Source of the DNA: an uncultured Cellvibrionales bacterium | GTDB taxonomy: Bacteria; Pseudomonadota; Gammaproteobacteria; Pseudomonadales; GM7GCV1 | Assembly (NCBI GenBank): GCA_913063225.1 | Contig: CAJXYP010000010.1 | Location: 1-64,000, forward strand | DNA length: 64,000 nucleotides | Direction of reading: 5' to 3' | Shown here: positions 1-64,000 of the stretch, one piece after another | How the letters are laid out: each line of letters begins with the position of its first letter | Numbering within the stretch: position 1 is the stretch's first letter | Made by a program: the position numbers and the translations under genes | The notes under the pieces: generated by a model | The model's input: the letters and a program-made list of their open reading frames with translations, nothing else | The model's database searches: none | What the model was told of the DNA's origin: nothing

Positions 1-53
1 GCATACGAGATCTAGTACGGTCTCGTGGGCTCGGAGATGTGTATAAGAGACAG
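1..53 (+). other. Illumina Nextera P7 adapter/index (artefact)
   Basis: The first 53 bases are not genomic. Positions 1-11 are the end of the P7 flow-cell sequence, 12-19 (ctagtacg) match an i7 index, 20-34 are the Nextera read-2 linker, and 35-53 (agatgtgtataagagacag) are the Tn5 mosaic end. Genomic sequence, the reverse complement of rne, starts at 54. The contig therefore ends here because of library structure, not biology. Confidence 0.97.
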
Positions 54-2257
54 GAGTTAGGGCGACGATCTGGTCGGTTTTGCGCAGCTGCGCTCTGATC
101 GGTGTTCTGATCAGTAGTTTCACCTTGCTTTTGTTGCCCACGGTTCCGTTGGCCACGACTTTTCTGGCTATCATTTTGCTGTGAGGTGTCTTTCTGCGAA
201 GCATTCTGATTAGGGTTATTCCGGCGGCGATTATTGTCTTGGCTGCCACCTTCATTATTCCTATTTTGGTTCTGCTCGTTACGTCCTCGGCCTTGGCCCT
301 GGTTTTTATTCTGGCTTTGGCTTTGGTTCTGATCCTGGCTCTGACTTTGATCTTGATCCTGACCGTTGCGGTTGTTTTGATTGTTCCGGTTTCGGTTGTT
401 TCTATTCCGGTTCTGATCATTACGGCCTTGGCCTTGGCCCTGGTTTCGGTTTTGGCCTTGTCGGTTGCCGCCGGAGCTAGAACGTCCTTGCTGGTTCCGA
501 TTGCGGTTCTGGTTATTCCGATTATTACGGTTGTCAGAGTTAGACGATTTCTTCGCAGCAGGTTTCTTTTTAGCAAATAAACCGGCAAAGAACGTGGAGA
601 GCAAACCAGCCTTTTTAGGCGCTTTAGGCTTTTTCTTCTTGCTTGGAGTCATCTGCGTTTGCGCTATTGCCTGAACAGCAGCTTTTGGAGCTACCGGTAA
701 TTCAGCAATAGCGTCTAGCGGTGATACTTCTGTTTCAGCAATATCCGGATTTTTGGTCTGGTAGCTATTCTCGGTCTCTTCATGGTCTTGGCTTCGAACG
801 CGTCGAATGCTGTAGTGCGGCGATTCCAGATCTGGTTGTGCAATTATTAGTACACGAACACCGGGATGGCGGCGTTCAAGATCGGTAATAACGTCGCGCT
901 TTTCGTTTAATAGAAAGCTAGCAACATCTAGCGGCACAAATGCCTGAACCGCGCTGGTGAAGTCTTTTTGGGCTTCTTCTTCCATCAATCGAAGGATAGA
1001 GAGCGCAAGTGAACGGATGCCTCTTATAGTCCCTTGGCCTTCACAACGTGGGCAGGTTTCAAAGGTGAGTTCTTCAAGAGAGGGCCGCAAACGCTGGCGA
1101 GACATCTCTAGTAGTCCGAACTTGGAAATACGAGCCATCTGAACGCGCGCACGGTCAATACTTAGGGCTTTGCGCATACGTTCTTCAACGGCGTTGCGGT
1201 TTTTAGCCGGTGTCATATCGATAAAGTCGATAACTACCAGGCCGCCAATATCTCGAATGCGAAGCTGGCGCGCTATTTCGTCTGCCGCTTCCAGGTTGGT
1301 TTGTACCGCTGTCTCTTCAATGTCGCTGCCTTTGGTAGCGCGAGAAGAGTTGATATCGATAGATACCAACGCCTCAGTGACATCAATTACCAGTGAACCA
1401 CCTGAAGGAAGTTTTACTTCACGTTCAAATGCCGTCTCAATCTGGTTTTCAATTTGGTAGCGGTTGAATAGAGGTAAGTCATCTTCATAGTGCGTAATGC
1501 GACTTTGGTAGTCGGGCATTACTTGGTTTATGAAGGCAGAAGCGAGCTGAAAAGAATCCCAGCTATCAACCATAACTTCGCCGATATTGGGTCGTAGGTA
1601 ATCTCGGATAGCTCTAACAATTACGTTACTTTCTTGAAAAAGGAAGTGCGGGGCAGGGGAGCTATCGGATTCAGTTTTTATAGAGGCCCAAAGGTTGGCC
1701 AGATAGTCCACATCCCATTGCAGTTCTTCGGCGGTTCGGCCGACGCCAGCAGTACGAACAATAATGCCCATGCCGTCTGGAATAGTGGTTTCGGATAGTG
1801 CGTTTTTAAGGTCGGTACGTTCTTCGCCTTCAATGCGACGTGAAATACCGCCGCCAGGTTTGTTCGGCATTAGCACAAGGCATCTGCCGGCCATGCTAAT
1901 GAAAGTAGTAAGTGCAGCACCTTTATTGCCGCGCTCTTCTTTGTCGACCTGAACGATTATTTCAGTGCCTTCTTTAATGAGGTCTTTAATTTGGCGTTTG
2001 CCAGAACTGCCTTTGCTTTCCCGGCAATATTCCGGAGCAATCTCTTTTAGGGGGAGAAAGCCGTGACGTTCGGCACCATAATTTACAAAGCAAGCTTCCA
2101 AGCTGGGTTCAACTCGGGTAATTTTTCCTTTGTATATATTGGCTAATTTTTGTTCTCGACCGCGATTTTCGATGTCTAGGTCATATAACTTCTGACCGTC
2201 GACGAGGGCAACACGAATCTCTTCAGGTTGTGTTGCGTTGATCAACATGCGTCTCAT
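54..2257 (-). CDS. rne: Ribonuclease E, N-terminal 734 residues (cut by contig end)
   Basis: Endoribonuclease that starts mRNA decay, processes rRNA and tRNA, and scaffolds the degradosome at the inner membrane. The start is the ATG at 2257, giving [10 protein letters not shown], the family signature, with an AAAGGAG ribosome-binding site 7-8 bases upstream. The S1 domain follows, then the RNase H-like and DNase I-like parts with the VIDFIDM metal-site segment, then the CPRCEGQG zinc-link. After about residue 515 the protein becomes disordered: a Lys/Pro-rich stretch, then a long Asn/Gln/Arg/Gly-rich tract encoded by short imperfect DNA repeats (about 230-540). The frame is still open at the adapter junction, so the degradosome-scaffold end is missing. 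It is transcribed divergently from rluC, as in Pseudomonas. Confidence 0.96.
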
Positions 2258-2803
2258 GGACGTACTCCTTTAATGGAGTGCGCGCGTGAAATTCGGCGGG
2301 AATAAAGACGTCTTTCGGTTGTAATTCACCAATAATCTAAACGGACTAATGGCGTTACCGAGGGCCGTTCTAGGCTTATAAATACGATGCGCTAAGTCAG
2401 CGCTTCTGTAAATACTGCAAATAAATCAATAATTTATGATACCTATTTGCAACTGAGCCGTAGCTCTATCTTTATTCTTATATGTCTTGGTGAGCTAAAG
2501 GTTCCAAACTAAGGAATTCCCAATGGGATTCAAAAGCTCAACAAGAAAAAATTCACGTGCCACTCTGGCTGTTAGGTGTTTGCATCGTTGCTACACCCTT
2601 TCTATTTCAAATCTTCTGCGCCGTCGCAGAAGGTTCTCGTTATTCGTAGTTCCAGTTCGCTGACCATGTATTGGGGTTATAATCCCGGCGCTTACTGGTG
2701 AGATAAAGTTGCTGGGTTACAGCAGGCTATTAATCTCGAGCGCGGAATATAGCAGAAGCGACGTCCACCCACAATCAAGCTACTTAAGCAGCAAGCCTTA
2801 TAT
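2258..2803. promoter_or_regulatory. rne leader and rluC promoter region (546 bp, no gene)
   Basis: This is the divergent intergenic region between rne and rluC, with no convincing ORF. It has two inverted repeats. A perfect 8-bp stem (cttctgcg/cgcagaag) with a 4-base loop lies at 2613-2632. A weaker stem (gaattccc against gggattc) lies at 2514-2531. On the rne strand both fall about 260-375 bases upstream of its start, where enterobacterial rne mRNAs carry a long structured leader used for autoregulation; a similar role here is inference. On the plus strand a TATAAT box at 2678-2683 is a likely -10 for rluC, without a good -35. Confidence 0.5.
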
Positions 2804-3745
2804 ATGACTTCCCAGATAGCAGAATCCGTTCAGATGATTACCCTAACCGAAGCGGAAGATGGGCAGCGGGTAGATAATTTTTTGTGCAGCCGACTTAAAG
2901 GCGTACCTAAGTCACATGTATACAAAATCATTCGTTCGGGAGAAGTGCGGGTAAATAAAGGCAGAGTTAAGGCTTCCACAAGAGTCGAGGAAGGCGACGT
3001 AATACGCATTCCGCCGATTCGTAAAAACGAAGAACGAGCGGAAGGTCAGGTTCCGGACCGGGTGTTGAATGATCTACGTAAAGCGGTCTTATTTGAAGAC
3101 AAGGCGCTTATTGTTCTCAACAAACCTTCTGGTCTTGCCGTCCATGGGGGAAGTGGTATTTCTCTAGGCTTAATTGAGGTTGCTCGACAGGTTTGGCCCA
3201 GAGAAAGTAAATTGGAACTGGTACACAGATTAGATCGCGAGACTTCAGGCTGTCTTGTTCTTGCGCGAACTAGAGCCGCGCTTCTTAATATGCAGCAGCA
3301 GCTGCAGCGACACAAAATCACCAAAGAGTACACCGCGCTTTGTATCGGAAAGTGGCCATCTCATATGCGCACTATCGATGCGCCACTTCAGCGGAATCAA
3401 TTAAAGTCTGGCGAACGCGTTGTGCGTGTTTCTGAAGATGGAAAACAAGCGGAGACGCGATTTAGAGTAATTCAGCACTACAAGGCCGGCAGTTTGTTAC
3501 GCGTGGGTTTGGTATCGGGTCGAACCCACCAGATACGCGTGCATTCTCAAGTTGCGGGCCATCCTCTGGCGGGTGATTCCAAGTACGGGGATGACGAAGC
3601 GAATAAGAACCTAAAAAAACTGGGACTAAAACGCCTGTTTCTGCATTCCAGTTATTTGAAGTTTAAACATCCCATAAGTGGTGAGCTTATTGAGATTGAA
3701 GCATCGCTGCCCGATGAACTGCAAAAGGTATTGGATAAGCTCTAA
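2804..3745 (+). CDS. rluC: 23S rRNA pseudouridine synthase C (RluC)
   Basis: Makes pseudouridines in 23S rRNA; in E. coli RluC modifies positions 955, 2504 and 2580. At 313 residues it is normal length. An S4 RNA-binding domain covers about residues 13-75. The RluA-type catalytic domain follows, with the signature HRLDRETSG at 141-149; Asp144 is the expected nucleophile. The later SGRTHQIRVH segment is also typical. The stop overlaps the next start in TAATG, so the HAD gene is probably translationally coupled. The placement divergent from rne is conserved across gammaproteobacteria and supports RluC over RluA or RluD. Confidence 0.95.
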   Translation: MTSQIAESVQMITLTEAEDGQRVDNFLCSRLKGVPKSHVYKIIRSGEVRVNKGRVKASTRVEEGDVIRIPPIRKNEERAEGQVPDRVLNDLRKAVLFEDKALIVLNKPSGLAVHGGSGISLGLIEVARQVWPRESKLELVHRLDRETSGCLVLARTRAALLNMQQQLQRHKITKEYTALCIGKWPSHMRTIDAPLQRNQLKSGERVVRVSEDGKQAETRFRVIQHYKAGSLLRVGLVSGRTHQIRVHSQVAGHPLAGDSKYGDDEANKNLKKLGLKRLFLHSSYLKFKHPISGELIEIEASLPDELQKVLDKL

Positions 3746-4386
3746 TGCTTTTTATCTTCGATTGGGACGGCACCCTTTGTAACTCTCTGGATCGCATTGT
3801 CGCTTCTGCACAGCGCTCTGCGATAGATACGGGTTTATCTGAGCCTTCGACTGAGAGTGTGCGATCTATAGTGGGATTAGGCTTGTTTGAAGCCATAGAC
3901 CAGATGTTTCCAAATCTTCCAGCAGCAGATCGCGAGCTAATGGTTAGCCGTTACAAGTATCACTTCGCTAGCCTGGGACAAGAAATCCCTTCACCTCTAT
4001 ATGACGACGCCCTGCATACATTAGAAACTTTGCGGGCTGGTGATCACCAGATTGCGGTAGCAACTGGTAAAAGCCGGATGGGATTAGACCTTGTGCTCAA
4101 GGAGATAGATTTGGTTGGTTACTTTGACGCTACACGCTGTGCCGATGAAACCCGATCAAAGCCGCATCCGCTTATGTTGCAAGAGATTTTGACGGAGCTG
4201 GATTACAGCGCTGCAGATGCCCTGATGATTGGCGATACTGAGTTTGATTTGGAAATGGCTAATGCAGCAGGCATGAAGTCTATTGGCGTTACTTATGGTG
4301 CACATGGGGTTGCTCGGTTGCGGAAATGCAATCCGGAAATTTTGGTGGATGATTTGAGATCAATATTAGAATTTGGTTTTTCCTAG
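3745..4386 (+). CDS. HAD-family phosphatase (phosphoglycolate phosphatase-like)
   Basis: A 213-residue haloacid dehalogenase-superfamily hydrolase. Motif I is FDWDGT at residues 5-10, with nucleophile Asp6 and acid/base Asp8. Motif II is in VATGKS, the Lys motif in RSKPHP, and motif IV in MIGDTEFDLEMA, so the active site is intact. A helical C1 cap sits between motifs I and II, as in Gph-type enzymes. The substrate is not known. In Pseudomonas an equivalent HAD gene follows rluC. The start overlaps the rluC stop by one base. The sppA protease gene that often follows is absent; the next 177 bp hold no gene. Confidence 0.85.
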   Translation: MLFIFDWDGTLCNSLDRIVASAQRSAIDTGLSEPSTESVRSIVGLGLFEAIDQMFPNLPAADRELMVSRYKYHFASLGQEIPSPLYDDALHTLETLRAGDHQIAVATGKSRMGLDLVLKEIDLVGYFDATRCADETRSKPHPLMLQEILTELDYSAADALMIGDTEFDLEMANAAGMKSIGVTYGAHGVARLRKCNPEILVDDLRSILEFGFS

Positions 4387-4563
4387 ACGGATAGTAATAA
4401 GCTCTTTTTAACCATTTCCGCTGCTGCTGGCCAAGCAGTAACAAATCCAATTCTCAAATTTAATAGCGAACTTCATCTATCGGCCAGATATAAACAAAAA
4501 ACTCGGTTACGTCTAACAGGTAAAAACTGCTAAAGTTTCCCTTACTAATAATCGGAGAATGCT

Positions 4564-5211
4564 GTGTACGAAATCGTAGTGGCTGGTGGATGGTTGATGA
4601 TTCCCATCTTGCTCTGTTCCGTTGTGGCCATTGCCATTGTTTTTGAACGTTCATGGACGCTAAGCGCTTCCCGTATAGCGCCTCAAAACCTTCTTTCTTA
4701 TGTATGGGAAACCTACCGCGCTAAGAAACTTACGGTAGATCGCATTATCGAATTGCGTAATGACAGCCCTTTAGGTGAAATATTTGCAGCGGGTTTGGCA
4801 AATCTGAAACACGGCCGGGCGGTAATGAAAGATGCTATGGAAGAGGCGGGCAACAAGGTGACCCATGATCTTGAGCGTTTTCTCTCTGTGCTGGGAACCA
4901 TTGCTACGGTTTCACCATTATTAGGACTGTTGGGCACTGTGCTGGGAATGATTGAAGTGTTTTCCGAAATCATGATTAGCGGTACCGGCAACGCGGGCGT
5001 TTTGGCTGGCGGTATCTCTAAAGCGCTTATTACCACCGCTGCTGGCTTGTCTGTAGCTATTCCGGCGATGGTGTTCCATCGTCACTTCGAACGAAAAATT
5101 GATGGCATTGTTGTTGAGATGGAACAGCAAGCTACTCGTTTGGTGGATGCGATCTTCAGTGATAAATCGCTTCAAACAGATTCCACTCCAGATGGGGCAA
5201 AGCCAGAGTGA
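4564..5211 (+). CDS. exbB: MotA/TolQ/ExbB-family proton channel protein
   Basis: Inner-membrane subunit of a proton-driven energy transducer. It has 215 residues and a GTG start with a CGGAGA site upstream. It has an N-terminal membrane segment at about residues 5-27, a cytoplasmic loop, and two later membrane segments with the ExbB/TolQ pattern (TVSPLLGLLGTVLGMIEVF, then ALITTAAGLSVAIPAMVFH). It overlaps the exbD start by four bases (GTGA). The exbB-exbD-lpxK order is common in proteobacteria that lack an adjacent msbA, so it may serve envelope transport; true TonB or Tol partnership cannot be decided from this window. Confidence 0.88.
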   Translation: MYEIVVAGGWLMIPILLCSVVAIAIVFERSWTLSASRIAPQNLLSYVWETYRAKKLTVDRIIELRNDSPLGEIFAAGLANLKHGRAVMKDAMEEAGNKVTHDLERFLSVLGTIATVSPLLGLLGTVLGMIEVFSEIMISGTGNAGVLAGGISKALITTAAGLSVAIPAMVFHRHFERKIDGIVVEMEQQATRLVDAIFSDKSLQTDSTPDGAKPE

Positions 5212-5630
5212 AGTTTCGCTCCCGCCGGCGCGCGCCGGTTGAGGCAAACCTTACTCCACTAATTGATGTGGTATTCCTGCTGCTGATCTTTTTTATGGTG
5301 TCGACTACCTTTACTCACGAAAACCAAATGCGCATTAATCTTCCAGAGGCGCAAGCTGAAGCCTCTCAGTCGGAAGATAGCCAAATAAACTTAACGATCA
5401 TGCAGGACGGTGCCTACAGTATTAATGGACGCGCCGTTGCGAATCGGGACATCCGTACGCTGATGGAAGCGCTAAGTTTAAAAGCAGGGGGCGATCTAGA
5501 GCAAGCGGTTGTTATCTCTGCCGATTCCGAGACATCTCATCAAAGCGTGGTTCGTGCGATGGATGCCGCCGGGCGATTGGGTTTAACCAAAATTCGCATA
5601 ACCAGTCAGGAACCCTTAGCGGGGCCCTGA
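5208..5630 (+). CDS. exbD: ExbD/TolR-family biopolymer transport protein
   Basis: Partner of the preceding channel subunit: a 140-residue protein with a short cytoplasmic N-terminus, a single membrane helix at about residues 20-36, and a periplasmic domain. The signature NLTPLIDVVFLLLIFFMV contains the conserved membrane Asp that takes part in proton flow. It starts with GTG, overlapping the exbB stop. It is followed 12 bases later by lpxK, so all three are one transcription unit. Confidence 0.9.
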   Translation: MKFRSRRRAPVEANLTPLIDVVFLLLIFFMVSTTFTHENQMRINLPEAQAEASQSEDSQINLTIMQDGAYSINGRAVANRDIRTLMEALSLKAGGDLEQAVVISADSETSHQSVVRAMDAAGRLGLTKIRITSQEPLAGP

Positions 5631-5642
5631 TAGATAGATCCA

Positions 5643-6671
5643 GTGTTCAGAAAACAAATTGAGCATCAACTTGAACGTGCTTGGTACGGCGACGCAAAAT
5701 GGAGCCGAGCGCTAGCTCCGTTAGAAGCGCTTTATGCTCGCAGTGCACTTAAAGCTAAAGTTCGTGGTCAAATTTCCGCGAATAATAGCCCTTTGGGTAT
5801 TCCCGTTGTTGTCGTGGGTAATATAAGTGTCGGCGGCACCGGCAAAAGCCCTGTGGTAGTGCGTTTAGTAAAAGAACTGAAAAGCCGTGGTTACCATCCC
5901 GGAATTCTAAGCCGCGGTTATGGCGCAGAGAGCGAGGTTCATCCGCGCCTTGTTAGTTCTGAAGATGACGCAGCCAGGGTTGGCGATGAGCCATTAATGA
6001 TGGCTGCCAGCCTGCCGGATACGCCGGTGGTGGTTGATCGGGATAGATTGCGTGGTGCGCGATACCTTAAAAATGAATACCAGGTCGATTTAATTCTTTG
6101 TGACGATGGTCTTCAGCATTACGCATTGCCGCGAGATATTGAAATTGTTGTATTGGATGCCGTGCGGGGTTTAGGTAATGGCCATCTTATTCCGGTGGGC
6201 CCCCTTAGAGAGTCTGCGGACCGTCTGAAGTCAGTGGATTATGTTTTATGCAATGGTCCACAGTCTTCTTTGACTGAAGATCTTCAAGCTTTGGTTAGCG
6301 CTGGGTTTTCTGTGCAACCTCGGTCCTGGCAAAAAGTTCAATCTGGTCAATCTATGGCTTTGCATGAGGTTGGTCTTAGCGGAGCTGTATTGGCAGTCTC
6401 GGCTATAGGGAATCCCACAAGGTTCCATCGCACATTAGAAGACTTAGGCTTACAACCAAAACCTTTAGTATTCGCCGATCACCATGTTTTTAAAGCAGAG
6501 GAATTAAAGTCTGCGGCTGTGGAATCTGGATTGCCTCTTGTGATGACTGCCAAAGATGCGGTCAAATGTAGATCCTTTGCCGAGCCGGAATGGTTGGCTT
6601 TGCAAGTAGAGGCTGAATTGCCGGATAGTTTTATCGACTCGCTTGTTAAAAAATTAAGAGCGCTAAAATAA
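5643..6671 (+). CDS. lpxK: Tetraacyldisaccharide 4'-kinase (LpxK)
   Basis: Phosphorylates the lipid A disaccharide precursor at the 4' position, the sixth step of lipid A synthesis, on the inner face of the inner membrane. At 342 residues it is the normal length. The Walker A-type loop GNISVGGTGKSP is at residues 59-70. The LCDDGLQHY motif contains the catalytic DDGLQH residues. Start is GTG. It is followed by kdsB, so two LPS genes are adjacent. The small Trm112-like gene usually found between them in Pseudomonas is absent. Confidence 0.95.
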   Translation: MFRKQIEHQLERAWYGDAKWSRALAPLEALYARSALKAKVRGQISANNSPLGIPVVVVGNISVGGTGKSPVVVRLVKELKSRGYHPGILSRGYGAESEVHPRLVSSEDDAARVGDEPLMMAASLPDTPVVVDRDRLRGARYLKNEYQVDLILCDDGLQHYALPRDIEIVVLDAVRGLGNGHLIPVGPLRESADRLKSVDYVLCNGPQSSLTEDLQALVSAGFSVQPRSWQKVQSGQSMALHEVGLSGAVLAVSAIGNPTRFHRTLEDLGLQPKPLVFADHHVFKAEELKSAAVESGLPLVMTAKDAVKCRSFAEPEWLALQVEAELPDSFIDSLVKKLRALK

Positions 6672-6722
6672 AGTACTAAATTGGAAGCACTAGATTAAGA
6701 GCCCGAAACGAGAGGAGCTACG

Positions 6723-7478
6723 TTGAGTTTTATTGTTGTTATACCTAGCCGTTACCAATCCACTAGATTGCCCGGTAAGCCTTTGGCCGATATCTGTGGA
6801 AAGCCCATGGTGCAATGGGTTTATGAGCGTGCCAGTTTGTCCGGTGCGGATCAGGTGGTTATAGCCACAGACGATGATCGAATTAAACATGCCGCCCAGA
6901 ATTTCGGTGCCAAGGTGGTAATGACCTCAGCGGATCACCCCTCAGGTACTGATCGTTTGGCGGAAGTAGCGGATATTCTCGAATTAACTGGCGATGCGGT
7001 TGTGGTTAATGTTCAGGGTGATGAGCCTCTAATTCCGCCTCAGGTTATAGATCAGGTAGCGGGTAATTTAATAGCTCATTCAGATTGTGCTGCAGCTACG
7101 CTAAGTCATGCCATCGAAAGTGTGCATGAATTCAAAGATCCTTCGGCTGTGAAAGTGGTATCCGACCGCAAGGGTACGGCTCTGTACTTCAGCCGCGCGC
7201 CGATTCCCTGGCCTCGAGACTTGGTGTTCAAAGGCGACAAACTTCCGGCGGATTTCACTCCGCAACGACACCTGGGAATATATGCCTACCGGGTGAGCCT
7301 TTTACGCAAATTTGTTACCTGGCCAAAGGGCTCTTTAGAGGCGTTAGAAAGCCTTGAGCAGCTGAGAATATTGCATCAGGGCCACAATATTCATGTTGAG
7401 CAAAGCGCTGTATCGGTTCCGGCGGGTGTGGATAATCCCGAAGATCTGCATCGGGTTAGACGTCTGGTGCAAACCTAA
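6723..7478 (+). CDS. kdsB: 3-deoxy-manno-octulosonate cytidylyltransferase
   Basis: Activates Kdo as CMP-Kdo for the LPS inner core. The 251-residue protein opens with the nucleotidyltransferase motif IPSRYQSTRLPGKPL, and NVQGDEPLI provides the metal-binding Asp. The start is TTG at 6723, chosen because a GAGAGGAG site lies just upstream and the motif begins five residues in. The stop overlaps the next ATG (TAATG), indicating coupling to the phosphatase gene. Confidence 0.95.
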   Translation: MSFIVVIPSRYQSTRLPGKPLADICGKPMVQWVYERASLSGADQVVIATDDDRIKHAAQNFGAKVVMTSADHPSGTDRLAEVADILELTGDAVVVNVQGDEPLIPPQVIDQVAGNLIAHSDCAAATLSHAIESVHEFKDPSAVKVVSDRKGTALYFSRAPIPWPRDLVFKGDKLPADFTPQRHLGIYAYRVSLLRKFVTWPKGSLEALESLEQLRILHQGHNIHVEQSAVSVPAGVDNPEDLHRVRRLVQT

Positions 7479-7975
7479 TGCCGGTGCGTGTGCTTTTTGT
7501 GTGCCTGGGTAATATTTGTCGGTCACCTACAGCAGAGGGTATTTTTCGGTCCCGAGTTGAATCTGCGCAATTAGAAGATTCTATCTATATCGATTCTGCT
7601 GGCACGGGAGATTGGCATATAGGAAAAGCACCGGATCCTCGCGCTACAAAACATGGCTTAGAAGCGGGCTACGATATCAGCCAGCTTAGAGCGCGCCTGG
7701 TTAGGCCGGATGATTTTGGCGAATTTGACTATATATTGGCTATGGACAGGCAAAACCTCTCTGATTTGGAGGAAATGCGGCCGGCGGACTTTACTGGTCG
7801 GCTCTTATTGTTGCTTGATCTTGATGTTAGCGCCGCGGCTGAGGATGTGCCTGACCCTTATAGCCTTGATGCCTCAGGTTTTAAAAGAGCAATAAGCCTA
7901 ATTGAAGGAGGCTGTGATGCCTTGCTATTGGATATTCAGCATCATCTTTTGAAAGAAAAATCTGCGAACCAGTAG
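7478..7975 (+). CDS. Low-molecular-weight protein tyrosine phosphatase
   Basis: A 165-residue LMW-PTP. The P-loop CLGNICRS is at residues 9-16, with nucleophile Cys9 and Arg15, and the general-acid motif is in VPDPYSL near residue 130. It is slightly longer than typical members (about 150 residues). In Pseudomonas the same gene sits between kdsB and murB. Cellular substrates are not established; family members often act on capsule or exopolysaccharide tyrosine kinases, but none is encoded nearby. Confidence 0.92.
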   Translation: MPVRVLFVCLGNICRSPTAEGIFRSRVESAQLEDSIYIDSAGTGDWHIGKAPDPRATKHGLEAGYDISQLRARLVRPDDFGEFDYILAMDRQNLSDLEEMRPADFTGRLLLLLDLDVSAAAEDVPDPYSLDASGFKRAISLIEGGCDALLLDIQHHLLKEKSANQ

Positions 7976-7977
7976 TT

Positions 7978-9027
7978 ATGGCCTCAATCCTGTCTAACTT
8001 CTCCCTCGACCAGTGCAACAGCCTTGCGGTTCCCAGTATCGCAGAATATTTCATGCGAATTGAAAGTATAGAAGACCTTGATGCTGCCAGAGTCTTTGCC
8101 GAAGAAAATACACTGAAAGTCATGGCAATTGGTGAGGGCAGTAATTTAGTTTTGCGCCCGAAAATTCCTGGCCTAGTGATACAAATAGCGCTTTCTGGGA
8201 TCGCCCTTATTGAAGAAAGTATTACCGATGCGCTTGTTGAGATTGGGGCAGGTGAGAATTGGCATAAATCTGTTGAGTGGTGTTTGATAAACAAGCTTTA
8301 TGGGATCGAGAACTTAGCTTTAATCCCTGGTTCCGTGGGTGCGGCGCCGGTTCAGAATATAGGGGCATACGGAGTAGAGATCGCTGAATGCCTCGAGCGT
8401 TTGGAGTACTTCGATCTATTTACTGGCGCTTTAGTAGGGCTCAGCGCTGGTCAATGTAGATTTGCCTATCGAGACAGTAGATTTAAAACGGACCTTAGAG
8501 ACAGAGCTATTATTACTCGCGTTTGGTTGCGGTTGCGTAAGGAGGGCGGAACTAAAGCTAAAACAAAAGCCAAGGCCAAAGCGGAATACCCCAGTCTTAG
8601 AGCCTATATGGACGATAGAGGGTTATCCGAAACTCCTGAAAACGTTTTTGATGCTGTGTGCGCAATTCGTAAAAGCCGGTTACCAGATCCGTCTGCACAA
8701 CCAAATGTAGGCAGTTTTTTCCATAATCCGGTGGTTTCTGAGACGCAATACAGAGACCTTTTAGAAAAGTTTCCGGACATGCCTGGATATGCGAATACGC
8801 AGGGGGGAATGAAAATTCCAGCGGCGTGGTTGATCGAATCTTTAGGCTTAAAAGGCCAAGAGATTTCCAAGGTCAAAATATCCGACCAGCATGCCTTGGT
8901 TCTGACCAATTCCAACCAGCAAGATGCAAACGCTGTGCTGGATGCGGCGTCTTCAATTCAAGACTTAGTCAAGGAAACCTTCGCGATTCAATTGAAAATT
9001 GAGCCGCGTATTTACCCAGAACATTAG
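7978..9027 (+). CDS. murB: UDP-N-acetylenolpyruvoylglucosamine reductase (MurB)
   Basis: FAD enzyme that reduces UDP-GlcNAc-enolpyruvate to UDP-MurNAc with NADPH in peptidoglycan synthesis. The 349-residue length and YGIENLALIPGSVGAAPVQNIGAYG indicate the type I (E. coli-like) fold. The catalytic Ser is in NVGSFFHNP and the Glu in IEPRIYPEH at the C-terminus. A Lys/Ala-rich insert (KAKTKAKAKA) at about residues 190-202 is an odd, low-complexity loop. It starts two bases after the preceding stop. Confidence 0.95.
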   Translation: MASILSNFSLDQCNSLAVPSIAEYFMRIESIEDLDAARVFAEENTLKVMAIGEGSNLVLRPKIPGLVIQIALSGIALIEESITDALVEIGAGENWHKSVEWCLINKLYGIENLALIPGSVGAAPVQNIGAYGVEIAECLERLEYFDLFTGALVGLSAGQCRFAYRDSRFKTDLRDRAIITRVWLRLRKEGGTKAKTKAKAKAEYPSLRAYMDDRGLSETPENVFDAVCAIRKSRLPDPSAQPNVGSFFHNPVVSETQYRDLLEKFPDMPGYANTQGGMKIPAAWLIESLGLKGQEISKVKISDQHALVLTNSNQQDANAVLDAASSIQDLVKETFAIQLKIEPRIYPEH

Positions 9028-9134
9028 TCTTAGTGTGCTAACTAGCGCTCGTTCTAACTCAGCTTTTGAATTCTTTTTATATTGTCTTCAATTGGCAGGT
9101 GGCGCGATGCTTTCGCGGCAATTACACCATCGGA

Positions 9135-9347
9135 TCAAATCTTCGGAATGCGTATATTCCAGAATAGATAGGCTTTTACGAAGCCGTTTTTTTCGCAAAT
9201 GAAACTACTAATTTGTTCTAAGTCGTGGATGGTTTCGGCGTGCTTTGCATCTGTGATTTTTTCGCACAGATGGCATCGCGTAACTACTAGGCGCATGAGA
9301 ATCTCTCCGTGATCAAGCTCATATTTGGGTTTAAACGGCGACATCAT
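9135..9347 (-). CDS. Small ORF resembling the C-terminal domain of Fur-family regulators
   Basis: A 70-codon frame. An internal ATG at 9296 has a good GGAGAG site six bases upstream and would give 53 residues. The sequence has a CHLC pair, then a helix-like stretch (ETIHDLEQISSFICEKNGF). This pattern (YEL, basic/His loop, CxxC, amphipathic helix ending in GF) loosely resembles the Fur/Zur dimerisation domain. No DNA-binding half is present upstream; the divergent XRE gene begins only 60 bp away. It could be a free-standing small protein, a decayed Fur homologue, or chance. It lies in the otherwise empty 9028-9407 interval. Confidence 0.35.
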   Translation of the reverse strand: MMSPFKPKYELDHGEILMRLVVTRCHLCEKITDAKHAETIHDLEQISSFICEKNGFVKAYLFWNIRIPKI

Positions 9348-9407
9348 TTCACCGGATGAAGACTATAGTCCGTAGATCAATAGTATACAACCGCTAGTGT
9401 TCTGGAT

Positions 9408-9650
9408 ATGGAAAAACTAGAACCTTATACAGCTTCCATGGGCCGGGTTTTGCGGGCCCAGCGCAATCAGAAAGGCTTCTCTCAAGAGGAGCTAGCGCAT
9501 CGGGTGGGGTTAGATAGAACCTATATTTCTCTTTTGGAAAGAGGGCTGCGCCTGCCTACCTTGGGGACTCTGGTTAAGTTGTCTGGCGCTTTGGACATAC
9601 CGCCGGAGGATTTTGTTGCCGAGCTGGGTCGGCCATATAAGGTGGATTGA
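9408..9650 (+). CDS. Small XRE-family transcriptional regulator
   Basis: An 80-residue protein that is essentially one Cro/C1-type helix-turn-helix at about residues 12-66, with the usual GFSQEELAHRVGLDRTYISLLERG pattern split over helices 2 and 3. No sensor domain. Such stand-alone XRE proteins act as local repressors; the target is unknown, but the divergent small ORF at 9135-9347 shares its upstream region. It is followed directly by repeat copy 1, so it is isolated from the maf/yceD operons. Confidence 0.8.
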   Translation: MEKLEPYTASMGRVLRAQRNQKGFSQEELAHRVGLDRTYISLLERGLRLPTLGTLVKLSGALDIPPEDFVAELGRPYKVD

Positions 9651-9707
9651 TTAATTGGGTTGGCCCAATCGGATCCACTTTTCAAAAGTTGGTAATAACT
9701 TTTTATC

Positions 9708-10110
9708 ATTTCCGTTGCCACGGGGGCGTTCTTTTCTTTGGTTGATTGTCGCCATCCCTGGCGCCAAGCCTTCGGCCAGTCTAAAGCCTGTCCAAATTTG
9801 CTCCTGCAAATTTGTGCCCAAAGAAACGAACCAAAAGAAAAGGCACCCCGGTCTAGGTTAGTGTGTATCAATTAGAGCTGCAGAAAATTGCTCCTGCATT
9901 TTCTGCACTTCCGCCATCCATGGTGGGCGTCGCATCCTGCTCGGAACGCACTTGAACGCACATCCTTGTGCGTTCCACCCCAATAAATAACTATTCACTC
10001 GGCAAACTCAACGGGGCCCGGCACTCACCTTGGCGGGAGGTGAGAAGTTTTCTTTTTGTTTGGCGTTGGAGCGTGACGACTGATTGCGACTTGGAGTCGA
10101 GGACAGAGCC
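9708..10110 (+). repeat. Dispersed intergenic repeat, copy 1 (long form)
   Basis: Fills the 466-bp gap between the XRE gene and maf. It begins atttccgttgccacggggg and contains a core (ccttcggccagtctaaagcc) followed by two hairpins: aaatttgc-tcct-gcaaattt near 9794-9814, and gcagaaaat/attttctgc near 9880-9906. The downstream half (about 9880-10110), including gcgtcgcatcctgctcgga and cgacttggagtcg, is matched in reverse by copy 4 near 51245-51480. It contains no plausible gene. The left end matches copies at 18531 and 25997. Confidence 0.8.
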
Positions 10111-10116
10111 AAGACT

Positions 10117-10686
10117 TTAAATACCCGCTTCGCGTATAAATCTGGCTACCGATATGAGCGGTAAGCCAATCAACGCTGTTGGATCTTTGCTTTCGATCGA
10201 ATCAAACAAGCCAATCCCCAGAGATTCACATTTAAAGCTACCTGTGCAATCCAATGGATTGTCCAATGCGATATAGGTAGAAATTTCTTGGTCTTCTAAA
10301 GTTCGAAACTTAACCAGCGTGGTAATCGTCTCTGAACGCGCAAACCCTTTTGCAGTATTAATAAGACATGCCGATGTGTAAAAGGTGACATCATTGCCAC
10401 TAAAGTTTCTGAGTTGAGCTTCGGCATTTTCAGCGGAGCTAGGCTTGCCAATAAGTTGCCCGCCAAAGTCAGTGGTCTGGTCTGATCCGATTATCCAGTG
10501 ATCTGGCCAGTTTTGTGAAATCTCAGTAGCTTTTTCTGTGGCCAATCGTTCGGCTATTTGGTTTGGTTTTTCACCCGCTTTGGCTGATTCGTCTATGTCA
10601 GGGCTAATACACTCGAAATCGCTCGTTAGGCGGCTTAGAAGCTGTTTTCTATAGGGTGAAGATGAGGCGAGAATGATCTGGGTCAT
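10117..10686 (-). CDS. Maf/YceF-family nucleotide pyrophosphatase
   Basis: House-cleaning NTP pyrophosphatase; the YceF subgroup hydrolyses m7GTP in E. coli. The 189-residue protein starts with the Maf signature ILASSSPYRKQLL at residues 5-17 and has the WIIGSDQTTDF segment carrying a metal-binding Asp, plus the late GLPLISVARFI block. It is divergent from yceD, exactly as in most gammaproteobacteria, which favours the YceF over the YhdE subgroup. Confidence 0.9.
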   Translation of the reverse strand: MTQIILASSSPYRKQLLSRLTSDFECISPDIDESAKAGEKPNQIAERLATEKATEISQNWPDHWIIGSDQTTDFGGQLIGKPSSAENAEAQLRNFSGNDVTFYTSACLINTAKGFARSETITTLVKFRTLEDQEISTYIALDNPLDCTGSFKCESLGIGLFDSIESKDPTALIGLPLISVARFIREAGI

Positions 10687-10748
10687 CGGTGAAGTTTACT
10701 CTGCTGTCGAAATATACGAAATATCATGCACATAAGGGTGATTTTGCT

Positions 10749-10777
10749 TTGACAGAAGCACCGCATCTCCCTAGAAT
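10749..10777 (+). promoter_or_regulatory. Sigma70-type promoter for the yceD-rpmF-plsX operon
   Basis: TTGACA at 10749-10754 and TAGAAT at 10772-10777 with 17 bases between, close to the consensus. It lies 87 bases upstream of the yceD start. It is the strongest sigma70 match in this cluster. Confidence 0.8.
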
Positions 10778-10863
10778 TGCGCGCCCGTGAGTCTGGGTCC
10801 GCATACCTTGCCATTTGATGTTTCATTTGGCTAATAAGTGGACCAATATATTAGGTAGAAATA

Positions 10864-11373
10864 GTGTCATCAGCATTTATTGACCCCTATAAAGTAGCAA
10901 AGAAGGCTGCAAAGCTGGAATTGCAGGTTAGTCCAGACTCAATGCCTCGGCTAGTTGAAGTTGTGAAAGAGGTGGGAGTTGTCTCAGTTGAACTAGAGTT
11001 CTTCTGGGATCAGCAAAAACGATTACGGGCACGTGGTCCGGTATCGACGCAAATTCAGATAGTTTGTGAGCGCTGCCTAGAACCTATGCCGCTATCTCTA
11101 AACATTGCAGTTGATGCTGCTATTGTTTGGGATGAAGAGCAAGCAAGTCAGCTTAGTTCTGACTTAGAGCCCTGGATGGGGCTGAACGAACTGATTGATA
11201 TACATAGTTTGCTGGAAGATGAATTACTGTTGGCGCTGCCGATTATGCCAGCCCACGAACAAGAAAATTGTAAGGGTAAGTCGAGTTATACAACACTGCC
11301 CCACGAAGAACTTGGTGAACGTCGAAGACCTTTTGCAGGGTTGGCCTCACTAATTAATACGACTGACGACTGA
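10864..11373 (+). CDS. yceD: YceD family protein (DUF177), 23S rRNA accumulation factor
   Basis: A 169-residue member of the DUF177/YceD family, encoded immediately upstream of rpmF as in nearly all proteobacteria; family members are needed for normal 23S rRNA levels. The conserved CERCLEPMP motif near residues 75-83 is present. Start is GTG at 10864, with an AGGTAGAAATA leader upstream. Biochemical activity is not known. Confidence 0.9.
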
Positions 11374-11386
11374 TACGGGAGATACC

Positions 11387-11581
11387 ATGGCCGTCCAAAA
11401 GAGTAAAAAATCACGCGCGCGCAGAGATATGCGCCGCTCACACGATTCACTTAGCCTACCTACATTGTCTGTAGATTCTGTGACCGGTGAAAAGCATCGC
11501 CGCCATCACATTACGGCCGACGGTTTTTATCGCGGACGTAAGGTATTAGAAGAAAAAGTTGTAGAAGAGATCGAAGAATAG
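11387..11581 (+). CDS. rpmF: 50S ribosomal protein L32
   Basis: A 64-residue basic ribosomal protein with the L32 pattern: [20 protein letters not shown], a central loop ending in [14 protein letters not shown], and an acidic tail. It lies between yceD and plsX in the conserved operon, with a GGGAGA site upstream. It lacks the Cys pairs of zinc-binding L32 paralogues. Confidence 0.97.
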
Positions 11582-11632
11582 TTCTTTGTTGGAATATCCA
11601 GTCCGCCTTCAGCGCACTGATCCAAACTTACT

Positions 11633-12655
11633 ATGATTAAAGTCGCTGTCGATGCCTCAGGCGGTGATTTAGGTAACGCACCGGTGCTTGCCGGTGTTCG
11701 CGACGCCTTAAAAGCAGACCCCGATCTGTTTGTGAGCCTTTACTGCGATGACGCTAGTCATACGGAAGCGCTCAAAAGTTCCAGTTTCCCCTCATATCTA
11801 AGAAGTCGTTTGTCGCTGCACCTTTGCGGTGAGTCTGTTGCTATGGACGATAAACCGATTCAGGCTTTGCGCAATAAAGCTTCAAGTTCAATGGCTAAGG
11901 CCATACAAGCCGTTGCACAAAAAGATGCCCAGGCAGTGCTCAGCTCGGGCAATACAGCTGCTTTGGTAGGCTTTGGCCTGCAGTTGCTTGGAACCATACC
12001 CGGCGTTACCCGGCCAGCCATATGCACCGCTCTGCCTTCTAGCAAAGGTCGTACATGGTTTTTGGATATGGGTGCAAATCTGGAACCCACACTTGAACAG
12101 ATGCTCGCTAATGCACGCATGGGTGCTGGTCAGTGCCGATTGTTCGACAATATTCAATCTCCTCGAGTAGGCGTGTTGAGCGTAGGTTCAGAGGCTATTA
12201 AGGGTACGCAAATTCAGCAGGACCTTGCTGCTGAACTTGCGAAAGAACCGGGTGTAAATTTTGTTGGGTTTGCTGAGGGGGCCGATCTATTTTCCGGCGC
12301 CTTTGATTTGGTGGTTTGTGATGGCCTAACCGGTAATGTTGCATTGAAAACCGCTGAGGGTGTGGCCCACTTTTTAACGGATGAACTCAGGACGGTTTTG
12401 AGTCGCCACTGGGTGGCCCGTATTAGCTACTTATTATTGCGCGGAAGCTTGAAGAAATTCCGTCGTCGCATGGATCCGGCTCGCTATAATGGCGCAGCAT
12501 TACTAGGGTTAGATGGGTTAGTTGTAAAAAGTCATGGTGCCAGCGATAGCGGGGCATTCGAGAATGCATTGCTACTTACGGCAGATATGGCCCGCTTAGA
12601 TGCTTTGAATTTTCTCAAGGGAGAACTTCAAGGCGCATCTGCAGGCGTGAGCTAA
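11633..12655 (+). CDS. plsX: Phosphate acyltransferase PlsX
   Basis: Converts acyl-ACP and phosphate to acyl-phosphate, feeding PlsY in phospholipid synthesis; a peripheral membrane enzyme. The 340-residue protein begins IKVAVDASGGDLG, the usual metal/phosphate loop, and contains VLSSGNTAALVGFG and VVCDGLTGNVALKTAEG. It is followed by a 100-bp gap before fabD in which fabH, common at this place, is missing. Confidence 0.95.
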   Translation: MIKVAVDASGGDLGNAPVLAGVRDALKADPDLFVSLYCDDASHTEALKSSSFPSYLRSRLSLHLCGESVAMDDKPIQALRNKASSSMAKAIQAVAQKDAQAVLSSGNTAALVGFGLQLLGTIPGVTRPAICTALPSSKGRTWFLDMGANLEPTLEQMLANARMGAGQCRLFDNIQSPRVGVLSVGSEAIKGTQIQQDLAAELAKEPGVNFVGFAEGADLFSGAFDLVVCDGLTGNVALKTAEGVAHFLTDELRTVLSRHWVARISYLLLRGSLKKFRRRMDPARYNGAALLGLDGLVVKSHGASDSGAFENALLLTADMARLDALNFLKGELQGASAGVS

Positions 12656-12729
12656 AGCCTTGACTCAAACAAGCATTATCGAAAAATGCTACCGAACGGT
12701 TGTTGCTGAACTGTTAATACTGAATTCTC

Positions 12730-12735
12730 TATAAT
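12730..12735 (+). promoter_or_regulatory. Probable -10 element upstream of fabD
   Basis: A perfect TATAAT 21 bases upstream of the fabD ATG. The -35 region is weak (TTGCTG or TGAACT at poor spacing), so a regulated or weak promoter is likely. The short leader AGGAAATATCTTTA contains the fabD ribosome-binding site. Confidence 0.5.
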
Positions 12736-12755
12736 GGACAAAGGAAATATCTTTA

Positions 12756-13718
12756 ATGATAAAAAATGATCTCGCTTTTGTTTTCCCCGGCCAGGGATCA
12801 CAGAAGCCCGGAATGCTAGCCGAAATGGCGCAAAGCTCTGGATTGGTGGCCGCGACCTTTGCCCAGGCATCTGACGTGCTGGGTTACGACCTATGGGCCT
12901 TAAGCCAGAACGGTAGCCCGGAAGAATTAAGTCAAACTGAAGTCACTCAGCCCCTTTTAGTAGCCGCGAGCACTGCGCTTTGGCGCTGTTGGCAAGATGC
13001 TACTGATGTAAAACCCGGGCTAATGGCAGGACACAGTTTGGGTGAGTGGTCAGCCTTAGTCGCATCCGGTGTGATTAGCCTGGAGGACGGTGTTCGTCTA
13101 GTAAGACTTAGAGGGCAGTACATGCAGATGGCAGTGCCAGCTGGGAAAGGCGCTATGGCAGCCATTGTTGGTTTGGCTGATGAGGTCATTGCGGAAGTCT
13201 GTCAGCAAGCTTCCGGTACTGATATAGGAGGTGAGAGCGGAGCGGAAGTAGTGCTTCCGGTTAATTTTAATTGTCCGGGGCAGGTGGTAATCGCAGGACA
13301 TGCCGCTGCCGTTGAGAAGGCTATGGCAGCCTGTACCGAAGCGGGTGCAAAACGTGCCTTGTCGCTTCCGGTTAGTGCACCTTTTCATACGCCATTGATG
13401 CAGCCTGCTGCAGATCGATTGGCCGAAGATATACAAGCCACAAATTTTCAAGCGCCCTCTATACCGGTAATTCACAATGTTGGTTGCGCTGTAGAAATGG
13501 ATCCAGAGATAATTAAGCAGAGACTGGTAGAGCAGATTACTGCGCCAGTGCCCTGGACCCAGACTATTGAGAAAATGATCTCTGAGGGAATTGCCACCGC
13601 AGTCGAATGTGGCCCCGGCCGTGTATTGGCGGGCCTAAATAAAAGAATCAGCCGTGACTTAAGCACTGTAAATATTGAAGCTCCGGACGCCTTAGAAGCG
13701 GCCGCTGGCGAAATCTAA
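12756..13718 (+). CDS. fabD: Malonyl-CoA:ACP transacylase
   Basis: Loads malonate onto ACP for type II fatty-acid synthesis. In the 320-residue protein the oxyanion motif FPGQGSQ is at residues 10-16, and GHSLGEW at 92-98 carries nucleophile Ser94. The APFHTPLM motif holds the catalytic His, and NFNCPGQVVIAG is also typical. It is followed 22 bases later by fabG. Confidence 0.96.
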   Translation: MIKNDLAFVFPGQGSQKPGMLAEMAQSSGLVAATFAQASDVLGYDLWALSQNGSPEELSQTEVTQPLLVAASTALWRCWQDATDVKPGLMAGHSLGEWSALVASGVISLEDGVRLVRLRGQYMQMAVPAGKGAMAAIVGLADEVIAEVCQQASGTDIGGESGAEVVLPVNFNCPGQVVIAGHAAAVEKAMAACTEAGAKRALSLPVSAPFHTPLMQPAADRLAEDIQATNFQAPSIPVIHNVGCAVEMDPEIIKQRLVEQITAPVPWTQTIEKMISEGIATAVECGPGRVLAGLNKRISRDLSTVNIEAPDALEAAAGEI

Positions 13719-13740
13719 AAGATATTCAAGGGAGAAAAGA

Positions 13741-14481
13741 ATGATTCCAGAAAATACAGTAGCTCTAGTGACGGGCGCAAGCCGAGGCATAGGTGCAGCC
13801 ATTGCCGATCAGTTAGCAGAAATGGGTATTACCGTAATAGGAACCGCTACCTCAGACAAAGGAGCCGCAGCTATTGATGCGCGACTTAAGGCAAAGCCAG
13901 CGGCCGGTGCTGGTATCTGCTTGAACGTTACTAATGTTGAGCAGATAGCAGAAAAGATTAAAGAGATTACCGGAACCTATGGTGCACCTACGATCTTGGT
14001 TAATAACGCCGGAATTACCGCTGACAACCTAATGCTGCGTATGTCTGACGATGACTGGATGAACGTTATCCAAACCAATCTCAACTCCGTTTTTCGTCTA
14101 AGTAAAGCCTGCTTGCGCGGTATGACCAAGGCAAGATATGGGCGTATCGTCAATATCAGCTCAGTAGTGGGTAGCATGGGTAATGCTGGCCAGTGTAATT
14201 ACGCTGCCAGTAAAGCGGGAGTTGCTGGTTTTTCGAGGTCATTGGCCAAAGAAGTTGGTGCAAGGAACATTACCGTGAACACTATTGCTCCGGGCTTTAT
14301 TGATACGGATATGACCAAAGTTCTCACGGAAGATCAGAAAAATAGCATGTTAGTGAACGTTCCGCTGAAAAGATTCGGGGCGCCACAGGAGATCGCTGAC
14401 TTAGTGGCTTTTCTTGTTATTTCAGGTGGTTACATCACAGGTGAGACAATCCACATTAACGGTGGAATGTACATGAGTTAG
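13741..14481 (+). CDS. fabG: 3-oxoacyl-[ACP] reductase FabG
   Basis: NADPH-dependent short-chain dehydrogenase that reduces beta-ketoacyl-ACP. The 246-residue protein has the nucleotide loop GASRGIG at 12-18, NNAG, the catalytic Ser in NISSVVGS and YAASK with the catalytic Tyr and Lys. The fabD-fabG-acpP order marks it as the housekeeping FabG rather than another SDR. A good AGGGAGA site precedes the ATG. Confidence 0.96.
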   Translation: MIPENTVALVTGASRGIGAAIADQLAEMGITVIGTATSDKGAAAIDARLKAKPAAGAGICLNVTNVEQIAEKIKEITGTYGAPTILVNNAGITADNLMLRMSDDDWMNVIQTNLNSVFRLSKACLRGMTKARYGRIVNISSVVGSMGNAGQCNYAASKAGVAGFSRSLAKEVGARNITVNTIAPGFIDTDMTKVLTEDQKNSMLVNVPLKRFGAPQEIADLVAFLVISGGYITGETIHINGGMYMS

Positions 14482-14490
14482 ACATAGTTT

Positions 14491-14518
14491 TTGCAAGTGG
14501 GTCGCAAGTATGTAAAAT
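14491..14518 (+). promoter_or_regulatory. Promoter for acpP
   Basis: TTGCAA at 14491-14496 and TAAAAT at 14513-14518 with 16-base spacing, directly after the fabG stop. It would give acpP its own strong transcript with a leader of about 85 bases, in keeping with the high ACP demand. Confidence 0.6.
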
Positions 14519-14608
14519 GTCGCCTGCTCGCTTAAATGCGAACCAATTCACACTTTTGACAACCCTGGTCATTAGTTTTTATCCAAACTTTTGGGAAGAG
14601 AGATTCTT

Positions 14609-14845
14609 ATGAGTAGTATCGAAGAACGCGTAAAAAAAATTGTTGCTGAGCAACTTGGTGTAAACGAAGCCGACGTGAACAATAGTGCTTCTTTTGTTGA
14701 AGATTTGGGTGCCGATTCGCTAGATACCGTTGAACTGGTAATGGCTTTGGAAGAAGAATTCGAAACGGAAATCCCGGACGAAGAAGCAGAAAAAATTACT
14801 ACTGTTCAGTTGGCGATAGACTACATCAACAGTAATCAATCCTAA
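14609..14845 (+). CDS. acpP: Acyl carrier protein
   Basis: A 78-residue acidic carrier of acyl chains. The phosphopantetheine attachment motif [10 protein letters not shown] puts the prosthetic-group Ser at residue 37. The start is the ATG at 14609 with GGGAAGAGAG just upstream; a TTG 18 bases earlier in the same frame lies before the binding site and is rejected. It is followed by a strong terminator. The condensing-enzyme gene fabF, normally next, is absent from this locus. Confidence 0.98.
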
Positions 14846-14866
14846 GAATAGCTGCTTACCAAAGAA

Positions 14867-14898
14867 GCCGGCTGATTATTTTGTCAGCCGGTTTTTTT
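14867..14898 (+). terminator. Rho-independent terminator after acpP
   Basis: Perfect 8-bp stem ccggctga/tcagccgg with an 8-base loop followed by seven Ts. It separates the highly expressed acpP message from pabC. Confidence 0.92.
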
Positions 14899-14926
14899 GT
14901 GCCTGTAAGTTGAAGGTTATATTGCG

Positions 14927-15766
14927 ATGACATTACTCGTTAATGGCAGGCTTCAGTCCGAGGTGCCTGCTGCTAGCAGGGCGCTCAACTATGGCGATGG
15001 CCTTTTTGAGACCATGCGCTTTGAATCCGGTGGCATAGCACTTTGGCGATACCACCTGTCCAGACTGGCGCTTGGCGCTGACCGTTTAAGCATCACTCAG
15101 AACCCAGACCTCATCGAATCGGAAATGCAGAGCTTCTTGACGCATCTAGCAACGCAGGGCATTCATCAGGGTGTTATTAAGCTTCGGCTTATTCGCGGAG
15201 GTGACCAAAGGGGTTACGCACCGGAAGCGAACCGGGAGCACTGGCGAATTTTTGAACTCTTTGAAGGATTGCCGGAATGGGGTACAGCGGAAACCGCGAT
15301 GCTCTGCGAGCATAGATTAGCGATTCATCCCCAGTTGGCCGGGATTAAACATCTGAACAGACTGGACCAGGTGCTGGGTGCAGCAGAAGTAGCCGAAGCA
15401 TCAGTTTCAACTGGACTTATGCTCGATGTAGCGGGCGCTCTGCGTTGTGGTATTGATTCAAATATTTATCTGGAAGTGGACGGCAGAATAATTACTCCAC
15501 CCTTAGCAGAATCTGGTGTACTCGGAGTCTTTAGAAGCTATATGATCGATACTCTTTGCATCGATCTGGATATTTCTATTGTGGAACAGGAAATAGACCG
15601 AAAACAGTTAGCTAGCTGCTTGGGCTTGTGGCTGAGTAACGCGGTTCGCGGTCTTCGGCCAGTTAGTTCTATGCCGGGGCTAGCGGAATGGAACGCGCCA
15701 TATTCGCCGCTTTTGTCAAAGCTGCAGCTGGCGGCACAAGATTCCCTTAAGGTTGTGCACAAGTGA
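14927..15766 (+). CDS. pabC: Aminodeoxychorismate lyase
   Basis: PLP enzyme that releases p-aminobenzoate from aminodeoxychorismate in folate synthesis. The 279-residue fold-type IV protein has the RALNYGDGLFETMR motif near the N-terminus and GIKHLNRLDQ carrying the PLP Lys. Its partner PabB is encoded at 55601-56986. The stop overlaps the mltG start by four bases (GTGA). Confidence 0.93.
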   Translation: MTLLVNGRLQSEVPAASRALNYGDGLFETMRFESGGIALWRYHLSRLALGADRLSITQNPDLIESEMQSFLTHLATQGIHQGVIKLRLIRGGDQRGYAPEANREHWRIFELFEGLPEWGTAETAMLCEHRLAIHPQLAGIKHLNRLDQVLGAAEVAEASVSTGLMLDVAGALRCGIDSNIYLEVDGRIITPPLAESGVLGVFRSYMIDTLCIDLDISIVEQEIDRKQLASCLGLWLSNAVRGLRPVSSMPGLAEWNAPYSPLLSKLQLAAQDSLKVVHK

Positions 15767-16809
15767 TCCGTCGGTTTCTAGCCTACTTTTTTGCCTCTCT
15801 GTTTCTATTCGGTTCTTTGGCAATTGGAGGGTGCTGGTATTTCTATCAGACCTATCTAGACACGCCGCTTGAGCTGGACGAGCGTGTATTTATTCTGCGC
15901 GTGCCTGAGAACAACTCATTAACTTCTGTCACGAGAGACCTTTGGATAGACGGTTATCTGCGTTATCCGCGACTCCTACTGCTGCAAGCAAAGCTGGAGA
16001 AGACACAATCTATTCGGGTTGGCGAATATGAATTAGTTAGGGAGGATACGCCGCGTATTCTTCTGCAAAAGCTGCATGGCGGAGACGTGCTGCTCTACAG
16101 AACTAGTTTGATCGAGGGCTGGAGTACGATGCAGATGTTGGCTCATCTGCAGGCAGATACGAGATTGAGCGACGACCTAGGTGAGGTTGAACTGGAAGAC
16201 TTGGCTAGCCGGCTAAACCTGGATGTTGGTTTTGCCGAGGGTTGGTTTTATCCAGATACTTATGTCTATGCACGTGATCTACCAATCTCTGTACTGCTGT
16301 TGCAAGCTCATGAGCGCATGCAAGATATTCTGGCAGAAGAGTGGTTGCAGCGAGGTTTTGGTGTCCCTTATGAGACGCGGTATGAGGCATTGATAATGGC
16401 CTCTATAGTTGAGAAAGAGACGGGGGTACCTAGGGAGCGAGCTGAAATCGCCGGAGTTTTTGTGCGACGACTGCAGCTTGGTATGAGGCTGCAGACCGAT
16501 CCAACCATAATCTATGGTCTCGGTGATTCCTACAGCGGCAACCTTACCCGTGCCCATTTGCGGCAGGCTAGCCCTTATAATACTTATTTAAACAACGGGC
16601 TTACGCCAACGCCCATTGCAAACCCGGGTCGCGACGCTATTCATGCTGCGTTGAACCCAGAGCAGGGCAGCGCACTGTATTTTGTCGCTCGAGGTGACGG
16701 AAGCCATCAGTTTTCCGATACGCTAGAGGCACACAATGCGGCCGTTAGACAATTTCAAATAGAGCAACGTGCAGTGGACTACCAATCTGCACCAGAGGGA
16801 GACCAGTAG
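15763..16809 (+). CDS. mltG: Endolytic murein transglycosylase MltG
   Basis: Inner-membrane lytic transglycosylase thought to end nascent glycan strands. The 348-residue protein has one N-terminal membrane anchor at about residues 5-25, a LysM-like region, then the YceG domain with the catalytic Glu in ASIVEKETG and the downstream RLQTDPTIIYGLG and YNTYLNNGLTPTPIANPG blocks. GTG start overlaps pabC; tmk follows with no gap. Confidence 0.95.
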   Translation: MIRRFLAYFFASLFLFGSLAIGGCWYFYQTYLDTPLELDERVFILRVPENNSLTSVTRDLWIDGYLRYPRLLLLQAKLEKTQSIRVGEYELVREDTPRILLQKLHGGDVLLYRTSLIEGWSTMQMLAHLQADTRLSDDLGEVELEDLASRLNLDVGFAEGWFYPDTYVYARDLPISVLLLQAHERMQDILAEEWLQRGFGVPYETRYEALIMASIVEKETGVPRERAEIAGVFVRRLQLGMRLQTDPTIIYGLGDSYSGNLTRAHLRQASPYNTYLNNGLTPTPIANPGRDAIHAALNPEQGSALYFVARGDGSHQFSDTLEAHNAAVRQFQIEQRAVDYQSAPEGDQ

Positions 16810-17505
16810 TTGCAATCTGAAAGTTCAAAGCCAGGCCTTTTTATCACCGTCGAAGGTGTTGAGGGCGCGGGTAAATCGACCAATCTTTCTTTTATCGTCG
16901 ATTGTTTAGAACAGTCCGGTATCGAGGTTGTCTGCACCAGAGAACCCGGAGGCACGCCTTTTGCGGAATCGGTGCGAGAACTGTTACTGGCGCCACGAGA
17001 AGAAAATGTTGACGCGGTGACTGAGCTTTTGCTTATGTTTGCGGCTCGATCTCAGCATCTAAATGCGCTTATTCGGCCGGCAATAGCTGCAGGCAAGTGG
17101 GTGGTCTGTGATCGTTTTACAGACGCTACTTACGCTTATCAGGGAGGCGGCCGTGAATTGGGCTTTGACCTGGTGGCAAAGCTTGAGGATTTAGTACAGG
17201 GGGACTTTAGGCCAGATCGAACTTTCTATCTGGATGTGCCCTTGGAGCTTGGCATGCAACGGGTAATAGCGCGCGGAGAAAAGGATCGCTTTGAGCTCGA
17301 GCAAACCAAGTTTTTTGAGCGGGTACGCAATACGTATTTGTCTATGGTCGATCGAGAACCCGAACGCTTTATTCTAATTGACGCTTCTCAGTCACTTGAA
17401 GCGGTTCAGTCCGATGTTCGGGCGAAGGTAGATGGTTTGCTAGCTGACTTTCAGAATGGATTTGAGAGTGCTTCTGATAACTCTGTCAAGAGCACTTCTG
17501 AATGA
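16810..17505 (+). CDS. tmk: Thymidylate kinase
   Basis: Phosphorylates dTMP to dTDP. The 231-residue protein has the P-loop EGVEGAGKST at about residues 14-23, the DR(F/Y) motif in VCDRFTDATYAYQGGGR, and a lid region RGEKDRFE. Start is TTG immediately after the mltG stop; no better downstream start precedes the P-loop. It overlaps the holB start by four bases. The C-terminal tail is about 15 residues longer than usual. Confidence 0.95.
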   Translation: MQSESSKPGLFITVEGVEGAGKSTNLSFIVDCLEQSGIEVVCTREPGGTPFAESVRELLLAPREENVDAVTELLLMFAARSQHLNALIRPAIAAGKWVVCDRFTDATYAYQGGGRELGFDLVAKLEDLVQGDFRPDRTFYLDVPLELGMQRVIARGEKDRFELEQTKFFERVRNTYLSMVDREPERFILIDASQSLEAVQSDVRAKVDGLLADFQNGFESASDNSVKSTSE

Positions 17506-18440
17506 TTTTACAGATGCCTTGGTTGCAAGGGGCTGTGGATCAATTCCATCAGCGCATGGTTAACCAGCGCTTACCCCACGCCATTTTGTTGCAAGGGCGG
17601 GCTGGCGATGGCGCTGAGATATTAGCGCAAAGTTTGGCCAAAGCAGCTCTCTGCAACAATCCAGAACTTGGTTACCCCTGTAATCAATGTAAATCCTGCT
17701 TACTGCATAGCGCAGAAACCCACCCGGATTATATGAAGCTAGAACCCGGTGGAGCCTCTGTGACTATTAGGGTGGACGATATTCGCTCGTTGGTAGATAG
17801 GTTTACCACTACAGCTCAAATCTCGTCTCGAAAGGTCGCGGTGCTGCTGCACGCTGAAACTATGAATACGGCCGCCGCTAACGCCCTGCTTAAGACACTT
17901 GAAGAGCCGCCGGGAGATTCGCTACTTATATTGGTAACGGAGGGAACTAAGCCCTTGCTACCAACTGTACGTAGCCGCTGCCAGCCGATTTCGATGCAGT
18001 CGCCTGACAAGGCACAGATAACCCATTGGTTAGAACAACGAGAGCTAGCTAAAGGGGCGTCGGAAGCCTTGATGCAGGCATTGGACTACCAACCATTAAA
18101 GATTGCCCAGTGGGTGGAAGAGGGTCTCAATAAAAACTGGGAGCACTTCCAAGCGATACTGACGGGGGTTGCCGGTTCGCAGTTAACACCGGTGATGGCT
18201 GCCACAGAATGCAAAGATATAGGGGTTAGTGACCAACTGGATTGGGTTGATCAGAAAATTTCGGCCTGGGTTAAGCAGCAAGCGAGTTCTGGACACGCGT
18301 TGGACCGACGGTGGGTACGTTATTTGGATCAGCTAATTGCCTTAAGGCGGGAGTTGATACATTCGGCGAACGTAAATGCCCAGTTGTTTTCAGAGAGTTT
18401 GTTTATGCTTTGGCAGCAGTTTAATCGTCAACTAGGTTGA
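17502..18440 (+). CDS. holB: DNA polymerase III delta-prime subunit
   Basis: Clamp-loader subunit working with DnaX and HolA. In the 312-residue AAA+ fold, the P-loop position reads GRAGDGAE, without a proper GKT/S, as expected for the non-hydrolysing delta-prime. The zinc module is LCNNPELGYPCNQCKSC and the arginine-finger motif is in VRSRCQ. It is in the tmk-holB-pilZ-tatD order conserved in Pseudomonas. The gap that follows holds repeat copy 2. Confidence 0.94.
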   Translation: MILQMPWLQGAVDQFHQRMVNQRLPHAILLQGRAGDGAEILAQSLAKAALCNNPELGYPCNQCKSCLLHSAETHPDYMKLEPGGASVTIRVDDIRSLVDRFTTTAQISSRKVAVLLHAETMNTAAANALLKTLEEPPGDSLLILVTEGTKPLLPTVRSRCQPISMQSPDKAQITHWLEQRELAKGASEALMQALDYQPLKIAQWVEEGLNKNWEHFQAILTGVAGSQLTPVMAATECKDIGVSDQLDWVDQKISAWVKQQASSGHALDRRWVRYLDQLIALRRELIHSANVNAQLFSESLFMLWQQFNRQLG

Positions 18441-18530
18441 TTTGCTTGTTTTGAGGATGTGTCCTTTGACCTCATTAAAACCGCGTTCGTATCGTTTCTG
18501 ATTATTTTTCGTTGAATGTAAACACTCTCA

Positions 18531-18681
18531 CTGCCGTGGGGGCGTTCTTTTCTTTTGGTTCGTTTCGCTGACCAGCACCGTCCCTGGCGCTGGGCCTTCG
18601 GCCGGTCTAAAGCCCGCCCAAATTTGTTCCCGCAAATTTGTGGACAAGTAAAGAAACGAACGCCCCCGTGGCAGCGGAAAT
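18531..18681 (+). repeat. Dispersed intergenic repeat, copy 2 (151 bp)
   Basis: Lies in the 389-bp gap between holB and pilZ. It starts ctgccgtgggggcgttc and ends with the inverse, cgcccccgtggcagcgg, giving terminal inverted repeats of about 20 bp. The interior shares gccttcggccggtctaaagcc and the hairpin aaatttg-ttccc-gcaaattt with copy 1. No transposase and no credible ORF. The rest of the gap holds only the pilZ promoter. Confidence 0.8.
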
Positions 18682-18770
18682 ATCTAAATCTACAAAGTTC
18701 CCGATCTAGAGCCGGCGCTAGCCTACGGAATAATCGCGATCACATTGCTAAAACGAAAACCAACTTCGTC

Positions 18771-18798
18771 TTGTCTCTGACACCAAAGGTATTACAAT
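18771..18798 (+). promoter_or_regulatory. Candidate pilZ promoter
   Basis: TTGTCT at 18771-18776 and TACAAT at 18793-18798 with 16-base spacing, 31 bases upstream of the pilZ ATG. The repeat at 18531-18681 separates pilZ from holB, so a dedicated promoter is plausible. Confidence 0.45.
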
Positions 18799-18829
18799 CT
18801 ACTGTACAAATAATAAATGAGTCCACCAC

Positions 18830-19177
18830 ATGGAAATGGGATTTGCCGGTAAAGGCGGTATTCTTTCGGTAACGTTGAAAGACTCCAGGTCTTTATTCAA
18901 TGCCTACATGCCCTATGTCACCGGCGGCGGTTTGTTTATTGAAACTCAAAAGAATATCAAGCTCGGCGATGAAGTCTTTATACTGCTAGATATTCTAGAT
19001 CAGGGCGATCCAACTCCGGTTTCTGCCAAAGTAATTTGGGTTACTCCTAAAGGCTCAACTTCCTTTAGACCGGGTATTGGTATTCAGCTTGGCGCAGAAA
19101 ACCGTGAAGTTATGAATATGATAGAAACTCAAATTGCTGAGCTTCTTAACTCCCCAAACCCAACGTACACAATGTGA
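18830..19177 (+). CDS. pilZ: Type IV pilus PilZ protein
   Basis: A 115-residue PilZ-domain protein of the original PilZ subgroup needed for type IV pilus assembly. It matches the Pseudomonas pattern closely: GILSVTLKDSRSLFNAYM, GGLFIETQK, LGDEVFILLDI, VIWVTPKG, and the C-terminal PTYTM. The Arg-rich c-di-GMP signature is absent, as in the canonical PilZ, so it probably does not bind the nucleotide. The holB-pilZ-tatD position agrees. Its TGA stop is the first three bases of the inverted-repeat element that follows. Confidence 0.92.
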   Translation: MEMGFAGKGGILSVTLKDSRSLFNAYMPYVTGGGLFIETQKNIKLGDEVFILLDILDQGDPTPVSAKVIWVTPKGSTSFRPGIGIQLGAENREVMNMIETQIAELLNSPNPTYTM

Positions 19178-19339
19178 GACTTTTGCACGAAAGCTATTTC
19201 ACTCCTGCGCTGCGTTAAAAACATGCTCAACCAGTCGTTTATAAATATAAACGCCCTCTTTGCGCGTGTTTTTGCTCTCGCTTCAAAGCGCCTACTTCTG
19301 GTGCCTGAAAGCAAAATATTCTTCCGTGAAAAGGTCTCA
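19175..19339. repeat. 165-bp inverted-repeat (MITE-like) element between pilZ and tatD
   Basis: Terminal inverted repeats tgagacttttgcac (19175-19188) and gtgaaaaggtctca (19326-19339) match at 12 of 14 positions. The interior also folds back: gcgttaaaaacatgctc pairs with the segment around gcgtgtttttgctctcgc, and cgtttat-aaat-ataaacg forms the centre. It has no coding capacity and is unrelated to the four-copy repeat family. Its left end supplies the pilZ stop codon and its right end lies six bases from the tatD start. Confidence 0.7.
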
Positions 19340-19345
19340 GCTTAG

Positions 19346-20116
19346 GTGTTTGTTGATTCGCACTGCCATCTGGATCATTTAGATTTAGAACCTTATAACA
19401 ATAATCTCGATCTGGCTCTCGATGCGGCGCGCGAACGGGGTGTAAAAGGGTTTCTTTTAATTGGAATTGACTTTAATAAATTTCCCCAACTAATTGAAAT
19501 AGAAAGCAAATACTCCGATGTTTGGTTGAGTATTGGCTGTCATCCACTAGGTAATGAAACCCACATAGATAAAGACCTCTTAACTAAACTGGCAAGCAAT
19601 GCGAAGGTAGTAGCGCTGGGTGAAACGGGGCTCGATTATCACTACGCCGCCGAAAAAAAGGAATTCCAAAAGACTGCTTTTGAAGCCCATATGCAGGTGG
19701 CTTCGGATTTGCAAAAACCAGTGATAATTCACACCAGATCAGCCGTACAAGATACTTTGGATTTGATGCGAGAGTATCAAGACAAGGTCGTTGGCGTGCT
19801 GCATTGTTTCACTGAAGATTGGCAGATGGCTAAAACCGCAATTGATATGGGTTACTACGTATCCCTGTCTGGTATTGTCACTTTTAAGAATGCAGATGCA
19901 CTGCGAGAAGTGGCTAAAAAGATACCCGCAGAGCGGTTATTGATTGAAACGGACTCTCCTTGGCTGGCGCCAGTGCCTTATCGGGGGAAGCAAAACGAAC
20001 CTAAGTATTTGCCGGAAGTAGCAAAATGCGTGGCTGAATTACGCGATACAACGCCGGAAAAAATTGGCGAGACAACAACAGAAAATTTTTATCGACTGTT
20101 TCAACCATCCTGTTAA
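19346..20116 (+). CDS. tatD: TatD-family metal-dependent hydrolase/DNase
   Basis: A 256-residue TIM-barrel metal hydrolase. It starts FVDSHCHLDHLD with the HxH metal pair, has GETGLDYHY, VIIHTRSA, VLHCFTE, and the late LIETDSPWLAPVPYRGK with the final metal Asp. The pilZ-linked member in Pseudomonas is of this (YcfH-like) type. Start is GTG at 19346 with only a weak ribosome-binding site inside the end of the inverted-repeat element. Confidence 0.92.
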   Translation: MFVDSHCHLDHLDLEPYNNNLDLALDAARERGVKGFLLIGIDFNKFPQLIEIESKYSDVWLSIGCHPLGNETHIDKDLLTKLASNAKVVALGETGLDYHYAAEKKEFQKTAFEAHMQVASDLQKPVIIHTRSAVQDTLDLMREYQDKVVGVLHCFTEDWQMAKTAIDMGYYVSLSGIVTFKNADALREVAKKIPAERLLIETDSPWLAPVPYRGKQNEPKYLPEVAKCVAELRDTTPEKIGETTTENFYRLFQPSC

Positions 20117-20185
20117 TTCGAGATTCAATAAATAAGAATCCGTACTTTTGGCAAAAATTAGAAATTAGAATATAAGAGAGCACTG

Positions 20186-20806
20186 ATGAGTCAACCGCAA
20201 ATTAGCCAGATTCAAACCATGTTGGATCTGCAAAACTCAATGAACACGAAGGTAAATGCTCAGTGGCGCAAGCAGAACTTTGCTTGGTACCGAGCAATAT
20301 GGATCGAATGTGCTGAGTTACTGGATCATTACGGCTGGAAATGGTGGAAGCATCAGGAGATGGACCGAGATCAAGTGATGCTCGAGCTAATTGATATTTG
20401 GCATTTTGGTTTGTCTATATTGATAGTCAAAGCGGCCGATGCTGAAGATTTGTGTCGTGAACTTACCTTAGGGCTGTCAGATAATGTGCATCTGGAGTTT
20501 CCAGAGCAGCTTGAAGCCTTTACTGAGGAAGTTCTGCACACCAAGTCATTTGATGCCAGGCATTTTGGGAGCCTGATGAAGTGCGTTGGTTTGGAATTTG
20601 AAGAGCTTTTTAGTAGCTATGTCGGTAAAAACGTTCTAAATATGTTCCGCCAAGACAAGGGCTACAAAGACGGCAGTTATATCAAAATTTGGGATGGCAA
20701 AGATGATAACGAATGGTTGGTTGAGGTTATGCAGAAGTTAGACCTAGCCGCTGATGATTTTGCCGAGTCAGTGTATCGCGCTCTAGATGAATCTTACCCG
20801 GACTAG
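20186..20806 (+). CDS. Dimeric (all-alpha) dUTP diphosphatase
   Basis: A 206-residue all-alpha NTP pyrophosphatase of the dimeric dUTPase type, related to MazG and unlike the trimeric Dut. The metal-binding motifs are IECAELLDHYGWKWWK and the helix LELIDIWHFGLS, with further acidic residues in LMKCVGLEFEELFSSYVGKN and the GYKDGSYIKIWDGKDD block. It should cleave dUTP to dUMP and PPi and keep uracil out of DNA. A UAAGAGAG site precedes the ATG. Confidence 0.88.
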   Translation: MSQPQISQIQTMLDLQNSMNTKVNAQWRKQNFAWYRAIWIECAELLDHYGWKWWKHQEMDRDQVMLELIDIWHFGLSILIVKAADAEDLCRELTLGLSDNVHLEFPEQLEAFTEEVLHTKSFDARHFGSLMKCVGLEFEELFSSYVGKNVLNMFRQDKGYKDGSYIKIWDGKDDNEWLVEVMQKLDLAADDFAESVYRALDESYPD

Positions 20807-20825
20807 TTCGAACTGCTACTAATCT

Positions 20826-21119
20826 ATGAAAGGCTTCAAAATACTAGTTATCGCTCTTCTGGCTCTGTTGCTGCTATTACAGATTCGCCTGTGGTTTGGC
20901 GATGGCAGTATGGAAGATCGAGCTAGGTTGGCGCGGGATATTGACGCGCAGCAAAGCGCAAATGATCGTTTAGACGCGAGAAACGAAGTGGTGGAGCGCG
21001 AAATAGAAGAGTTTCATACGGATCCTGAAGCCGCCATAGAGGAAAGAGCTCGAGAAGAATTGGGCCTTATCAAAGAAGGCGAAACCCTATATTTATTGAT
21101 AGAAGAAAATGCCAACTAA
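20826..21119 (+). CDS. ftsB: Cell division protein FtsB
   Basis: A 97-residue bitopic divisome protein. It has a short cytoplasmic start, a membrane helix at about residues 5-24, then a coiled coil (RLARDIDAQQSANDRLDARNEVVEREI) that pairs with FtsL and recruits FtsQLB. The conserved ending AREELGLIKEGETLYLL is typical. It overlaps ispD by 11 bases, the usual ftsB-ispD-ispF arrangement. Confidence 0.95.
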   Translation: MKGFKILVIALLALLLLLQIRLWFGDGSMEDRARLARDIDAQQSANDRLDARNEVVEREIEEFHTDPEAAIEERAREELGLIKEGETLYLLIEENAN

Positions 21120-21819
21120 GCTTCATATACTAGTGCCTGCTTCAGGCCTGGGACTTCGCTTTAATGCGGATCGACCCAAGCAGTATCAACCCTTTCTTGG
21201 TATTTCTCTGTTGGACCATTGCCTATCTCAACTTTTGTCTCTGTCCTACACCGGCCAGTTTGTTGTCGGTTTAGCCGAGGATGACCTCTGGTGGGAAACG
21301 ATGGATTCAAGTAAGTCGACTAGTATAAATACGGTTATCGGTGGGGCCACGCGAGCGGAGACCGTAAGCCATATGCTTGACGCTTTGCACGATGTTGACC
21401 CTCAAGACTGGGTGCTGGTGCACGATGCGGTGCGTCCCTGTGTTAGCAAAAGCAGTTTGCAGCCCTTATTGGACGTGATGCAGGCTACTCAGGCTGATGG
21501 GTTGTCACTAGGCAGGCCTATATACGAGGCGGTAAAACGAGTTTCTGATCAGGGCAAAGTGCTGGCTAGTGAGAGGCGAGAAGGTTTGTGGACTATTCAA
21601 ACGCCTCAAGTATTCCGGTTTGAAGCCTTACAGAAATCACTACAAGCTTGTTTGGAAGAGTCCTTAAGCTTTGACGATGAAATGATGGCGCTCCACCATT
21701 TGGGTTATACCACTGGCATGGTTCAGGGGTCGGCGTTAAATATAAAGGTTACCACTGCAGAAGACTTGCCCCTTGCCGAACACTATTGGCAAATCATGCA
21801 AGCACAAGAGCAGGGCTAG
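21109..21819 (+). CDS. ispD: 2-C-methyl-D-erythritol 4-phosphate cytidylyltransferase
   Basis: Third enzyme of the MEP isoprenoid pathway. The 236-residue protein opens with the nucleotidyltransferase loop [19 protein letters not shown] and has the [12 protein letters not shown] motif, [11 protein letters not shown] and [13 protein letters not shown]. It lies directly upstream of ispF. Confidence 0.95.
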
Positions 21820-21829
21820 AGGCACAAAT

Positions 21830-22309
21830 ATGAGAATAGGTCAGGGTTTTGATGTGCACGCCTTTGGTGAAGGTGATGAGATTGTTATCGGCGGGGTGCA
21901 TATTCCCCATAACCGTGGGTTAGTTGCGCACTCTGACGGCGACGTGCTTCTGCACGCTGTTTGCGACGCTGTATTGGGAGCGCTTGCCCTTGGTGATTTA
22001 GGGCATCATTTTCCTGATACCGACGCACGCTGGAAAAATGCCGATAGCCGAGATCTTCTGCGAGCCGTGGCTGAATTAGCAAAGGCCCAAGGCTTTGCCC
22101 TAATTAATCTGGATTCAACAATTATTGCGCAGGCCCCCAAATTTGCCCCTCATATCGATGCAATGCGAAGTAATATTGCGCAAGATTTGGGTGTAAATAT
22201 AGGTCAAGTTAGTGTCAAAGCTACTACTACAGAAAAACTTGGGTTTACCGGTCGTGGTGACGGCATAGCGGCCCAAGCTAGCCTGCTTATGCAGCCATTG
22301 CAGTCTTAA
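21830..22309 (+). CDS. ispF: 2-C-methyl-D-erythritol 2,4-cyclodiphosphate synthase
   Basis: Cyclises CDP-ME 2-phosphate in the MEP pathway. The 159-residue zinc enzyme has GFDVHAF (metal Asp8 and His10), [13 protein letters not shown] and the [14 protein letters not shown] ending. The ATG at 21830 is chosen because homologues start [10 protein letters not shown]; an in-frame upstream codon would add 19 residues inside ispD. Confidence 0.96.
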
Positions 22310-22312
22310 GTT

Positions 22313-23335
22313 TTGACCGTTTCTCTCGCTCTCAATCGCACTCCTGAGGTGGTTCGTGCTTTCCGCATTACCGATCAAGCAATTGCCAGCCTGAAGCAGG
22401 TTCCGGAAGATTTTGTTGTGGAAGAAATCTGGCAGCCGCAATTTAGCGGTGACGGCGAACATCTGTATTTGTTTATTGAAAAAATCGGACAAAATACTCC
22501 TTGGGTCGCGAAGCAGCTTTCTAAATCCTTTGGCGTATCTGAAAAAACCGTTGGCTATTCAGGCCTTAAAGATCGCCAAGCGGTTACCCGGCAATGGTTT
22601 AGCCTTCCAGTACCTGCACAAAGGGCAAAAAAAGATCCGGTAATTGAAGGTGTTCGAATTCTTCAGAAGGCCAGGCATTCTGGTAAATTGCGCCGGGGCA
22701 GCCACCTAGGTAATAGTTTTCAAATACGCTTGAGGGATCTTGACGCGGATAGGGTTCAACTGATTTCCAGATTGGGGGCAGTTTCTGAACAGGGCTTTCC
22801 GAATTATTTTGGCCCGCAGCGATTTGGACACAACGGAAATAATTTGCGAGCCGGTCGGCAGCTAGCAAAGGCACGAAAGTTAGTAGGGCACCCCAAAAGA
22901 GGGTTTTACCTTAGCGCTATGCGCAGCTCGTTATTCAATCAGGTATTGGCAGCACAAATGCGAGCGGGTAACTGGTCCGAAATTGTCGATTTTTATGTGC
23001 CCGCCACCGGACCTATGTGGGGTAGGGGGCGGCCTCTATCAGCTGAGATGGGCGTCGATATTGAAAATCAAGTGGTGGCAGACAATGCCGAACTATGTGA
23101 CCTACTGGAACATGGTGGCTTAAGTCAGGAACGGCGGTTATTGCGCCAATGCCCCGAAAATTTTAGTTGGTCCTTTATTGAAAGGGAGGCTGAAGGGGGG
23201 CTCGAACGAGAAGTTGAAGGAAAGCAGCAGGATCTGCTTCTGCGGTTCAGTTTGCCGCCGGGCAGCTACGCCACAGTTCTAATAGACGAACTGCTAGCAA
23301 TTAGGCCGGATGCCAAGGAGAAGGCTACTAGCTGA
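22313..23335 (+). CDS. truD: tRNA pseudouridine(13) synthase
   Basis: Makes pseudouridine 13 in tRNA. In the 340-residue protein VPEDFVVEE lies near residue 30 and the catalytic motif GYSGLKDRQA at 81-90, with Asp87 as nucleophile. NYFGPQRFG and the late PPGSYATVLIDELL are diagnostic. TTG start three bases after the ispF stop. The surE gene that commonly follows is absent. Confidence 0.94.
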   Translation: MTVSLALNRTPEVVRAFRITDQAIASLKQVPEDFVVEEIWQPQFSGDGEHLYLFIEKIGQNTPWVAKQLSKSFGVSEKTVGYSGLKDRQAVTRQWFSLPVPAQRAKKDPVIEGVRILQKARHSGKLRRGSHLGNSFQIRLRDLDADRVQLISRLGAVSEQGFPNYFGPQRFGHNGNNLRAGRQLAKARKLVGHPKRGFYLSAMRSSLFNQVLAAQMRAGNWSEIVDFYVPATGPMWGRGRPLSAEMGVDIENQVVADNAELCDLLEHGGLSQERRLLRQCPENFSWSFIEREAEGGLEREVEGKQQDLLLRFSLPPGSYATVLIDELLAIRPDAKEKATS

Positions 23336-23351
23336 TTTGCTTTTGCTAGCT

Positions 23352-23371
23352 GGTAGAAATTACTACCTTTT
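23352..23371 (+). terminator. Weak terminator after truD
   Basis: Hairpin ggtag-aaatta-ctacc followed by four Ts, 16 bases after the truD stop. The stem is short (5 bp) so strength is uncertain. Confidence 0.45.
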
Positions 23372-23472
23372 GCGTCGAATTATTCAACCGAGCCTGTGTT
23401 AATATTCTGCCTTTCTAAGCTATCACTTTTAACCGAACTCACAACCCTTTAGGGCGGCGTCGCACAGCTCAA

Positions 23473-24156
23473 ATGAATCAGACAAAACAGCGCGGAATCG
23501 GGATGACGTCCCAACGTACGCGAGAGCGTCTAATTAGTCGACTCCGTGACGAAGGTATAGAAAACCAGCAAGTTTTGGACGCCATTCGCGACACTCCAAG
23601 GCATCTCTTTGTAGACGAAGCGCTAGCTCATCGCGCCTACGAAGATACCGCTCTGCCCATTGGTTTTTCCCAGACTATTTCTCAACCCTACATAGTTGCT
23701 CGCATGACAGAGCTTGCGCTATCTTTGGGTGTACCCGGACGGTTATTAGAGATAGGCACTGGCTGTGGTTATCAAACCGCCGTACTAGCGCAACTCGTAC
23801 CCAGAGTATTTAGTGTTGAACGTATTGAACCACTGCTGGATCGTGCGATCGAAAACCTCGCGCAAATCGGTATAAGTAATGTGGTTTGTCGCTTGGCGGA
23901 CGGAAAAATGGGCTGGGAAGATCGTGGTCCATACAATGTAATCTTAAGCGCGGCTGCACCCGAACAAGTTCCTGCTGAATTGTTAGAACAGCTGGCTCCA
24001 GAGGGCATGATCATTATTCCGGTAGGGCGAGAAGGCAAGCAGATGCTCACCGTTGTGCAGCGCAAAGATGACGGCAAAGCTGATGCGCGAGATTACCAGA
24101 GCTATGAAATTGAGCCTGTGCGCTTTGTTCCTCTGCTTAGTGGCATTTCGCGATAA
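23473..24156 (+). CDS. pcm: Protein-L-isoaspartate O-methyltransferase
   Basis: Repairs isoaspartyl damage in proteins using SAM. The 227-residue protein has [17 protein letters not shown] near the start, the substrate loop [15 protein letters not shown], the SAM motif [16 protein letters not shown] and [17 protein letters not shown] overlap with the next gene. In many gammaproteobacteria it sits in surE-pcm-nlpD-rpoS; here the pcm-nlpD part survives. Confidence 0.95.
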
Positions 24157-25109
24157 TGAATATGGCCCTGCTTAAATCTTGGCTGGGCATATTTTTACGA
24201 GGTTGCGCCATGGGTGCAGCCGATTTGGTCCCCGGCATTTCCGGCGGCACCTTGGCCCTTATTACGGGGATCTACGAACGGCTAATCAACGCCATTGCGA
24301 ACATAGATATTAGCGCGCTGCGGATAGTGCTTAAGGGCGACATCAAAGCCGCATGGCGTCATATAGATGGTAGTTTTTTGCTGGCTCTGGCCTGTGGAAT
24401 ATTGACTTCAATATTTGTACTTGCTCATCTAATTGAGCATTTAGTTCAAACTCAGCCGGTATTAGTGTGGTCGTTCTTTTCGGGCCTGGTATTGGCTTCG
24501 ATTATCTATTTGTTGCGGATAGTCTGGCCCGGCTCTTTGGGGACTCTCGGGCTAGGCGGCTCTGGGTTAAGCGCTTTGGGGTTTATAATAGTAGGCGCGG
24601 TTCTAGCCTTGAGTTTGAGTCAATTGCGCTTGGCAGAGTTACCCCTAACCACTGTATTTATATTTGTCGGCGGATTTATTGCTATTAGCGCCATGTTATT
24701 GCCCGGTGTATCAGGCAGCTTCTTATTATTGATGCTCGGCCTGTACCAGCCAACATTGGCGGCGGTTACCAGCTTAGATTTTGCCTACATCGCTATATTC
24801 GGTCTGGGCGCTGCCTCTGGGTTTGTGGTGTTTAGCCGGATAATTCGGTATCTACTCCGGTATTTCCATGAACCAACATTGTTATTTATAACCGGTTTGC
24901 TGATCGGGTCGCTTTATACGACTTGGCCTTGGAAATCTGCTCTTGAAGGTGCTGCGGCATCAAACCTGTCGCCTTCAGCTTATATTCAAACTGGATCTGA
25001 TGCACAAGTCGGACCGGCTTTGATTTGTTTGCTCCTGGGTTTTATATTGGTGGTGGCGATCGCTGCCGCTGGATCCAAAAAAGATGCTATTACAAATATA
25101 CAAAGCTAA
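24156..25109 (+). CDS. DUF368 polyprenyl-phosphate transporter-like membrane protein
   Basis: A 317-residue polytopic membrane protein with about 8-9 hydrophobic segments. The N-terminal RGCAMGAADLVPGISGGTLALITGIYE is the DUF368 signature, with a second half-repeat around AMLLPGVSGSFLLLMLGLY. DUF368 proteins (PopT) have been implicated in recycling undecaprenyl phosphate across the membrane, which suits a genome with its own lipid-carrier demand; the function here is from family knowledge only. It overlaps nlpD by 26 bases. Confidence 0.85.
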   Translation: MNMALLKSWLGIFLRGCAMGAADLVPGISGGTLALITGIYERLINAIANIDISALRIVLKGDIKAAWRHIDGSFLLALACGILTSIFVLAHLIEHLVQTQPVLVWSFFSGLVLASIIYLLRIVWPGSLGTLGLGGSGLSALGFIIVGAVLALSLSQLRLAELPLTTVFIFVGGFIAISAMLLPGVSGSFLLLMLGLYQPTLAAVTSLDFAYIAIFGLGAASGFVVFSRIIRYLLRYFHEPTLLFITGLLIGSLYTTWPWKSALEGAAASNLSPSAYIQTGSDAQVGPALICLLLGFILVVAIAAAGSKKDAITNIQS

Positions 25110-25917
25110 TAAAGCCAAGCTAACGGCGACTGGCTTACTCGCGCTTGTTTTGGTCGGTTGCACGGGACAGAGTGGCGGAGGTTCAGCTCCAATAGACGAG
25201 CGTCCGCAGCCACCTTCACAGGCATTGCGCCTTCATCTGGTTACCAGGGGTGAAACCCTCTATAGCATTGCCTTTCGCTACGAGAGAGATTTCCGTCAAC
25301 TAGCTTCTATCAACGGCTTGAGCGGAGACTACACAATCCACCCCGGACAGCGGCTATACCTTACTGAAGCAGCGGCTAGGGACGCTGGTATTGTTGCTTC
25401 GAACGCGGCTTCTAATGCGTCAGCGACAGGAACAAGAGCAGCTGCTGTTACCAGACCAGTCGTGCGCAGCACGCCAACGGCATCAAACCCCACATCAGCG
25501 TCTAGTGCACCTCAGCCAGCCGCACCAGTGCTTGCGCCCGTAACCGACAATAGCTGGGTTTGGCCACAAACAGGCCCCATCGTTCGTAGCTTTGGTTCCG
25601 GTGACCCCGTGTCTAAGGGAATACAAATTTCAGCACCCGAGGGTAGCCCTGTTTTATCTGCAATCGATGGTGTGGTGGTTTACTCAGGCTCAGGATTGAG
25701 AGGCTACGGTAATCTGCTAATCATCAAGCACGATGATGCTCATCTAAGCGCCTACGCCTACAACCAGGAACTGTTAGCGCACGAAGGTGATTTGGTCCGA
25801 TCCGGGCAGAAGATAGCGACGGTTGGCTCTGATGCCGAAGGCAATAATCGGCTGTATTTTGAGATTCGGTTGGATGGGACACCAGTTGATCCTATTCGGT
25901 ATCTTCCACGAAGATAG
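25084..25917 (+). CDS. nlpD: NlpD/LytM-family murein hydrolase activator lipoprotein
   Basis: Outer-membrane lipoprotein that activates amidase AmiC during septation. In the 277-residue protein, the signal peptide ends in lipobox LVGC. A LysM domain follows (HLVTRGETLYSIAFRYE to HPGQRLYL), then a Ser/Ala/Pro linker and a C-terminal LytM domain. The LytM metal residues are lost: the HxxxD site reads SKGIQIS and the HxH site reads RLYFEI, as expected for an NlpD-type activator. rpoS, its usual downstream neighbour, is missing; a terminator and repeat copy 3 follow instead. Confidence 0.92.
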   Translation: MLLQIYKANKAKLTATGLLALVLVGCTGQSGGGSAPIDERPQPPSQALRLHLVTRGETLYSIAFRYERDFRQLASINGLSGDYTIHPGQRLYLTEAAARDAGIVASNAASNASATGTRAAAVTRPVVRSTPTASNPTSASSAPQPAAPVLAPVTDNSWVWPQTGPIVRSFGSGDPVSKGIQISAPEGSPVLSAIDGVVVYSGSGLRGYGNLLIIKHDDAHLSAYAYNQELLAHEGDLVRSGQKIATVGSDAEGNNRLYFEIRLDGTPVDPIRYLPRR

Positions 25918-25925
25918 TTCTTTTA

Positions 25926-25953
25926 GGGGTTTCCGTCTAAGACCCCATTTTTT
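25926..25953 (+). terminator. Terminator after nlpD
   Basis: ggggt paired with acccc (loop of 11, partly self-pairing) followed by a run of six Ts, nine bases after the nlpD stop. Confidence 0.65.
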
Positions 25954-25996
25954 GTTTGATTCTGATCTTGCTGATGGTAACTCACTCGAATTAACT

Positions 25997-26078
25997 ATTT
26001 CCGTTGCCACGAGGGGTGTTCTTTTGGTTCGTCTCTTTGGGCAAGCAAAGAAACGAACGCCTCCGTGACGGCGGAAAT
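25997..26078 (+). repeat. Dispersed intergenic repeat, copy 3 (minimal, 82 bp)
   Basis: Begins atttccgttgccacgaggg and ends with its inverse ctccgtgacggcggaaat. The two arms are inverted repeats of about 26 bp (with mismatches) that keep the motif gcgttcktttckttt. It lacks the interior core of copies 1, 2 and 4, so it looks like an internally deleted derivative. Confidence 0.8.
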
Positions 26079-26109
26079 CTATGGGTCTAATAAACAACTT
26101 TCAGAAATA

Positions 26110-26131
26110 ACTATTCCAGCAATGGAATAGT
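26110..26131 (-). terminator. Hairpin downstream of the SRP RNA gene
   Basis: Perfect 9-bp inverted repeat actattcca-gcaa-tggaatagt about 45 bases past the ffs 3' end on the minus strand, followed by tatttct. It is a plausible intrinsic terminator with a weak U tract. Confidence 0.5.
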
Positions 26132-26176
26132 GCTATTTAGTGGCAAGAGGGCTAGGGGACACATCCCTAATAGAGT

Positions 26177-26286
26177 GGTGAACCCTACCGACGGATCTCC
26201 GGCACATATGAATTCTGCTACCGTTGCTCCCTTCCGGGCCTGGCGGAGTTTACAGGTTCAAATTGCGAAGGGCCGGCAGGGACACC
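26177..26286 (-). ncRNA. ffs: Signal recognition particle 4.5S RNA
   Basis: The minus strand contains the invariant SRP domain IV: GCCAGGCCCGGAAGGGAGCA, with the asymmetric loop and GGAA tetraloop bound by Ffh. Flanking arms GGTGTCCCTGCCGG and CGGTAGGGTTCACC pair to form the long helix, fixing the ends at about 26286 and 26177. The size (about 110 nt) fits the gammaproteobacterial 4.5S class. It is divergent from dnaX. Confidence 0.93.
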
Positions 26287-26454
26287 ATAGCAACCAGCAT
26301 TTGCGGATCCTTTAGATAAAGAATCGCGGTGAATGCGGGCTGCGCATTATGGTGAGTTGATATGGAATTATCAATTGATCTCTGCGCGCAATTTGCATAT
26401 CTCGCTTAGCCAAATGTATTTGCTTATTTTCCCCAATCCCCAGAATAGCTTCGC

Positions 26455-26460
26455 TATAAT
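26455..26460 (+). promoter_or_regulatory. -10 element for dnaX
   Basis: A perfect TATAAT 29 bases before the dnaX ATG. There is no convincing -35 at 17 bases (cccaat), so the promoter assignment rests on the -10 and position. Confidence 0.5.
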
Positions 26461-26489
26461 TCGACGACTAATTTTTACGACATGTATTC

Positions 26490-27611
26490 ATGAGTTATCA
26501 AGTTCTAGCGAGAAAATGGCGGCCTCAGTCCTTTCACGATGTAGTGGGGCAGGAGCACGTTCTAAAAGCACTAATTAATGCGCTAGAAAATCAGAGGTTG
26601 CATCACGCCTATCTCTTTACTGGCACGCGAGGCGTTGGTAAAACGACGCTGGCTCGAATCCTTGCTCGCTGTTTGAACTGTGAGACCGGTATCACTAGCC
26701 GTCCCTGTGGTGAGTGCAGCTCATGTAAGGAAATTACCGCTGGCAATTTTATAGATCTCATTGAAGTAGATGCTGCGTCTCGCACCAAGGTTGACGATAC
26801 GCGGGAACTGATGGATAACGTTCAGTACGCGCCATCAAGAGGTCGATACAAGGTCTACCTGATTGATGAAGTTCATATGCTTTCGACGCATAGTTTTAAC
26901 GCTCTGTTAAAAACCTTGGAAGAGCCGCCAGAGCATGTGAAGTTCTTATTGGCGACAACCGACCCACAAAAATTGCCGGTTACGGTTTTATCGCGTTGCC
27001 TGCAGTTCAATTTAAAAAATATGAGCGCTGCTCAAATATCAGAATATTTGGACAAGGTGTTGACCAGCGAGCAATTTACTTTTGACCAAAACAGTTTGGA
27101 GCTAATTGCCCAAGCTGCTTCTGGAAGTATGCGCGACGCTTTGAGTTTGACGGATCAAGCTATTGCGCATGGCAATGGGAATTTGGCAGAGAAAGAAGTC
27201 GCTAGCATGCTGGGTACTGTGGACCGTACTCATTTGCACGAGTTACTGGACGCCTTGGTTAAAGTTGATGGTCCGGCGCTTATCAGTACCTGTACCGAAA
27301 TAGCCAGTCACTCAGTTGATTATCAGATTCTGACGGCTCAGCTATTGAATATGATTCACGCTATAGCGGTGCATCAGCAAGTTCCGGAAGCCGCAGTTAC
27401 CAGTGTTTCTGCTGACCGCCTGCAGGTCTATGCGGATCAGTTTGAAGCAGAACAAGTGCAGCTGCTGTATCAAATGCTTTTGGTGGGTCGTCAGGATATT
27501 CAGATCGCGCCTGATCAGGAGAGCGGGTTCGAGATGTTGATGCTGCGTCTGTTGGCATTTTCGCCTCGTTCGGAAAACGCAGAAGGGGCACCCTCCGTAA
27601 AAAAGGGCTAG
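26490..27611 (+). CDS. dnaX: DNA polymerase III subunit gamma (dnaX zero-frame product)
   Basis: Clamp-loader ATPase, 373 residues in the zero frame. Walker A GTRGVGKTT begins at residue 45. The zinc-module Cys fall at residues 64, 73, 76 and 79, as in E. coli; Walker B is LIDEVHML and the sensor region TTDPQKLP. AAA+ domains I-III are complete. The zero frame stops at TAG 27609-27611, just after a slippery A AAA AAG, so this product is gamma-like. The tau-specific C-terminus is encoded in the -1 frame (27605-28369). Confidence 0.95.
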   Translation: MSYQVLARKWRPQSFHDVVGQEHVLKALINALENQRLHHAYLFTGTRGVGKTTLARILARCLNCETGITSRPCGECSSCKEITAGNFIDLIEVDAASRTKVDDTRELMDNVQYAPSRGRYKVYLIDEVHMLSTHSFNALLKTLEEPPEHVKFLLATTDPQKLPVTVLSRCLQFNLKNMSAAQISEYLDKVLTSEQFTFDQNSLELIAQAASGSMRDALSLTDQAIAHGNGNLAEKEVASMLGTVDRTHLHELLDALVKVDGPALISTCTEIASHSVDYQILTAQLLNMIHAIAVHQQVPEAAVTSVSADRLQVYADQFEAEQVQLLYQMLLVGRQDIQIAPDQESGFEMLMLRLLAFSPRSENAEGAPSVKKG

Positions 27612-27639
27612 CGCCGGCGTCCTCTAAGGGGGTACCGGC
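27583..27639 (+). promoter_or_regulatory. Programmed -1 frameshift module in dnaX
   Basis: All three parts of the E. coli dnaX frameshift signal are present. An internal Shine-Dalgarno-like AAGGGG (27583-27588) lies 10 bases before the heptamer. The slippery heptamer A AAA AAG (27599-27605) is in the correct phase (GTA AAA AAG). A hairpin at 27613-27639 starts 7 bases after it: gccgg/ccggc outer stem, cctc/gggg inner stem. The zero-frame TAG comes one codon after the heptamer. Confidence 0.85.
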
Positions 27640-28369
27640 AGAGAGTCAGACTGATACGCCCATAATAGATAGGCAGATAAGTCCTACGCATCAATCGGAA
27701 GACACTGTTGAAGGTACTACTGAAGATACTTCGGAAAGTACTTTGGTTACCTTAGTTGATCAGATAGAAGAAATCGAAGTGGTACCGGCTATTATTGAAG
27801 GGCAGGTAGCAGCCGTTGTTGAAACTCAGGTAGCCGCGGCTTTTGAATTACCGGTTACAGCTGATGTAGAAGTGCCAGTTGCATCCCTACCATCGATAGA
27901 CTCCGCAGCAGCTGTCGCACTAGACATTGAACTTGAACCTGAACTAGTGCGGCCAAAGTCTGTCCTGGTTTATAGCGCAACAGATATTCAGAATTCCGAG
28001 GACTGGATTAGTATTTTCCAGCAACTGCTGTTGGAGGGAATGTTAAAGTCAATTTGCGGTCAGTTATCTTTTCGGCAGCGAGACGCAGACTTTTTGATTT
28101 TTGATATTGACCAAGCCGCTAGTGGCGTCTTGTCTGACAAGTACCAATCGAAATTTTGTGAGCTACTCAGTGAACATCTAGGCAAGCCGCTTCAGATTAG
28201 TATTGAGTCCCAGAATAACCATAATGAATCACCAACTCGACGAGCAGAACGATTGCACCAAGAAGCGCTCGAGAACGCAGAAAAAGATTTGCTTGGATCT
28301 GAGGCTGCGCAAAAATTAACGGAAACCTTTAACGCCCGTCTTGTTGCTGGTTCGATAAGCCTTAAGTAA
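27605..28369 (+). CDS. dnaX: tau-specific C-terminal extension of DnaX (-1 frame)
   Basis: After the -1 slip, reading continues GGG CTA GCG ... without a stop to 28369, adding 254 residues for a tau of about 626. The first part is an acidic, low-complexity linker. The last 120 residues match tau domain V, which binds the polymerase alpha subunit: a folded segment around FLIFDID and LLSEHLGKPLQISIE, then a charged helix RRAERLHQEALENAEKDLL and TFNARLVAGSI. There is no ribosome-binding site for independent translation, so it must be reached by frameshifting, or an A is missing from the assembly. Confidence 0.85.
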   Translation, partial: GLAPASSKGVPAESQTDTPIIDRQISPTHQSEDTVEGTTEDTSESTLVTLVDQIEEIEVVPAIIEGQVAAVVETQVAAAFELPVTADVEVPVASLPSIDSAAAVALDIELEPELVRPKSVLVYSATDIQNSEDWISIFQQLLLEGMLKSICGQLSFRQRDADFLIFDIDQAASGVLSDKYQSKFCELLSEHLGKPLQISIESQNNHNESPTRRAERLHQEALENAEKDLLGSEAAQKLTETFNARLVAGSISLK

Positions 28370-28419
28370 GGCTGTAGGTCTAAAAGAAGTAGATAGAAGC
28401 ACAGAGAGAAATCTATAGA

Positions 28420-28740
28420 ATGAAAGATATGCGACATCTCATGCAGCAGGCTCAGCAAATGCAGGAGAAAATGAAGCAGGCGCAAGATGAAATTAAGTCC
28501 ATCCAAGTGAAGGGTGAGTCCGGCGCCGGTATGGTTGAAGTGATTATGAACGGACGCCACGATATTGACCGGGTAAAAATTAACCCCGAATTACAGTCTG
28601 AGGATATCAAGGTACTGGAAGATCAGATTACTGCTGCCATCAATGACGCAGTGCGCAAAGTTGAAGTACAGACAAAACAGAAGATGGGCAATGTAACCGG
28701 CGGTTTGCAAATGCCCCCGGGCCTCGACCTAAACCTATAA
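28420..28740 (+). CDS. ybaB: YbaB/EbfC nucleoid-associated protein
   Basis: A 106-residue DNA-binding protein of the YbaB/EbfC family, encoded between dnaX and recR as usual. An N-terminal Met/Gln-rich helix (MRHLMQQAQQMQEKMKQAQ) is followed by the KGESGAGMVEVIMNGRHDIDRVKI core and a conserved Gly/Pro-rich tail. It binds DNA as a dimer with tweezer-like helices. Confidence 0.95.
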   Translation: MKDMRHLMQQAQQMQEKMKQAQDEIKSIQVKGESGAGMVEVIMNGRHDIDRVKINPELQSEDIKVLEDQITAAINDAVRKVEVQTKQKMGNVTGGLQMPPGLDLNL

Positions 28741-28750
28741 GAAATAAAAG

Positions 28751-29344
28751 ATGCTAAGTCCATTATTAGAATCATTAGTTAAAGCGCTTTCTGCCCTGCC
28801 GGGTATTGGCCGAAAAACTGCTCAACGATTGGCTATTCACCTAGTTAGTTTACGGCCCGAGGTAGCTAGCGAATTGAGCATGGCGCTTTCGGACGCGGTA
28901 GACCAAATCGGTAAATGCCAAAACTGCCGTAACCTAACTGAACAAGGCCTGTGTAATATTTGCGCTGATCCAAAGCGAGACGAAAAGTTACTCTGCGTAG
29001 TTGAGTCACCTATGGATGTTCTGGCGATAGAATCTGCCGGAGGCTATCGGGGGCGTTATTTTGTATTGTATGGTCGGCTCTCTCCTATCGATGGCATAGG
29101 TCCTGGCCAGCTCGGATTGCGAGATTTGGACACCTTAGTTAGTACATGTGGAATAGAAGAAGTGATATTGGCGACTAATTTAACGGTGGAGGGCGAAGCT
29201 ACGGCACATTTTATATCGGACCGCGTTAAGGCACTAGGTGGGAAGGTAAGCCGCATAGCCCACGGCGTGCCTACTGGTGGGGAACTTGAGTTTATCGATT
29301 CACAAACACTTGGTTTTGCTATCCAAGGGCGGGCTAGCTACTAA
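28751..29344 (+). CDS. recR: Recombination protein RecR
   Basis: Works with RecF and RecO to load RecA at gaps. The 197-residue protein has an N-terminal helix-hairpin-helix LPGIGRKTAQRLA, a C4 zinc finger CQNCRNLTEQGLCNIC, a Toprim domain (LCVVESPMDVLAIE to EVILATNLTVEGEATA) and a C-terminal RIAHGVPTGGELEF. The stop overlaps the rnd start (TAATG). Confidence 0.97.
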   Translation: MLSPLLESLVKALSALPGIGRKTAQRLAIHLVSLRPEVASELSMALSDAVDQIGKCQNCRNLTEQGLCNICADPKRDEKLLCVVESPMDVLAIESAGGYRGRYFVLYGRLSPIDGIGPGQLGLRDLDTLVSTCGIEEVILATNLTVEGEATAHFISDRVKALGGKVSRIAHGVPTGGELEFIDSQTLGFAIQGRASY

Positions 29345-30450
29345 TGTCTTCTCCTGCTATTTGGATTACCAATAACGATCAGCTGGCGGAACTTAGTCTT
29401 GATCTAGTTGATTCGCCCCTGGCGATAGATACTGAATTTACTCGCCGAACTACTTACTACGCTCAGCTAGCGCTAATTCAAATAGCGGCTGGGCAAAAGC
29501 GCATATTGGTAGACCCGCTGGGAATAGATGATTGGCTGCCTTTTCAGAATTTATTGGCGAATTCTCATCGTAAGATATTTCATGCTGCTCTTGAAGACTT
29601 GGAAGTATTTCGAACCGATGTCGGTGTGTTGCCTGAGCCACTATTCGATACGCAAATAGCGGCGGCATTTTGTGGACTGGGCGATAGTTTGAGTTACGCA
29701 GCATTAGTAGAACTTCTGCATGGGGTGCAACTTTCAAAAGCTGAAACGCAGTCGGACTGGATGCGGCGTCCCTTGACCGAATCACAGGTGGGGTACGCTC
29801 TTGATGATGTCGAATGGTTGCAGCAAATCGAGCAGGAGTTAACCAGTCGTCTGTTGGGCGCCAAAAAGCTGGAATGGATGCAGGATTACTGTCGTCGTAC
29901 CGTCGAAAACATGCGAGAAGAGATAGACCCTAAGCTGGCATACCGAAAACTAAAGGGGAACTGGAGATTAAATCCTGACCAGTTGCGAGTTGCAGCGCAT
30001 ATATGCACTTGGCGTGAGATATCGGCCCGTAAACTGGATAAACCGAAAAGCTGGATAATTCGAGATCCGGTTATTCTTGAGATAGCCCGCAAGGCTCCTC
30101 AAGATATGGCTGATTTAGAACATCGTGCGGGTTTGGCACCCGAGTCTGTGCGGCGATATGGACGGCAATTGTTATCGGAAATAGAAATTGCCTATGCCGA
30201 CGCTCAAGAAGTTGCAGCGCCATCGCAACCGATCGAGGGCGCTCAGCGAAAACAGCTGAAGGCTTTGCAGCAAAAAGTGGAAGCATTGGCTCAGGAGAAT
30301 CAAATCGCCAATCGGCTAATCGCCAGTAAGTCGGACTTGGAGGGGCTGATTCGTTGGCAATCCGAAGATCCTACTCAGGCCATGCCGGTAATGTTACAAG
30401 ATTGGCGAGCGGAGACCCTTACCCCTCAGCTTATTAGCGGTGCAAGCTAA
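29344..30450 (+). CDS. rnd: Ribonuclease D
   Basis: 3'-5' exonuclease that trims tRNA precursors. The 368-residue protein has DEDD motifs: IDTEFTRRTTYYAQLALIQI near residue 30, HAALEDLEVF, and YALDDVEWL. An HRDC domain follows at about residues 205-285 (LRVAAHICTWREISARKLDKP). The C-terminus is coiled-coil rich. The ycgL neighbour agrees with Pseudomonas gene order. Confidence 0.93.
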   Translation: MSSPAIWITNNDQLAELSLDLVDSPLAIDTEFTRRTTYYAQLALIQIAAGQKRILVDPLGIDDWLPFQNLLANSHRKIFHAALEDLEVFRTDVGVLPEPLFDTQIAAAFCGLGDSLSYAALVELLHGVQLSKAETQSDWMRRPLTESQVGYALDDVEWLQQIEQELTSRLLGAKKLEWMQDYCRRTVENMREEIDPKLAYRKLKGNWRLNPDQLRVAAHICTWREISARKLDKPKSWIIRDPVILEIARKAPQDMADLEHRAGLAPESVRRYGRQLLSEIEIAYADAQEVAAPSQPIEGAQRKQLKALQQKVEALAQENQIANRLIASKSDLEGLIRWQSEDPTQAMPVMLQDWRAETLTPQLISGAS

Positions 30451-30770
30451 TGCTTTTATGCCAGATATATCGCAGTACCAAAAAGAGCGAGACTTATCTC
30501 TACACGCGCTTTGAAGACAAACTAGAAAAGGTGCCAGACGATCTGATGAAAAGCTTTGGCCGCGCAGAGGTAGCCATGACGCTGCGGCTTACCAAAAAAC
30601 GTACATTGGCCAGGGCAGACGCGGCTAAGGTCATCCAAGAAATAGAAGAAAAGGGGTTTTATTTGCAGCTGCCGCCGGTTTCATTTGTTCAAATGCCGGG
30701 GCAAGAGCAACTTGACGAGCAAATGGCCGAGATAGATGCGCTCAATGAAAAAATTCCTCGGGGCGGTTAG
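30450..30770 (+). CDS. ycgL: YcgL domain-containing protein
   Basis: A 106-residue member of the YcgL (DUF709) family: the N-terminal CQIYRSTKKSETYLYT and the VPDDLMKSFGRAEVAMTLRLTKKRTLARAD block are diagnostic. Function unknown. It is coupled to rnd by a TAATG overlap. Confidence 0.88.
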   Translation: MLLCQIYRSTKKSETYLYTRFEDKLEKVPDDLMKSFGRAEVAMTLRLTKKRTLARADAAKVIQEIEEKGFYLQLPPVSFVQMPGQEQLDEQMAEIDALNEKIPRGG

Positions 30771-30776
30771 CGGCTT

Positions 30777-31127
30777 ATGAGTCCCACCTATTACTACGGA
30801 TTATGGATCTTCTACGCTCTGGGCAGTTTGGTTGCCTATCGAGTTCTCTGGGATTTTACTCGCTGGCCAAAAGTCTGGTGGTTGGGGTCCTTTATTCGGA
30901 TTATGGCTGTGGTGGTAATAGTCACACCGGCTGCTCAGGCACAAGGCAGCGTCTATTTGGCTCCGGCCTGGATAACTATGGCGTTTGATGAACTTCAGCG
31001 GCTTGGAGATGGTTGGCTTCGAGCCGGAGTTAATTTGATGTCGGCAACGGCGATTGGATTATTGGTCTATTTTGTACATATTATTTATTCTTTTATACAA
31101 AGGCGTCGCAAGAAAAAACGGGCCTAA
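30777..31127 (+). CDS. Small hypothetical membrane protein
   Basis: A 116-residue protein with three predicted hydrophobic segments (about residues 7-23, 36-54 and 89-107) and a strongly basic C-terminus (RRRKKKRA), which suggests a cytoplasmic tail. I do not recognise the family. It follows ycgL by six bases and is probably co-transcribed with rnd-ycgL. Confidence 0.7.
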   Translation: MSPTYYYGLWIFYALGSLVAYRVLWDFTRWPKVWWLGSFIRIMAVVVIVTPAAQAQGSVYLAPAWITMAFDELQRLGDGWLRAGVNLMSATAIGLLVYFVHIIYSFIQRRRKKKRA

Positions 31128-31213
31128 TTGGCTCAAATCAAATAATCTGCTACAAACCGGTTTTAAATTCTCAGATGTTTAAAGTGGTAATACCTTTTCG
31201 AGGGAGGAAGGCA

Positions 31214-32893
31214 TTGGAAAATACGGCTGTAATGGATGCGCTGCGAGGCGCTTGGGATAAATATGGTATTCATCATAAGTTACCGGCTTCGAATATCCAT
31301 ACCTTTGCTGACCTTTTCGCTGAGAGCCTGAGTAAGTTTGGTGACCGGCCTGCATATTCCTGCTACAAAAAAACCATTAGCTTCGCTGAGCTAGACCAAC
31401 TTTCATCGAAGTTAGCCACGTCTCTTCAAAAAAGAGAGTTCCTGCAGCCGGGCGATCGTATCGCTATACATCTACCCAACTTACTGCAGTATCCAGTGGC
31501 CGCCATGGCTATTCTCAAGGCTGGAATGACACTGGTGAATGTGAACCCTCTATACACTGATAGAGAGCTTGAAGCAGTGCTAAATGATTCTGGCGCCAAG
31601 CTGGTATTTAGCTTCGCCAATCTGGCCACAGAGCTGAATCAAGTGGTGGCTAGGACTCAAGTCCAAGAAGTAGTGATCACTGAATTTGCCGACTTTCACG
31701 GAACAGCAAGGCGCCTGCTGGTTAATGGCGTTTTACGATACGTTAAAAAGCAGGTTCCCAAATTAACCTGGCCAAAGAGTAGTTCCTTCAGGAGCCTTAT
31801 TAGCGGAGTCGATCACAGCAGTTTTACGATGTATGAGTCTAAACCGGAAGATATAGCGGTTCTGCAATACACCGGCGGTACCACTGGGAGAGCGAAGGGC
31901 GTAGTACTTACCCAGTCCAACCTGATTGATAATATGCGCCAGGTTTCTCAAGTTTATGAACATGCGAATTGGGATTCCGGCTGCATGCGCATGATGGTTC
32001 CGCTGCCTATGTACCATATTTATGCTTTTGACCTGAGTTTTTGCCATGGACTGAGCAAGGGCAATGAATCTATATTAATTACCAACCCGAGAGATCTGGA
32101 TACTTTTATCAAAGAGATGAAAGACTATCCTTTTGATGGGTTTATTGGTTTGAATACGTTGTTTAACGGGTTGATGAATAAACCGGAATTCTGCTCCCTG
32201 GATTTTTCGCGACTAAAACTTTGCCTTTCTGGAGGCATGGCACTTACTAGACCTATAGCTGAGCGTTGGCATGAAGTTACCGGGGTTGGTATTTGCGAGG
32301 GGTATGGATTGACGGAATCTTCTGGAATATTGAGTGCAAATATTCCAGGTAATACGCGGTTGGGAACAGTGGGCGTAGCTTTCTCCAATACAGAAATCCG
32401 TTTGATTGACGATCAAAAAGCAGTCTGCGGTATTGATGAGCCCGGCGAGCTTTGTTTTCGCGGCCCAAATGCAATGCAAGGTTACTGGCAGCGCACCGAT
32501 GCAACTGCTGAGGTAATCGATGCTGAAGGGTGGGTGCATACCGGCGATATAGCGGTAATGGATCAGCAAGGTAGTTTGAGTATTGTTGATCGTAAAAAAG
32601 ACATGATTATCGTGTCTGGCTTCAATGTGTATCCAAATGAGGTTGAAGAAGTGGTGATTACACATCCGGATGTGATCGAGTGTGCTGTGGTTGCAGGCAA
32701 GGGTGAGGCGGGTGAGTTTGTTAAGCTTTTTGTTGTTTCCTCAAGAGCCGATTTAACCGAAGAAGAACTTTGTACCTACTGTCGCGAGAAGCTGACGCCA
32801 TACAAAGTTCCTAAAGAAGTGGTATTTAGAGGCGAACTTCCCAAGTCAAACGTTGGTAAAATACTACGCAAAGAATTACGCGACGAGGCTTAA
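31214..32893 (+). CDS. fadD: Long-chain-fatty-acid-CoA ligase
   Basis: Activates fatty acids to acyl-CoA at the inner membrane. The AMP-binding loop is YTGGTTGRAKG, with LPMYHIYAF, GVGICEGYGLTESSG, the WVHTGDIAVMD hinge region and the C-terminal Lys motif SNVGKILRKELRDEA. I chose the TTG at 31214 (559 residues) because GGAGGAAGG lies directly upstream; an ATG at 31175 would add 13 residues but has no binding site. The fadD-hrpA order matches Pseudomonas. beta-oxidation genes are not in the window. Confidence 0.92.
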   Translation: MENTAVMDALRGAWDKYGIHHKLPASNIHTFADLFAESLSKFGDRPAYSCYKKTISFAELDQLSSKLATSLQKREFLQPGDRIAIHLPNLLQYPVAAMAILKAGMTLVNVNPLYTDRELEAVLNDSGAKLVFSFANLATELNQVVARTQVQEVVITEFADFHGTARRLLVNGVLRYVKKQVPKLTWPKSSSFRSLISGVDHSSFTMYESKPEDIAVLQYTGGTTGRAKGVVLTQSNLIDNMRQVSQVYEHANWDSGCMRMMVPLPMYHIYAFDLSFCHGLSKGNESILITNPRDLDTFIKEMKDYPFDGFIGLNTLFNGLMNKPEFCSLDFSRLKLCLSGGMALTRPIAERWHEVTGVGICEGYGLTESSGILSANIPGNTRLGTVGVAFSNTEIRLIDDQKAVCGIDEPGELCFRGPNAMQGYWQRTDATAEVIDAEGWVHTGDIAVMDQQGSLSIVDRKKDMIIVSGFNVYPNEVEEVVITHPDVIECAVVAGKGEAGEFVKLFVVSSRADLTEEELCTYCREKLTPYKVPKEVVFRGELPKSNVGKILRKELRDEA

Positions 32894-32954
32894 AGCCTCA
32901 ACAGACCCTAGCTATTTTTAGTAGGTGTTCTGATACCCAGAGCATAAAAAGAAT

Positions 32955-35900
32955 ATGTCCTTTTGCGCCGATCAGGTGGCATCTCAAATAAGCCAATGTT
33001 TTGTAAAAGACCGTAAGGAGCTTTTAGTCCTTAGCGGGCGCATTGCGCGACGGCTGCATGCTGATCAACCTGCTTCAAATGATATTTCTCGTCTAGATAA
33101 GATGTTAGCGCAGGCTCAAAAGCGAGTAGTTGAGCGACGTAAACTCGTGCCGGATATAAATCTAGTAGCCGACCTGCCTATTAGTGGACACGCCAAAGAA
33201 ATCACAGAGCTATTGGACGAAAATCAGGTAATTGTGGTGGCGGGTGAAACGGGATCTGGAAAAACCACGCAGATACCCAAAATATGCCTTTTGTCTGGAC
33301 TAGGTGTGCTTGGACGTATAGCTCACACCCAGCCACGACGAGTAGCCGCTCGTACCGTGGGGCAGCGCATAGCAAAAGAAATTGGTACCAATCTTGGAGA
33401 GCTTGTTGGCTACCAAGTGCGATTTAGTGACCAAAGTGGCCCGGATACACTAATTAAATTAATGACCGATGGAATTCTGCTGTCCGAGATTCAAAGAGAT
33501 CCGGAATTATTGGCCTACGACACCATAATTATTGATGAGGCTCACGAGCGCAGCCTAAATATAGACTTCTTATTGGGTTATTTAAAAGGGTTGCTGTCCC
33601 GGCGTCCGGACCTGAAGGTTATTGTTACATCGGCAACTATTGATTTAGCGCGTTTTTCTGAGTTCTTTAATAATGCTCCGGTTCTAGAGGTTAGTGGCCG
33701 GACTTATCCCGTCGAGATGGAATATCATCCTTCGCAGAGCGATAGCGATGAATTACTGGATCGAATTCAAGAAGCCGTGCATCACTGCCTGCAAAGCACT
33801 CCGCCTCATCGCGATGCTCGAGATATCCTGGTCTTCCTTAGCGGTGAACGCGAGATAAGAGAAACGGCCAAAAAGCTTAGGGATGCCAATATAAAAGGCC
33901 TGGACGTCCTGCCGCTATATTCCCGTTTAAGTGTTGCAGACCAGGACAAAGTTTTTCGCAGCGGTGGTCGTCGTCGAGTCGTTCTGGCAACCAATGTGGC
34001 GGAAACCTCAATCACCGTGCCGGGTATTGGTTTTGTGATCGATCCTGGTTTTGCGCGGATAAGCAGATTCAATGCGCGTACGCAGATCCAGCGGTTGCCT
34101 ATCGAAGCAATTTCTCAAGCCAGTGCAAATCAGCGGGCCGGGCGCAGTGGCCGTATCGCCCCGGGAATTTGCCTAAGACTCTATTCAGAAGAAGATTTTA
34201 TAGCTAGGCCAGAGTTTACGGATCCGGAAGTATTACGTACCAATTTGTCCGCCGTTATATTGCGAATGGCGGCCTTAGATTTTGGTGATATCCGACAGTT
34301 CCCCTTTATTGAACCACCGGATAGCAGGCAGATCAACGCGGGTATTAGGCAGCTTCAGGAATTACAGTTGCTCAATGCTGATTCGTCGCTATCCACCATT
34401 GGGCGAGAGGTTGCGAAGCTTCCGGTAGATCCACAATTTGCTCGTATGCTGTGGGAGGCAAGAACTCGACTCTGTCTCAAAGAATTGTTGATTATTGTCT
34501 CTGCTCTTACGGTACAAGACCCAAGAGAGCGCCCGGCAGAAAAACGTCAGCAAGCTGACGAGAAGCATCGAAAGTTTCATGATGAAAAGTCAGATTTTAT
34601 TGCCTACCTGAATATATGGAATGCCTGGGAATCAGAGCGTCAGGCATTAACCAATCGACAGCTTCGAACTTGGTGCGAACGTAACTACCTTTCTTTTATG
34701 CGGATGCGCGAATGGCGAGATATTCACCGTCAACTTCGCATACTAGCGCATGAACAAAACTGGAAAGAAAACCAGAAACCAGCCCAGTTTCAGGAAATAC
34801 ATGAGAGTTTGCTGACGGGGCTGTTGAGTCATATCGGATTTCGTCGGGATAACTCGGAATACCTGGGTGCTCGTAACCGGATATTTAAGATTTTTCCTGG
34901 GTCTAGTCTCTTCAAAGCTCGGCCCAAGTGGATTGTGGCGGGCGAGATGCTTGAGACCAGTCAGTTGTTTGCTCATCAGGTGGCCGCTATTGAGCCTGAG
35001 TGGCTAGAACCTTTGGCCGCGCATCTCATTCAGGATGAATACTTGGAGCCCAGTTATGACTCAAAGCGAGGTGAAGTCACCGCGCGCCTGCGCAGAACAC
35101 TTTTTGGTTTGCTGTTAAGAGATGATCAAAGAGTTAGTTATAAAAAGGTTGATCCTGAAGCCTGTCATCAAATTTTTCTGCGCGAAGCATTGGCCAATGG
35201 ACGCTATCGCAGAGCCTCCAGATTTTTGCAACACAATAAGAGTGTGATTCTCGAACTGGAAGAGCTGCAAGATCGAGCTCGACGATCTGATCTTAGCCCT
35301 TCAGAAGAAGACCTATACGATTTTTATGCGGCCCGAGTAGATAAAGAGGTTTTGGACTACGCCAGTTTTGACTCCTGGCTTAAAAATATCAACGCAGAAC
35401 AGCCAGAGCGGTTATTTCTGGACAGAGATAAACTGCTTCAGCGCGCAGAGCTAAACCTTCGGGATCAGTTTCCGGATCGTCTGCAAGAGGCTGGAATAAC
35501 CTACCCGCTGCGCTATCAGTTTGATCCCAACGCAGATTCGGATGGTGTCACCGCGGAGATAAACCTGGAGTCTTTGCAGGGCTTTCCTCAATACCTGGGT
35601 GAGTGGTTAGTGCCGGGCATGCTAGAAGAAAAAGTTAGTCTGTTGTTACGGAGCCTGCCCAAGAAAGCTAGACGATCGCTTCTGCCCATAAATGACAAAG
35701 CGCAACAATTTACGTTGGATGTAACGGCGATAAATAGTCCTTTAACGGAAACTCTATGTAATTGGTTAATACGGTCTCAGGGTGTAGATCTGTCCTTTGA
35801 TGATTTTGATAGCTCAGTATTGCCAGCGTATTTTCGAATGAACTATGCGTTGGTAGGTGATTCCGGTGAGCGGCTTGAGAATACAAAGGATCTAGCGGAG

Positions 35901-36866
35901 CTAAAAAACCGTTACCGACAACATGCCGAGGAAGCGGTTGTAACGCTGTCTTCTCAGGAAGACCTAGATGTAGAGGTAACCGAGTGGAGCTTTGGTGAAC
36001 TTGCCGAGCACAAAGAGATACAGCATCAGGGTCGCACGCTAAGAGTTTGGCCGGGACTGGAAGACAGAGGCTCGTCGGTGCAGATTCGAAGTTTTAGTAC
36101 CGCTCTGGAAGCTGCCAAGGTTAGCAGGCGCGGCCTGGCCAGGCTTTATTGCCTTTCGAATAAGCAGGCATACCAATATTTGGGTAAAGAGTTGTTTAAG
36201 GGGAAAACACTCCAGTTAATCTCTTTTGATCACAAGGATAAAGAGGCCTTAGTCGAAGAAATAATATTAACAGCAGTATCAGAGTGCTTTGAGGTCAACT
36301 TGGGAAAGGTGAGGAGCAAATCTCAATTCGAACAGGAATTGAATAAAGGTAAGCCTGAATTGGTTCCAAAAGCGTTGGAATTAGAAAAATTAGTATTGAA
36401 AATGGGTCAAACCGCCCAAGATATCAATTCTAGCTTGAAGGGCCTGGGTAAGAACTACCAGGATCTTAAGCAAGATATCGCTAATCAGATGCAATACCTG
36501 CTCTGCGCGGAAGTTTTTTTTGATACGCAGAGCAAATGGCGGACTCAACTACCACGGTATTTGACGGCGATTCAGGGTCGTTTGCAGAAGCTTGAGTCCA
36601 GAGGCGCGGATCCCGATGCGCAAGCAAGGCTGTTGGTAGATCCGGAGTGGCAACGCTATTTGCAACTTCATGACTATCGGCAGCAGGATAACCAAAGGGA
36701 TTGGCCCGAATTAGACACCTATAGGTGGATGATTGAGGAGTATAGAGTGTCGCTTTTTGCCCAACCTATGAAAACGGTTTTACCGGTATCAAAAAAGCGT
36801 CTGGATAAATTGGTGTCAGATATGGAGAAGTCTGGAAAAAGCTTCATTGCGCGCGGCACTAAATAA
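32955..36866 (+). CDS. hrpA: ATP-dependent RNA helicase HrpA
   Basis: A 1303-residue DEAH/RHA helicase that in E. coli resolves stalled ribosomes and processes mRNA. Motif I is AGETGSGKTTQIPK near residue 97, motif II DEAHERSLNIDFLLG, motif III TSATI, and motif VI QRAGRSGR. The winged-helix and OB-fold regions follow, then the long C-terminal DUF3418-type domain that distinguishes HrpA from shorter DEAH proteins. Full length and intact. Confidence 0.96.
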   Translation: MSFCADQVASQISQCFVKDRKELLVLSGRIARRLHADQPASNDISRLDKMLAQAQKRVVERRKLVPDINLVADLPISGHAKEITELLDENQVIVVAGETGSGKTTQIPKICLLSGLGVLGRIAHTQPRRVAARTVGQRIAKEIGTNLGELVGYQVRFSDQSGPDTLIKLMTDGILLSEIQRDPELLAYDTIIIDEAHERSLNIDFLLGYLKGLLSRRPDLKVIVTSATIDLARFSEFFNNAPVLEVSGRTYPVEMEYHPSQSDSDELLDRIQEAVHHCLQSTPPHRDARDILVFLSGEREIRETAKKLRDANIKGLDVLPLYSRLSVADQDKVFRSGGRRRVVLATNVAETSITVPGIGFVIDPGFARISRFNARTQIQRLPIEAISQASANQRAGRSGRIAPGICLRLYSEEDFIARPEFTDPEVLRTNLSAVILRMAALDFGDIRQFPFIEPPDSRQINAGIRQLQELQLLNADSSLSTIGREVAKLPVDPQFARMLWEARTRLCLKELLIIVSALTVQDPRERPAEKRQQADEKHRKFHDEKSDFIAYLNIWNAWESERQALTNRQLRTWCERNYLSFMRMREWRDIHRQLRILAHEQNWKENQKPAQFQEIHESLLTGLLSHIGFRRDNSEYLGARNRIFKIFPGSSLFKARPKWIVAGEMLETSQLFAHQVAAIEPEWLEPLAAHLIQDEYLEPSYDSKRGEVTARLRRTLFGLLLRDDQRVSYKKVDPEACHQIFLREALANGRYRRASRFLQHNKSVILELEELQDRARRSDLSPSEEDLYDFYAARVDKEVLDYASFDSWLKNINAEQPERLFLDRDKLLQRAELNLRDQFPDRLQEAGITYPLRYQFDPNADSDGVTAEINLESLQGFPQYLGEWLVPGMLEEKVSLLLRSLPKKARRSLLPINDKAQQFTLDVTAINSPLTETLCNWLIRSQGVDLSFDDFDSSVLPAYFRMNYALVGDSGERLENTKDLAELKNRYRQHAEEAVVTLSSQEDLDVEVTEWSFGELAEHKEIQHQGRTLRVWPGLEDRGSSVQIRSFSTALEAAKVSRRGLARLYCLSNKQAYQYLGKELFKGKTLQLISFDHKDKEALVEEIILTAVSECFEVNLGKVRSKSQFEQELNKGKPELVPKALELEKLVLKMGQTAQDINSSLKGLGKNYQDLKQDIANQMQYLLCAEVFFDTQSKWRTQLPRYLTAIQGRLQKLESRGADPDAQARLLVDPEWQRYLQLHDYRQQDNQRDWPELDTYRWMIEEYRVSLFAQPMKTVLPVSKKRLDKLVSDMEKSGKSFIARGTK

Positions 36867-36869
36867 TAA

Positions 36870-36899
36870 TTGTAGGCGCGTGTAATACGCCGCTAAAAT
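36870..36899 (+). promoter_or_regulatory. Candidate promoter for the mlaA operon
   Basis: TTGTAG at 36870-36875 and TAAAAT at 36894-36899 with 18-base spacing, 42 bases before the mlaA ATG, which has an excellent AGGAGG site five bases upstream. Confidence 0.5.
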
Positions 36900-36940
36900 G
36901 TACGTCTAGTAGTAGTACACAACCGACCCCAGGAGGGGAT

Positions 36941-37723
36941 ATGTTTAGACCCCACAGGTCAAAACAGCAAAGCCGAGAGAACAAGGGGTTCGCGTTCTCC
37001 GGAGCATTGGTATCCGGTATTTTTATGGTCGCTGCGCTTGTAGGCGGAATTACTGCTGCCTATGCGCAATCTACGGTTGAAGACGACCCCTGGGAATCCT
37101 TTAACCGGGATATGTATGGCTTTAATATTTTGGCTGATAAGTTTTTTGCGAAACCGATTGCCTATGCCTATAAGGCTGTGTTGCCTGACATCGCTGAACG
37201 AGCTGTAGAGCGGGTGTTTAATAATCTTGGTGATTTTGGTAGTGCGGTAAATAATTTGGCTCAGGGAAAGCTTGAGGCCTCTGCTAACAATACTGGCAGG
37301 TTTTTAATAAATTCTACTTTCGGAATCGGTGGCTTGTTGGATCTTGCAGATAATATCGGTTTGGAAAAGGAAGAAGCTGAAGACTTTGGTCAGACGCTGG
37401 CTGTTTGGGGAGTACGTACCGGCCCTTATCTGGTACTACCCTTTTTGGGACCTAGTTCTCTAAGAGATGCTTCGGCAAGAATAGTGGACAGCAATTTGCA
37501 ACCGCAAATCTATTTAGAAGACGTTGGCGCTCGCAATACCGTTAGAGTAATAGATATAGTAACGATTCGAGCTAGATACATAGATATTGAAAAAACATTG
37601 CCAGAGAAAGACCCCTACACTTTCGTGCGGGATGCTTACCTTCAGCGACGTGCATATCAGGTATTGGATGGCGAAGTTGTTGATGATTTTGGAAGTGATG
37701 AATCAGGCAATTTTCTTGATTGA
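36941..37723 (+). CDS. mlaA: MlaA/VacJ-family outer-membrane phospholipid-removal protein
   Basis: Removes misplaced phospholipids from the outer leaflet of the outer membrane and passes them to MlaC. The 260-residue protein has the core DDPWESFNRDMYGFN near residue 47, then NNLAQGKLEASANNTGRFLINSTFGIGG and GPYLVLPFLGPSSLRDA. It departs from the family at the signal peptide, which ends ITAAYAQ and looks like a signal peptidase I site. No lipobox Cys is present, so it may not be a lipoprotein. The other mla genes are not here. Confidence 0.9.
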   Translation: MFRPHRSKQQSRENKGFAFSGALVSGIFMVAALVGGITAAYAQSTVEDDPWESFNRDMYGFNILADKFFAKPIAYAYKAVLPDIAERAVERVFNNLGDFGSAVNNLAQGKLEASANNTGRFLINSTFGIGGLLDLADNIGLEKEEAEDFGQTLAVWGVRTGPYLVLPFLGPSSLRDASARIVDSNLQPQIYLEDVGARNTVRVIDIVTIRARYIDIEKTLPEKDPYTFVRDAYLQRRAYQVLDGEVVDDFGSDESGNFLD

Positions 37724-37736
37724 GGTAGAAATCTGA

Positions 37737-38921
37737 GTGTATCACCAGCGGATATTGCTAGCGCATGACGATCCGGAGATACGTTCACGTATTGCTTCGG
37801 TTTTGCGTAAAAACTGTTTTGAAATTGAAGTGCGCGATAGTATTGATGGCGTTCTAAGCTTCGATAGTTGTGAAAAACCAGATGTGGTGATGTGTCGGCT
37901 GGCTTGGTGCGACGATATCGAGAAGATTCTCAAAGAAACTGGCCCCAAAAGACATACCATTCAATTTGTTCAGCTTTTTGGCCCGCAGTCTGCGGAAATA
38001 GTTCTAAAAGCTTTCCATCGGGAAAATCACGACTGCCTGCAGGTACCCGCCAGCGAACGATCTATATTGCTGTCTATTGGCCGGGCTATCGAACGACGTG
38101 ATCTGCTAGCCAAAAATTTAAGAGCAAAGCGCAGACTGGAAACTTCCAATCATAAGTTGGAACACAGTTTGGGGTTATTGGAAGCTGATGCTTTAGCCGG
38201 TCGGCAGATGCAGCAAAACCTTTTGCCGTCATCCCCAATTGTTAACCCGCCTTACTATTACGCCCGTTTGATTTGCCCGTCTCTTTATCTGAGCGGCGAC
38301 TTCGTAAATTACGCGCGTGCCCTAGATGACTATTTGCTCTTTTATCTGCTAGATGTATCCGGCCACGGAGCCTCATCGGCTTTTGTTACGGTAATGGTTC
38401 GGCAGCTAATGCGCCGACTGGTTCGCCGCCACATCAAAAGAAAGGATCGTGAAGCGCTTAAGCGCGCTCCCGGCGGATTTTTGGAGCGCATCAACGAAGT
38501 GATGGGAGACAACGATCTAGATAAACATCTCACCATGTTTGCAGGATCAATTAACTTAAAAGAAAACCGCCTGCGCTATTCGATAGGCGCGCAAATGCCG
38601 ATGCCGATCCTTATTACGGATGAGGGAGCTGAGTTTTTGCCGGGTAAGGGCAAGCCTGTTGGACTGTTCCCAGATGGTAAATGGGAAGTTATTGAACGCG
38701 AGATGCCTGAGAAATATATACTCATTGCTTTCTCGGATGGTGTATTGGAGCAATTGCCGGATATGAGTTTATTGGAGCAAGAAGCTTTTATGCTGAAAAA
38801 GTTGAAAAAATGCCCACCAGATATTAATAAAGTATTGCCGAGGTTGGGCATCAACGAAGTTGATAAACTTCCGGACGATATAGCCGTATTTTTGTTTGCC
38901 CGCGGATACCATGAAAGCTGA
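37737..38921 (+). CDS. Response-regulator/PP2C (SpoIIE-like) phosphatase, degenerate receiver
   Basis: A 394-residue protein: an N-terminal receiver-like domain (about 1-125), a coiled coil (about 125-155), and a C-terminal PP2C phosphatase. The phosphatase keeps its metal residues: LSGDF, LLDVSGHG, FSDGV and LPDDIAVF. The receiver keeps the acidic pocket (AHDDPE), but the phosphoacceptor position reads VMCRLAW with Arg where Asp is expected, and the usual C-terminal Lys is replaced (DCLQVPAS). It overlaps the STAS gene by 11 bases. The order mlaA-RR/PP2C-STAS-tal equals a Pseudomonas locus. It probably dephosphorylates the STAS partner; the input is unlikely to be Asp phosphorylation. Confidence 0.88.
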   Translation: MYHQRILLAHDDPEIRSRIASVLRKNCFEIEVRDSIDGVLSFDSCEKPDVVMCRLAWCDDIEKILKETGPKRHTIQFVQLFGPQSAEIVLKAFHRENHDCLQVPASERSILLSIGRAIERRDLLAKNLRAKRRLETSNHKLEHSLGLLEADALAGRQMQQNLLPSSPIVNPPYYYARLICPSLYLSGDFVNYARALDDYLLFYLLDVSGHGASSAFVTVMVRQLMRRLVRRHIKRKDREALKRAPGGFLERINEVMGDNDLDKHLTMFAGSINLKENRLRYSIGAQMPMPILITDEGAEFLPGKGKPVGLFPDGKWEVIEREMPEKYILIAFSDGVLEQLPDMSLLEQEAFMLKKLKKCPPDINKVLPRLGINEVDKLPDDIAVFLFARGYHES

Positions 38922-39405
38922 AAACCGAATTTTTTACGCCGAAGATGACGGCAACTACTATCTGCGCTTTTTAGGGGATGTGCGGGTTACCTTTTGCGTA
39001 ACGCTAAGTAGTTACTTGGATCGTCTATTTATTACTGAAAATATAGAGTCGGTAGTTGTCGACCTTCTATCCGCTAAAGCAGTTGATAGCACAACCCTCG
39101 GATTACTTGCCAAAATGGCACTGTTTCTGCACAACAAAAGAAACTTACAGCCTCTTCTGCTAGTCGAAGACCCTTCCATGATTCGGCTGCTTGGATCCAT
39201 GGGAATTGATGAGATTTTTAGTTTTGTTTCGGAGCTTCCCGAAAATGTCGAGCAGGTAAAAGAACTACCCTTTGCTTCAGCGGATAACGACGAAGCACGA
39301 CTCAAAGTTATAGAAGCCCACAAGATACTAATGGGCATGAATAATAAAAACATGAATGCCTTTTCTGACCTGGTTAAAAGTCTTGAAGGTGAAGGCGCTA
39401 ATTAG
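38911..39405 (+). CDS. STAS-domain anti-anti-sigma factor-like protein
   Basis: A 164-residue protein with a STAS domain at about residues 5-105. The switch motif is AVDSTTLGLLA, where the Ser is the likely phosphorylation site. An unusual C-terminal helical extension of about 50 residues follows. The start is the ATG at 38911 inside the end of the phosphatase gene; an in-frame TTG at 38896 is less likely. It is the probable substrate of the upstream PP2C domain. No anti-sigma kinase is encoded nearby. Its stop directly abuts the convergent tal stop. Confidence 0.85.
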   Translation: MKAENRIFYAEDDGNYYLRFLGDVRVTFCVTLSSYLDRLFITENIESVVVDLLSAKAVDSTTLGLLAKMALFLHNKRNLQPLLLVEDPSMIRLLGSMGIDEIFSFVSELPENVEQVKELPFASADNDEARLKVIEAHKILMGMNNKNMNAFSDLVKSLEGEGAN

Positions 39406-40368
39406 TCAGCTTCTAGACAGTTGTTCTAGCAAAAGCTTTTCCAGTTTTACCTGATCCGCAGCAAAAGACCTAATCCCTTCAGAAAGCTTCTCTGTCGCCA
39501 TAGCGCTTTCATTTAGCTGTAGTCGAAAATCCGATTCAGAACTGATTCGACAGTCCGTATATTCTCCTACAGATTCCGGAGATAAAACTCGGGGCAGGTC
39601 TCCTTCGTCAGCGGATAGCTCCTGCAGAAAATTCGGTCCTATAGTTAATCTGTCACAGCCTGCTAGGGCTTCAATCTCGCCGGCACTGCGAAAGCTAGCC
39701 CCCATTACCAAGGTACTAAAACCACGGTCTTTGTAGAGGTTGTAGATATTGCGCACGGAAAGCACGCCGGGATCTAGTTCTGCTGGATACCCATCTACCG
39801 ATTCAGATTTCTTATGCCAATCCAAAATACGGCCGACAAAGGGTGAAATTAGAAAAGCACCAGCTTGTGCAGCCGCAACGGCCTGAGCGCCGCAAAATAA
39901 CAGGGTAATATTACAATTAGTGCCTTCTGCTTCAAGAATTTCTGCAGCGCGTATGCCTTCCCAAGTGGCGGCAATTTTAATTAACAGGCGCTCTTTGCCA
40001 ACGCCTGCATCTTCGTACATAGCGAGAATTCGCCTCGCTTGATTCACTGTGGCTTGTGTATCGAAGGATAGGCGTGCGTCTACTTCCGTGGAAACCCGAC
40101 CCGGCACTATTTTTAGGATTTCGCAGCCAATTTGCACTGCGTAGTGACCAGCGAGCGCATCTAATCTTTGTGTGTCCGGTAATTCCAATGCCTTCGCCCA
40201 TCGGGCAGATTCGTTTATCAGAGTCTGGTATTGCGGCAGGGAAGCGGCCTTTAATAGAAGAGAAGGGTTGGTGGTTGCGTCAACGGGTTTAAAGCGGGCA
40301 ATGGCTTCAATATCACCGGTATCGGCAACTACATCGGTATATTCACGGAGCTGATCAAGTTTGTTCAT
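39406..40368 (-). CDS. tal: Transaldolase
   Basis: Pentose-phosphate enzyme moving a dihydroxyacetone unit between sugar phosphates. The 320-residue TalB-type protein starts [19 protein letters not shown], has [13 protein letters not shown], and the Schiff-base Lys is in [12 protein letters not shown]. The last codons lie back to back with the STAS gene with no spacer. Confidence 0.95.
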
Positions 40369-40402
40369 AAGTTAGTCTTTGGGCTTTTTGATTAAGTAGC
40401 GC

Positions 40403-40450
40403 TGAAGGCTCTTTATTACGTAAATCTGAGGGCTCTCTATTACGTAAAGT
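40403..40450. repeat. Two 24-bp direct repeats in the tal upstream region
   Basis: tgaaggctctttattacgtaaatc (40403-40426) and a second copy with 4 changes (40427-40450). Each contains attacgtaa with the palindrome ttacgtaa. They sit 35-82 bases upstream of the tal start, a position suitable for a paired regulator-binding site. No protein is assigned. Confidence 0.5.
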
Positions 40451-40463
40451 TGAGGACACATGG

Positions 40464-41495
40464 TTAGGCCACAGCAGATTCAATATTCAGTTTTTGGTGA
40501 GGCTCTCTTATATGAGACAGCGCATTTTCAATTACTTCAGTTCCAGCCCCCGCTAGATGCGCGTTCTCACTAATACTGCGACGAAAACCTCGCGCTCCCG
40601 GCTGACCGGAGAATAAGCCTAGCAGATGTCGTGATATGGCAGCTAGCTTGATGCCGCCGGAAAGCTGCTTCTCAATGTACGGCAACATTTTTTCCAGCAC
40701 TTCGAACTCGCTTGTGGGAATCCTTGCATCATTGTAAAAGCGCAGGTCCACATCCGCCAATATCCAGGGGTTGTAATAGGCACTGCGGCCGATCATCACG
40801 CCGTCTAACTGTGCCAGATGTACTTCGCTTTGTGCCAAATTTTCCACACCACCGTTCAGAATTATTTCCAGATTGGGAAAATCTCTTTTCAATTGATATA
40901 CGCGCTCGTGATCTAAGGGCGGAATTTCTCGATTCTGTTTGGGACTTAAGCCCTGCAGCCATGCTTTTCGTGCATGGACTACTAATGCATCAACCTTCGC
41001 ATCAACAAGTTGCTCCACAAAGTAAGCGAGACTTTGATAGTCGTCTTGCTCGTCTACCCCAATGCGGCACTTAACCGTGACCGGAATGTCCACAGCCGCC
41101 TTCATGGCAGCAACGGATTCAGCAACCAGCTTTGGTTCTTTCATCAGGCAAGCACCGAAAGCGCCGCGCTGAACTCGGTCGCTAGGGCAACCACAATTCA
41201 GATTGATTTCATCGTATTTGTATTCTGCACCTATCTGCGCGCACTTGGCTAAATCAGAGGGTTCAGAACCACCTAGTTGCAAGGCTATTGGGTGTTCTTC
41301 GTCGTTATAAGATAGATGCCGGTCGATATCTCCATTTAGCAGCGCGCCCGTGGTCACCATCTCCGTGTAGAGAAGTGAGTGGCGTGTAAGCAATCGATGG
41401 AAATAGCGACAATGGCGGTCGGTTAAATCCATCATCGGCGCAATGGATATTCGCCGCGATAGCTTGGCTGGAGTCGAACTAGGAGCGGTAGACAT
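40464..41495 (-). CDS. dusA: tRNA-dihydrouridine(20/20a) synthase
   Basis: FMN enzyme that reduces uridine 20/20a of tRNA. The 343-residue protein has ISIAPMMDLTDRHCRYFHRLL, NLNCGCPSDRVQRGAFGACLM with the catalytic Cys in GACLM, VKCRIGVDEQDDY, VHARKAWLQGLSP and ILNGGV. The ATG at 41495 is preferred; a TTG 42 bases upstream would add residues unlike the family. Divergent from gltX. Confidence 0.94.
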   Translation of the reverse strand: MSTAPSSTPAKLSRRISIAPMMDLTDRHCRYFHRLLTRHSLLYTEMVTTGALLNGDIDRHLSYNDEEHPIALQLGGSEPSDLAKCAQIGAEYKYDEINLNCGCPSDRVQRGAFGACLMKEPKLVAESVAAMKAAVDIPVTVKCRIGVDEQDDYQSLAYFVEQLVDAKVDALVVHARKAWLQGLSPKQNREIPPLDHERVYQLKRDFPNLEIILNGGVENLAQSEVHLAQLDGVMIGRSAYYNPWILADVDLRFYNDARIPTSEFEVLEKMLPYIEKQLSGGIKLAAISRHLLGLFSGQPGARGFRRSISENAHLAGAGTEVIENALSHIREPHQKLNIESAVA

Positions 41496-41606
41496 AGGGT
41501 AGGTATTATAAATACTTAGGCGGCAGTTGTATTCCAAGTATTAGTAATAGCATTACAGATGCCTGTGGCATAATCGCCGCCAGTTCAAATAATGAAATAG
41601 ATACCT

Positions 41607-43088
41607 ATGATTCGTGTTCGTGTAGCGCCTTCACCAACAGGTGACCCCCACGTAGGAACCGCCTACATTGCGCTTTTTAACCTCTGTTTCGCTCGCAAGC
41701 TTGGCGGGAAGTTTATATTGCGGATTGAAGATACGGACCAGACTCGAAGCACTGTAGAGTCTGAAGCTACTATTCTGTCTAGCCTAAAGTGGCTTGGTCT
41801 CGATTGGGACGAAGGCCCTGACGTTGGTGGCCCCTATGGCCCATACCGACAGAGCGAACGCGCAGAAATCTACGCGAAATACGCCCACCAGCTTATCGCC
41901 AGTGGCAAAGCGTTCTATTGCTACCGTACACCGGAAGAACTCAATCAACTTCGCGCAGAACGTCGCGAGAAGGGAATTCAAAAGGCCTTTAAGTTTTCAG
42001 ATCTGAAGTTAACTGCTGCCGAAGTACAACAACGCAAAGCCGATGGGCAAAAGCCCGTCGTGCGCATGATGGTTCCGGAAGAAGGCGTCTGTGTGGTTCA
42101 GGATCGGCTGCGCGGAAGCATTGAGATGGATTGGGATAATGTTGATGCACAGATTCTGTTAAAAGCCGATGGTATGCCTACCTATCACTTAGCCAATGTG
42201 GTGGATGATCATCTAATGAAGATTACTCACGTGATTCGTGGGGAAGAGTGGATAAATTCTGCGCCCAAACATCAGTTGTTATACGAATACTTCGGTTGGG
42301 ATATGCCTGAGTTATGTCATATGCCGCTGCTGCGTAACCCGGATAAAAGCAAACTCAGCAAACGCAAAAATCCAACTAGTATTAACTTCTATCGAGACTC
42401 CGGGTTTTTGCCAGAGGCGGTGTTGAACTACTTGGGACGCATGGGTTGGTCCATGCCGGATGAGTCCGAAAAATTCTCTCTAAGGCAAATGATTGAAGCA
42501 TTCGATATTGACAAACTTTCTCTTGGCGGCCCCGTTTTCGATCAAGAAAAGCTTAAGTGGTTAAACGGTATGTGGATTCGCGAAGACCTGTCCGCTAGTG
42601 ATTTTGTTGAGCGCTACGCTGCCTGGGCATTCCCCCCGGAAAAGCTAGAAGCCATTATCCCGCTTATTCACGAACGAGTTGAAACCCTTGCTGAAGTGGC
42701 GCCTCTTACCGCCTTGTTTTTTAATTCACTTCCGGTTCTAGAAGAGAGTACTTTTGATGGACTAAAGCTTGATCGAGAAACCCAAGTTAAAGCCCTACAG
42801 TTTTCCTCTTGGGCACTGGATAACCAGGTTAGTTGGAAACGTGACGATTTGTATCAGCTCTTAAACGGCCTAGCCGAACATATGGATATTAAATTGAGGG
42901 ACTTCCTACAGCCCTTATTTGTAGCTATGAGCGGCTCAACGGTTTGTCCTCCCTTGTTCGATACTATGGCGGTGCTCGGCCCTGACCTAACTCGAGCGCG
43001 GGTGCGGCATGCTTTGAAAAACTTAGGTGGCGTGTCTAAGAAAGGAGCTAAGACGCTGGAGAAAGAATTTAGATCTTTTGCTACCTAG
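41607..43088 (+). CDS. gltX: Glutamate-tRNA ligase
   Basis: A 493-residue class I synthetase. Its HIGH-type motif is [12 protein letters not shown] at residues 7-18 and its KMSKS-type motif KLSKRKNP near residue 250. The RIEDTDQTR block is typical of GluRS. The gene faces a bidirectional terminator and the secreted-protein gene beyond it. Confidence 0.96.
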
Positions 43089-43112
43089 CGAAACTGGTTT
43101 TAAACAGACAAT

Positions 43113-43142
43113 AAAAAAGGGCAGATAAAATTTGCCCTTTTT
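43113..43142. terminator. Bidirectional terminator between gltX and the first beta-trefoil-like gene
   Basis: aaaaagggca and tgcccttttt pair around a 9-base loop, with A and T runs on both sides, so it can stop transcription from either strand. Its stem closely resembles the terminator at 44552-44578. Confidence 0.9.
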
Positions 43143-43159
43143 GTGACCGCTATTTATGC

Positions 43160-43711
43160 CTAGTGATCAGTCATTTCTATTCGAGTACCCCAGCGCTGGT
43201 AGGCCAACGCTTCCTCGCTGCAAGGTTGTAAAGACAATGTTCTGATTTGGTGAGGTGAATCGCCATTGCGACCACCAGCCCAGCTTGATGGGCCCGCTGT
43301 TAGGCACATACTTGGAGCAGTCTCTGGTCGAATCTGTCCATTATCCGACATGGCAAAATTTTGCTCTTCGGCGTCGCTGCATTCATGCACTGCCATGGTG
43401 GAACCAGCGGTAGTGCCGTTAATACCCATACATACATCGAATTCAAGAACCTTGAACATTCCCTGATTAATATGCGCAGTTTCCATAGTTTGGTCAACGG
43501 CGAGCTGGCCTTGATAACTATAGCAAGTATGAGTTTGCAAATTGCCTGTAACGTCAGCGCGGTCTTGGAAGCCGAGCATATCAATACAATAGTGATTTAG
43601 ATTCCCGTCCAGTTTGTCTAATAGATAAACCTCTACGTTGGCAGCATTAGCCATTGAAGGAAAAAGAAATGAACTGGCTAGAACCAAAATTAGTTTGTTG
43701 ATAATACGCAT
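43160..43711 (-). CDS. Secreted cysteine-rich beta-trefoil (ricin B-like) protein, paralogue A
   Basis: A 183-residue protein with a Sec signal peptide (cleavage near MANA-AN). The mature part has repeating segments with the character of a ricin B-type carbohydrate-binding trefoil: YLLDKLDGNLNHYCID, QTHTCYSYQGQ, VCMGINGTTAGSTMAVHEC, MCLTAGPSS, RTLSLQPC and AYQRWGT. Six mature Cys suggest three disulfides. It shares all these blocks with the protein at 44599-45177, so the two are a tandem paralogous pair. Ligand unknown; no enzymatic domain. Confidence 0.75.
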   Translation of the reverse strand: MRIINKLILVLASSFLFPSMANAANVEVYLLDKLDGNLNHYCIDMLGFQDRADVTGNLQTHTCYSYQGQLAVDQTMETAHINQGMFKVLEFDVCMGINGTTAGSTMAVHECSDAEEQNFAMSDNGQIRPETAPSMCLTAGPSSWAGGRNGDSPHQIRTLSLQPCSEEALAYQRWGTRIEMTDH

Positions 43712-43945
43712 TTAGAAACACCCCCAAGAGTTACTATTTTAAGTGGCCTGAGTCTATCTGGAGTTTGTGGGAGGGCAAAGGAACTCTACATAAATTAATA
43801 ACTGAGATTGCACTTTTAATGAGGCTGTTAGAGAGAACTCGGTAAGTAACCATCAGCACCGGATAAGTTTCTGATTTGGATCATATTGCTAAGAGCCAAA
43901 GCGGGTTAGTCTTAGGTCTTAAGCAATAACCTAAGGTAAAGATTT

Positions 43946-44181
43946 ATGAGTCTAGAACATCACGATTTGGTGCATGATTTTCCGGAACTTCGAGATCAGA
44001 TACATGAGTTAAAGATAAATAATCGCCATTTTCGAAAGCTTTTTGATGAGTATCATGAGGTGACCAGCTCTGTTGAGAATATGGAAAAAATGCGATCCCG
44101 GTTACTACTGCAACGGAGGAGACTGCTAAACTTCGGCGCGTGCATTTAAAAGATCAGCTCTATCAGATGTTAATAGCCTGA
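43946..44181 (+). pseudogene. DUF465 (YdcH-like) small protein, interrupted by a -1 frameshift
   Basis: The zero frame from 43946 gives a good DUF465 N-terminus (MSLEHHDLVHDFPELRDQIH, then HFRKLFDEYHEVT) but then runs into unrelated sequence and stops at 44149 (67 residues). In the -1 frame after the A6 run at 44085-44090 the family pattern resumes (VTTATEETAKLRRVHLKDQLYQML) to a stop at 44179-44181, seven bases before the next gene. One extra A would restore a protein of about 78 residues. Either a real disruption, slippage on the A run, or an assembly deletion. Confidence 0.8.
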
Positions 44182-44188
44182 GGCCGTT

Positions 44189-44509
44189 ATGGATAATCAA
44201 CAAGCGAAACAATTTCTTAGTAATAAGCTTAAAAAGCTGAATTATAGACTTGAGGAAGTAAAGATCGATGTTCGGAAGCCCCATTCCAGCGACTCTTCTG
44301 AAATGGCACAGGAGCGAGAAAACGATGAGGTGATTGATGCTATCGGCAGGAAAACCCGCGAAGAGATTAGTCAGGTGCGCAGGGCTTTAGCTCGAATTGA
44401 GGATGGCACCTACGGCCTCTGCCAGCAATGCGGCCAGACGATTCTAGATGATCGACTAGACGCACTGCCAGAAGCGACTCTTTGTCTGAGTTGTGTCCAA
44501 TTAGCCTAA
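44189..44509 (+). CDS. DksA/TraR-family zinc-finger protein
   Basis: A 106-residue protein: an N-terminal coiled coil with an acidic tip (MAQERENDEVIDAIG) and a C-terminal C4 zinc finger (CQQCGQ at one end, CLSC at the other) preceded by RALARIEDGTYGLC, the DksA/TraR signature. It is shorter than DksA (about 150 residues), so it is one of the small paralogues that can bind the RNA polymerase secondary channel. It is co-directional with the DUF465 gene seven bases upstream. Confidence 0.88.
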   Translation: MDNQQAKQFLSNKLKKLNYRLEEVKIDVRKPHSSDSSEMAQERENDEVIDAIGRKTREEISQVRRALARIEDGTYGLCQQCGQTILDDRLDALPEATLCLSCVQLA

Positions 44510-44551
44510 TTTTAGAATATTTTTATATGCTGGATAATTATTGGAGCAATA

Positions 44552-44578
44552 AAAAAGGGCAGATTTCTGCCCTTTTTC
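44552..44578. terminator. Bidirectional terminator after the DksA-like gene
   Basis: aaaaagggcaga-tt-tctgcccttttt: a 12-bp near-perfect stem with A/T runs on both sides. It is shared with the convergent paralogue B gene and is very similar to the terminator at 43113. Confidence 0.9.
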
Positions 44579-44598
44579 TCAAGATAAACTTGAACCAA

Positions 44599-45177
44599 TT
44601 ACTTCGGCATCTCTGTACGCGTGCTCCAGCGTTGGTAGGCCTCAGCTTCCGGGCCGCAAGGCTGAAGATTCAGTGTGCGGACTTGATGCCGTGAGGGTGG
44701 TCCGCCTGCGCGGCCTCCAAGCCAACTAATCGGACCGGCTGTCAGGCAAAGTTCGGGGTTGAGTAGATCATAGTTAGAAGAATCCCACACAAACTCACCG
44801 GTTTCTCTTAATTCGAAACGCTGCTCTTCAATGTCTTCGCATTCAACAAGACTTACTGTCGCTCCTGGTTGATCACCACTTACCTGACCGCAAAGATCTA
44901 TTGCCATCATGCGAATCCTACCCATAGCTATATCATCGGTATTCATTGACTGATCTACAGTTGGATCTCCTCGATAGCTATAGCAAGTATGAGTTTGAAT
45001 AGGTACATCCAGTTCCAATCGGGTTGGAGGGCCATTTACATCAATACAGTAGTCGTTCAAATCACCGTCCAAACGATCTAGTAAATACACTTCCACAACA
45101 TCTGCAGAAGTGTGGACGGAAAAGAATGAAGCAGCTAACACTGCTGTGGCTAGAAAGATTTTAACAATGTGGATCAT
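44599..45177 (-). CDS. Secreted cysteine-rich beta-trefoil (ricin B-like) protein, paralogue B
   Basis: A 192-residue protein with a signal peptide (MIHIVKIFLATAVLAASFF, cleavage near HTSA). It is homologous over its length to the protein at 43160-43711: VEVYLLDRLDGDLNDYCID, QTHTCYSYRGD, a VECEDIEEQRF block, CLTAGPISW, GGR, RTLNLQPC and AYQRWSTRTEM. The same six Cys positions are kept, but the middle has diverged and it has extra residues before CLTAG. Start is the ATG at 45177 with GGGAG six bases upstream. Confidence 0.75.
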   Translation of the reverse strand: MIHIVKIFLATAVLAASFFSVHTSADVVEVYLLDRLDGDLNDYCIDVNGPPTRLELDVPIQTHTCYSYRGDPTVDQSMNTDDIAMGRIRMMAIDLCGQVSGDQPGATVSLVECEDIEEQRFELRETGEFVWDSSNYDLLNPELCLTAGPISWLGGRAGGPPSRHQVRTLNLQPCGPEAEAYQRWSTRTEMPK

Positions 45178-45402
45178 TTGTACTCCCAAGGTTTAAATAA
45201 TTGAGCTACCGGTAGGTATTTTGAAGGTTAACAGACCTGTTCTACCTGCGGAAAAAGAAAATTAATTCTTGTACACGCATGAGCATGTACATAGAGCTCA
45301 TAGAACCCTAATGGTAGGACAACAATGTATCTAGGAAATATACCTGACTTAACAAAATGAATTCCGAATTGGCTGCTCGTTAGTGACCAGAGTGTTTGCT
45401 CT

Positions 45403-45427
45403 ATTTGGTGGGGCTAGGCGGGATTGA
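45403..45427 (-). repeat. Duplicated 3' end of tRNA-Ala
   Basis: 25 bases match the 3' end of the tRNA-Ala gene plus its CCA and flank (45625-45649) at 23 of 25 positions: atttggtgg, then g or a, then gctaggcgggat. The copy stops inside the T arm, so it is a fragment, not a gene. Direct orientation and about 220-bp spacing resemble attL/attR flanks. Confidence 0.75.
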
Positions 45428-45434
45428 CTCGGGA

Positions 45435-45468
45435 TTCTTGTGACCAACAAAGATGTTGGTCACAAGAA
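45435..45468. repeat. 14-bp perfect inverted repeat
   Basis: ttcttgtgaccaac and gttggtcacaagaa are perfect reverse complements around a 6-base centre (aaagat). It lies between the two tRNA 3' ends. No T run on either side, so it is unlikely to be a simple terminator. The rest of 45190-45600 has no gene; around 45472-45550 it includes aggagcaaattt and a caaatttga-ttccg-tcaaatt hairpin that recall the hairpins in repeat copy 1. Confidence 0.75.
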
Positions 45469-45593
45469 ATTACAGGAGCAAATTTCGCCCCTCGGGTCTT
45501 CGACCTAGTTCGTAAACTCGCGCACAAATTTGATTCCGTCAAATTGGTGAACCGCCTTATTCCGTCGGTTCGACCCGCGCATTAAAGCCACAA

Positions 45594-45619
45594 ATAAAAA
45601 ACCCGACACTAGGTCGGGT
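45594..45619 (-). terminator. Terminator of tRNA-Ala
   Basis: On the minus strand acccgac-ctagt-gtcgggt followed by a run of Ts, 8 bases past the tRNA 3' end. Confidence 0.9.
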
Positions 45620-45627
45620 ATTTTATT

Positions 45628-45703
45628 TGGTGGAGCTAGGCGGGATCGAACCGCCGACCTCCTGCGTGCCACGCAGGCGCTCTCCCAGCTGAGCTATAGC
45701 CCC
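45628..45703 (-). tRNA. tRNA-Ala (anticodon GGC)
   Basis: 76-nt cloverleaf on the minus strand: acceptor GGGGCTA/TAGCTCC, D arm GCTCAGCTGGGAGAGC, anticodon stem CCTGC/GCAGG with loop GTGGCAC (anticodon GGC), T arm GGCGGTTCGATCCCGCC, discriminator A and encoded CCA. It reads GCC and GCT codons. Confidence 0.97.
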
Positions 45704-45734
45704 GTAAACTGGTGTGCAACCTAAGGGAGCGGGA

Positions 45735-45763
45735 ATTCTAGGGATGGGGTAGGTAGGTGTCAA
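45735..45763 (-). promoter_or_regulatory. Promoter of tRNA-Ala
   Basis: On the minus strand TTGACA (45763-45758), 17 bases, TAGAAT (45740-45735), then a GC-rich discriminator (tcccgctccc) as in stringently controlled stable-RNA promoters. Start about 45728, 25 bases before the mature tRNA. Confidence 0.85.
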
Positions 45764-45822
45764 CAGAGCATTTCATTGATCTGCTTTTTGTTAAGAGCAT
45801 TCGCATCATGACGTGGATTCTC

Positions 45823-45828
45823 TATAAT
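45823..45828 (+). promoter_or_regulatory. -10 element for mdh
   Basis: TATAAT 71 bases upstream of the mdh start; TTCGCA at 17-base spacing is a weak -35. The tRNA-Ala promoter diverges from the same 70-bp region. Confidence 0.5.
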
Positions 45829-45898
45829 GCACGGCCGCGATTGTGCGGCTCTGTTTGTATCAATCTTGTTTAACGAATTAATGTTCTGGAGATAATCT

Positions 45899-46879
45899 GT
45901 GAAATCACCTGTTCGTGTCACCATTACCGGCGCCGCCGGCCAAATTAGTTATTCACTACTGATGCGCGTTGCATCGGGTCAGATGTTGGGAATGGACCAA
46001 CCTGTGATATTGAATCTATTGGAAATTACGCCAGCGCTAGATGCTCTAAAAGGCACGGCAATGGAAATTGATGACTGCGCTTTCCCTTTAGTAACGGGTA
46101 TTGTGATGACGGACGACCCAGCGGTTGCCTTTAAGGACGCGGATTACGCTCTCTTAGTAGGTGCTCGCCCTCGCGGGCCTGGCATGGAGCGTAAAGACTT
46201 GCTCGAAGCCAATGCGGCGATCTTCTCAGTCCAGGGCAAAGCGATTAATGACAACGCCAGCCGTGATATTAAAGTATTGGTGGTAGGTAACCCTGCGAAT
46301 ACCAATGCACTTATCGCTCAGCGCAATGCACCGGATATTGATCCACGTAACTTCACTGCCATGATGCGCTTGGATCACAATCGATCTTTGAGCCAGCTGG
46401 CGGAAAAAACTAATAAACATTCTACCGACGTAAAGCATATGACGGTATGGGGAAATCATTCAGCCACTCAGTACCCGGATGTGCATAACGCGACTATTGC
46501 CGGCGATCCCGTTCTGAATCTTATAGATCAAGATTGGTACGAAGAAACATTTATTCCGACAGTTCAGCAACGCGGAGCGGCCATTATTGCTGCACGTGGT
46601 GCTTCATCTGCGGCCTCTGCGGCAAATGCAGCGGTGGATCATATGCGGGACTGGGCTCTTGGCAGTGCCGAAGGCGACTGGGTCAGCATGGGTGTATACA
46701 GCGACGGTAGCTACGGTATAACCGAAGGCCTGATCTATTCTTTCCCGGTTACCTGCAGAGATGGTGACTGGAGCATTGTTCAGGGCTTGGATATCAATGA
46801 TTTCTCTCGCGAGAAAATGCAGGCAACGCAAACGGAGCTGACCGAAGAACGTGACGCCGTAGCGCACTTGCTGCCATAG
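45899..46879 (+). CDS. mdh: Malate dehydrogenase
   Basis: TCA-cycle enzyme. The 326-residue protein of the cytosolic-type family has the NAD loop [12 protein letters not shown] at about residues 9-20, [16 protein letters not shown] with the substrate Arg residues, [25 protein letters not shown], and the catalytic His in [12 protein letters not shown]. Start is GTG with CTGGAGATAAT upstream. Confidence 0.96.
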
Positions 46880-46892
46880 CCGTATACGAACT

Positions 46893-47372
46893 ATGCATAC
46901 ATTAACTATTGGGACGAAAGCCCCGGATTTTACCCTTGAAGATCAAAACGCTACTCCAACTAGCCTTAGCCAGTTTCGTGGCGAGGTTGTGGTGCTATAT
47001 TTTTATCCAAAAGCCATGACGCCGGGCTGCACCGTTCAAGCCTGTAGCCTTAGAGATTCTAAGGCGGAGCTAAAGAAAGCCGGTGTGGTTGTTCTGGGCT
47101 TGAGCCCTGACCCAGCAAAGCGATTAAAGAAGTTTGAGGAGCGCGATGAGTTGAATTTCACGCTACTGTCAGACGAAGATCACGCAGTAGCTGACAAGTT
47201 CGGTGTTTGGGGGTTAAAAAAGTTTATGGGTCGTGAGTACGATGGTATTCATCGCATGACCTTTATTATTGATAAAGAGGGTACTATTGCCCACGTAATG
47301 AACAAGGTGGCTACTAAAACCCACCACCAATTAGTCCTTGATTGGATTTCTGAAAACCTAACCGGAGAATAA
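46893..47372 (+). CDS. bcp: Thioredoxin-dependent peroxiredoxin (Bcp)
   Basis: A 159-residue bacterioferritin-comigratory-type peroxiredoxin. The peroxidatic motif PKAMTPGCTVQAC contains CP and, five residues on, the resolving Cys typical of Bcp. FTLLSDEDHAVADKFGVWG is also typical. It reduces hydroperoxides using thioredoxin. It lies 13 bases after mdh. Confidence 0.94.
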   Translation: MHTLTIGTKAPDFTLEDQNATPTSLSQFRGEVVVLYFYPKAMTPGCTVQACSLRDSKAELKKAGVVVLGLSPDPAKRLKKFEERDELNFTLLSDEDHAVADKFGVWGLKKFMGREYDGIHRMTFIIDKEGTIAHVMNKVATKTHHQLVLDWISENLTGE

Positions 47373-47375
47373 TCT

Positions 47376-47705
47376 GTGCTCGAATTTTTAATACCTGCCG
47401 CCCACGCTCAAGACGCGGTTCCCGCTGAAGGCAACCCTATCTTTTCGCTCGTTATGTTTGGCGGCCTGTTTGTAATGATGTATTTCATGCTGATTCGGCC
47501 TCAAAAGAAGCGTCAGAAAGAGCATAAGGATTTGATGGGCAGCCTGAATAAGGGTGACGAAGTAGTGCTCACCAGTGGATTGATTGGTCGAGTAATTAAT
47601 TTGAGCGATGACTACCTCACTGTTGATACAGGTACTGTGGAGCTTAAATTTCAAAGAGTTGCAGTACATGCGGTTCTTCCTAAGGGAACCATTAAGAGCA
47701 TCTAA
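47376..47705 (+). CDS. yajC: Preprotein translocase subunit YajC
   Basis: A 109-residue single-pass membrane protein associated with SecDF. An AHAQ-type N-terminus is followed by a membrane helix at about residues 23-42, then RPQKKRQKEHKDLMGSLNKGDEVVLTSGLIGRV, the YajC signature. Start is GTG. Unusually it is not beside tgt or secDF but between bcp and a PLP enzyme; it could be a relocated gene or a second copy. Confidence 0.9.
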   Translation: MLEFLIPAAHAQDAVPAEGNPIFSLVMFGGLFVMMYFMLIRPQKKRQKEHKDLMGSLNKGDEVVLTSGLIGRVINLSDDYLTVDTGTVELKFQRVAVHAVLPKGTIKSI

Positions 47706-48701
47706 ATGAAGGAAGCTCCGCGGCTCAAACTGGCGCATCTGCCGACACCGCTGCAGCTTCTTTCTAGTGTTTCTGAACAAGCCGGTCGAAACGTCTGGGT
47801 AAAACGAGACGATTTAACCGGCTTTTCTGTGTCTGGAAACAAAATACGTAAACTCGAATACAGCTTGGCAAAGGCCCGCTCTGAAGGCGCTGATGTGATT
47901 GTTACTTGCGGCGGCATCCAGTCCAACCATTGTCGTGCAACGGCCATATTGGGCGCAAAGCTGGGCTTTAAGGTGCATTTATTGCTGCGAGGAGAAGAAC
48001 CTGAGGAAATCGAGGGCAATCTTTTTCTAGACCAGCTTGCTGGAGCTGAAATCAGCTACTTTGCCAAGCGCTATTATCATGCTCACTTGGACTTCCTCGC
48101 CGAGGAAACTTGCGAAAAGCATCGACAGGCCGGCGAAAAACCCTTCTTTATACCTACAGGGGCGAGTGATGCAGTTGGTGTTTGGGGCTATGTGAACGCC
48201 GCAGAAGAGCTAAAAGCGGACTTCGCCCGACTGGGAATTCAGCCAGAACATATTATTTCAGCGACGGGCTCAGGTGGTACCCAGGCTGGATTGACTGTGG
48301 GTACGTTGCTGCATGATATGCCAGTCCTGGTAACGGGCTATGCGGTTTGTGATGATGAGGCCTGGTTTGTAAATAAAGTGGATACAGATATACGAGATTG
48401 GGCGGAAAAATACGAAATAGATGTGGATTTATCTAGGCTAAAGATCTCGGTTCGAGATGCCTATATTGGTGACGGCTACGCTATCGCTGGCAAACCGATA
48501 TTTGAAACTATCACCAAGGTTTTTCGAAGCGAATCTCTGCTACTTGATCCAGTCTATTCCGGCAAAGCCTTTTACGGAATGCTATGTGATATTGAGTCAC
48601 AGGAGCTGCATGGCTCAGGCGATATTGTGTTTGTCCACACGGGAGGAGCCTTCGGCCTATTCGCCCAGCGCAAAGAGTGGCTACGTCACTCTATATCTTA
48701 G
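47706..48701 (+). CDS. D-cysteine desulfhydrase/ACC deaminase-family PLP enzyme
   Basis: A 331-residue fold-type II PLP enzyme. The PLP Lys is in VSGNKIRKLEY, with the preceding VKRDDLTGF, then CGGIQSNHCRATA and ATGSGGTQAG. Members act on D-cysteine (to pyruvate, H2S and ammonia) or ACC; sequence alone does not settle which. It starts directly after the yajC stop. Confidence 0.85.
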   Translation: MKEAPRLKLAHLPTPLQLLSSVSEQAGRNVWVKRDDLTGFSVSGNKIRKLEYSLAKARSEGADVIVTCGGIQSNHCRATAILGAKLGFKVHLLLRGEEPEEIEGNLFLDQLAGAEISYFAKRYYHAHLDFLAEETCEKHRQAGEKPFFIPTGASDAVGVWGYVNAAEELKADFARLGIQPEHIISATGSGGTQAGLTVGTLLHDMPVLVTGYAVCDDEAWFVNKVDTDIRDWAEKYEIDVDLSRLKISVRDAYIGDGYAIAGKPIFETITKVFRSESLLLDPVYSGKAFYGMLCDIESQELHGSGDIVFVHTGGAFGLFAQRKEWLRHSIS

Positions 48702-48733
48702 CCAAATTTTATATAAAGGCTAATATTAACAAC

Positions 48734-48745
48734 AATGTATACATT
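48734..48745. promoter_or_regulatory. Candidate operator palindrome upstream of the AGCS symporter
   Basis: A perfect 12-bp palindrome aatgtatacatt, 42-53 bases before the symporter start. GTATAC-centred palindromes of this kind are typical GntR-family sites, but no such regulator is encoded nearby. Confidence 0.4.
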
Positions 48746-48786
48746 TTGGTTAAAGTGATAAATAGACAGAAGTGGAGTGATTACGG

Positions 48787-50154
48787 ATGTTTGAAACATG
48801 GTTAGGGCAGCTCAACGGGTTAGTTTGGGGAGTGCCAATGTTGGTGCTTTTACTCGGTACCGGAATTTATCTAAGTGTTGGATTAAAAGGGCTAACGCTT
48901 AAGCGCATTAGCAGCAGCTTTAAAGAACTCTGGGCCGGACGGTTTGGCGAAGGCGAGGGAGAAATTCCACCCTTTAGAGCCTTGATGACTTCGCTTTCTG
49001 CGACTATAGGAACGGGCAATATTGCTGGTGTCGCAACCGCTATTGGAATAGGTGGCCCCGGAGCGCTCTTTTGGATGTGGATGACAGCTCTTGTAGGCAT
49101 GGCAACTAAATACGCCGAGGCCGTTTTGGCTGTTGAATACCGACAGAAAAACGATAAAGGCGAAAATGTTGGTGGCCCTATGTATTACATCCGCAATGGT
49201 TTGGGTAAAAAATGGGGTTGGATGGCCGTTGCCTTTGCCCTGCTATGCGGGTTAGGCGGTTTTGGTATAGGTAACGGCGTTCAGGCCAATTCCGTAGCAG
49301 ATGCGCTTAACCTTTCTTTTGGCGTTCCAGAACTGACAACAGGTCTTATTCTTGCGGTGCTTATTGCCTTAGTAATATTTGGTGGGGTTAAGCGCATTGC
49401 CGAGGTTGCTGCAAAACTGGTACCCATTATGGCGATTGCCTATATTCTTTGCGGCCTAATTGTACTGGCGCTAAACGCTACTGAAGTGCCAGCGGCTTTG
49501 GTAACTATTGTTAAATCTGCCTTTTCGCCCGTAGCTGCTACTGGCGGCTTCGCGGGATCTGCTGTGATGTTGGCAATCCGTATGGGTGTTGCTCGTGGCG
49601 TATTCTCAAATGAAGCAGGTTTGGGTAGCGCGCCTATTGCTCACGCCGCTGCACAAACCGACAGTCCCGTGCGCCAGGGGCGAATTGCCATGTTGGGCAC
49701 CTTTATTGATACCATTATTTTGTGTTCCATCACCGGCTTGGTAATTGTTGTTACCGGCGTATGGACTGGGACGGAGCAGGGCAGCGCTATGACAGCCGCG
49801 GCTTTCGCAATGGTATTGCCTGGCGGGGATAAGATGGTTGCGCTTGGATTGGCGGTTTTTGCTTTTACCACTTTGCTGGGTTGGAGTTATTACAGCGAGA
49901 AATGTTTTGGTTTCTTGTTTGGGGTTAAGGCATTGATACCTTTTCGTGTCCTATGGGTGCTTATGATTCCCATCGGTGCGACACTAAATTTGGGAATGAT
50001 CTGGACTATTGCCGATACTATGAACGGACTAATGGCTTTGCCGAATTTGATAGCCCTGCTGCTGTTAAGCCCAGTGGTATTTCGACTAACGCGCGCAGAT
50101 GCCCTCAATAGTCCCGCCGTCAATAATTCTGCTGGAACTTCGGATCCTGAATGA
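48787..50154 (+). CDS. AGCS-family alanine/glycine:cation symporter
   Basis: Sodium-coupled amino-acid importer of 455 residues with about 11 membrane helices. The family signature is in TSLSATIGTGNIAGVATAIGIGGPGALFWMWMTALVGMATKYAE; GGPMYYIRNGLG and FSNEAGLGSAPIAHAAA are also characteristic. Probable substrates are alanine or glycine. Followed nine bases later by the nucleotidase gene. Confidence 0.93.
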   Translation: MFETWLGQLNGLVWGVPMLVLLLGTGIYLSVGLKGLTLKRISSSFKELWAGRFGEGEGEIPPFRALMTSLSATIGTGNIAGVATAIGIGGPGALFWMWMTALVGMATKYAEAVLAVEYRQKNDKGENVGGPMYYIRNGLGKKWGWMAVAFALLCGLGGFGIGNGVQANSVADALNLSFGVPELTTGLILAVLIALVIFGGVKRIAEVAAKLVPIMAIAYILCGLIVLALNATEVPAALVTIVKSAFSPVAATGGFAGSAVMLAIRMGVARGVFSNEAGLGSAPIAHAAAQTDSPVRQGRIAMLGTFIDTIILCSITGLVIVVTGVWTGTEQGSAMTAAAFAMVLPGGDKMVALGLAVFAFTTLLGWSYYSEKCFGFLFGVKALIPFRVLWVLMIPIGATLNLGMIWTIADTMNGLMALPNLIALLLLSPVVFRLTRADALNSPAVNNSAGTSDPE

Positions 50155-50163
50155 GAAAACTCC

Positions 50164-51054
50164 GTGAATGACAATAAGCTGACAATAGCCATCTCGTCTC
50201 GAGCGTTATTTGACCTTGATGAAAGCCATAAGGTTTACGAATCCTTAGGTGTTGATGCCTACTCTAAGTATCAGATAGAACACGAAGACGAACCACTTGA
50301 GCCCGGGGAGGCTTTTGGATTGGTTCGAAAGATGCTGAATATAAACAAAACCCTTGATGAACCAGCAGTAGAAGTGATTTTACTGTCGCGTAATAACGCG
50401 GATTCAGGTCTTCGTATATTCAATACTATTGAGCATCATGACTTGGCGATCACCCGTGCAGCTTTTTGCGGTGGTCAGGATCCATGGCGCTATGTAAGGG
50501 CCTTTGGGTGCGATTTATTTTTATCTCTGCATACTGAAGATGTGCGGGGAGCATTGGAGCAGGGTGTTGCTTCAGCAAGCCTGATGGCAAGTTCAGCCGA
50601 TCAGGACGATGCAAGTAAGGAAATACGATTCGCTTTTGATGGTGATGCTGTTTTGTTTTCGGATGAGTCTGAGCGTGTGTACAAAGAGCAGGGCTTGGAG
50701 GCCTTTACGCAAAATGAAAAGGATTCCGCGCGCATGCCGCTTTCTGGCGGCCCTTTTCGAAACTTCTTAAGCGCGCTTCAGCATTTACAATCGCGTTTCC
50801 CAGCGGGGGCCTGCCCGATTAGAACCGCCCTGGTCACGGCCCGATCAGCGCCAACCCATGAGCGGGTGGTGCGTACGCTTCGAGAGTGGAATATTTTCTT
50901 GGACGAATCTCTGTTCTTAGGCGGATTGCCTAAAGGTGAATTTCTGCGCTCCTATGGTGCGGATGTGTTCTTTGATGATCAGCAAGCGCATTGTGATTCT
51001 GCTAGTGAGCATGTGGTTGCGGGACATGTTCCAAGTGGTGTGGCTAATAATTAG
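50164..51054 (+). CDS. 5'-nucleotidase (cytosolic NT5C1-like family)
   Basis: A 296-residue member of the bacterial 5'-nucleotidase family related to cytosolic NT5C1. Features: LTIAISSRALFDLDESHKVYE with the catalytic Asp pair, VILLSRNNADSGLRIFN, AFDGDAVLFSDESE, and the late FLGGLPKGEFLRSYGADVFFDDQ. It should dephosphorylate nucleoside monophosphates. GTG start; likely co-transcribed with the symporter. Confidence 0.88.
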   Translation: MNDNKLTIAISSRALFDLDESHKVYESLGVDAYSKYQIEHEDEPLEPGEAFGLVRKMLNINKTLDEPAVEVILLSRNNADSGLRIFNTIEHHDLAITRAAFCGGQDPWRYVRAFGCDLFLSLHTEDVRGALEQGVASASLMASSADQDDASKEIRFAFDGDAVLFSDESERVYKEQGLEAFTQNEKDSARMPLSGGPFRNFLSALQHLQSRFPAGACPIRTALVTARSAPTHERVVRTLREWNIFLDESLFLGGLPKGEFLRSYGADVFFDDQQAHCDSASEHVVAGHVPSGVANN

Positions 51055-51059
51055 CCGCT

Positions 51060-51560
51060 GCTCCGGTTACACCGCCCGCTGCGCGGGTACCCTGCGATGC
51101 TCGTTTAGATCCTAAGCGTGAGCCGAGCTCAGCAAGACAACGCCCATAGGGCGGCCCGAAAGGCGAGGGTTTGCGAGAGTAAACTCGAAAGCCTTAGGGT
51201 TTTTCTCGGACAGTCCTGGCTTTATACGGATAGAAACTGCGCTTCTCGGCGACTCCAAGTCGCGACCTAGTCGTTGCGCTCAAAAATTAAAAACCAAAGA
51301 CAAAAATAAAAGAACTTTGACCCTCCTGTCGAGATGAGTGCCTGGCCCCGTTGAGTTTTCTGGGAGTAGAGATATTTGTTGGGGTTGAACGCACAAGGAT
51401 ATGCGTTCAAGTGCGCTCCGAGCAGGATGCGACGCCCGCCATGGAAGGCGGAAGTGCAGAAAATGCAGGAGCAATTTTGGATAGGCTTTAGACTGGCCGA
51501 AGGCTTAACGGCAGGGATCGCGACAATCAACCAAAAGAACGCCTCCATGGCAACGGAAAT
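51060..51560 (-). repeat. Dispersed intergenic repeat, copy 4 (reverse, long form) and attached structured tract
   Basis: From 51560 leftwards on the minus strand: atttccgttgccatggagg, ccttcggccagtctaaagcc, the attgctcctgcattttctgc hairpin, gcgtcgcatcctgctcgga, a cgttcaaccccaa segment, and cgacttggagtcg near 51245. This follows copy 1 in the same order but without the segment carrying copy 1's first hairpin. The adjoining tract 51060-51240 is rich in short GC stems (cccgc-tgc-gcggg; cgccc-ata-gggcg) and has no counterpart in the other copies. The whole 51055-51650 interval lacks a credible gene. Confidence 0.75.
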
Positions 51561-51577
51561 GTATAAATGATTATGCA

Positions 51578-51625
51578 AATTAACTAAAAAGCCTCAGCTT
51601 TTACGCTGAGGCTTTTTAGTTAATT
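51578..51625. terminator. Strong bidirectional terminator (21-bp perfect stem)
   Basis: Two 21-base arms (51578-51598 and 51605-51625) are exact reverse complements around the loop ttttac. The core is ctaaaaagcctcagc/gctgaggctttttag. It ends the cupin transcript on the minus strand and isolates the repeat. Confidence 0.92.
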
Positions 51626-51652
51626 CTTGGATAAAAGAAGTAGGGCAAAAAA

Positions 51653-52060
51653 TTATCGCCCCGGGCCAAACACCTCAATGGTCACGAGATCTTCTAACGC
51701 TTCATAGCGATGCTCAACATACGCCGGAATAGTAATCATTTCTCCCGGTCCGAATGGAAACGCCTCGTCGCGCATATAGGCTATCGCGCTACCTTCCAAC
51801 ATCAAGACTATTTCTTCGTCGGCATGGTTGTGCGAAGGCGTCGACGTGCCTTTGGTAAGTTCTATACGGCTAATGCGAACCGTGGCCATGGCTACATTTC
51901 TTCCAGTTATGCCTTCTCTAAAATTACGGCCTTCTATGCCAAATAAATCATGCACTTCTATTGACGGCTCGATAAGTTCTTGTGGTCCAGGCTGAGCAAC
52001 GCTGAGTTGTGAAAAGCCAAAGACTGACAAGGCGATAAATGTAGCAAGAATTTTATTCAT
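51653..52060 (-). CDS. Exported cupin-domain protein
   Basis: A 135-residue protein with a signal peptide (MNKILATFIALSVFGFSQLSVA-Q) and one cupin barrel. The metal-binding motif TPSHNHADEEIVLMLEGS has two His and a Glu, and the second motif lies in PFGPGEMITIPAYVEHRYEA. Start is the ATG at 52060; upstream in-frame codons would precede the signal peptide. The substrate is unknown. Confidence 0.8.
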   Translation of the reverse strand: MNKILATFIALSVFGFSQLSVAQPGPQELIEPSIEVHDLFGIEGRNFREGITGRNVAMATVRISRIELTKGTSTPSHNHADEEIVLMLEGSAIAYMRDEAFPFGPGEMITIPAYVEHRYEALEDLVTIEVFGPGR

Positions 52061-52251
52061 GATAATGGTGTAGCCCCCAGTTAGATTCGAGTCGATCATA
52101 ACTACAGAGGACTTCGGAATACGAGGCATGTTTCGTTAAGAAAAATGAAACTTAGATGTTTGATTAAATTCTCTTCTGATCCGCAGTCACTTCTTGACCT
52201 CTCACTAAATTGAGATCAGTCTTGTTCTTATTACTTTTTTGAACGAGCTGA

Positions 52252-53226
<975 letters not shown>

Positions 53227-53265
53227 GCGAATTATCAGTGCTATAGAGTTCCAATTAGCGGAGTA

Positions 53266-53673
53266 ATGAAAATGAAAGGCGATTGTTTGTGCGGTGCTGT
53301 TAACTATGAGGTTGACGGCGAAATCGGCGACGCGGTTCGTTGCTATTGCCGAAGTTGCCAGCAGGTGACCGGTTCGGCGTTCGCAAGTGTTGCCCTTACT
53401 ACGGCGGATAAATTCCGCATTACATCGGGGCAGGAATCTATTGCTTCTTTCGAATCAAGCCCCGGTAAACATAGGCACTTCTGTAGCGGTTGTGGTTCAG
53501 CCGTTTATACAAAAACTGAAGCTGATCCAGATGTTATCCGAATTCGTTTGGGAGGAATTGAAGATCCTGTGGGCGTAAACTTTAAACATCACATATTTGT
53601 GACCGAGAAAGTTGATTGGTATGAGATTACTGATGACCTGCCACAATTTGATGCATGGCCTACAATGCTGTAA
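53266..53673 (+). CDS. GFA/CENP-V-family zinc protein
   Basis: A 135-residue protein of the glutathione-dependent formaldehyde-activating (GFA)/CENP-V family. The zinc residues are in GDCLCGAVNYEV, RCYCRSCQQVTGSAFAS and HFCSGCGSAVYTK. Most members have no proven activity. It follows cysB by 39 bases. Confidence 0.88.
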   Translation: MKMKGDCLCGAVNYEVDGEIGDAVRCYCRSCQQVTGSAFASVALTTADKFRITSGQESIASFESSPGKHRHFCSGCGSAVYTKTEADPDVIRIRLGGIEDPVGVNFKHHIFVTEKVDWYEITDDLPQFDAWPTML

Positions 53674-53764
53674 AACCTATATTAAGTACCCGGACAGCGA
53701 AGTCCGGTAAAGATATCAATTTTTGATAAAGGAACAGTCCAGAGAGGACTGGACATGAAGTATT

Positions 53765-54322
53765 ATGGAAGCACGTATTGTAAAGCTGGCGGATGGTCGC
53801 ACGCTCGAAGTTAGGCAGGCCAAGCAAGAAGACGCTGATCAATTATTGGCATTTTTACCCTCAGCCTTTGAAGAAACTGATTGTTTGTTAATGACTCGCA
53901 AGGAGTTTGACAATACATTGGATCAGGGGACAGATTTTTTGGGGAAGATAGCCGCATCACAAACCCAGTTGGCCCTGGTCGGTATTCTGGACCATGTATT
54001 AGTCGCAGTACTTACCTTCACCGTTCGTGATTTGGAGCGGGTTCGCCATGCGGGCGAAGTGGGTCTTATTGTAAGCAAAGACAGCTGGGGCTGCGGTATA
54101 GGTAAGACTATGATGAGTTGCCTGCACCAGTCGGCTGAGGGCAATTCGGAAACCACGAAAATTGACTTGCGGGTCAGACTTAGTAATCGCAGAGCGATAA
54201 AGCTATACGAAAACTTGGGCTATCAGGTCGAAGGTTGGATTCGCAAGGCCGTTAAAATTGGCGACCAATACGACGATCACTATTGGATGGGCAAAGAGAT
54301 GCCCTTTGATGATCGTTATTGA
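53765..54322 (+). CDS. GNAT-family N-acetyltransferase
   Basis: A 185-residue acetyltransferase fold. The acetyl-CoA loop is in SKDSWGCGIGKTMMSCL, followed by LRVRLSNRRAIKLYENLGYQVEG, the standard motif B. The substrate is unknown. Transcribed in the same direction as the GFA gene with a 91-bp gap. Confidence 0.85.
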   Translation: MEARIVKLADGRTLEVRQAKQEDADQLLAFLPSAFEETDCLLMTRKEFDNTLDQGTDFLGKIAASQTQLALVGILDHVLVAVLTFTVRDLERVRHAGEVGLIVSKDSWGCGIGKTMMSCLHQSAEGNSETTKIDLRVRLSNRRAIKLYENLGYQVEGWIRKAVKIGDQYDDHYWMGKEMPFDDRY

Positions 54323-54362
54323 TTGAAACTTTGCGGGCTGAATAATTTAGTAGTAGATCCAC

Positions 54363-54830
54363 CTACTTTTCGGCAGGTTTAAATTGGTTCGGGTCTAAGC
54401 ACATAAGCTTGATACTTATATTGCCAGCGGTAGTTTGTCGCACGGAACTAACCAAAATGTTAATTTGATCTTGCGATACGACTACACCGGGATGGTGGAA
54501 TACCATCTCCTGCCGTTCCTGATTCATAAACAAATTTAAGTGGTCATCCTTTTCAAGAGCCTCTGCCGCGCTGTGCAGGTGGGATGCCAGCAGGCTCCTG
54601 AAGGCAGAAAAGTCCATTTTTCCAATGTGCTCAGAATTGTCCAGTTCAAGTGTGCAATCAAGGTCCCCGGATTTGGTTTCAAAATTCAATATTTTAGGGG
54701 CCTGTCCGGCCGCTATCTCTTTGTATAGCGATTCGGCATCTTCTTCACTTACGCCGAAGATCAACTGATTCAACCCCTTGATGATTGCCATCATCAGTTC
54801 AGTGGGCTGAATTTCGAATTCTTGCGTCAT
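54363..54830 (-). CDS. Hypothetical protein
   Basis: A 155-residue acidic, soluble protein without a signal peptide, membrane segment or motif that I recognise. It has a His-containing helix (LLASHLHSAAEALEK) and a C-terminal beta-rich part. It stands alone between the GNAT gene and thrH, convergent with the former. Codon pattern looks normal, so it is probably a real gene. Confidence 0.65.
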   Translation of the reverse strand: MTQEFEIQPTELMMAIIKGLNQLIFGVSEEDAESLYKEIAAGQAPKILNFETKSGDLDCTLELDNSEHIGKMDFSAFRSLLASHLHSAAEALEKDDHLNLFMNQERQEMVFHHPGVVVSQDQINILVSSVRQTTAGNISIKLMCLDPNQFKPAEK

Positions 54831-54960
54831 ATTGGCCGAGCCTTGATGTTAGAAAAATGTAAAATACAAAGGTTGCAGCTAGCCTACGCTAGGCACTTGA
54901 GTTTTTGCAATATGCCTCTATGCTTGCCGTCCCATTTTTTTGATATTTCAGGAGATTCTA

Positions 54961-55596
54961 GTGGAAATCGCATGCCTCGACCTTGAAGGTGTTTTGTTGC
55001 CGGAAATTTGGATTAAGTTCGCTGAGGCGACTGGTATTTCTGAATTGAAAGTAACTACCCGTGATATCCCTGATTACGACGAGCTAATGCAGCTTCGGTT
55101 GTCCATTCTCGATCAGCATGGCTTAGGTGTAAATGAAATTCAGGAGGTAATAGCTACCTTGTCTCCTCTTGAAGGTGCTGCGGAATTTTTAGATTGGTTA
55201 CGTGAACGATTTCAGGTGGTCATTCTGTCTGACACTTTCTATCAGTTCGCTGGCCCACTGATGGCTCAACTTGGTAATCCCACTTTGCTTTGTCACAACC
55301 TGGAAGTAGATGCCACTGGTCGAGTGGTTAATTACCACCTGCGGCAAAAGGACCCTAAGCGTCAGTCGGTAATTGCGTTGAAGAGCTTGTACTACAGAAT
55401 AATCGCAGCGGGAGATTCTTACAATGACACAAGTATGTTGGAAGAAGCCCACGCCGGAATATTGTTTTGCCCACCACAAAATGTAATTGATGAATTTCCT
55501 CAATACCCTGTGGCTAAAAATTATGAAGAATTTAAGGCCGAATTTGTTCGCGCCAGCAATAGAGATTTATCTATATATCTTGGAGGTCTAGTTTGA
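54961..55596 (+). CDS. thrH: Bifunctional phosphoserine phosphatase/homoserine phosphotransferase
   Basis: A 211-residue HAD enzyme that matches the Pseudomonas ThrH pattern: EIACLDLEGVLLPEIW, TTRDIPDYDELM, VVILSDTFYQFAGPLM, QKDPKRQSVIALKSLYYRIIAAGDSYNDTSM. Motif I DLEGV carries the nucleophile. The GTG at 54961 is chosen because AGGAGA precedes it and homologues begin MEIACLD. It converges with pabB, with four bases between the stops, and may supply serine or threonine synthesis. Confidence 0.94.
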   Translation: MEIACLDLEGVLLPEIWIKFAEATGISELKVTTRDIPDYDELMQLRLSILDQHGLGVNEIQEVIATLSPLEGAAEFLDWLRERFQVVILSDTFYQFAGPLMAQLGNPTLLCHNLEVDATGRVVNYHLRQKDPKRQSVIALKSLYYRIIAAGDSYNDTSMLEEAHAGILFCPPQNVIDEFPQYPVAKNYEEFKAEFVRASNRDLSIYLGGLV

Positions 55597-55600
55597 AAGT

Positions 55601-56986
55601 CTAGCTGGATAGGCCACGTTCCATATGTCGGAGCAACGGCCTTATTTTATCTAGAGTCTCCTGATATTCCGAATCTCTATCGGAATCTATAACAATTCCA
55701 CCACCGCCCCAAGCATTGAGCCGCTCTCCATCGGCCTCGAGGGTGCGAATTGCGATATTGGTATCCATAGAGCCGCAAGCACTTAAGTAGCCGACGCAGC
55801 CGCAATATACACCTCGATCTTGTGATTCCAGCTCTGAAATTATTTCCATAGCGCGACGCTTTGGCGCGCCGGTAATTGAGCCTCCAGGCAGGCAGTGCTC
55901 CAATACTGAGACTGCATCCTGATCTGAGGATAGCTCGCCAGTTATTCTACTCACCAAATGATGAACTGTAGGGAAGCTGTGTAATTCATATAGTCCGGGC
56001 ACTCGAATGCTCCCGGGTTCACAGCATCTACTTAGATCGTTGCGCATCAAATCCACGATCATAAGATTTTCAGCTCTATTTTTTTCGCTGTCAGACAGTT
56101 GTCGGGCTAGCTGAGCATCTTCTGCCGGGTTTTCTGATCTAGGAGCGGTGCCTTTGATAGGCCAGCTTTCTACATGACGCCCCCGAATCTGAATAAATCG
56201 TTCTGGCGATAGAGATAAGATCTGTCGGTCAAAGCCCAGATAGGCTCCATGAGGAGTAGGGGTCAATGCGCGCAGTTGGATATAGGCATCTGCGCAGTCT
56301 CCCTGATAGGCCGCTGAAAAGTGTTGTGCCAAATTGACCTGATAACAGTCACCTGCGCGCAGATAATCGAGAATTCTATCGATATTTGTGCCGTAGTCGG
56401 CTTGTGACTGGCTCGCTTGAAATGGTTCTAGTAATCTGAAGTTGGATTTCTGATTGGTTGCTTCGTTGATAGTTTGAGAAAAAGTAAGGTGACAAAAACG
56501 ATCTACTATTTTGGCGGCTTTTTCCTCATTGCAGTCCGGGTGAAATACTAGCTGCGCCGTCTTTTTTAAGTGGTCAAGAATTAGTGCCCAGCTATATAGC
56601 CCCATACATACCTGCGGGATATAAGTCTTTGTTCTTGCAGGTATTTGGTGTTGTAAGTGATTGGTCTCGTAGCCGAGATATCCGATTAGGCCCCCACAGA
56701 AAGGAATATCTTCTGAGGGCTCAACGGGTCGTAGAATTGATAAGGCGTCGCGTAGGCTTTGCAGGTTGGATGAGTTTTTCTGGCTTGAATATTGTGTGGT
56801 GCTGAGATTGAGAATGTGTTCAGGAGAAGCCGACAAGATATCAAAGCGACCGGTACTCGCTGGTGAGACACTTGAATCCAGTCCGGAATCCAGCCATATC
56901 GGATAATCAAGATTTCTTATGCTGCTGAAGTAGTCAGCTGCGGGGCGATATTCGAGTGGCTCGGTCCGAACTTTGGCGAGATTCAA
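55601..56986 (-). CDS. pabB: Aminodeoxychorismate synthase component I
   Basis: Converts chorismate to aminodeoxychorismate with ammonia from PabA; PabC (14927-15766) completes PABA synthesis. The 461-residue protein has the motifs LRAGDCYQVNLAQHF, LSPERFI, SWPIKGTAPRSENP (the PabB/TrpE PIKGT motif), VDLMRNDLSRCC and CLPGGSITGAPKRRAMEII. The PIKGTAPR form is that of PabB rather than TrpE. It follows the lipoprotein gene by 20 bases. Confidence 0.93.
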   Translation of the reverse strand: MNLAKVRTEPLEYRPAADYFSSIRNLDYPIWLDSGLDSSVSPASTGRFDILSASPEHILNLSTTQYSSQKNSSNLQSLRDALSILRPVEPSEDIPFCGGLIGYLGYETNHLQHQIPARTKTYIPQVCMGLYSWALILDHLKKTAQLVFHPDCNEEKAAKIVDRFCHLTFSQTINEATNQKSNFRLLEPFQASQSQADYGTNIDRILDYLRAGDCYQVNLAQHFSAAYQGDCADAYIQLRALTPTPHGAYLGFDRQILSLSPERFIQIRGRHVESWPIKGTAPRSENPAEDAQLARQLSDSEKNRAENLMIVDLMRNDLSRCCEPGSIRVPGLYELHSFPTVHHLVSRITGELSSDQDAVSVLEHCLPGGSITGAPKRRAMEIISELESQDRGVYCGCVGYLSACGSMDTNIAIRTLEADGERLNAWGGGGIVIDSDRDSEYQETLDKIRPLLRHMERGLSS

Positions 56987-57006
56987 TTCAGAGGTTCCTT
57001 AATGAT

Positions 57007-57897
57007 TCAGCTCGCTGGTTTCATAGCTTTAAGCATAAATCTCTGGGTTCTTCCCCGCACGGCTTCATCAAAAATAGCAATGCTGGGGTCATCTGAAGAA
57101 ACAGTAAGAATGTCACTTTCGCCAACAATCGTGAAGCCAACCTCCTCAAGGAGGCCGCGGACCACTGATGGCTCAATACGATGTAACTCGGCGTTGTTGT
57201 TTCCAGCAGCGCCTTGGTGATCGACAACTATCCAGAATCCTCCGGGAGTCAAAATGTCGTATGCGGTCTGTGCTAGTGCAGTGGCAGCCAGTTCGCCTTG
57301 GTCGTTGTAAATATCGTGCATATTGTTAATCAGCGTTGCGGCGTCCATACCATCAAAGTTATCCCGTAATTCAGAGTAGTCCATTTCCGCAGTTTCTATC
57401 TGGGGTAGTCTATTATTCGCGAGGCGTGCGCTCTGACCAGCTCGATTTGACCCGTCTCGAAAATCCAGAGTGCCGGAGGTGTTCTGGGCTACAACCCATC
57501 CTTCAAATCCAACAGCCCAAGCCAGGCTTTCGGCGTAATATCCGTCTGAAGAACTTAGATCGATAACGCTCATGCCGTCTTCAATTTCTGCCCAACCTAG
57601 TACTTGATCAGGTTTTCTTCTCGCATGTTCTGCTGCGTCTCCGGCTGGACGTCCAATAGACAGATATCCAGATTGAACTCTTTCAGCGATAGACAGGGAA
57701 TCCGCCAGAGTAGCGTTGTTCATCTGCTCTAGAAGCCCTAGAGCTTCGTCTACAGACTCTTCAAGAGAATCGCTGGCGATAGTTTCCGGCGCGGCACCTT
57801 CTGACGTGGGAGTAGCGGTTGCTTCTTCATTGCTGCAAGCAAGCAGTATCAAGCTTGCCGCCATACAGAAAATTAGTGCCATTTGTTTTTTGATCAT
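57007..57897 (-). CDS. Exported lipoprotein with a methyltransferase-like domain
   Basis: A 296-residue protein with a lipoprotein signal peptide (lipobox LLAC at about residues 18-21), a Thr/Ser/Glu-rich linker and a domain like the predicted methyltransferases of COG4798. The SAM loop region reads MSVIDLSSSDGYYAESLAWAVG, where the usual Gly-rich loop is replaced by SSSDG. GFWIVVDHQG and VVRGLLEEVGFTIVG are preserved. Export makes cytosolic SAM unavailable, so the present function is unclear. It lies in the proS-SLT-pabB run. Confidence 0.8.
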   Translation of the reverse strand: MIKKQMALIFCMAASLILLACSNEEATATPTSEGAAPETIASDSLEESVDEALGLLEQMNNATLADSLSIAERVQSGYLSIGRPAGDAAEHARRKPDQVLGWAEIEDGMSVIDLSSSDGYYAESLAWAVGFEGWVVAQNTSGTLDFRDGSNRAGQSARLANNRLPQIETAEMDYSELRDNFDGMDAATLINNMHDIYNDQGELAATALAQTAYDILTPGGFWIVVDHQGAAGNNNAELHRIEPSVVRGLLEEVGFTIVGESDILTVSSDDPSIAIFDEAVRGRTQRFMLKAMKPAS

Positions 57898-58002
57898 GGT
57901 GTTGCCTCATATTTAAAGGGTTGTACAAGGGTATTGAATATATTCTGGGCTCTGATTCGCATATATAGGCGTCCGGTGCAGATGCATTCCTGTGTCTACT
58001 TT

Positions 58003-58566
58003 CTATGGCCACTTGGCCAAAGCCAAAAGGACTCGATCGCTATACCAGTTCTGGCCATAACTACCGTTGTAACGGGCTAAGGCGGGTTCAACCTCGCCGG
58101 ATTCAATTTTTAAATAGTAAGCCAATATGGCACAGCCATAGCGAAGGTTGGTAGCCACTTGGGTCAAATTGACTTCTTGCCTACCCAGCTCCGCTTTCCA
58201 AAATGACATTACCTGCATTAATCCCTGAGCGCCGGATCGTGAAACGGCATAGCGATCAAAACCAGATTCAACCTCTATAAACGCGAGCACCAAATCAGGG
58301 TCTAGGCCTGCACGGCTGGCCTCAGAATGAATGGAGTTCAATAGTGAGACTCGCTCTTGCGGGTCGTCCACATATAGTTCGAGCCAAGTAGAGCGTGGCA
58401 CTAACCAAACTTCCGCATCAAAGCGATCAATAAAGCTGTCAGATTGGTGCAGTACCTCCGACAAAGCTTGCCGAAGCTGAGGATCTACATCTTGAGCATG
58501 GCTAGCTGCAGGGACTGCTAAGAATAGCAGCGCCAATAAAAGGCTATAGCTTCTCGACATTCTCAT
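58003..58566 (-). CDS. Lytic transglycosylase (SLT domain)
   Basis: A 187-residue exported murein transglycosylase. The signal peptide ends PAASHA-Q. The SLT domain starts near residue 80, with the catalytic Glu in [28 protein letters not shown] and the later ARYNGSYG. The ATG at 58566 overlaps the end of proS by 23 bases; an ATG two codons on (58560) is equally possible. An SLT gene beside proS is also found in Pseudomonas. Confidence 0.9.
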
Positions 58567-60259
58567 TAATAAAACTGTGTAACTGGTCAATGGCGACATC
58601 ACGGTTTTCAGGTTTGCGCCTATTTCGATATTCGATCGAGCCGCTTTCTAAGCCTCGATCGCCGATCACTAGTCGATGCGGAATGCCGATAAGCTCAACA
58701 TTGGCCAGCATTACGCCGAGCCGGGCTTTTGGTTCATCCATATAAAGTACTTCATAACCCTCTTTAGTCAGCTGCTCGTAAAGGTTGTCGCAGGCCTCGC
58801 GAACTGCTTCGGATTTATGAGGGTTTATCGGAATAAGGGCGATCTGGAACGGCGCAATCGATGCTGGCCAGATAATGCCCCGGTCATCATGGTTTTGCTC
58901 AATAACTGCGGCGACTGTGCGAGTAATGCCTATGCCATAGCAGCCCATAGTGAGCGTTTGGGATTTGCCGTTTTCGTCAAGAACCTCTGCCTTGAGTGCC
59001 TCGCTGTACTTCGTTCCGAGCTGGAATATATGACCGACTTCAATACCTCGTTTTATGGTTAACGTTCCCTGACCGCAAGGGCTTGGATCACCGGCAACAA
59101 CGTTGCGTAGATCAGCTACCTCAGGTTCGGCACAGTCTCGTTCCCAATTAACACCGATTAAATGGAAATCGTCCTTGTTCGCACCACAGGCAAAATCAGC
59201 CATGGTTACCGCTGATCGATCGGCAATTGTCTTCAGGCTCAAATCAACGGGACCTATGGAGCCCGGCTTGCAGGATAAGGCCTCTTGGATTCTGGCTTCA
59301 GAAGCAAACTGCAATGGACTGGCGACTGCCTCTAGATTCTCGGCCTTGACTTCATTAAGTTGGTGATCACCTCGCAAAACCAGCGCAATTAGGTCGCCCT
59401 CGGCTCCTTCAACTAGCAGCGTCTTAAGGACTTGCTCTTGGGGAAGTTTTAAAAATGTCGAGACTTCTTCAATACTGTGTTGGTCTGGAGTAGCGATTTC
59501 CAGCTTGTCGGCCGAGGCTTTATGGCGCTCATTTGTTGGTGCCAAAGCTTCGGCTTTTTCTATATTGGCTGCGTAATCACTTTGGTCACTGAAAACGATA
59601 TCGTCTTCGCCTGATTCGGCTAGAACATGAAACTCATGAGACCCGCTGCCGCCGATACTTCCGGTATCTGCGAGAACAGGGCGAAAATTTAAGTCCATGC
59701 GACCAAATACAGCGGAGTAGGCGCTGTGCATGCGGTCGTATGTTTCCTGCAAGCATTTTTGGCTCAGATGAAAGGAGTAGGCGTCCTTCATAATAAATTC
59801 TCGTGAGCGCATCACACCAAAACGAGGGCGAATTTCGTCGCGGAACTTAGTTTGAATCTGGTAAAAGTTAGCTGGTATTTGTCGGTAACTAGCGAGGTCC
59901 CGCCGCACCATATCGGTAACCACTTCTTCGTGAGTAGGACCCAAGCAGAAGGAACGACCGTGACGGTCGTTGAATTTGAGTAGCTCTGGACCAAACATAT
60001 CATAGCGGCCTGATTCCTCCCAGAGTTCCCCAGGCTGCACTACTGGCATCAATATCTCTTGAGCCCCGGCAGCGTCCATCTCTTCACGAACGATCTTCTT
60101 CACTTTTTGTAAAACACGCACGCCCAAGGGGAGCCAAGTATATAGCCCGGAAGCGAGGCGGCGGATCAATCCGGCACGCAACATTAGTTGATGACTGATT
60201 ACTTCAGCGTCGGCTGGTACTTCTTTTTGTGTCGCTAGTAGAAAGCGGGATGCGCGCAT
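58544..60259 (-). CDS. proS: Proline-tRNA ligase
   Basis: A 571-residue class II synthetase of the bacterial type. Motif 2 region [26 protein letters not shown]; motif 3 [13 protein letters not shown]. The central editing (INS) domain, which clears Ala-tRNAPro, is present at about residues 230-390 ([20 protein letters not shown]). Start ATG at 60259. Confidence 0.96.
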
Positions 60260-60434
60260 TTTGTTAATTTGATCCTATTTTGGGGTGATCATTGTACGTA
60301 TAGAAAGCCTCTGCTGTCAGAGATATAGAGGCCAATACTGAGATTTTTAGTATTTGGGTTAACGGCGCAGCAGCTTAGATAGAAGCCCGCTAGTGCTGCG
60401 TTTCTTTGGGCTGTCGGACCTCAGCTCTTGATAC

Positions 60435-61715
60435 TTATCCTGAATTTTTTTGCATATCCAAGTCTAGATTGTCGGCAGATAAATCGCGCATGACTTTGGT
60501 TATGGCCGGTTTGCCTGCTTCTTTTGAATCGCTTTCCGTGGTCTGACTCAGTTTTACTATGCGCCAATCTTCTATTGGCTTACCGAATTCATCTGCTACC
60601 ACCATGATGGTTGGTTTTAATCGGGCTTTTTCATCGTGATCAACTACCACACCGATTTCTCCAGAGTCTAACTGAAGTAATGTACCAAGAGGGTAAGTCC
60701 CCAACGCTTCGATAAATTGCACTGCTAATTCATCTTGAAAAGCGCGGCCGCGCTGAGCGTAGATATACCTGGATGCCTCAGAGGGCGATAAAGCTGCGCG
60801 TTCAGGGCGGACCGGGTTGAGCAGTAAGTCGTAGGCAATAGCAATCGATGCGATACGAGCTAGCAGGGGGATTTCCTCCCCGAGCAAACCTTTAGGCTTA
60901 CCAGTGCCATTAAATTTTTCGCGATAAGTTTCAATAATAGAAATTACTTTTTCGCTTTTAGTGGATTGTTTAACCAAATTAACAGTCCTCGCGATAGCTG
61001 CCTCTTCGCGAGTCATGCCCTCAGTATTTACTTTCACTTTTGAACTGTTGCTTTTTAGATTGCCAATATCTTTCAGTAAAATAGCGAGAGTTAGATATTT
61101 GAGTTCTGATTCTTCAATACCGATATGCCGACCACAGAGTAATGCCCAAGTAGAGGCTCGCAGAGCATGGTTGTAGACCTTGTCGCTTCGTTTTTGCATT
61201 AGCGCCAGCCAGGATAGGGCTGAGGGGTAGTGCACGGCACTGTTTACTAAGGCGTTCGAGGCTTTTTCTATTGATTTGGAATCGACCCCCGAACTAGCTG
61301 ATACACCCTTAAAAACGTTGCCTATGGAGCTTTGGACGTTCTTGTATGATTGGCGAGCGGTTGCCACATCTGCTGTTGTCATTACTGGTCGGCGAGTATA
61401 TTGCTCTCTATTAATGTCTAGGGGCTTGGTTGATTTTCTAATCGGTTCACTAGACTTACTAGTATCAAACTTGGGTGCGACAGGAGCCGTATTTAACTTC
61501 TGATCAACGGCAGTACCAATTGAGTTTGCGGAATCGACCATTACAAATTCGCAGAGTTCTTGGAGCTTTGCTAGAACTTTTGGAGAAGTTACACAGAAGC
61601 CTTGCATCAAAAATGGTGACTCCGACCAAGGCCGGTCTAAGGCAGACACATACATGCCCATTGCGATGTGCATAGCGGGAACTTTTATCTGTTTTAGCTC
61701 GGTACCGCCACGCAT
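60435..61715 (-). CDS. DUF3391/HD-GYP-type protein with degenerate active site
   Basis: A 426-residue protein. The N-terminal DUF3391-like region (VPAMHIAMGMYVSALDRPWSES) is followed by a low-complexity linker and an HD-GYP domain. Signature residues are changed. The HD pair reads LLKDIGNL (Lys in place of His), the HHE region reads ETYREKFNG, and GYP reads GTGKPKGL (GKP). Cyclic-di-GMP hydrolysis is therefore doubtful; a binding or scaffold role is more likely. A GGAGG site precedes the ATG. A +1 shift at the A7 run near the 3' end (60445-60451) would extend the protein by about 27 residues to 60359. Confidence 0.82.
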   Translation of the reverse strand: MRGGTELKQIKVPAMHIAMGMYVSALDRPWSESPFLMQGFCVTSPKVLAKLQELCEFVMVDSANSIGTAVDQKLNTAPVAPKFDTSKSSEPIRKSTKPLDINREQYTRRPVMTTADVATARQSYKNVQSSIGNVFKGVSASSGVDSKSIEKASNALVNSAVHYPSALSWLALMQKRSDKVYNHALRASTWALLCGRHIGIEESELKYLTLAILLKDIGNLKSNSSKVKVNTEGMTREEAAIARTVNLVKQSTKSEKVISIIETYREKFNGTGKPKGLLGEEIPLLARIASIAIAYDLLLNPVRPERAALSPSEASRYIYAQRGRAFQDELAVQFIEALGTYPLGTLLQLDSGEIGVVVDHDEKARLKPTIMVVADEFGKPIEDWRIVKLSQTTESDSKEAGKPAITKVMRDLSADNLDLDMQKNSG

Positions 61716-61863
61716 ATTTGGTAGGCCTCCATTGTTAATTTTTAACGCTAGAGAGAAATATACTAGTTTTATGAAACTAGGTCACTTGCTTCAAGTGGTT
61801 TCTAGATCGATTGGTAGGAGCAGAAACCTTGGATTAGCGTTTATTGACGGCCTGTGTCTGGGG

Positions 61864-61869
61864 TATAAT
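61864..61869 (+). promoter_or_regulatory. -10 element for fmdB-aspS
   Basis: TATAAT 30 bases upstream of the fmdB start. ttattg at 17 bases is a poor -35; TTGACG lies nearer at 14 bases. A likely promoter for the two-gene unit. Confidence 0.5.
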
Positions 61870-61898
61870 CGCGCGCCGCTGAAAACTGGATTTTAGTA

Positions 61899-62276
61899 AT
61901 GCCGATCTATGAGTATCAATGTGACCAATGTGGTCATCAATTCGATGCCATTCAAAAGTTTAGTGATGCTCCTTTGCAGGACTGTCCTGAGTGCGAACAA
62001 AGCCCTCTGCGGAAAAAAATATCTGCTCCGTCATTTAGGTTGAGCGGCAGCGGTTGGTACGAGACAGATTTTAAATCTGACAAAGAGAGTAAGCGTAATC
62101 TTGCTGGTGATCGAAATGAGCCTTCGGCGGGCAAAGAGCCCTCAGCAGGAAAAGAGTCATCAACGGGAAATGAGCCTTCAGTAAATAGAGAGCCCTCAGC
62201 GAATAAAAAGTCTTCAACGAATAAAGAGCCCTCAACGAATAAACAATCTCAAGAGCCCAACAAAAAAGCAAAGTAA
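61899..62276 (+). CDS. FmdB-family zinc-ribbon protein with repetitive tail
   Basis: A 125-residue protein. The N-terminal 45 residues are the FmdB zinc ribbon: MPIYEYQCDQCGHQFDAIQK, then CPECEQSPLRKKISAPSFRLSGSGWY. The remainder is a hydrophilic tail of six-residue repeats (such as KEPSAG, KEPSTN). FmdB proteins are commonly encoded just before aspS, as here; molecular function unknown. Confidence 0.9.
   Translation: MPIYEYQCDQCGHQFDAIQKFSDAPLQDCPECEQSPLRKKISAPSFRLSGSGWYETDFKSDKESKRNLAGDRNEPSAGKEPSAGKESSTGNEPSVNREPSANKKSSTNKEPSTNKQSQEPNKKAK
62115..62240 (+). repeat. Seven 18-bp in-frame tandem repeats in fmdB
   Basis: Seven consecutive 18-base units, each encoding a variant of (N/K/R)(E/K)(P/S)S(A/T/V)(G/N). 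The third base varies, so the units are old enough to have drifted. An eighth, decayed unit may follow. Confidence 0.85.
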
Positions 62277-62348
62277 ACTCGACAGCAATAGGCCGGTAAC
62301 TGCGGCTAGTAAAAGCTGAATATATAACAACTGAACTGGATTTTAATT

Positions 62349-64000
62349 ATGCGTTCCCATTATTGCGGCGATATTCGTCAAGGTCATATCGATGAAAATG
62401 TCACCCTCTGCGGCTGGGTAGACCGTCGCCGAGATCACGGTGGAGTTATCTTTATTGATTTGCGAGATCGCGAAGGCATCGTTCAGGTCGTATTTGACCC
62501 GGACGGCGGCGAGTTTTTTGAATTAGCAGATACCGTGCGGGGCGAATATGTATTGCAGGTTACCGGTAAAGTGCGGGCTCGTGATACTGCGACGGTTAAC
62601 GCCAGCATGGCAACGGGTGAAATAGAAGTATTTGGCACTGAACTAAAAATACTTAACGCCTCTGAAACGCCACCCTTTCAACTTGACGACCATATCCAGG
62701 TCGGCGAAGAAGTACGACTTAAATACCGATACTTGGATTTGCGTCGGAAGGAAATGCAGTCGAGCCTGCAGCTGCGGGCTAAAATTAGTAGTCAAGTGCG
62801 CCAATCTCTCGAAAGTCAGGGTTTTCTGGATATAGAAACGCCAATTTTAACTCGCGCCACTCCAGAAGGTGCTCGGGATTATTTGGTTCCCAGCCGAACA
62901 CATGAAGGCAAGTTTTTTGCGCTGCCGCAATCGCCGCAATTATTTAAACAGCTATTAATGGTTTCCGGATTTGATCGCTACTATCAAATTGCCCGTTGTT
63001 TTAGGGATGAAGATTTACGAGCGGATCGACAGCCCGAATTTACTCAGATTGATATAGAAGCTTCCTTTGTTGAAGAGCAGCAGGTCATGGACGTTGCTGA
63101 AACTATGGTTTCTGATCTTTTTTCCAAGGTTTTGAATGTTGATCTTGGCAAATTCCCGCATATGACCTATGCAGAAGCAATGGATCGATACGGTTCAGAT
63201 AAACCAGATCTGCGTGTTCCACTAGAGCTAGTGGAAATCGGCGATCTCATGAAAGGCGTAGAGTTCAAGGTTTTTTCCGGTCCGGCGAATGATCCCAAAG
63301 GCCGTATCGCAGCCATGCTGGTAGCTGGCGGTAATGAGAAAATGAGCCGCAAGCAGATCGATAACTACACTAAGTTTGTGGGGATTTATGGGGCAAAAGG
63401 GTTGGCCTATATCAAGTGCAATGATATTGCCGACTTGGAAGAGGGCTTGCAGTCTCCTATCGTTAAATTTATTCCGGTGACGGTTCGAGCTACCCTTATT
63501 GAACGAATGGGAGCTCAGAATGGCGACCTTATATTCTTTGGTGCCGACACTATTAAGGTGGTAAATGAATCTCTGGGTGCGCTGCGATGCAAACTTGGAG
63601 AAGATTTGGACCTATACACATCAAAGTGGGCACCACTTTGGGTCATCGATTTCCCGATGTTTGAAACTGATGATAAAGGCGGTTTAACGGCTATACATCA
63701 TCCTTTTACTGCTCCTTCGGTGGGCGTAGATGAGCTACTGAAAGATCCGGAAGAGTCGCTTTCTCGTGCTTATGACATGGTTTTGAACGGCACTGAACTA
63801 GGCGGAGGCTCGATTCGTATTCACGATCAGGGTATGCAGAAAGCGGTGTTCAAAGTTTTGGGGATATCAGATGAAGAAGCGCAGGAGAAATTTGGATTTC
63901 TATTGGACGCCCTTAAATTTGGAGCACCACCTCATGGCGGAGTGGCATTCGGTTTAGATCGCATTGTTATGTTGATGACAGAAATGGAATCAATCCGCGA
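62349..64000 (+). CDS. aspS: Aspartate-tRNA ligase (3' end beyond window)
   Basis: Class II synthetase. An N-terminal OB-fold ([32 protein letters not shown], split) is followed by motif 1 ([25 protein letters not shown]), the [11 protein letters not shown] loop, motif 2 ([21 protein letters not shown]) and a bacterial GAD insert. Motif 3 ([13 protein letters not shown]) lies near the window end. 550 codons are present and the frame is open, so about 40 residues are missing. Confidence 0.96.

Follow-up and report, generated by a model that had tools for sequence, protein, structure and literature searches.

Can a bacterium leave the longer product of its dnaX gene, tau, to a shift in reading frame? 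Tau links the clamp loader and the polymerase, which its domain V alone could not do, and in E. coli it is needed for coupled replication. The question is raised by the dnaX gene of the window (the whole 64-kb stretch of DNA analyzed here), in which the zero frame ends almost directly past a slippery heptamer and the polymerase-binding part of tau lies in the -1 frame. The features of the locus, with those of its neighbors, are as follows.

26490..27611, + strand: dnaX zero frame, predicted gamma with domains I-III (Pfam), 373 aa followed by TAG
27583..27588, + strand: AAGGGG, predicted SD-like stimulator, 10 nt before the heptamer, from its duplex with the 16S tail
27599..27605, + strand: slippery heptamer A AAA AAG, in phase, read in the sequence, with equal phase in the loci of two relatives (L002 and L003)
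27605..28369, + strand: tau-specific tail in the -1 frame, linker and then domain V, 254 codons after the heptamer followed by TAA
27609..27611, + strand: zero-frame stop TAG ending gamma, one codon (GGC) past the heptamer
27613..27639, + strand: predicted hairpin of 5 + 5 bp with an internal loop, after a 7-nt spacer, from folding
28420..28740, + strand: downstream neighbor from the ORF list, which we take to be ybaB/ebfC-like
28751..29344, + strand: downstream neighbor from the ORF list, presumably recR-like

Pfam recognized DNA_pol3_delta2, DNAX_ATPase_lid, and DNA_pol3_gamma3 in the zero frame, which passes through six As (27599-27604) and a G (27605) to read A AAA AAG GGC TAG. In the -1 frame, no stop interrupts the reading from 27515 until the TAA at 28367-28369, and a product shifted by -1 is predicted to be 626 aa long. 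Domain V was recognized in this frame at approximately 27989-28357 (DNA_pol3_tau_5, E 2.6e-9); a PDB sequence search with the tail matched a single tau chain, 5fku_E, at a nonsignificant E of 0.26. A reversed, or two-ORF, dnaX is marked by a zero-frame stop right past the shift site and by a tau tail in the -1 frame, and this gene has both. The in-phase A AAA AAG is that of an E. coli-type cassette, but in place of the prompt -1-frame stop that yields gamma in the E. coli type, the -1 frame stays open for 254 codons. The original prediction had described this arrangement, with the heptamer in phase, AAGGGG 10 nt before it, a 7-nt spacer to the stem, a TAG one codon past the heptamer, and 254 open codons in the -1 frame, and our coordinates agree with it throughout. 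The heptamer by itself is not rare, as AAAAAAG occurs 11 times on the + strand and 5 times on the - strand of the window. Just 5' of dnaX, on the opposite strand, lies a small SRP RNA (RF00169, 65.6 bits, window positions 26182-26279, - strand).

On the basis of the evidence set out below, we consider it very probable that gamma arises from normal termination and tau from -1 ribosomal frameshifting of the E. coli type, with the wiring of the E. coli cassette inverted. Ribosomes that stay in frame would read A AAA AAG, one further codon, and the stop and would release gamma (373 aa). Pairing with the SD-like box upstream and the hairpin downstream would slow ribosomes, tRNA-Lys would re-pair one base back (AAA AAA), and reading on in the -1 frame would give tau (626 aa) with its polymerase-binding domain V. 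All tau, the subunit that couples the polymerases at the fork, would then come from programmed -1 ribosomal frameshifting. We infer that the shift takes place on the ribosome and that the box and the hairpin act in it, and what we say of shift efficiency and of the tau:gamma ratio is conditional in the same way.

Is the break in the frame real? The loss of one A from the run during sequencing or assembly would produce the same picture, as a seventh A would fuse both frames, and isolated indels in dnaX were present in other genomes that we examined (L207, L215, and L136). We compared the dnaX locus of the window's genome (L001 in G000) with those of two relatives in its genus (L002 in G002 and L003 in G001); of these three genomes, which make up the genus sample, at least G002 is a metagenome assembly. 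The reversed layout was found in all three, with differing flanks. L002 reads A AAA AAG AAC TAA and L003 reads A AAA AAG TCC TGA, such that the immediate zero-frame stops are three different codons (TAG, TAA, and TGA) at matching places, and Pfam placed tau domain V in the -1 frame of every species. Neither relative has seven As (the run is six in all three species), and both carry the zero-frame stop; seven As or a missing stop in relatives were outcomes by which the original prediction would have been refuted. An error would thus have to recur in two more genomes at the equal codon, within differing flanks and before differing stop codons, and we rejected it as an explanation, giving it next to no credence. 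Frame breaks of another kind were seen in L207 (G333) and L215 (G298), where the frame is broken upstream of the A6G run and the gene goes on in the -1 frame; these two are likely sequence errors.

The three species are far apart. Silent sites among them are near or at saturation (pS of 0.73 to 0.88 in the zero-frame part before the heptamer), yet the phase, the heptamer, and the immediate stop are kept, which argues that the layout has long been maintained. The Lys codon is exactly retained at the heptamer, an observation of little weight because 6 of the 8 other conserved Lys columns also show one codon in all three species. The linker, from the heptamer to domain V, is hardly alignable across the three species. 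Within domain V, pN/pS in the -1 frame was 0.31, 0.42, and 0.45, and the identical aligned bases gave 0.92 to 2.02 in the other two frames. These substitution ratios point to purifying selection on the -1 frame. The proposal that this frame encodes the polymerase-binding domain of tau is therefore borne out both by the Pfam match to domain V and by coding-type evolution.

Selection on domain V also bears on whether the tail is a separate protein, made by re-initiation past the gamma stop, or a decaying tail that is not made at all. The gamma stop and the -1 frame adjoin, internal GTG and TTG codons are present, and L003 also has an ATG 204 nt beyond the first base of the heptamer, all of which would suit re-initiation. 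However, the first potential starts in the -1 frame lie 144, 351, and 141 nt beyond the first base of the heptamer, differing by species; they are TTG or GTG codons with no clear SD-like box by eye, and a free domain V would be unable to link clamp loader and polymerase. The purifying selection, for its part, speaks against decay. We therefore consider a separate or unmade tail very unlikely and retain -1 frameshifting as the source of tau.

Could a second, intact dnaX supply tau instead? G000 and G002 each match dnaX strongly once and domain V once, and their weaker matches showed 35 to 42% identity with E values of 3.5e-21 or worse. This candidate was rejected, as neither G000 nor G002 yielded another match of that strength. 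In G001, contig C218 (L137) carries a second dnaX-ybaB-recR set, with a GC content of 64.8% versus 59.3%, and the dnaX of this contig branches outside the family in our tree. Because ybaB and recR are matched separately on this contig, its GC content is higher, and its dnaX lies outside the family in the tree, we read this set as probably a contamination of the G001 assembly.

We then asked whether the candidate stimulators are shared. An SD-like box about 10 nt upstream, as in an E. coli-type cassette, was found in all three species, although that of L002 is modest. The predicted duplex between the 16S tail and the 12-nt upstream window was -7.1 kcal/mol in L001, -5.6 in L002, and -11.8 in L003, values equaled by 1.9% of 539, 5.9% of 543, and 0% of in-phase positions, respectively. 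A stem after a 7-nt spacer was likewise predicted in all three species (27613-27617 with 27635-27639 in the window, with an inner stem). The 40-nt window that follows a 5-nt gap was the most stable of all tested gene windows in L001 and L002, and in L003 only 2.7% of tested windows were as stable or more so. Dinucleotide shuffles of the local fold gave z values of -0.92 (L001), -2.77 (L002), and -0.42 (L003), clear in one of the three, suggesting that the stability of the hairpin owes partly to local GC. The predicted fold of L003 also depends on the length folded, that of 50 nt differing from those of 38 and 55 nt. In further loci that contain AAAAAAG in phase, the fold ranked within 0.1 in 26 of 37 that have a -1-frame stop at the second codon and in 9 of 23 that lack it; this comparison uses the first in-phase site of each locus, includes a few genomes twice (e.g., L006/L044 and L008/L043), and treats L024 and L026, which have A10 runs, as heptamer loci. 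An Rfam search of the cassette returned nothing above the gathering score and two weak matches (E 0.87 and 4.1).

The shift could also lie in transcription. If RNA polymerase were to add an A, part of the mRNA would have an unbroken tau frame; reversed dnaX genes with 7 to 10 As have been interpreted in this way (PMC3711429), long-A reversed genes are present in the order and class of the window (L184, L187, L219, and L221), and runs below nine may slip in some bacteria (PMC1088944). The run in all three species is nevertheless only six As, shorter than both the run of about nine of the Thermus type and the runs of 7 to 10, and in a large share of genomes selection acts visibly against slippage-prone runs of nine (PMC1088944). 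Moreover, the phase of the heptamer, the SD-like box, and the hairpin would presumably have no role in slippage. We find transcriptional slippage very unlikely, if slightly less so than a separate or unmade tail, and frameshifting on the ribosome remains the reading that we prefer.

In E. coli, the condition that makes A AAA AAG slippery is a sole tRNA-Lys(UUU) (PMC5009743). A search with RF00005 found 30 tRNA genes in G000, among which ARAGORN anticodons identified one tRNA-Lys, with UUU, as in the E. coli type. There was no tRNA-Lys with CUU among these 30 genes, a set that is incomplete (tRNA-His is absent too) and may have missed a second tRNA-Lys. The sole UUU tRNA-Lys found in G000 fits the E. 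coli condition. An ARAGORN pattern search found one tRNA-Lys(UUU) in each of G002, G003, and G004 and none in G001. Together, the relatives, domain V, the selection on it, and the tRNA set support by comparison the claim of the original prediction that synthesis of tau would depend on frameshifting.

What may the arrangement have been before the roles were swapped? Genome G004 of the sister genus (g2) has the ordinary cassette, in which A AAA AAG CCTGA is read and the zero frame encodes tau; two genomes of this genus were examined, and the canonical state rests on G004 because the site falls in an N gap in G003. Relative to the cassette of G004, the heptamer-to-stop and stop-to-stem distances are each off by about one base, and the linker is too divergent for the indels behind the swap to be traced. 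In a tree of 39 gamma parts, for which the bootstrap had not settled, the genus formed one clade (100/99) inside the family (99/97). Genome G282 sits elsewhere in this tree, so that the label of reversed A6G needs two changes. Its dnaX (L132) reads A AAA AAG CCC TGA, with the heptamer at about position 2051 and domain V in the -1 frame, and a strong hairpin is absent (fold rank of 0.83). We regard G282 as a candidate for a second reversed A6G dnaX in the order, represented by a single genome without a strong hairpin.

To place these genes, we surveyed 390 genomes of the order in an even draw, in which dnaX was matched in 379 at E values up to 1e-70. The frame of the best match was shorter than 520 aa in 31 of the 379 (counted by hand), and frames of 520 aa or more were counted as not reversed, mostly on frame length alone. 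The DNA was read for 21 of the 31 short-frame loci; seven of the other ten are minus-strand loci no more than 360 bases from a contig start. Four of the 21 were reversed A6G genes (G000, G001, G002, and G282), and the other 17 comprised eight contig-end cuts, three N gaps, one tail with two Ns, three indels elsewhere, and two short tails with natural ends. Within the family of G282 (f44), 117 of 137 genomes were matched, and 21 loci were read, picked for short frames or nearness to G282. Several of them have runs of 9 to 11 As, and in L183, L184, L186, and L187 the tau tail is, by eye, off the zero frame, in the -1 or +1 frame. A sample of the class matched in 134 of 140 genomes, with frames shorter than 520 aa in 13 besides G000, of which 7 were read; in two of these, L219 (A9) and L221 (A11), it is the -1 frame that encodes tau. 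L184 and L187 of f44 both have A10. With their long A runs, these six loci resemble the published slippage type, and the long-A dnaX genes of the order and class of the window are probably transcriptional-slippage genes.

Relatives were also collected by a contig search, of which the best 80 of 429 were considered; the frame was shorter than 520 aa in four of these 80 (L032, L045, L083, and L092). L032 is the contig of G002 itself. L045, from a Cellvibrionaceae metagenome-assembled genome, has a canonical cassette and loses the zero frame 64 codons further on, likely by a sequence error. In Marinomonas pontica (L083) and Marinomonas rhodophyticola (L092), dnaX is broken at A8 and A7, respectively, and another Marinomonas (L098) has A9 in frame; the breaks in L083 and L092 may be indels or slippage genes.

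A broader proposal goes beyond the frameshift itself. This lineage may have inverted an intact E. coli-type cassette and come to make a core replisome subunit only by frameshifting. A near-even efficiency would have allowed the swap to be tolerated, and the tau:gamma ratio would now be coupled to the state of the translational apparatus. We put this forward as a tentative possibility, on balance doubtful. If it holds, and if G282 represents a separate A6G swap, the switch would be evolutionarily repeatable. Since tau is needed for coupled replication in E. coli, a core replication protein would here depend on a recoding event. There is also a warning for annotation, as such dnaX genes resemble pseudogenes or assembly errors.

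How does this gene compare with known systems? The programmed shift of prfB, another gene, differs in being +1 and autoregulatory. The prfB gene is alike in that its full-length protein requires a programmed shift beyond an in-frame stop (PMC12421855). In Thermus thermophilus, one dnaX gene likewise gives two products by recoding, but it does so by transcriptional slippage on nine As, with tau in one ORF (PMC1088944, PMC5009743). Production of the longer dnaX product by frameshifting has been described for a limited number of bacteria (PMC4066793), and the dnaX frames of Blochmannia, broken downstream of the shift site, are a different case (PMC3017870).

Reversed dnaX genes as such have been published, and in this respect the arrangement is less new than the original prediction suggested (PMC3711429, PMC5009743). 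Seventeen two-ORF dnaX genes from 12 genera need recoding for tau; 12 of the 17 have poly(A), nine of them with 10 As and three, from Chlorobi, with 9, 8, and 7, and transcriptional slippage was favored for them (PMC3711429). They share with the window's gene the early end of the zero frame and the need for a -1 event to make tau, and they differ in that 12 of 17 have poly(A), whereas the window has six As and a G with an SD-like box and a predicted hairpin. For the remaining five, the main text of that study gives no shift sites, and an A6G could be among them (PMC3711429). The reversed type is also listed in PMC5009743, which names Chlorobium phaeobacteroides as a candidate from data unpublished there. 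Its dnaX is alike in its proposed production of tau by frameshifting, with the gamma stop right after the site and E. coli-like potential stimulators (PMC5009743), and unlike in its A7 run (PMC3711429) and its phylum; the portion of PMC5009743 consulted describes no cross-species conservation for it. In the open-access literature, covered mostly through titles and the openings of abstracts, none of the reversed dnaX genes that we found reported is described as having an A6G heptamer. As far as we searched, what is new is a six-A ribosomal heptamer conserved across a genus beside a canonical sister.

The dnaX of E. coli shares with the window's gene the A AAA AAG, an SD-like box before it, and a sole tRNA-Lys, and its downstream hairpin has a predicted counterpart here; in E. 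coli the zero frame gives tau and the nearby stop in the -1 frame gives gamma, and in the window these roles are swapped (PMC5009743). The efficiency of the E. coli shift is about 50% in the literature, and it has been proposed that, close to this value, changing one nucleotide suffices to exchange what the two products do (PMC5009743). The genus of the window and its canonical sister would provide a natural before-and-after pair for this published idea of a role swap (PMC5009743).
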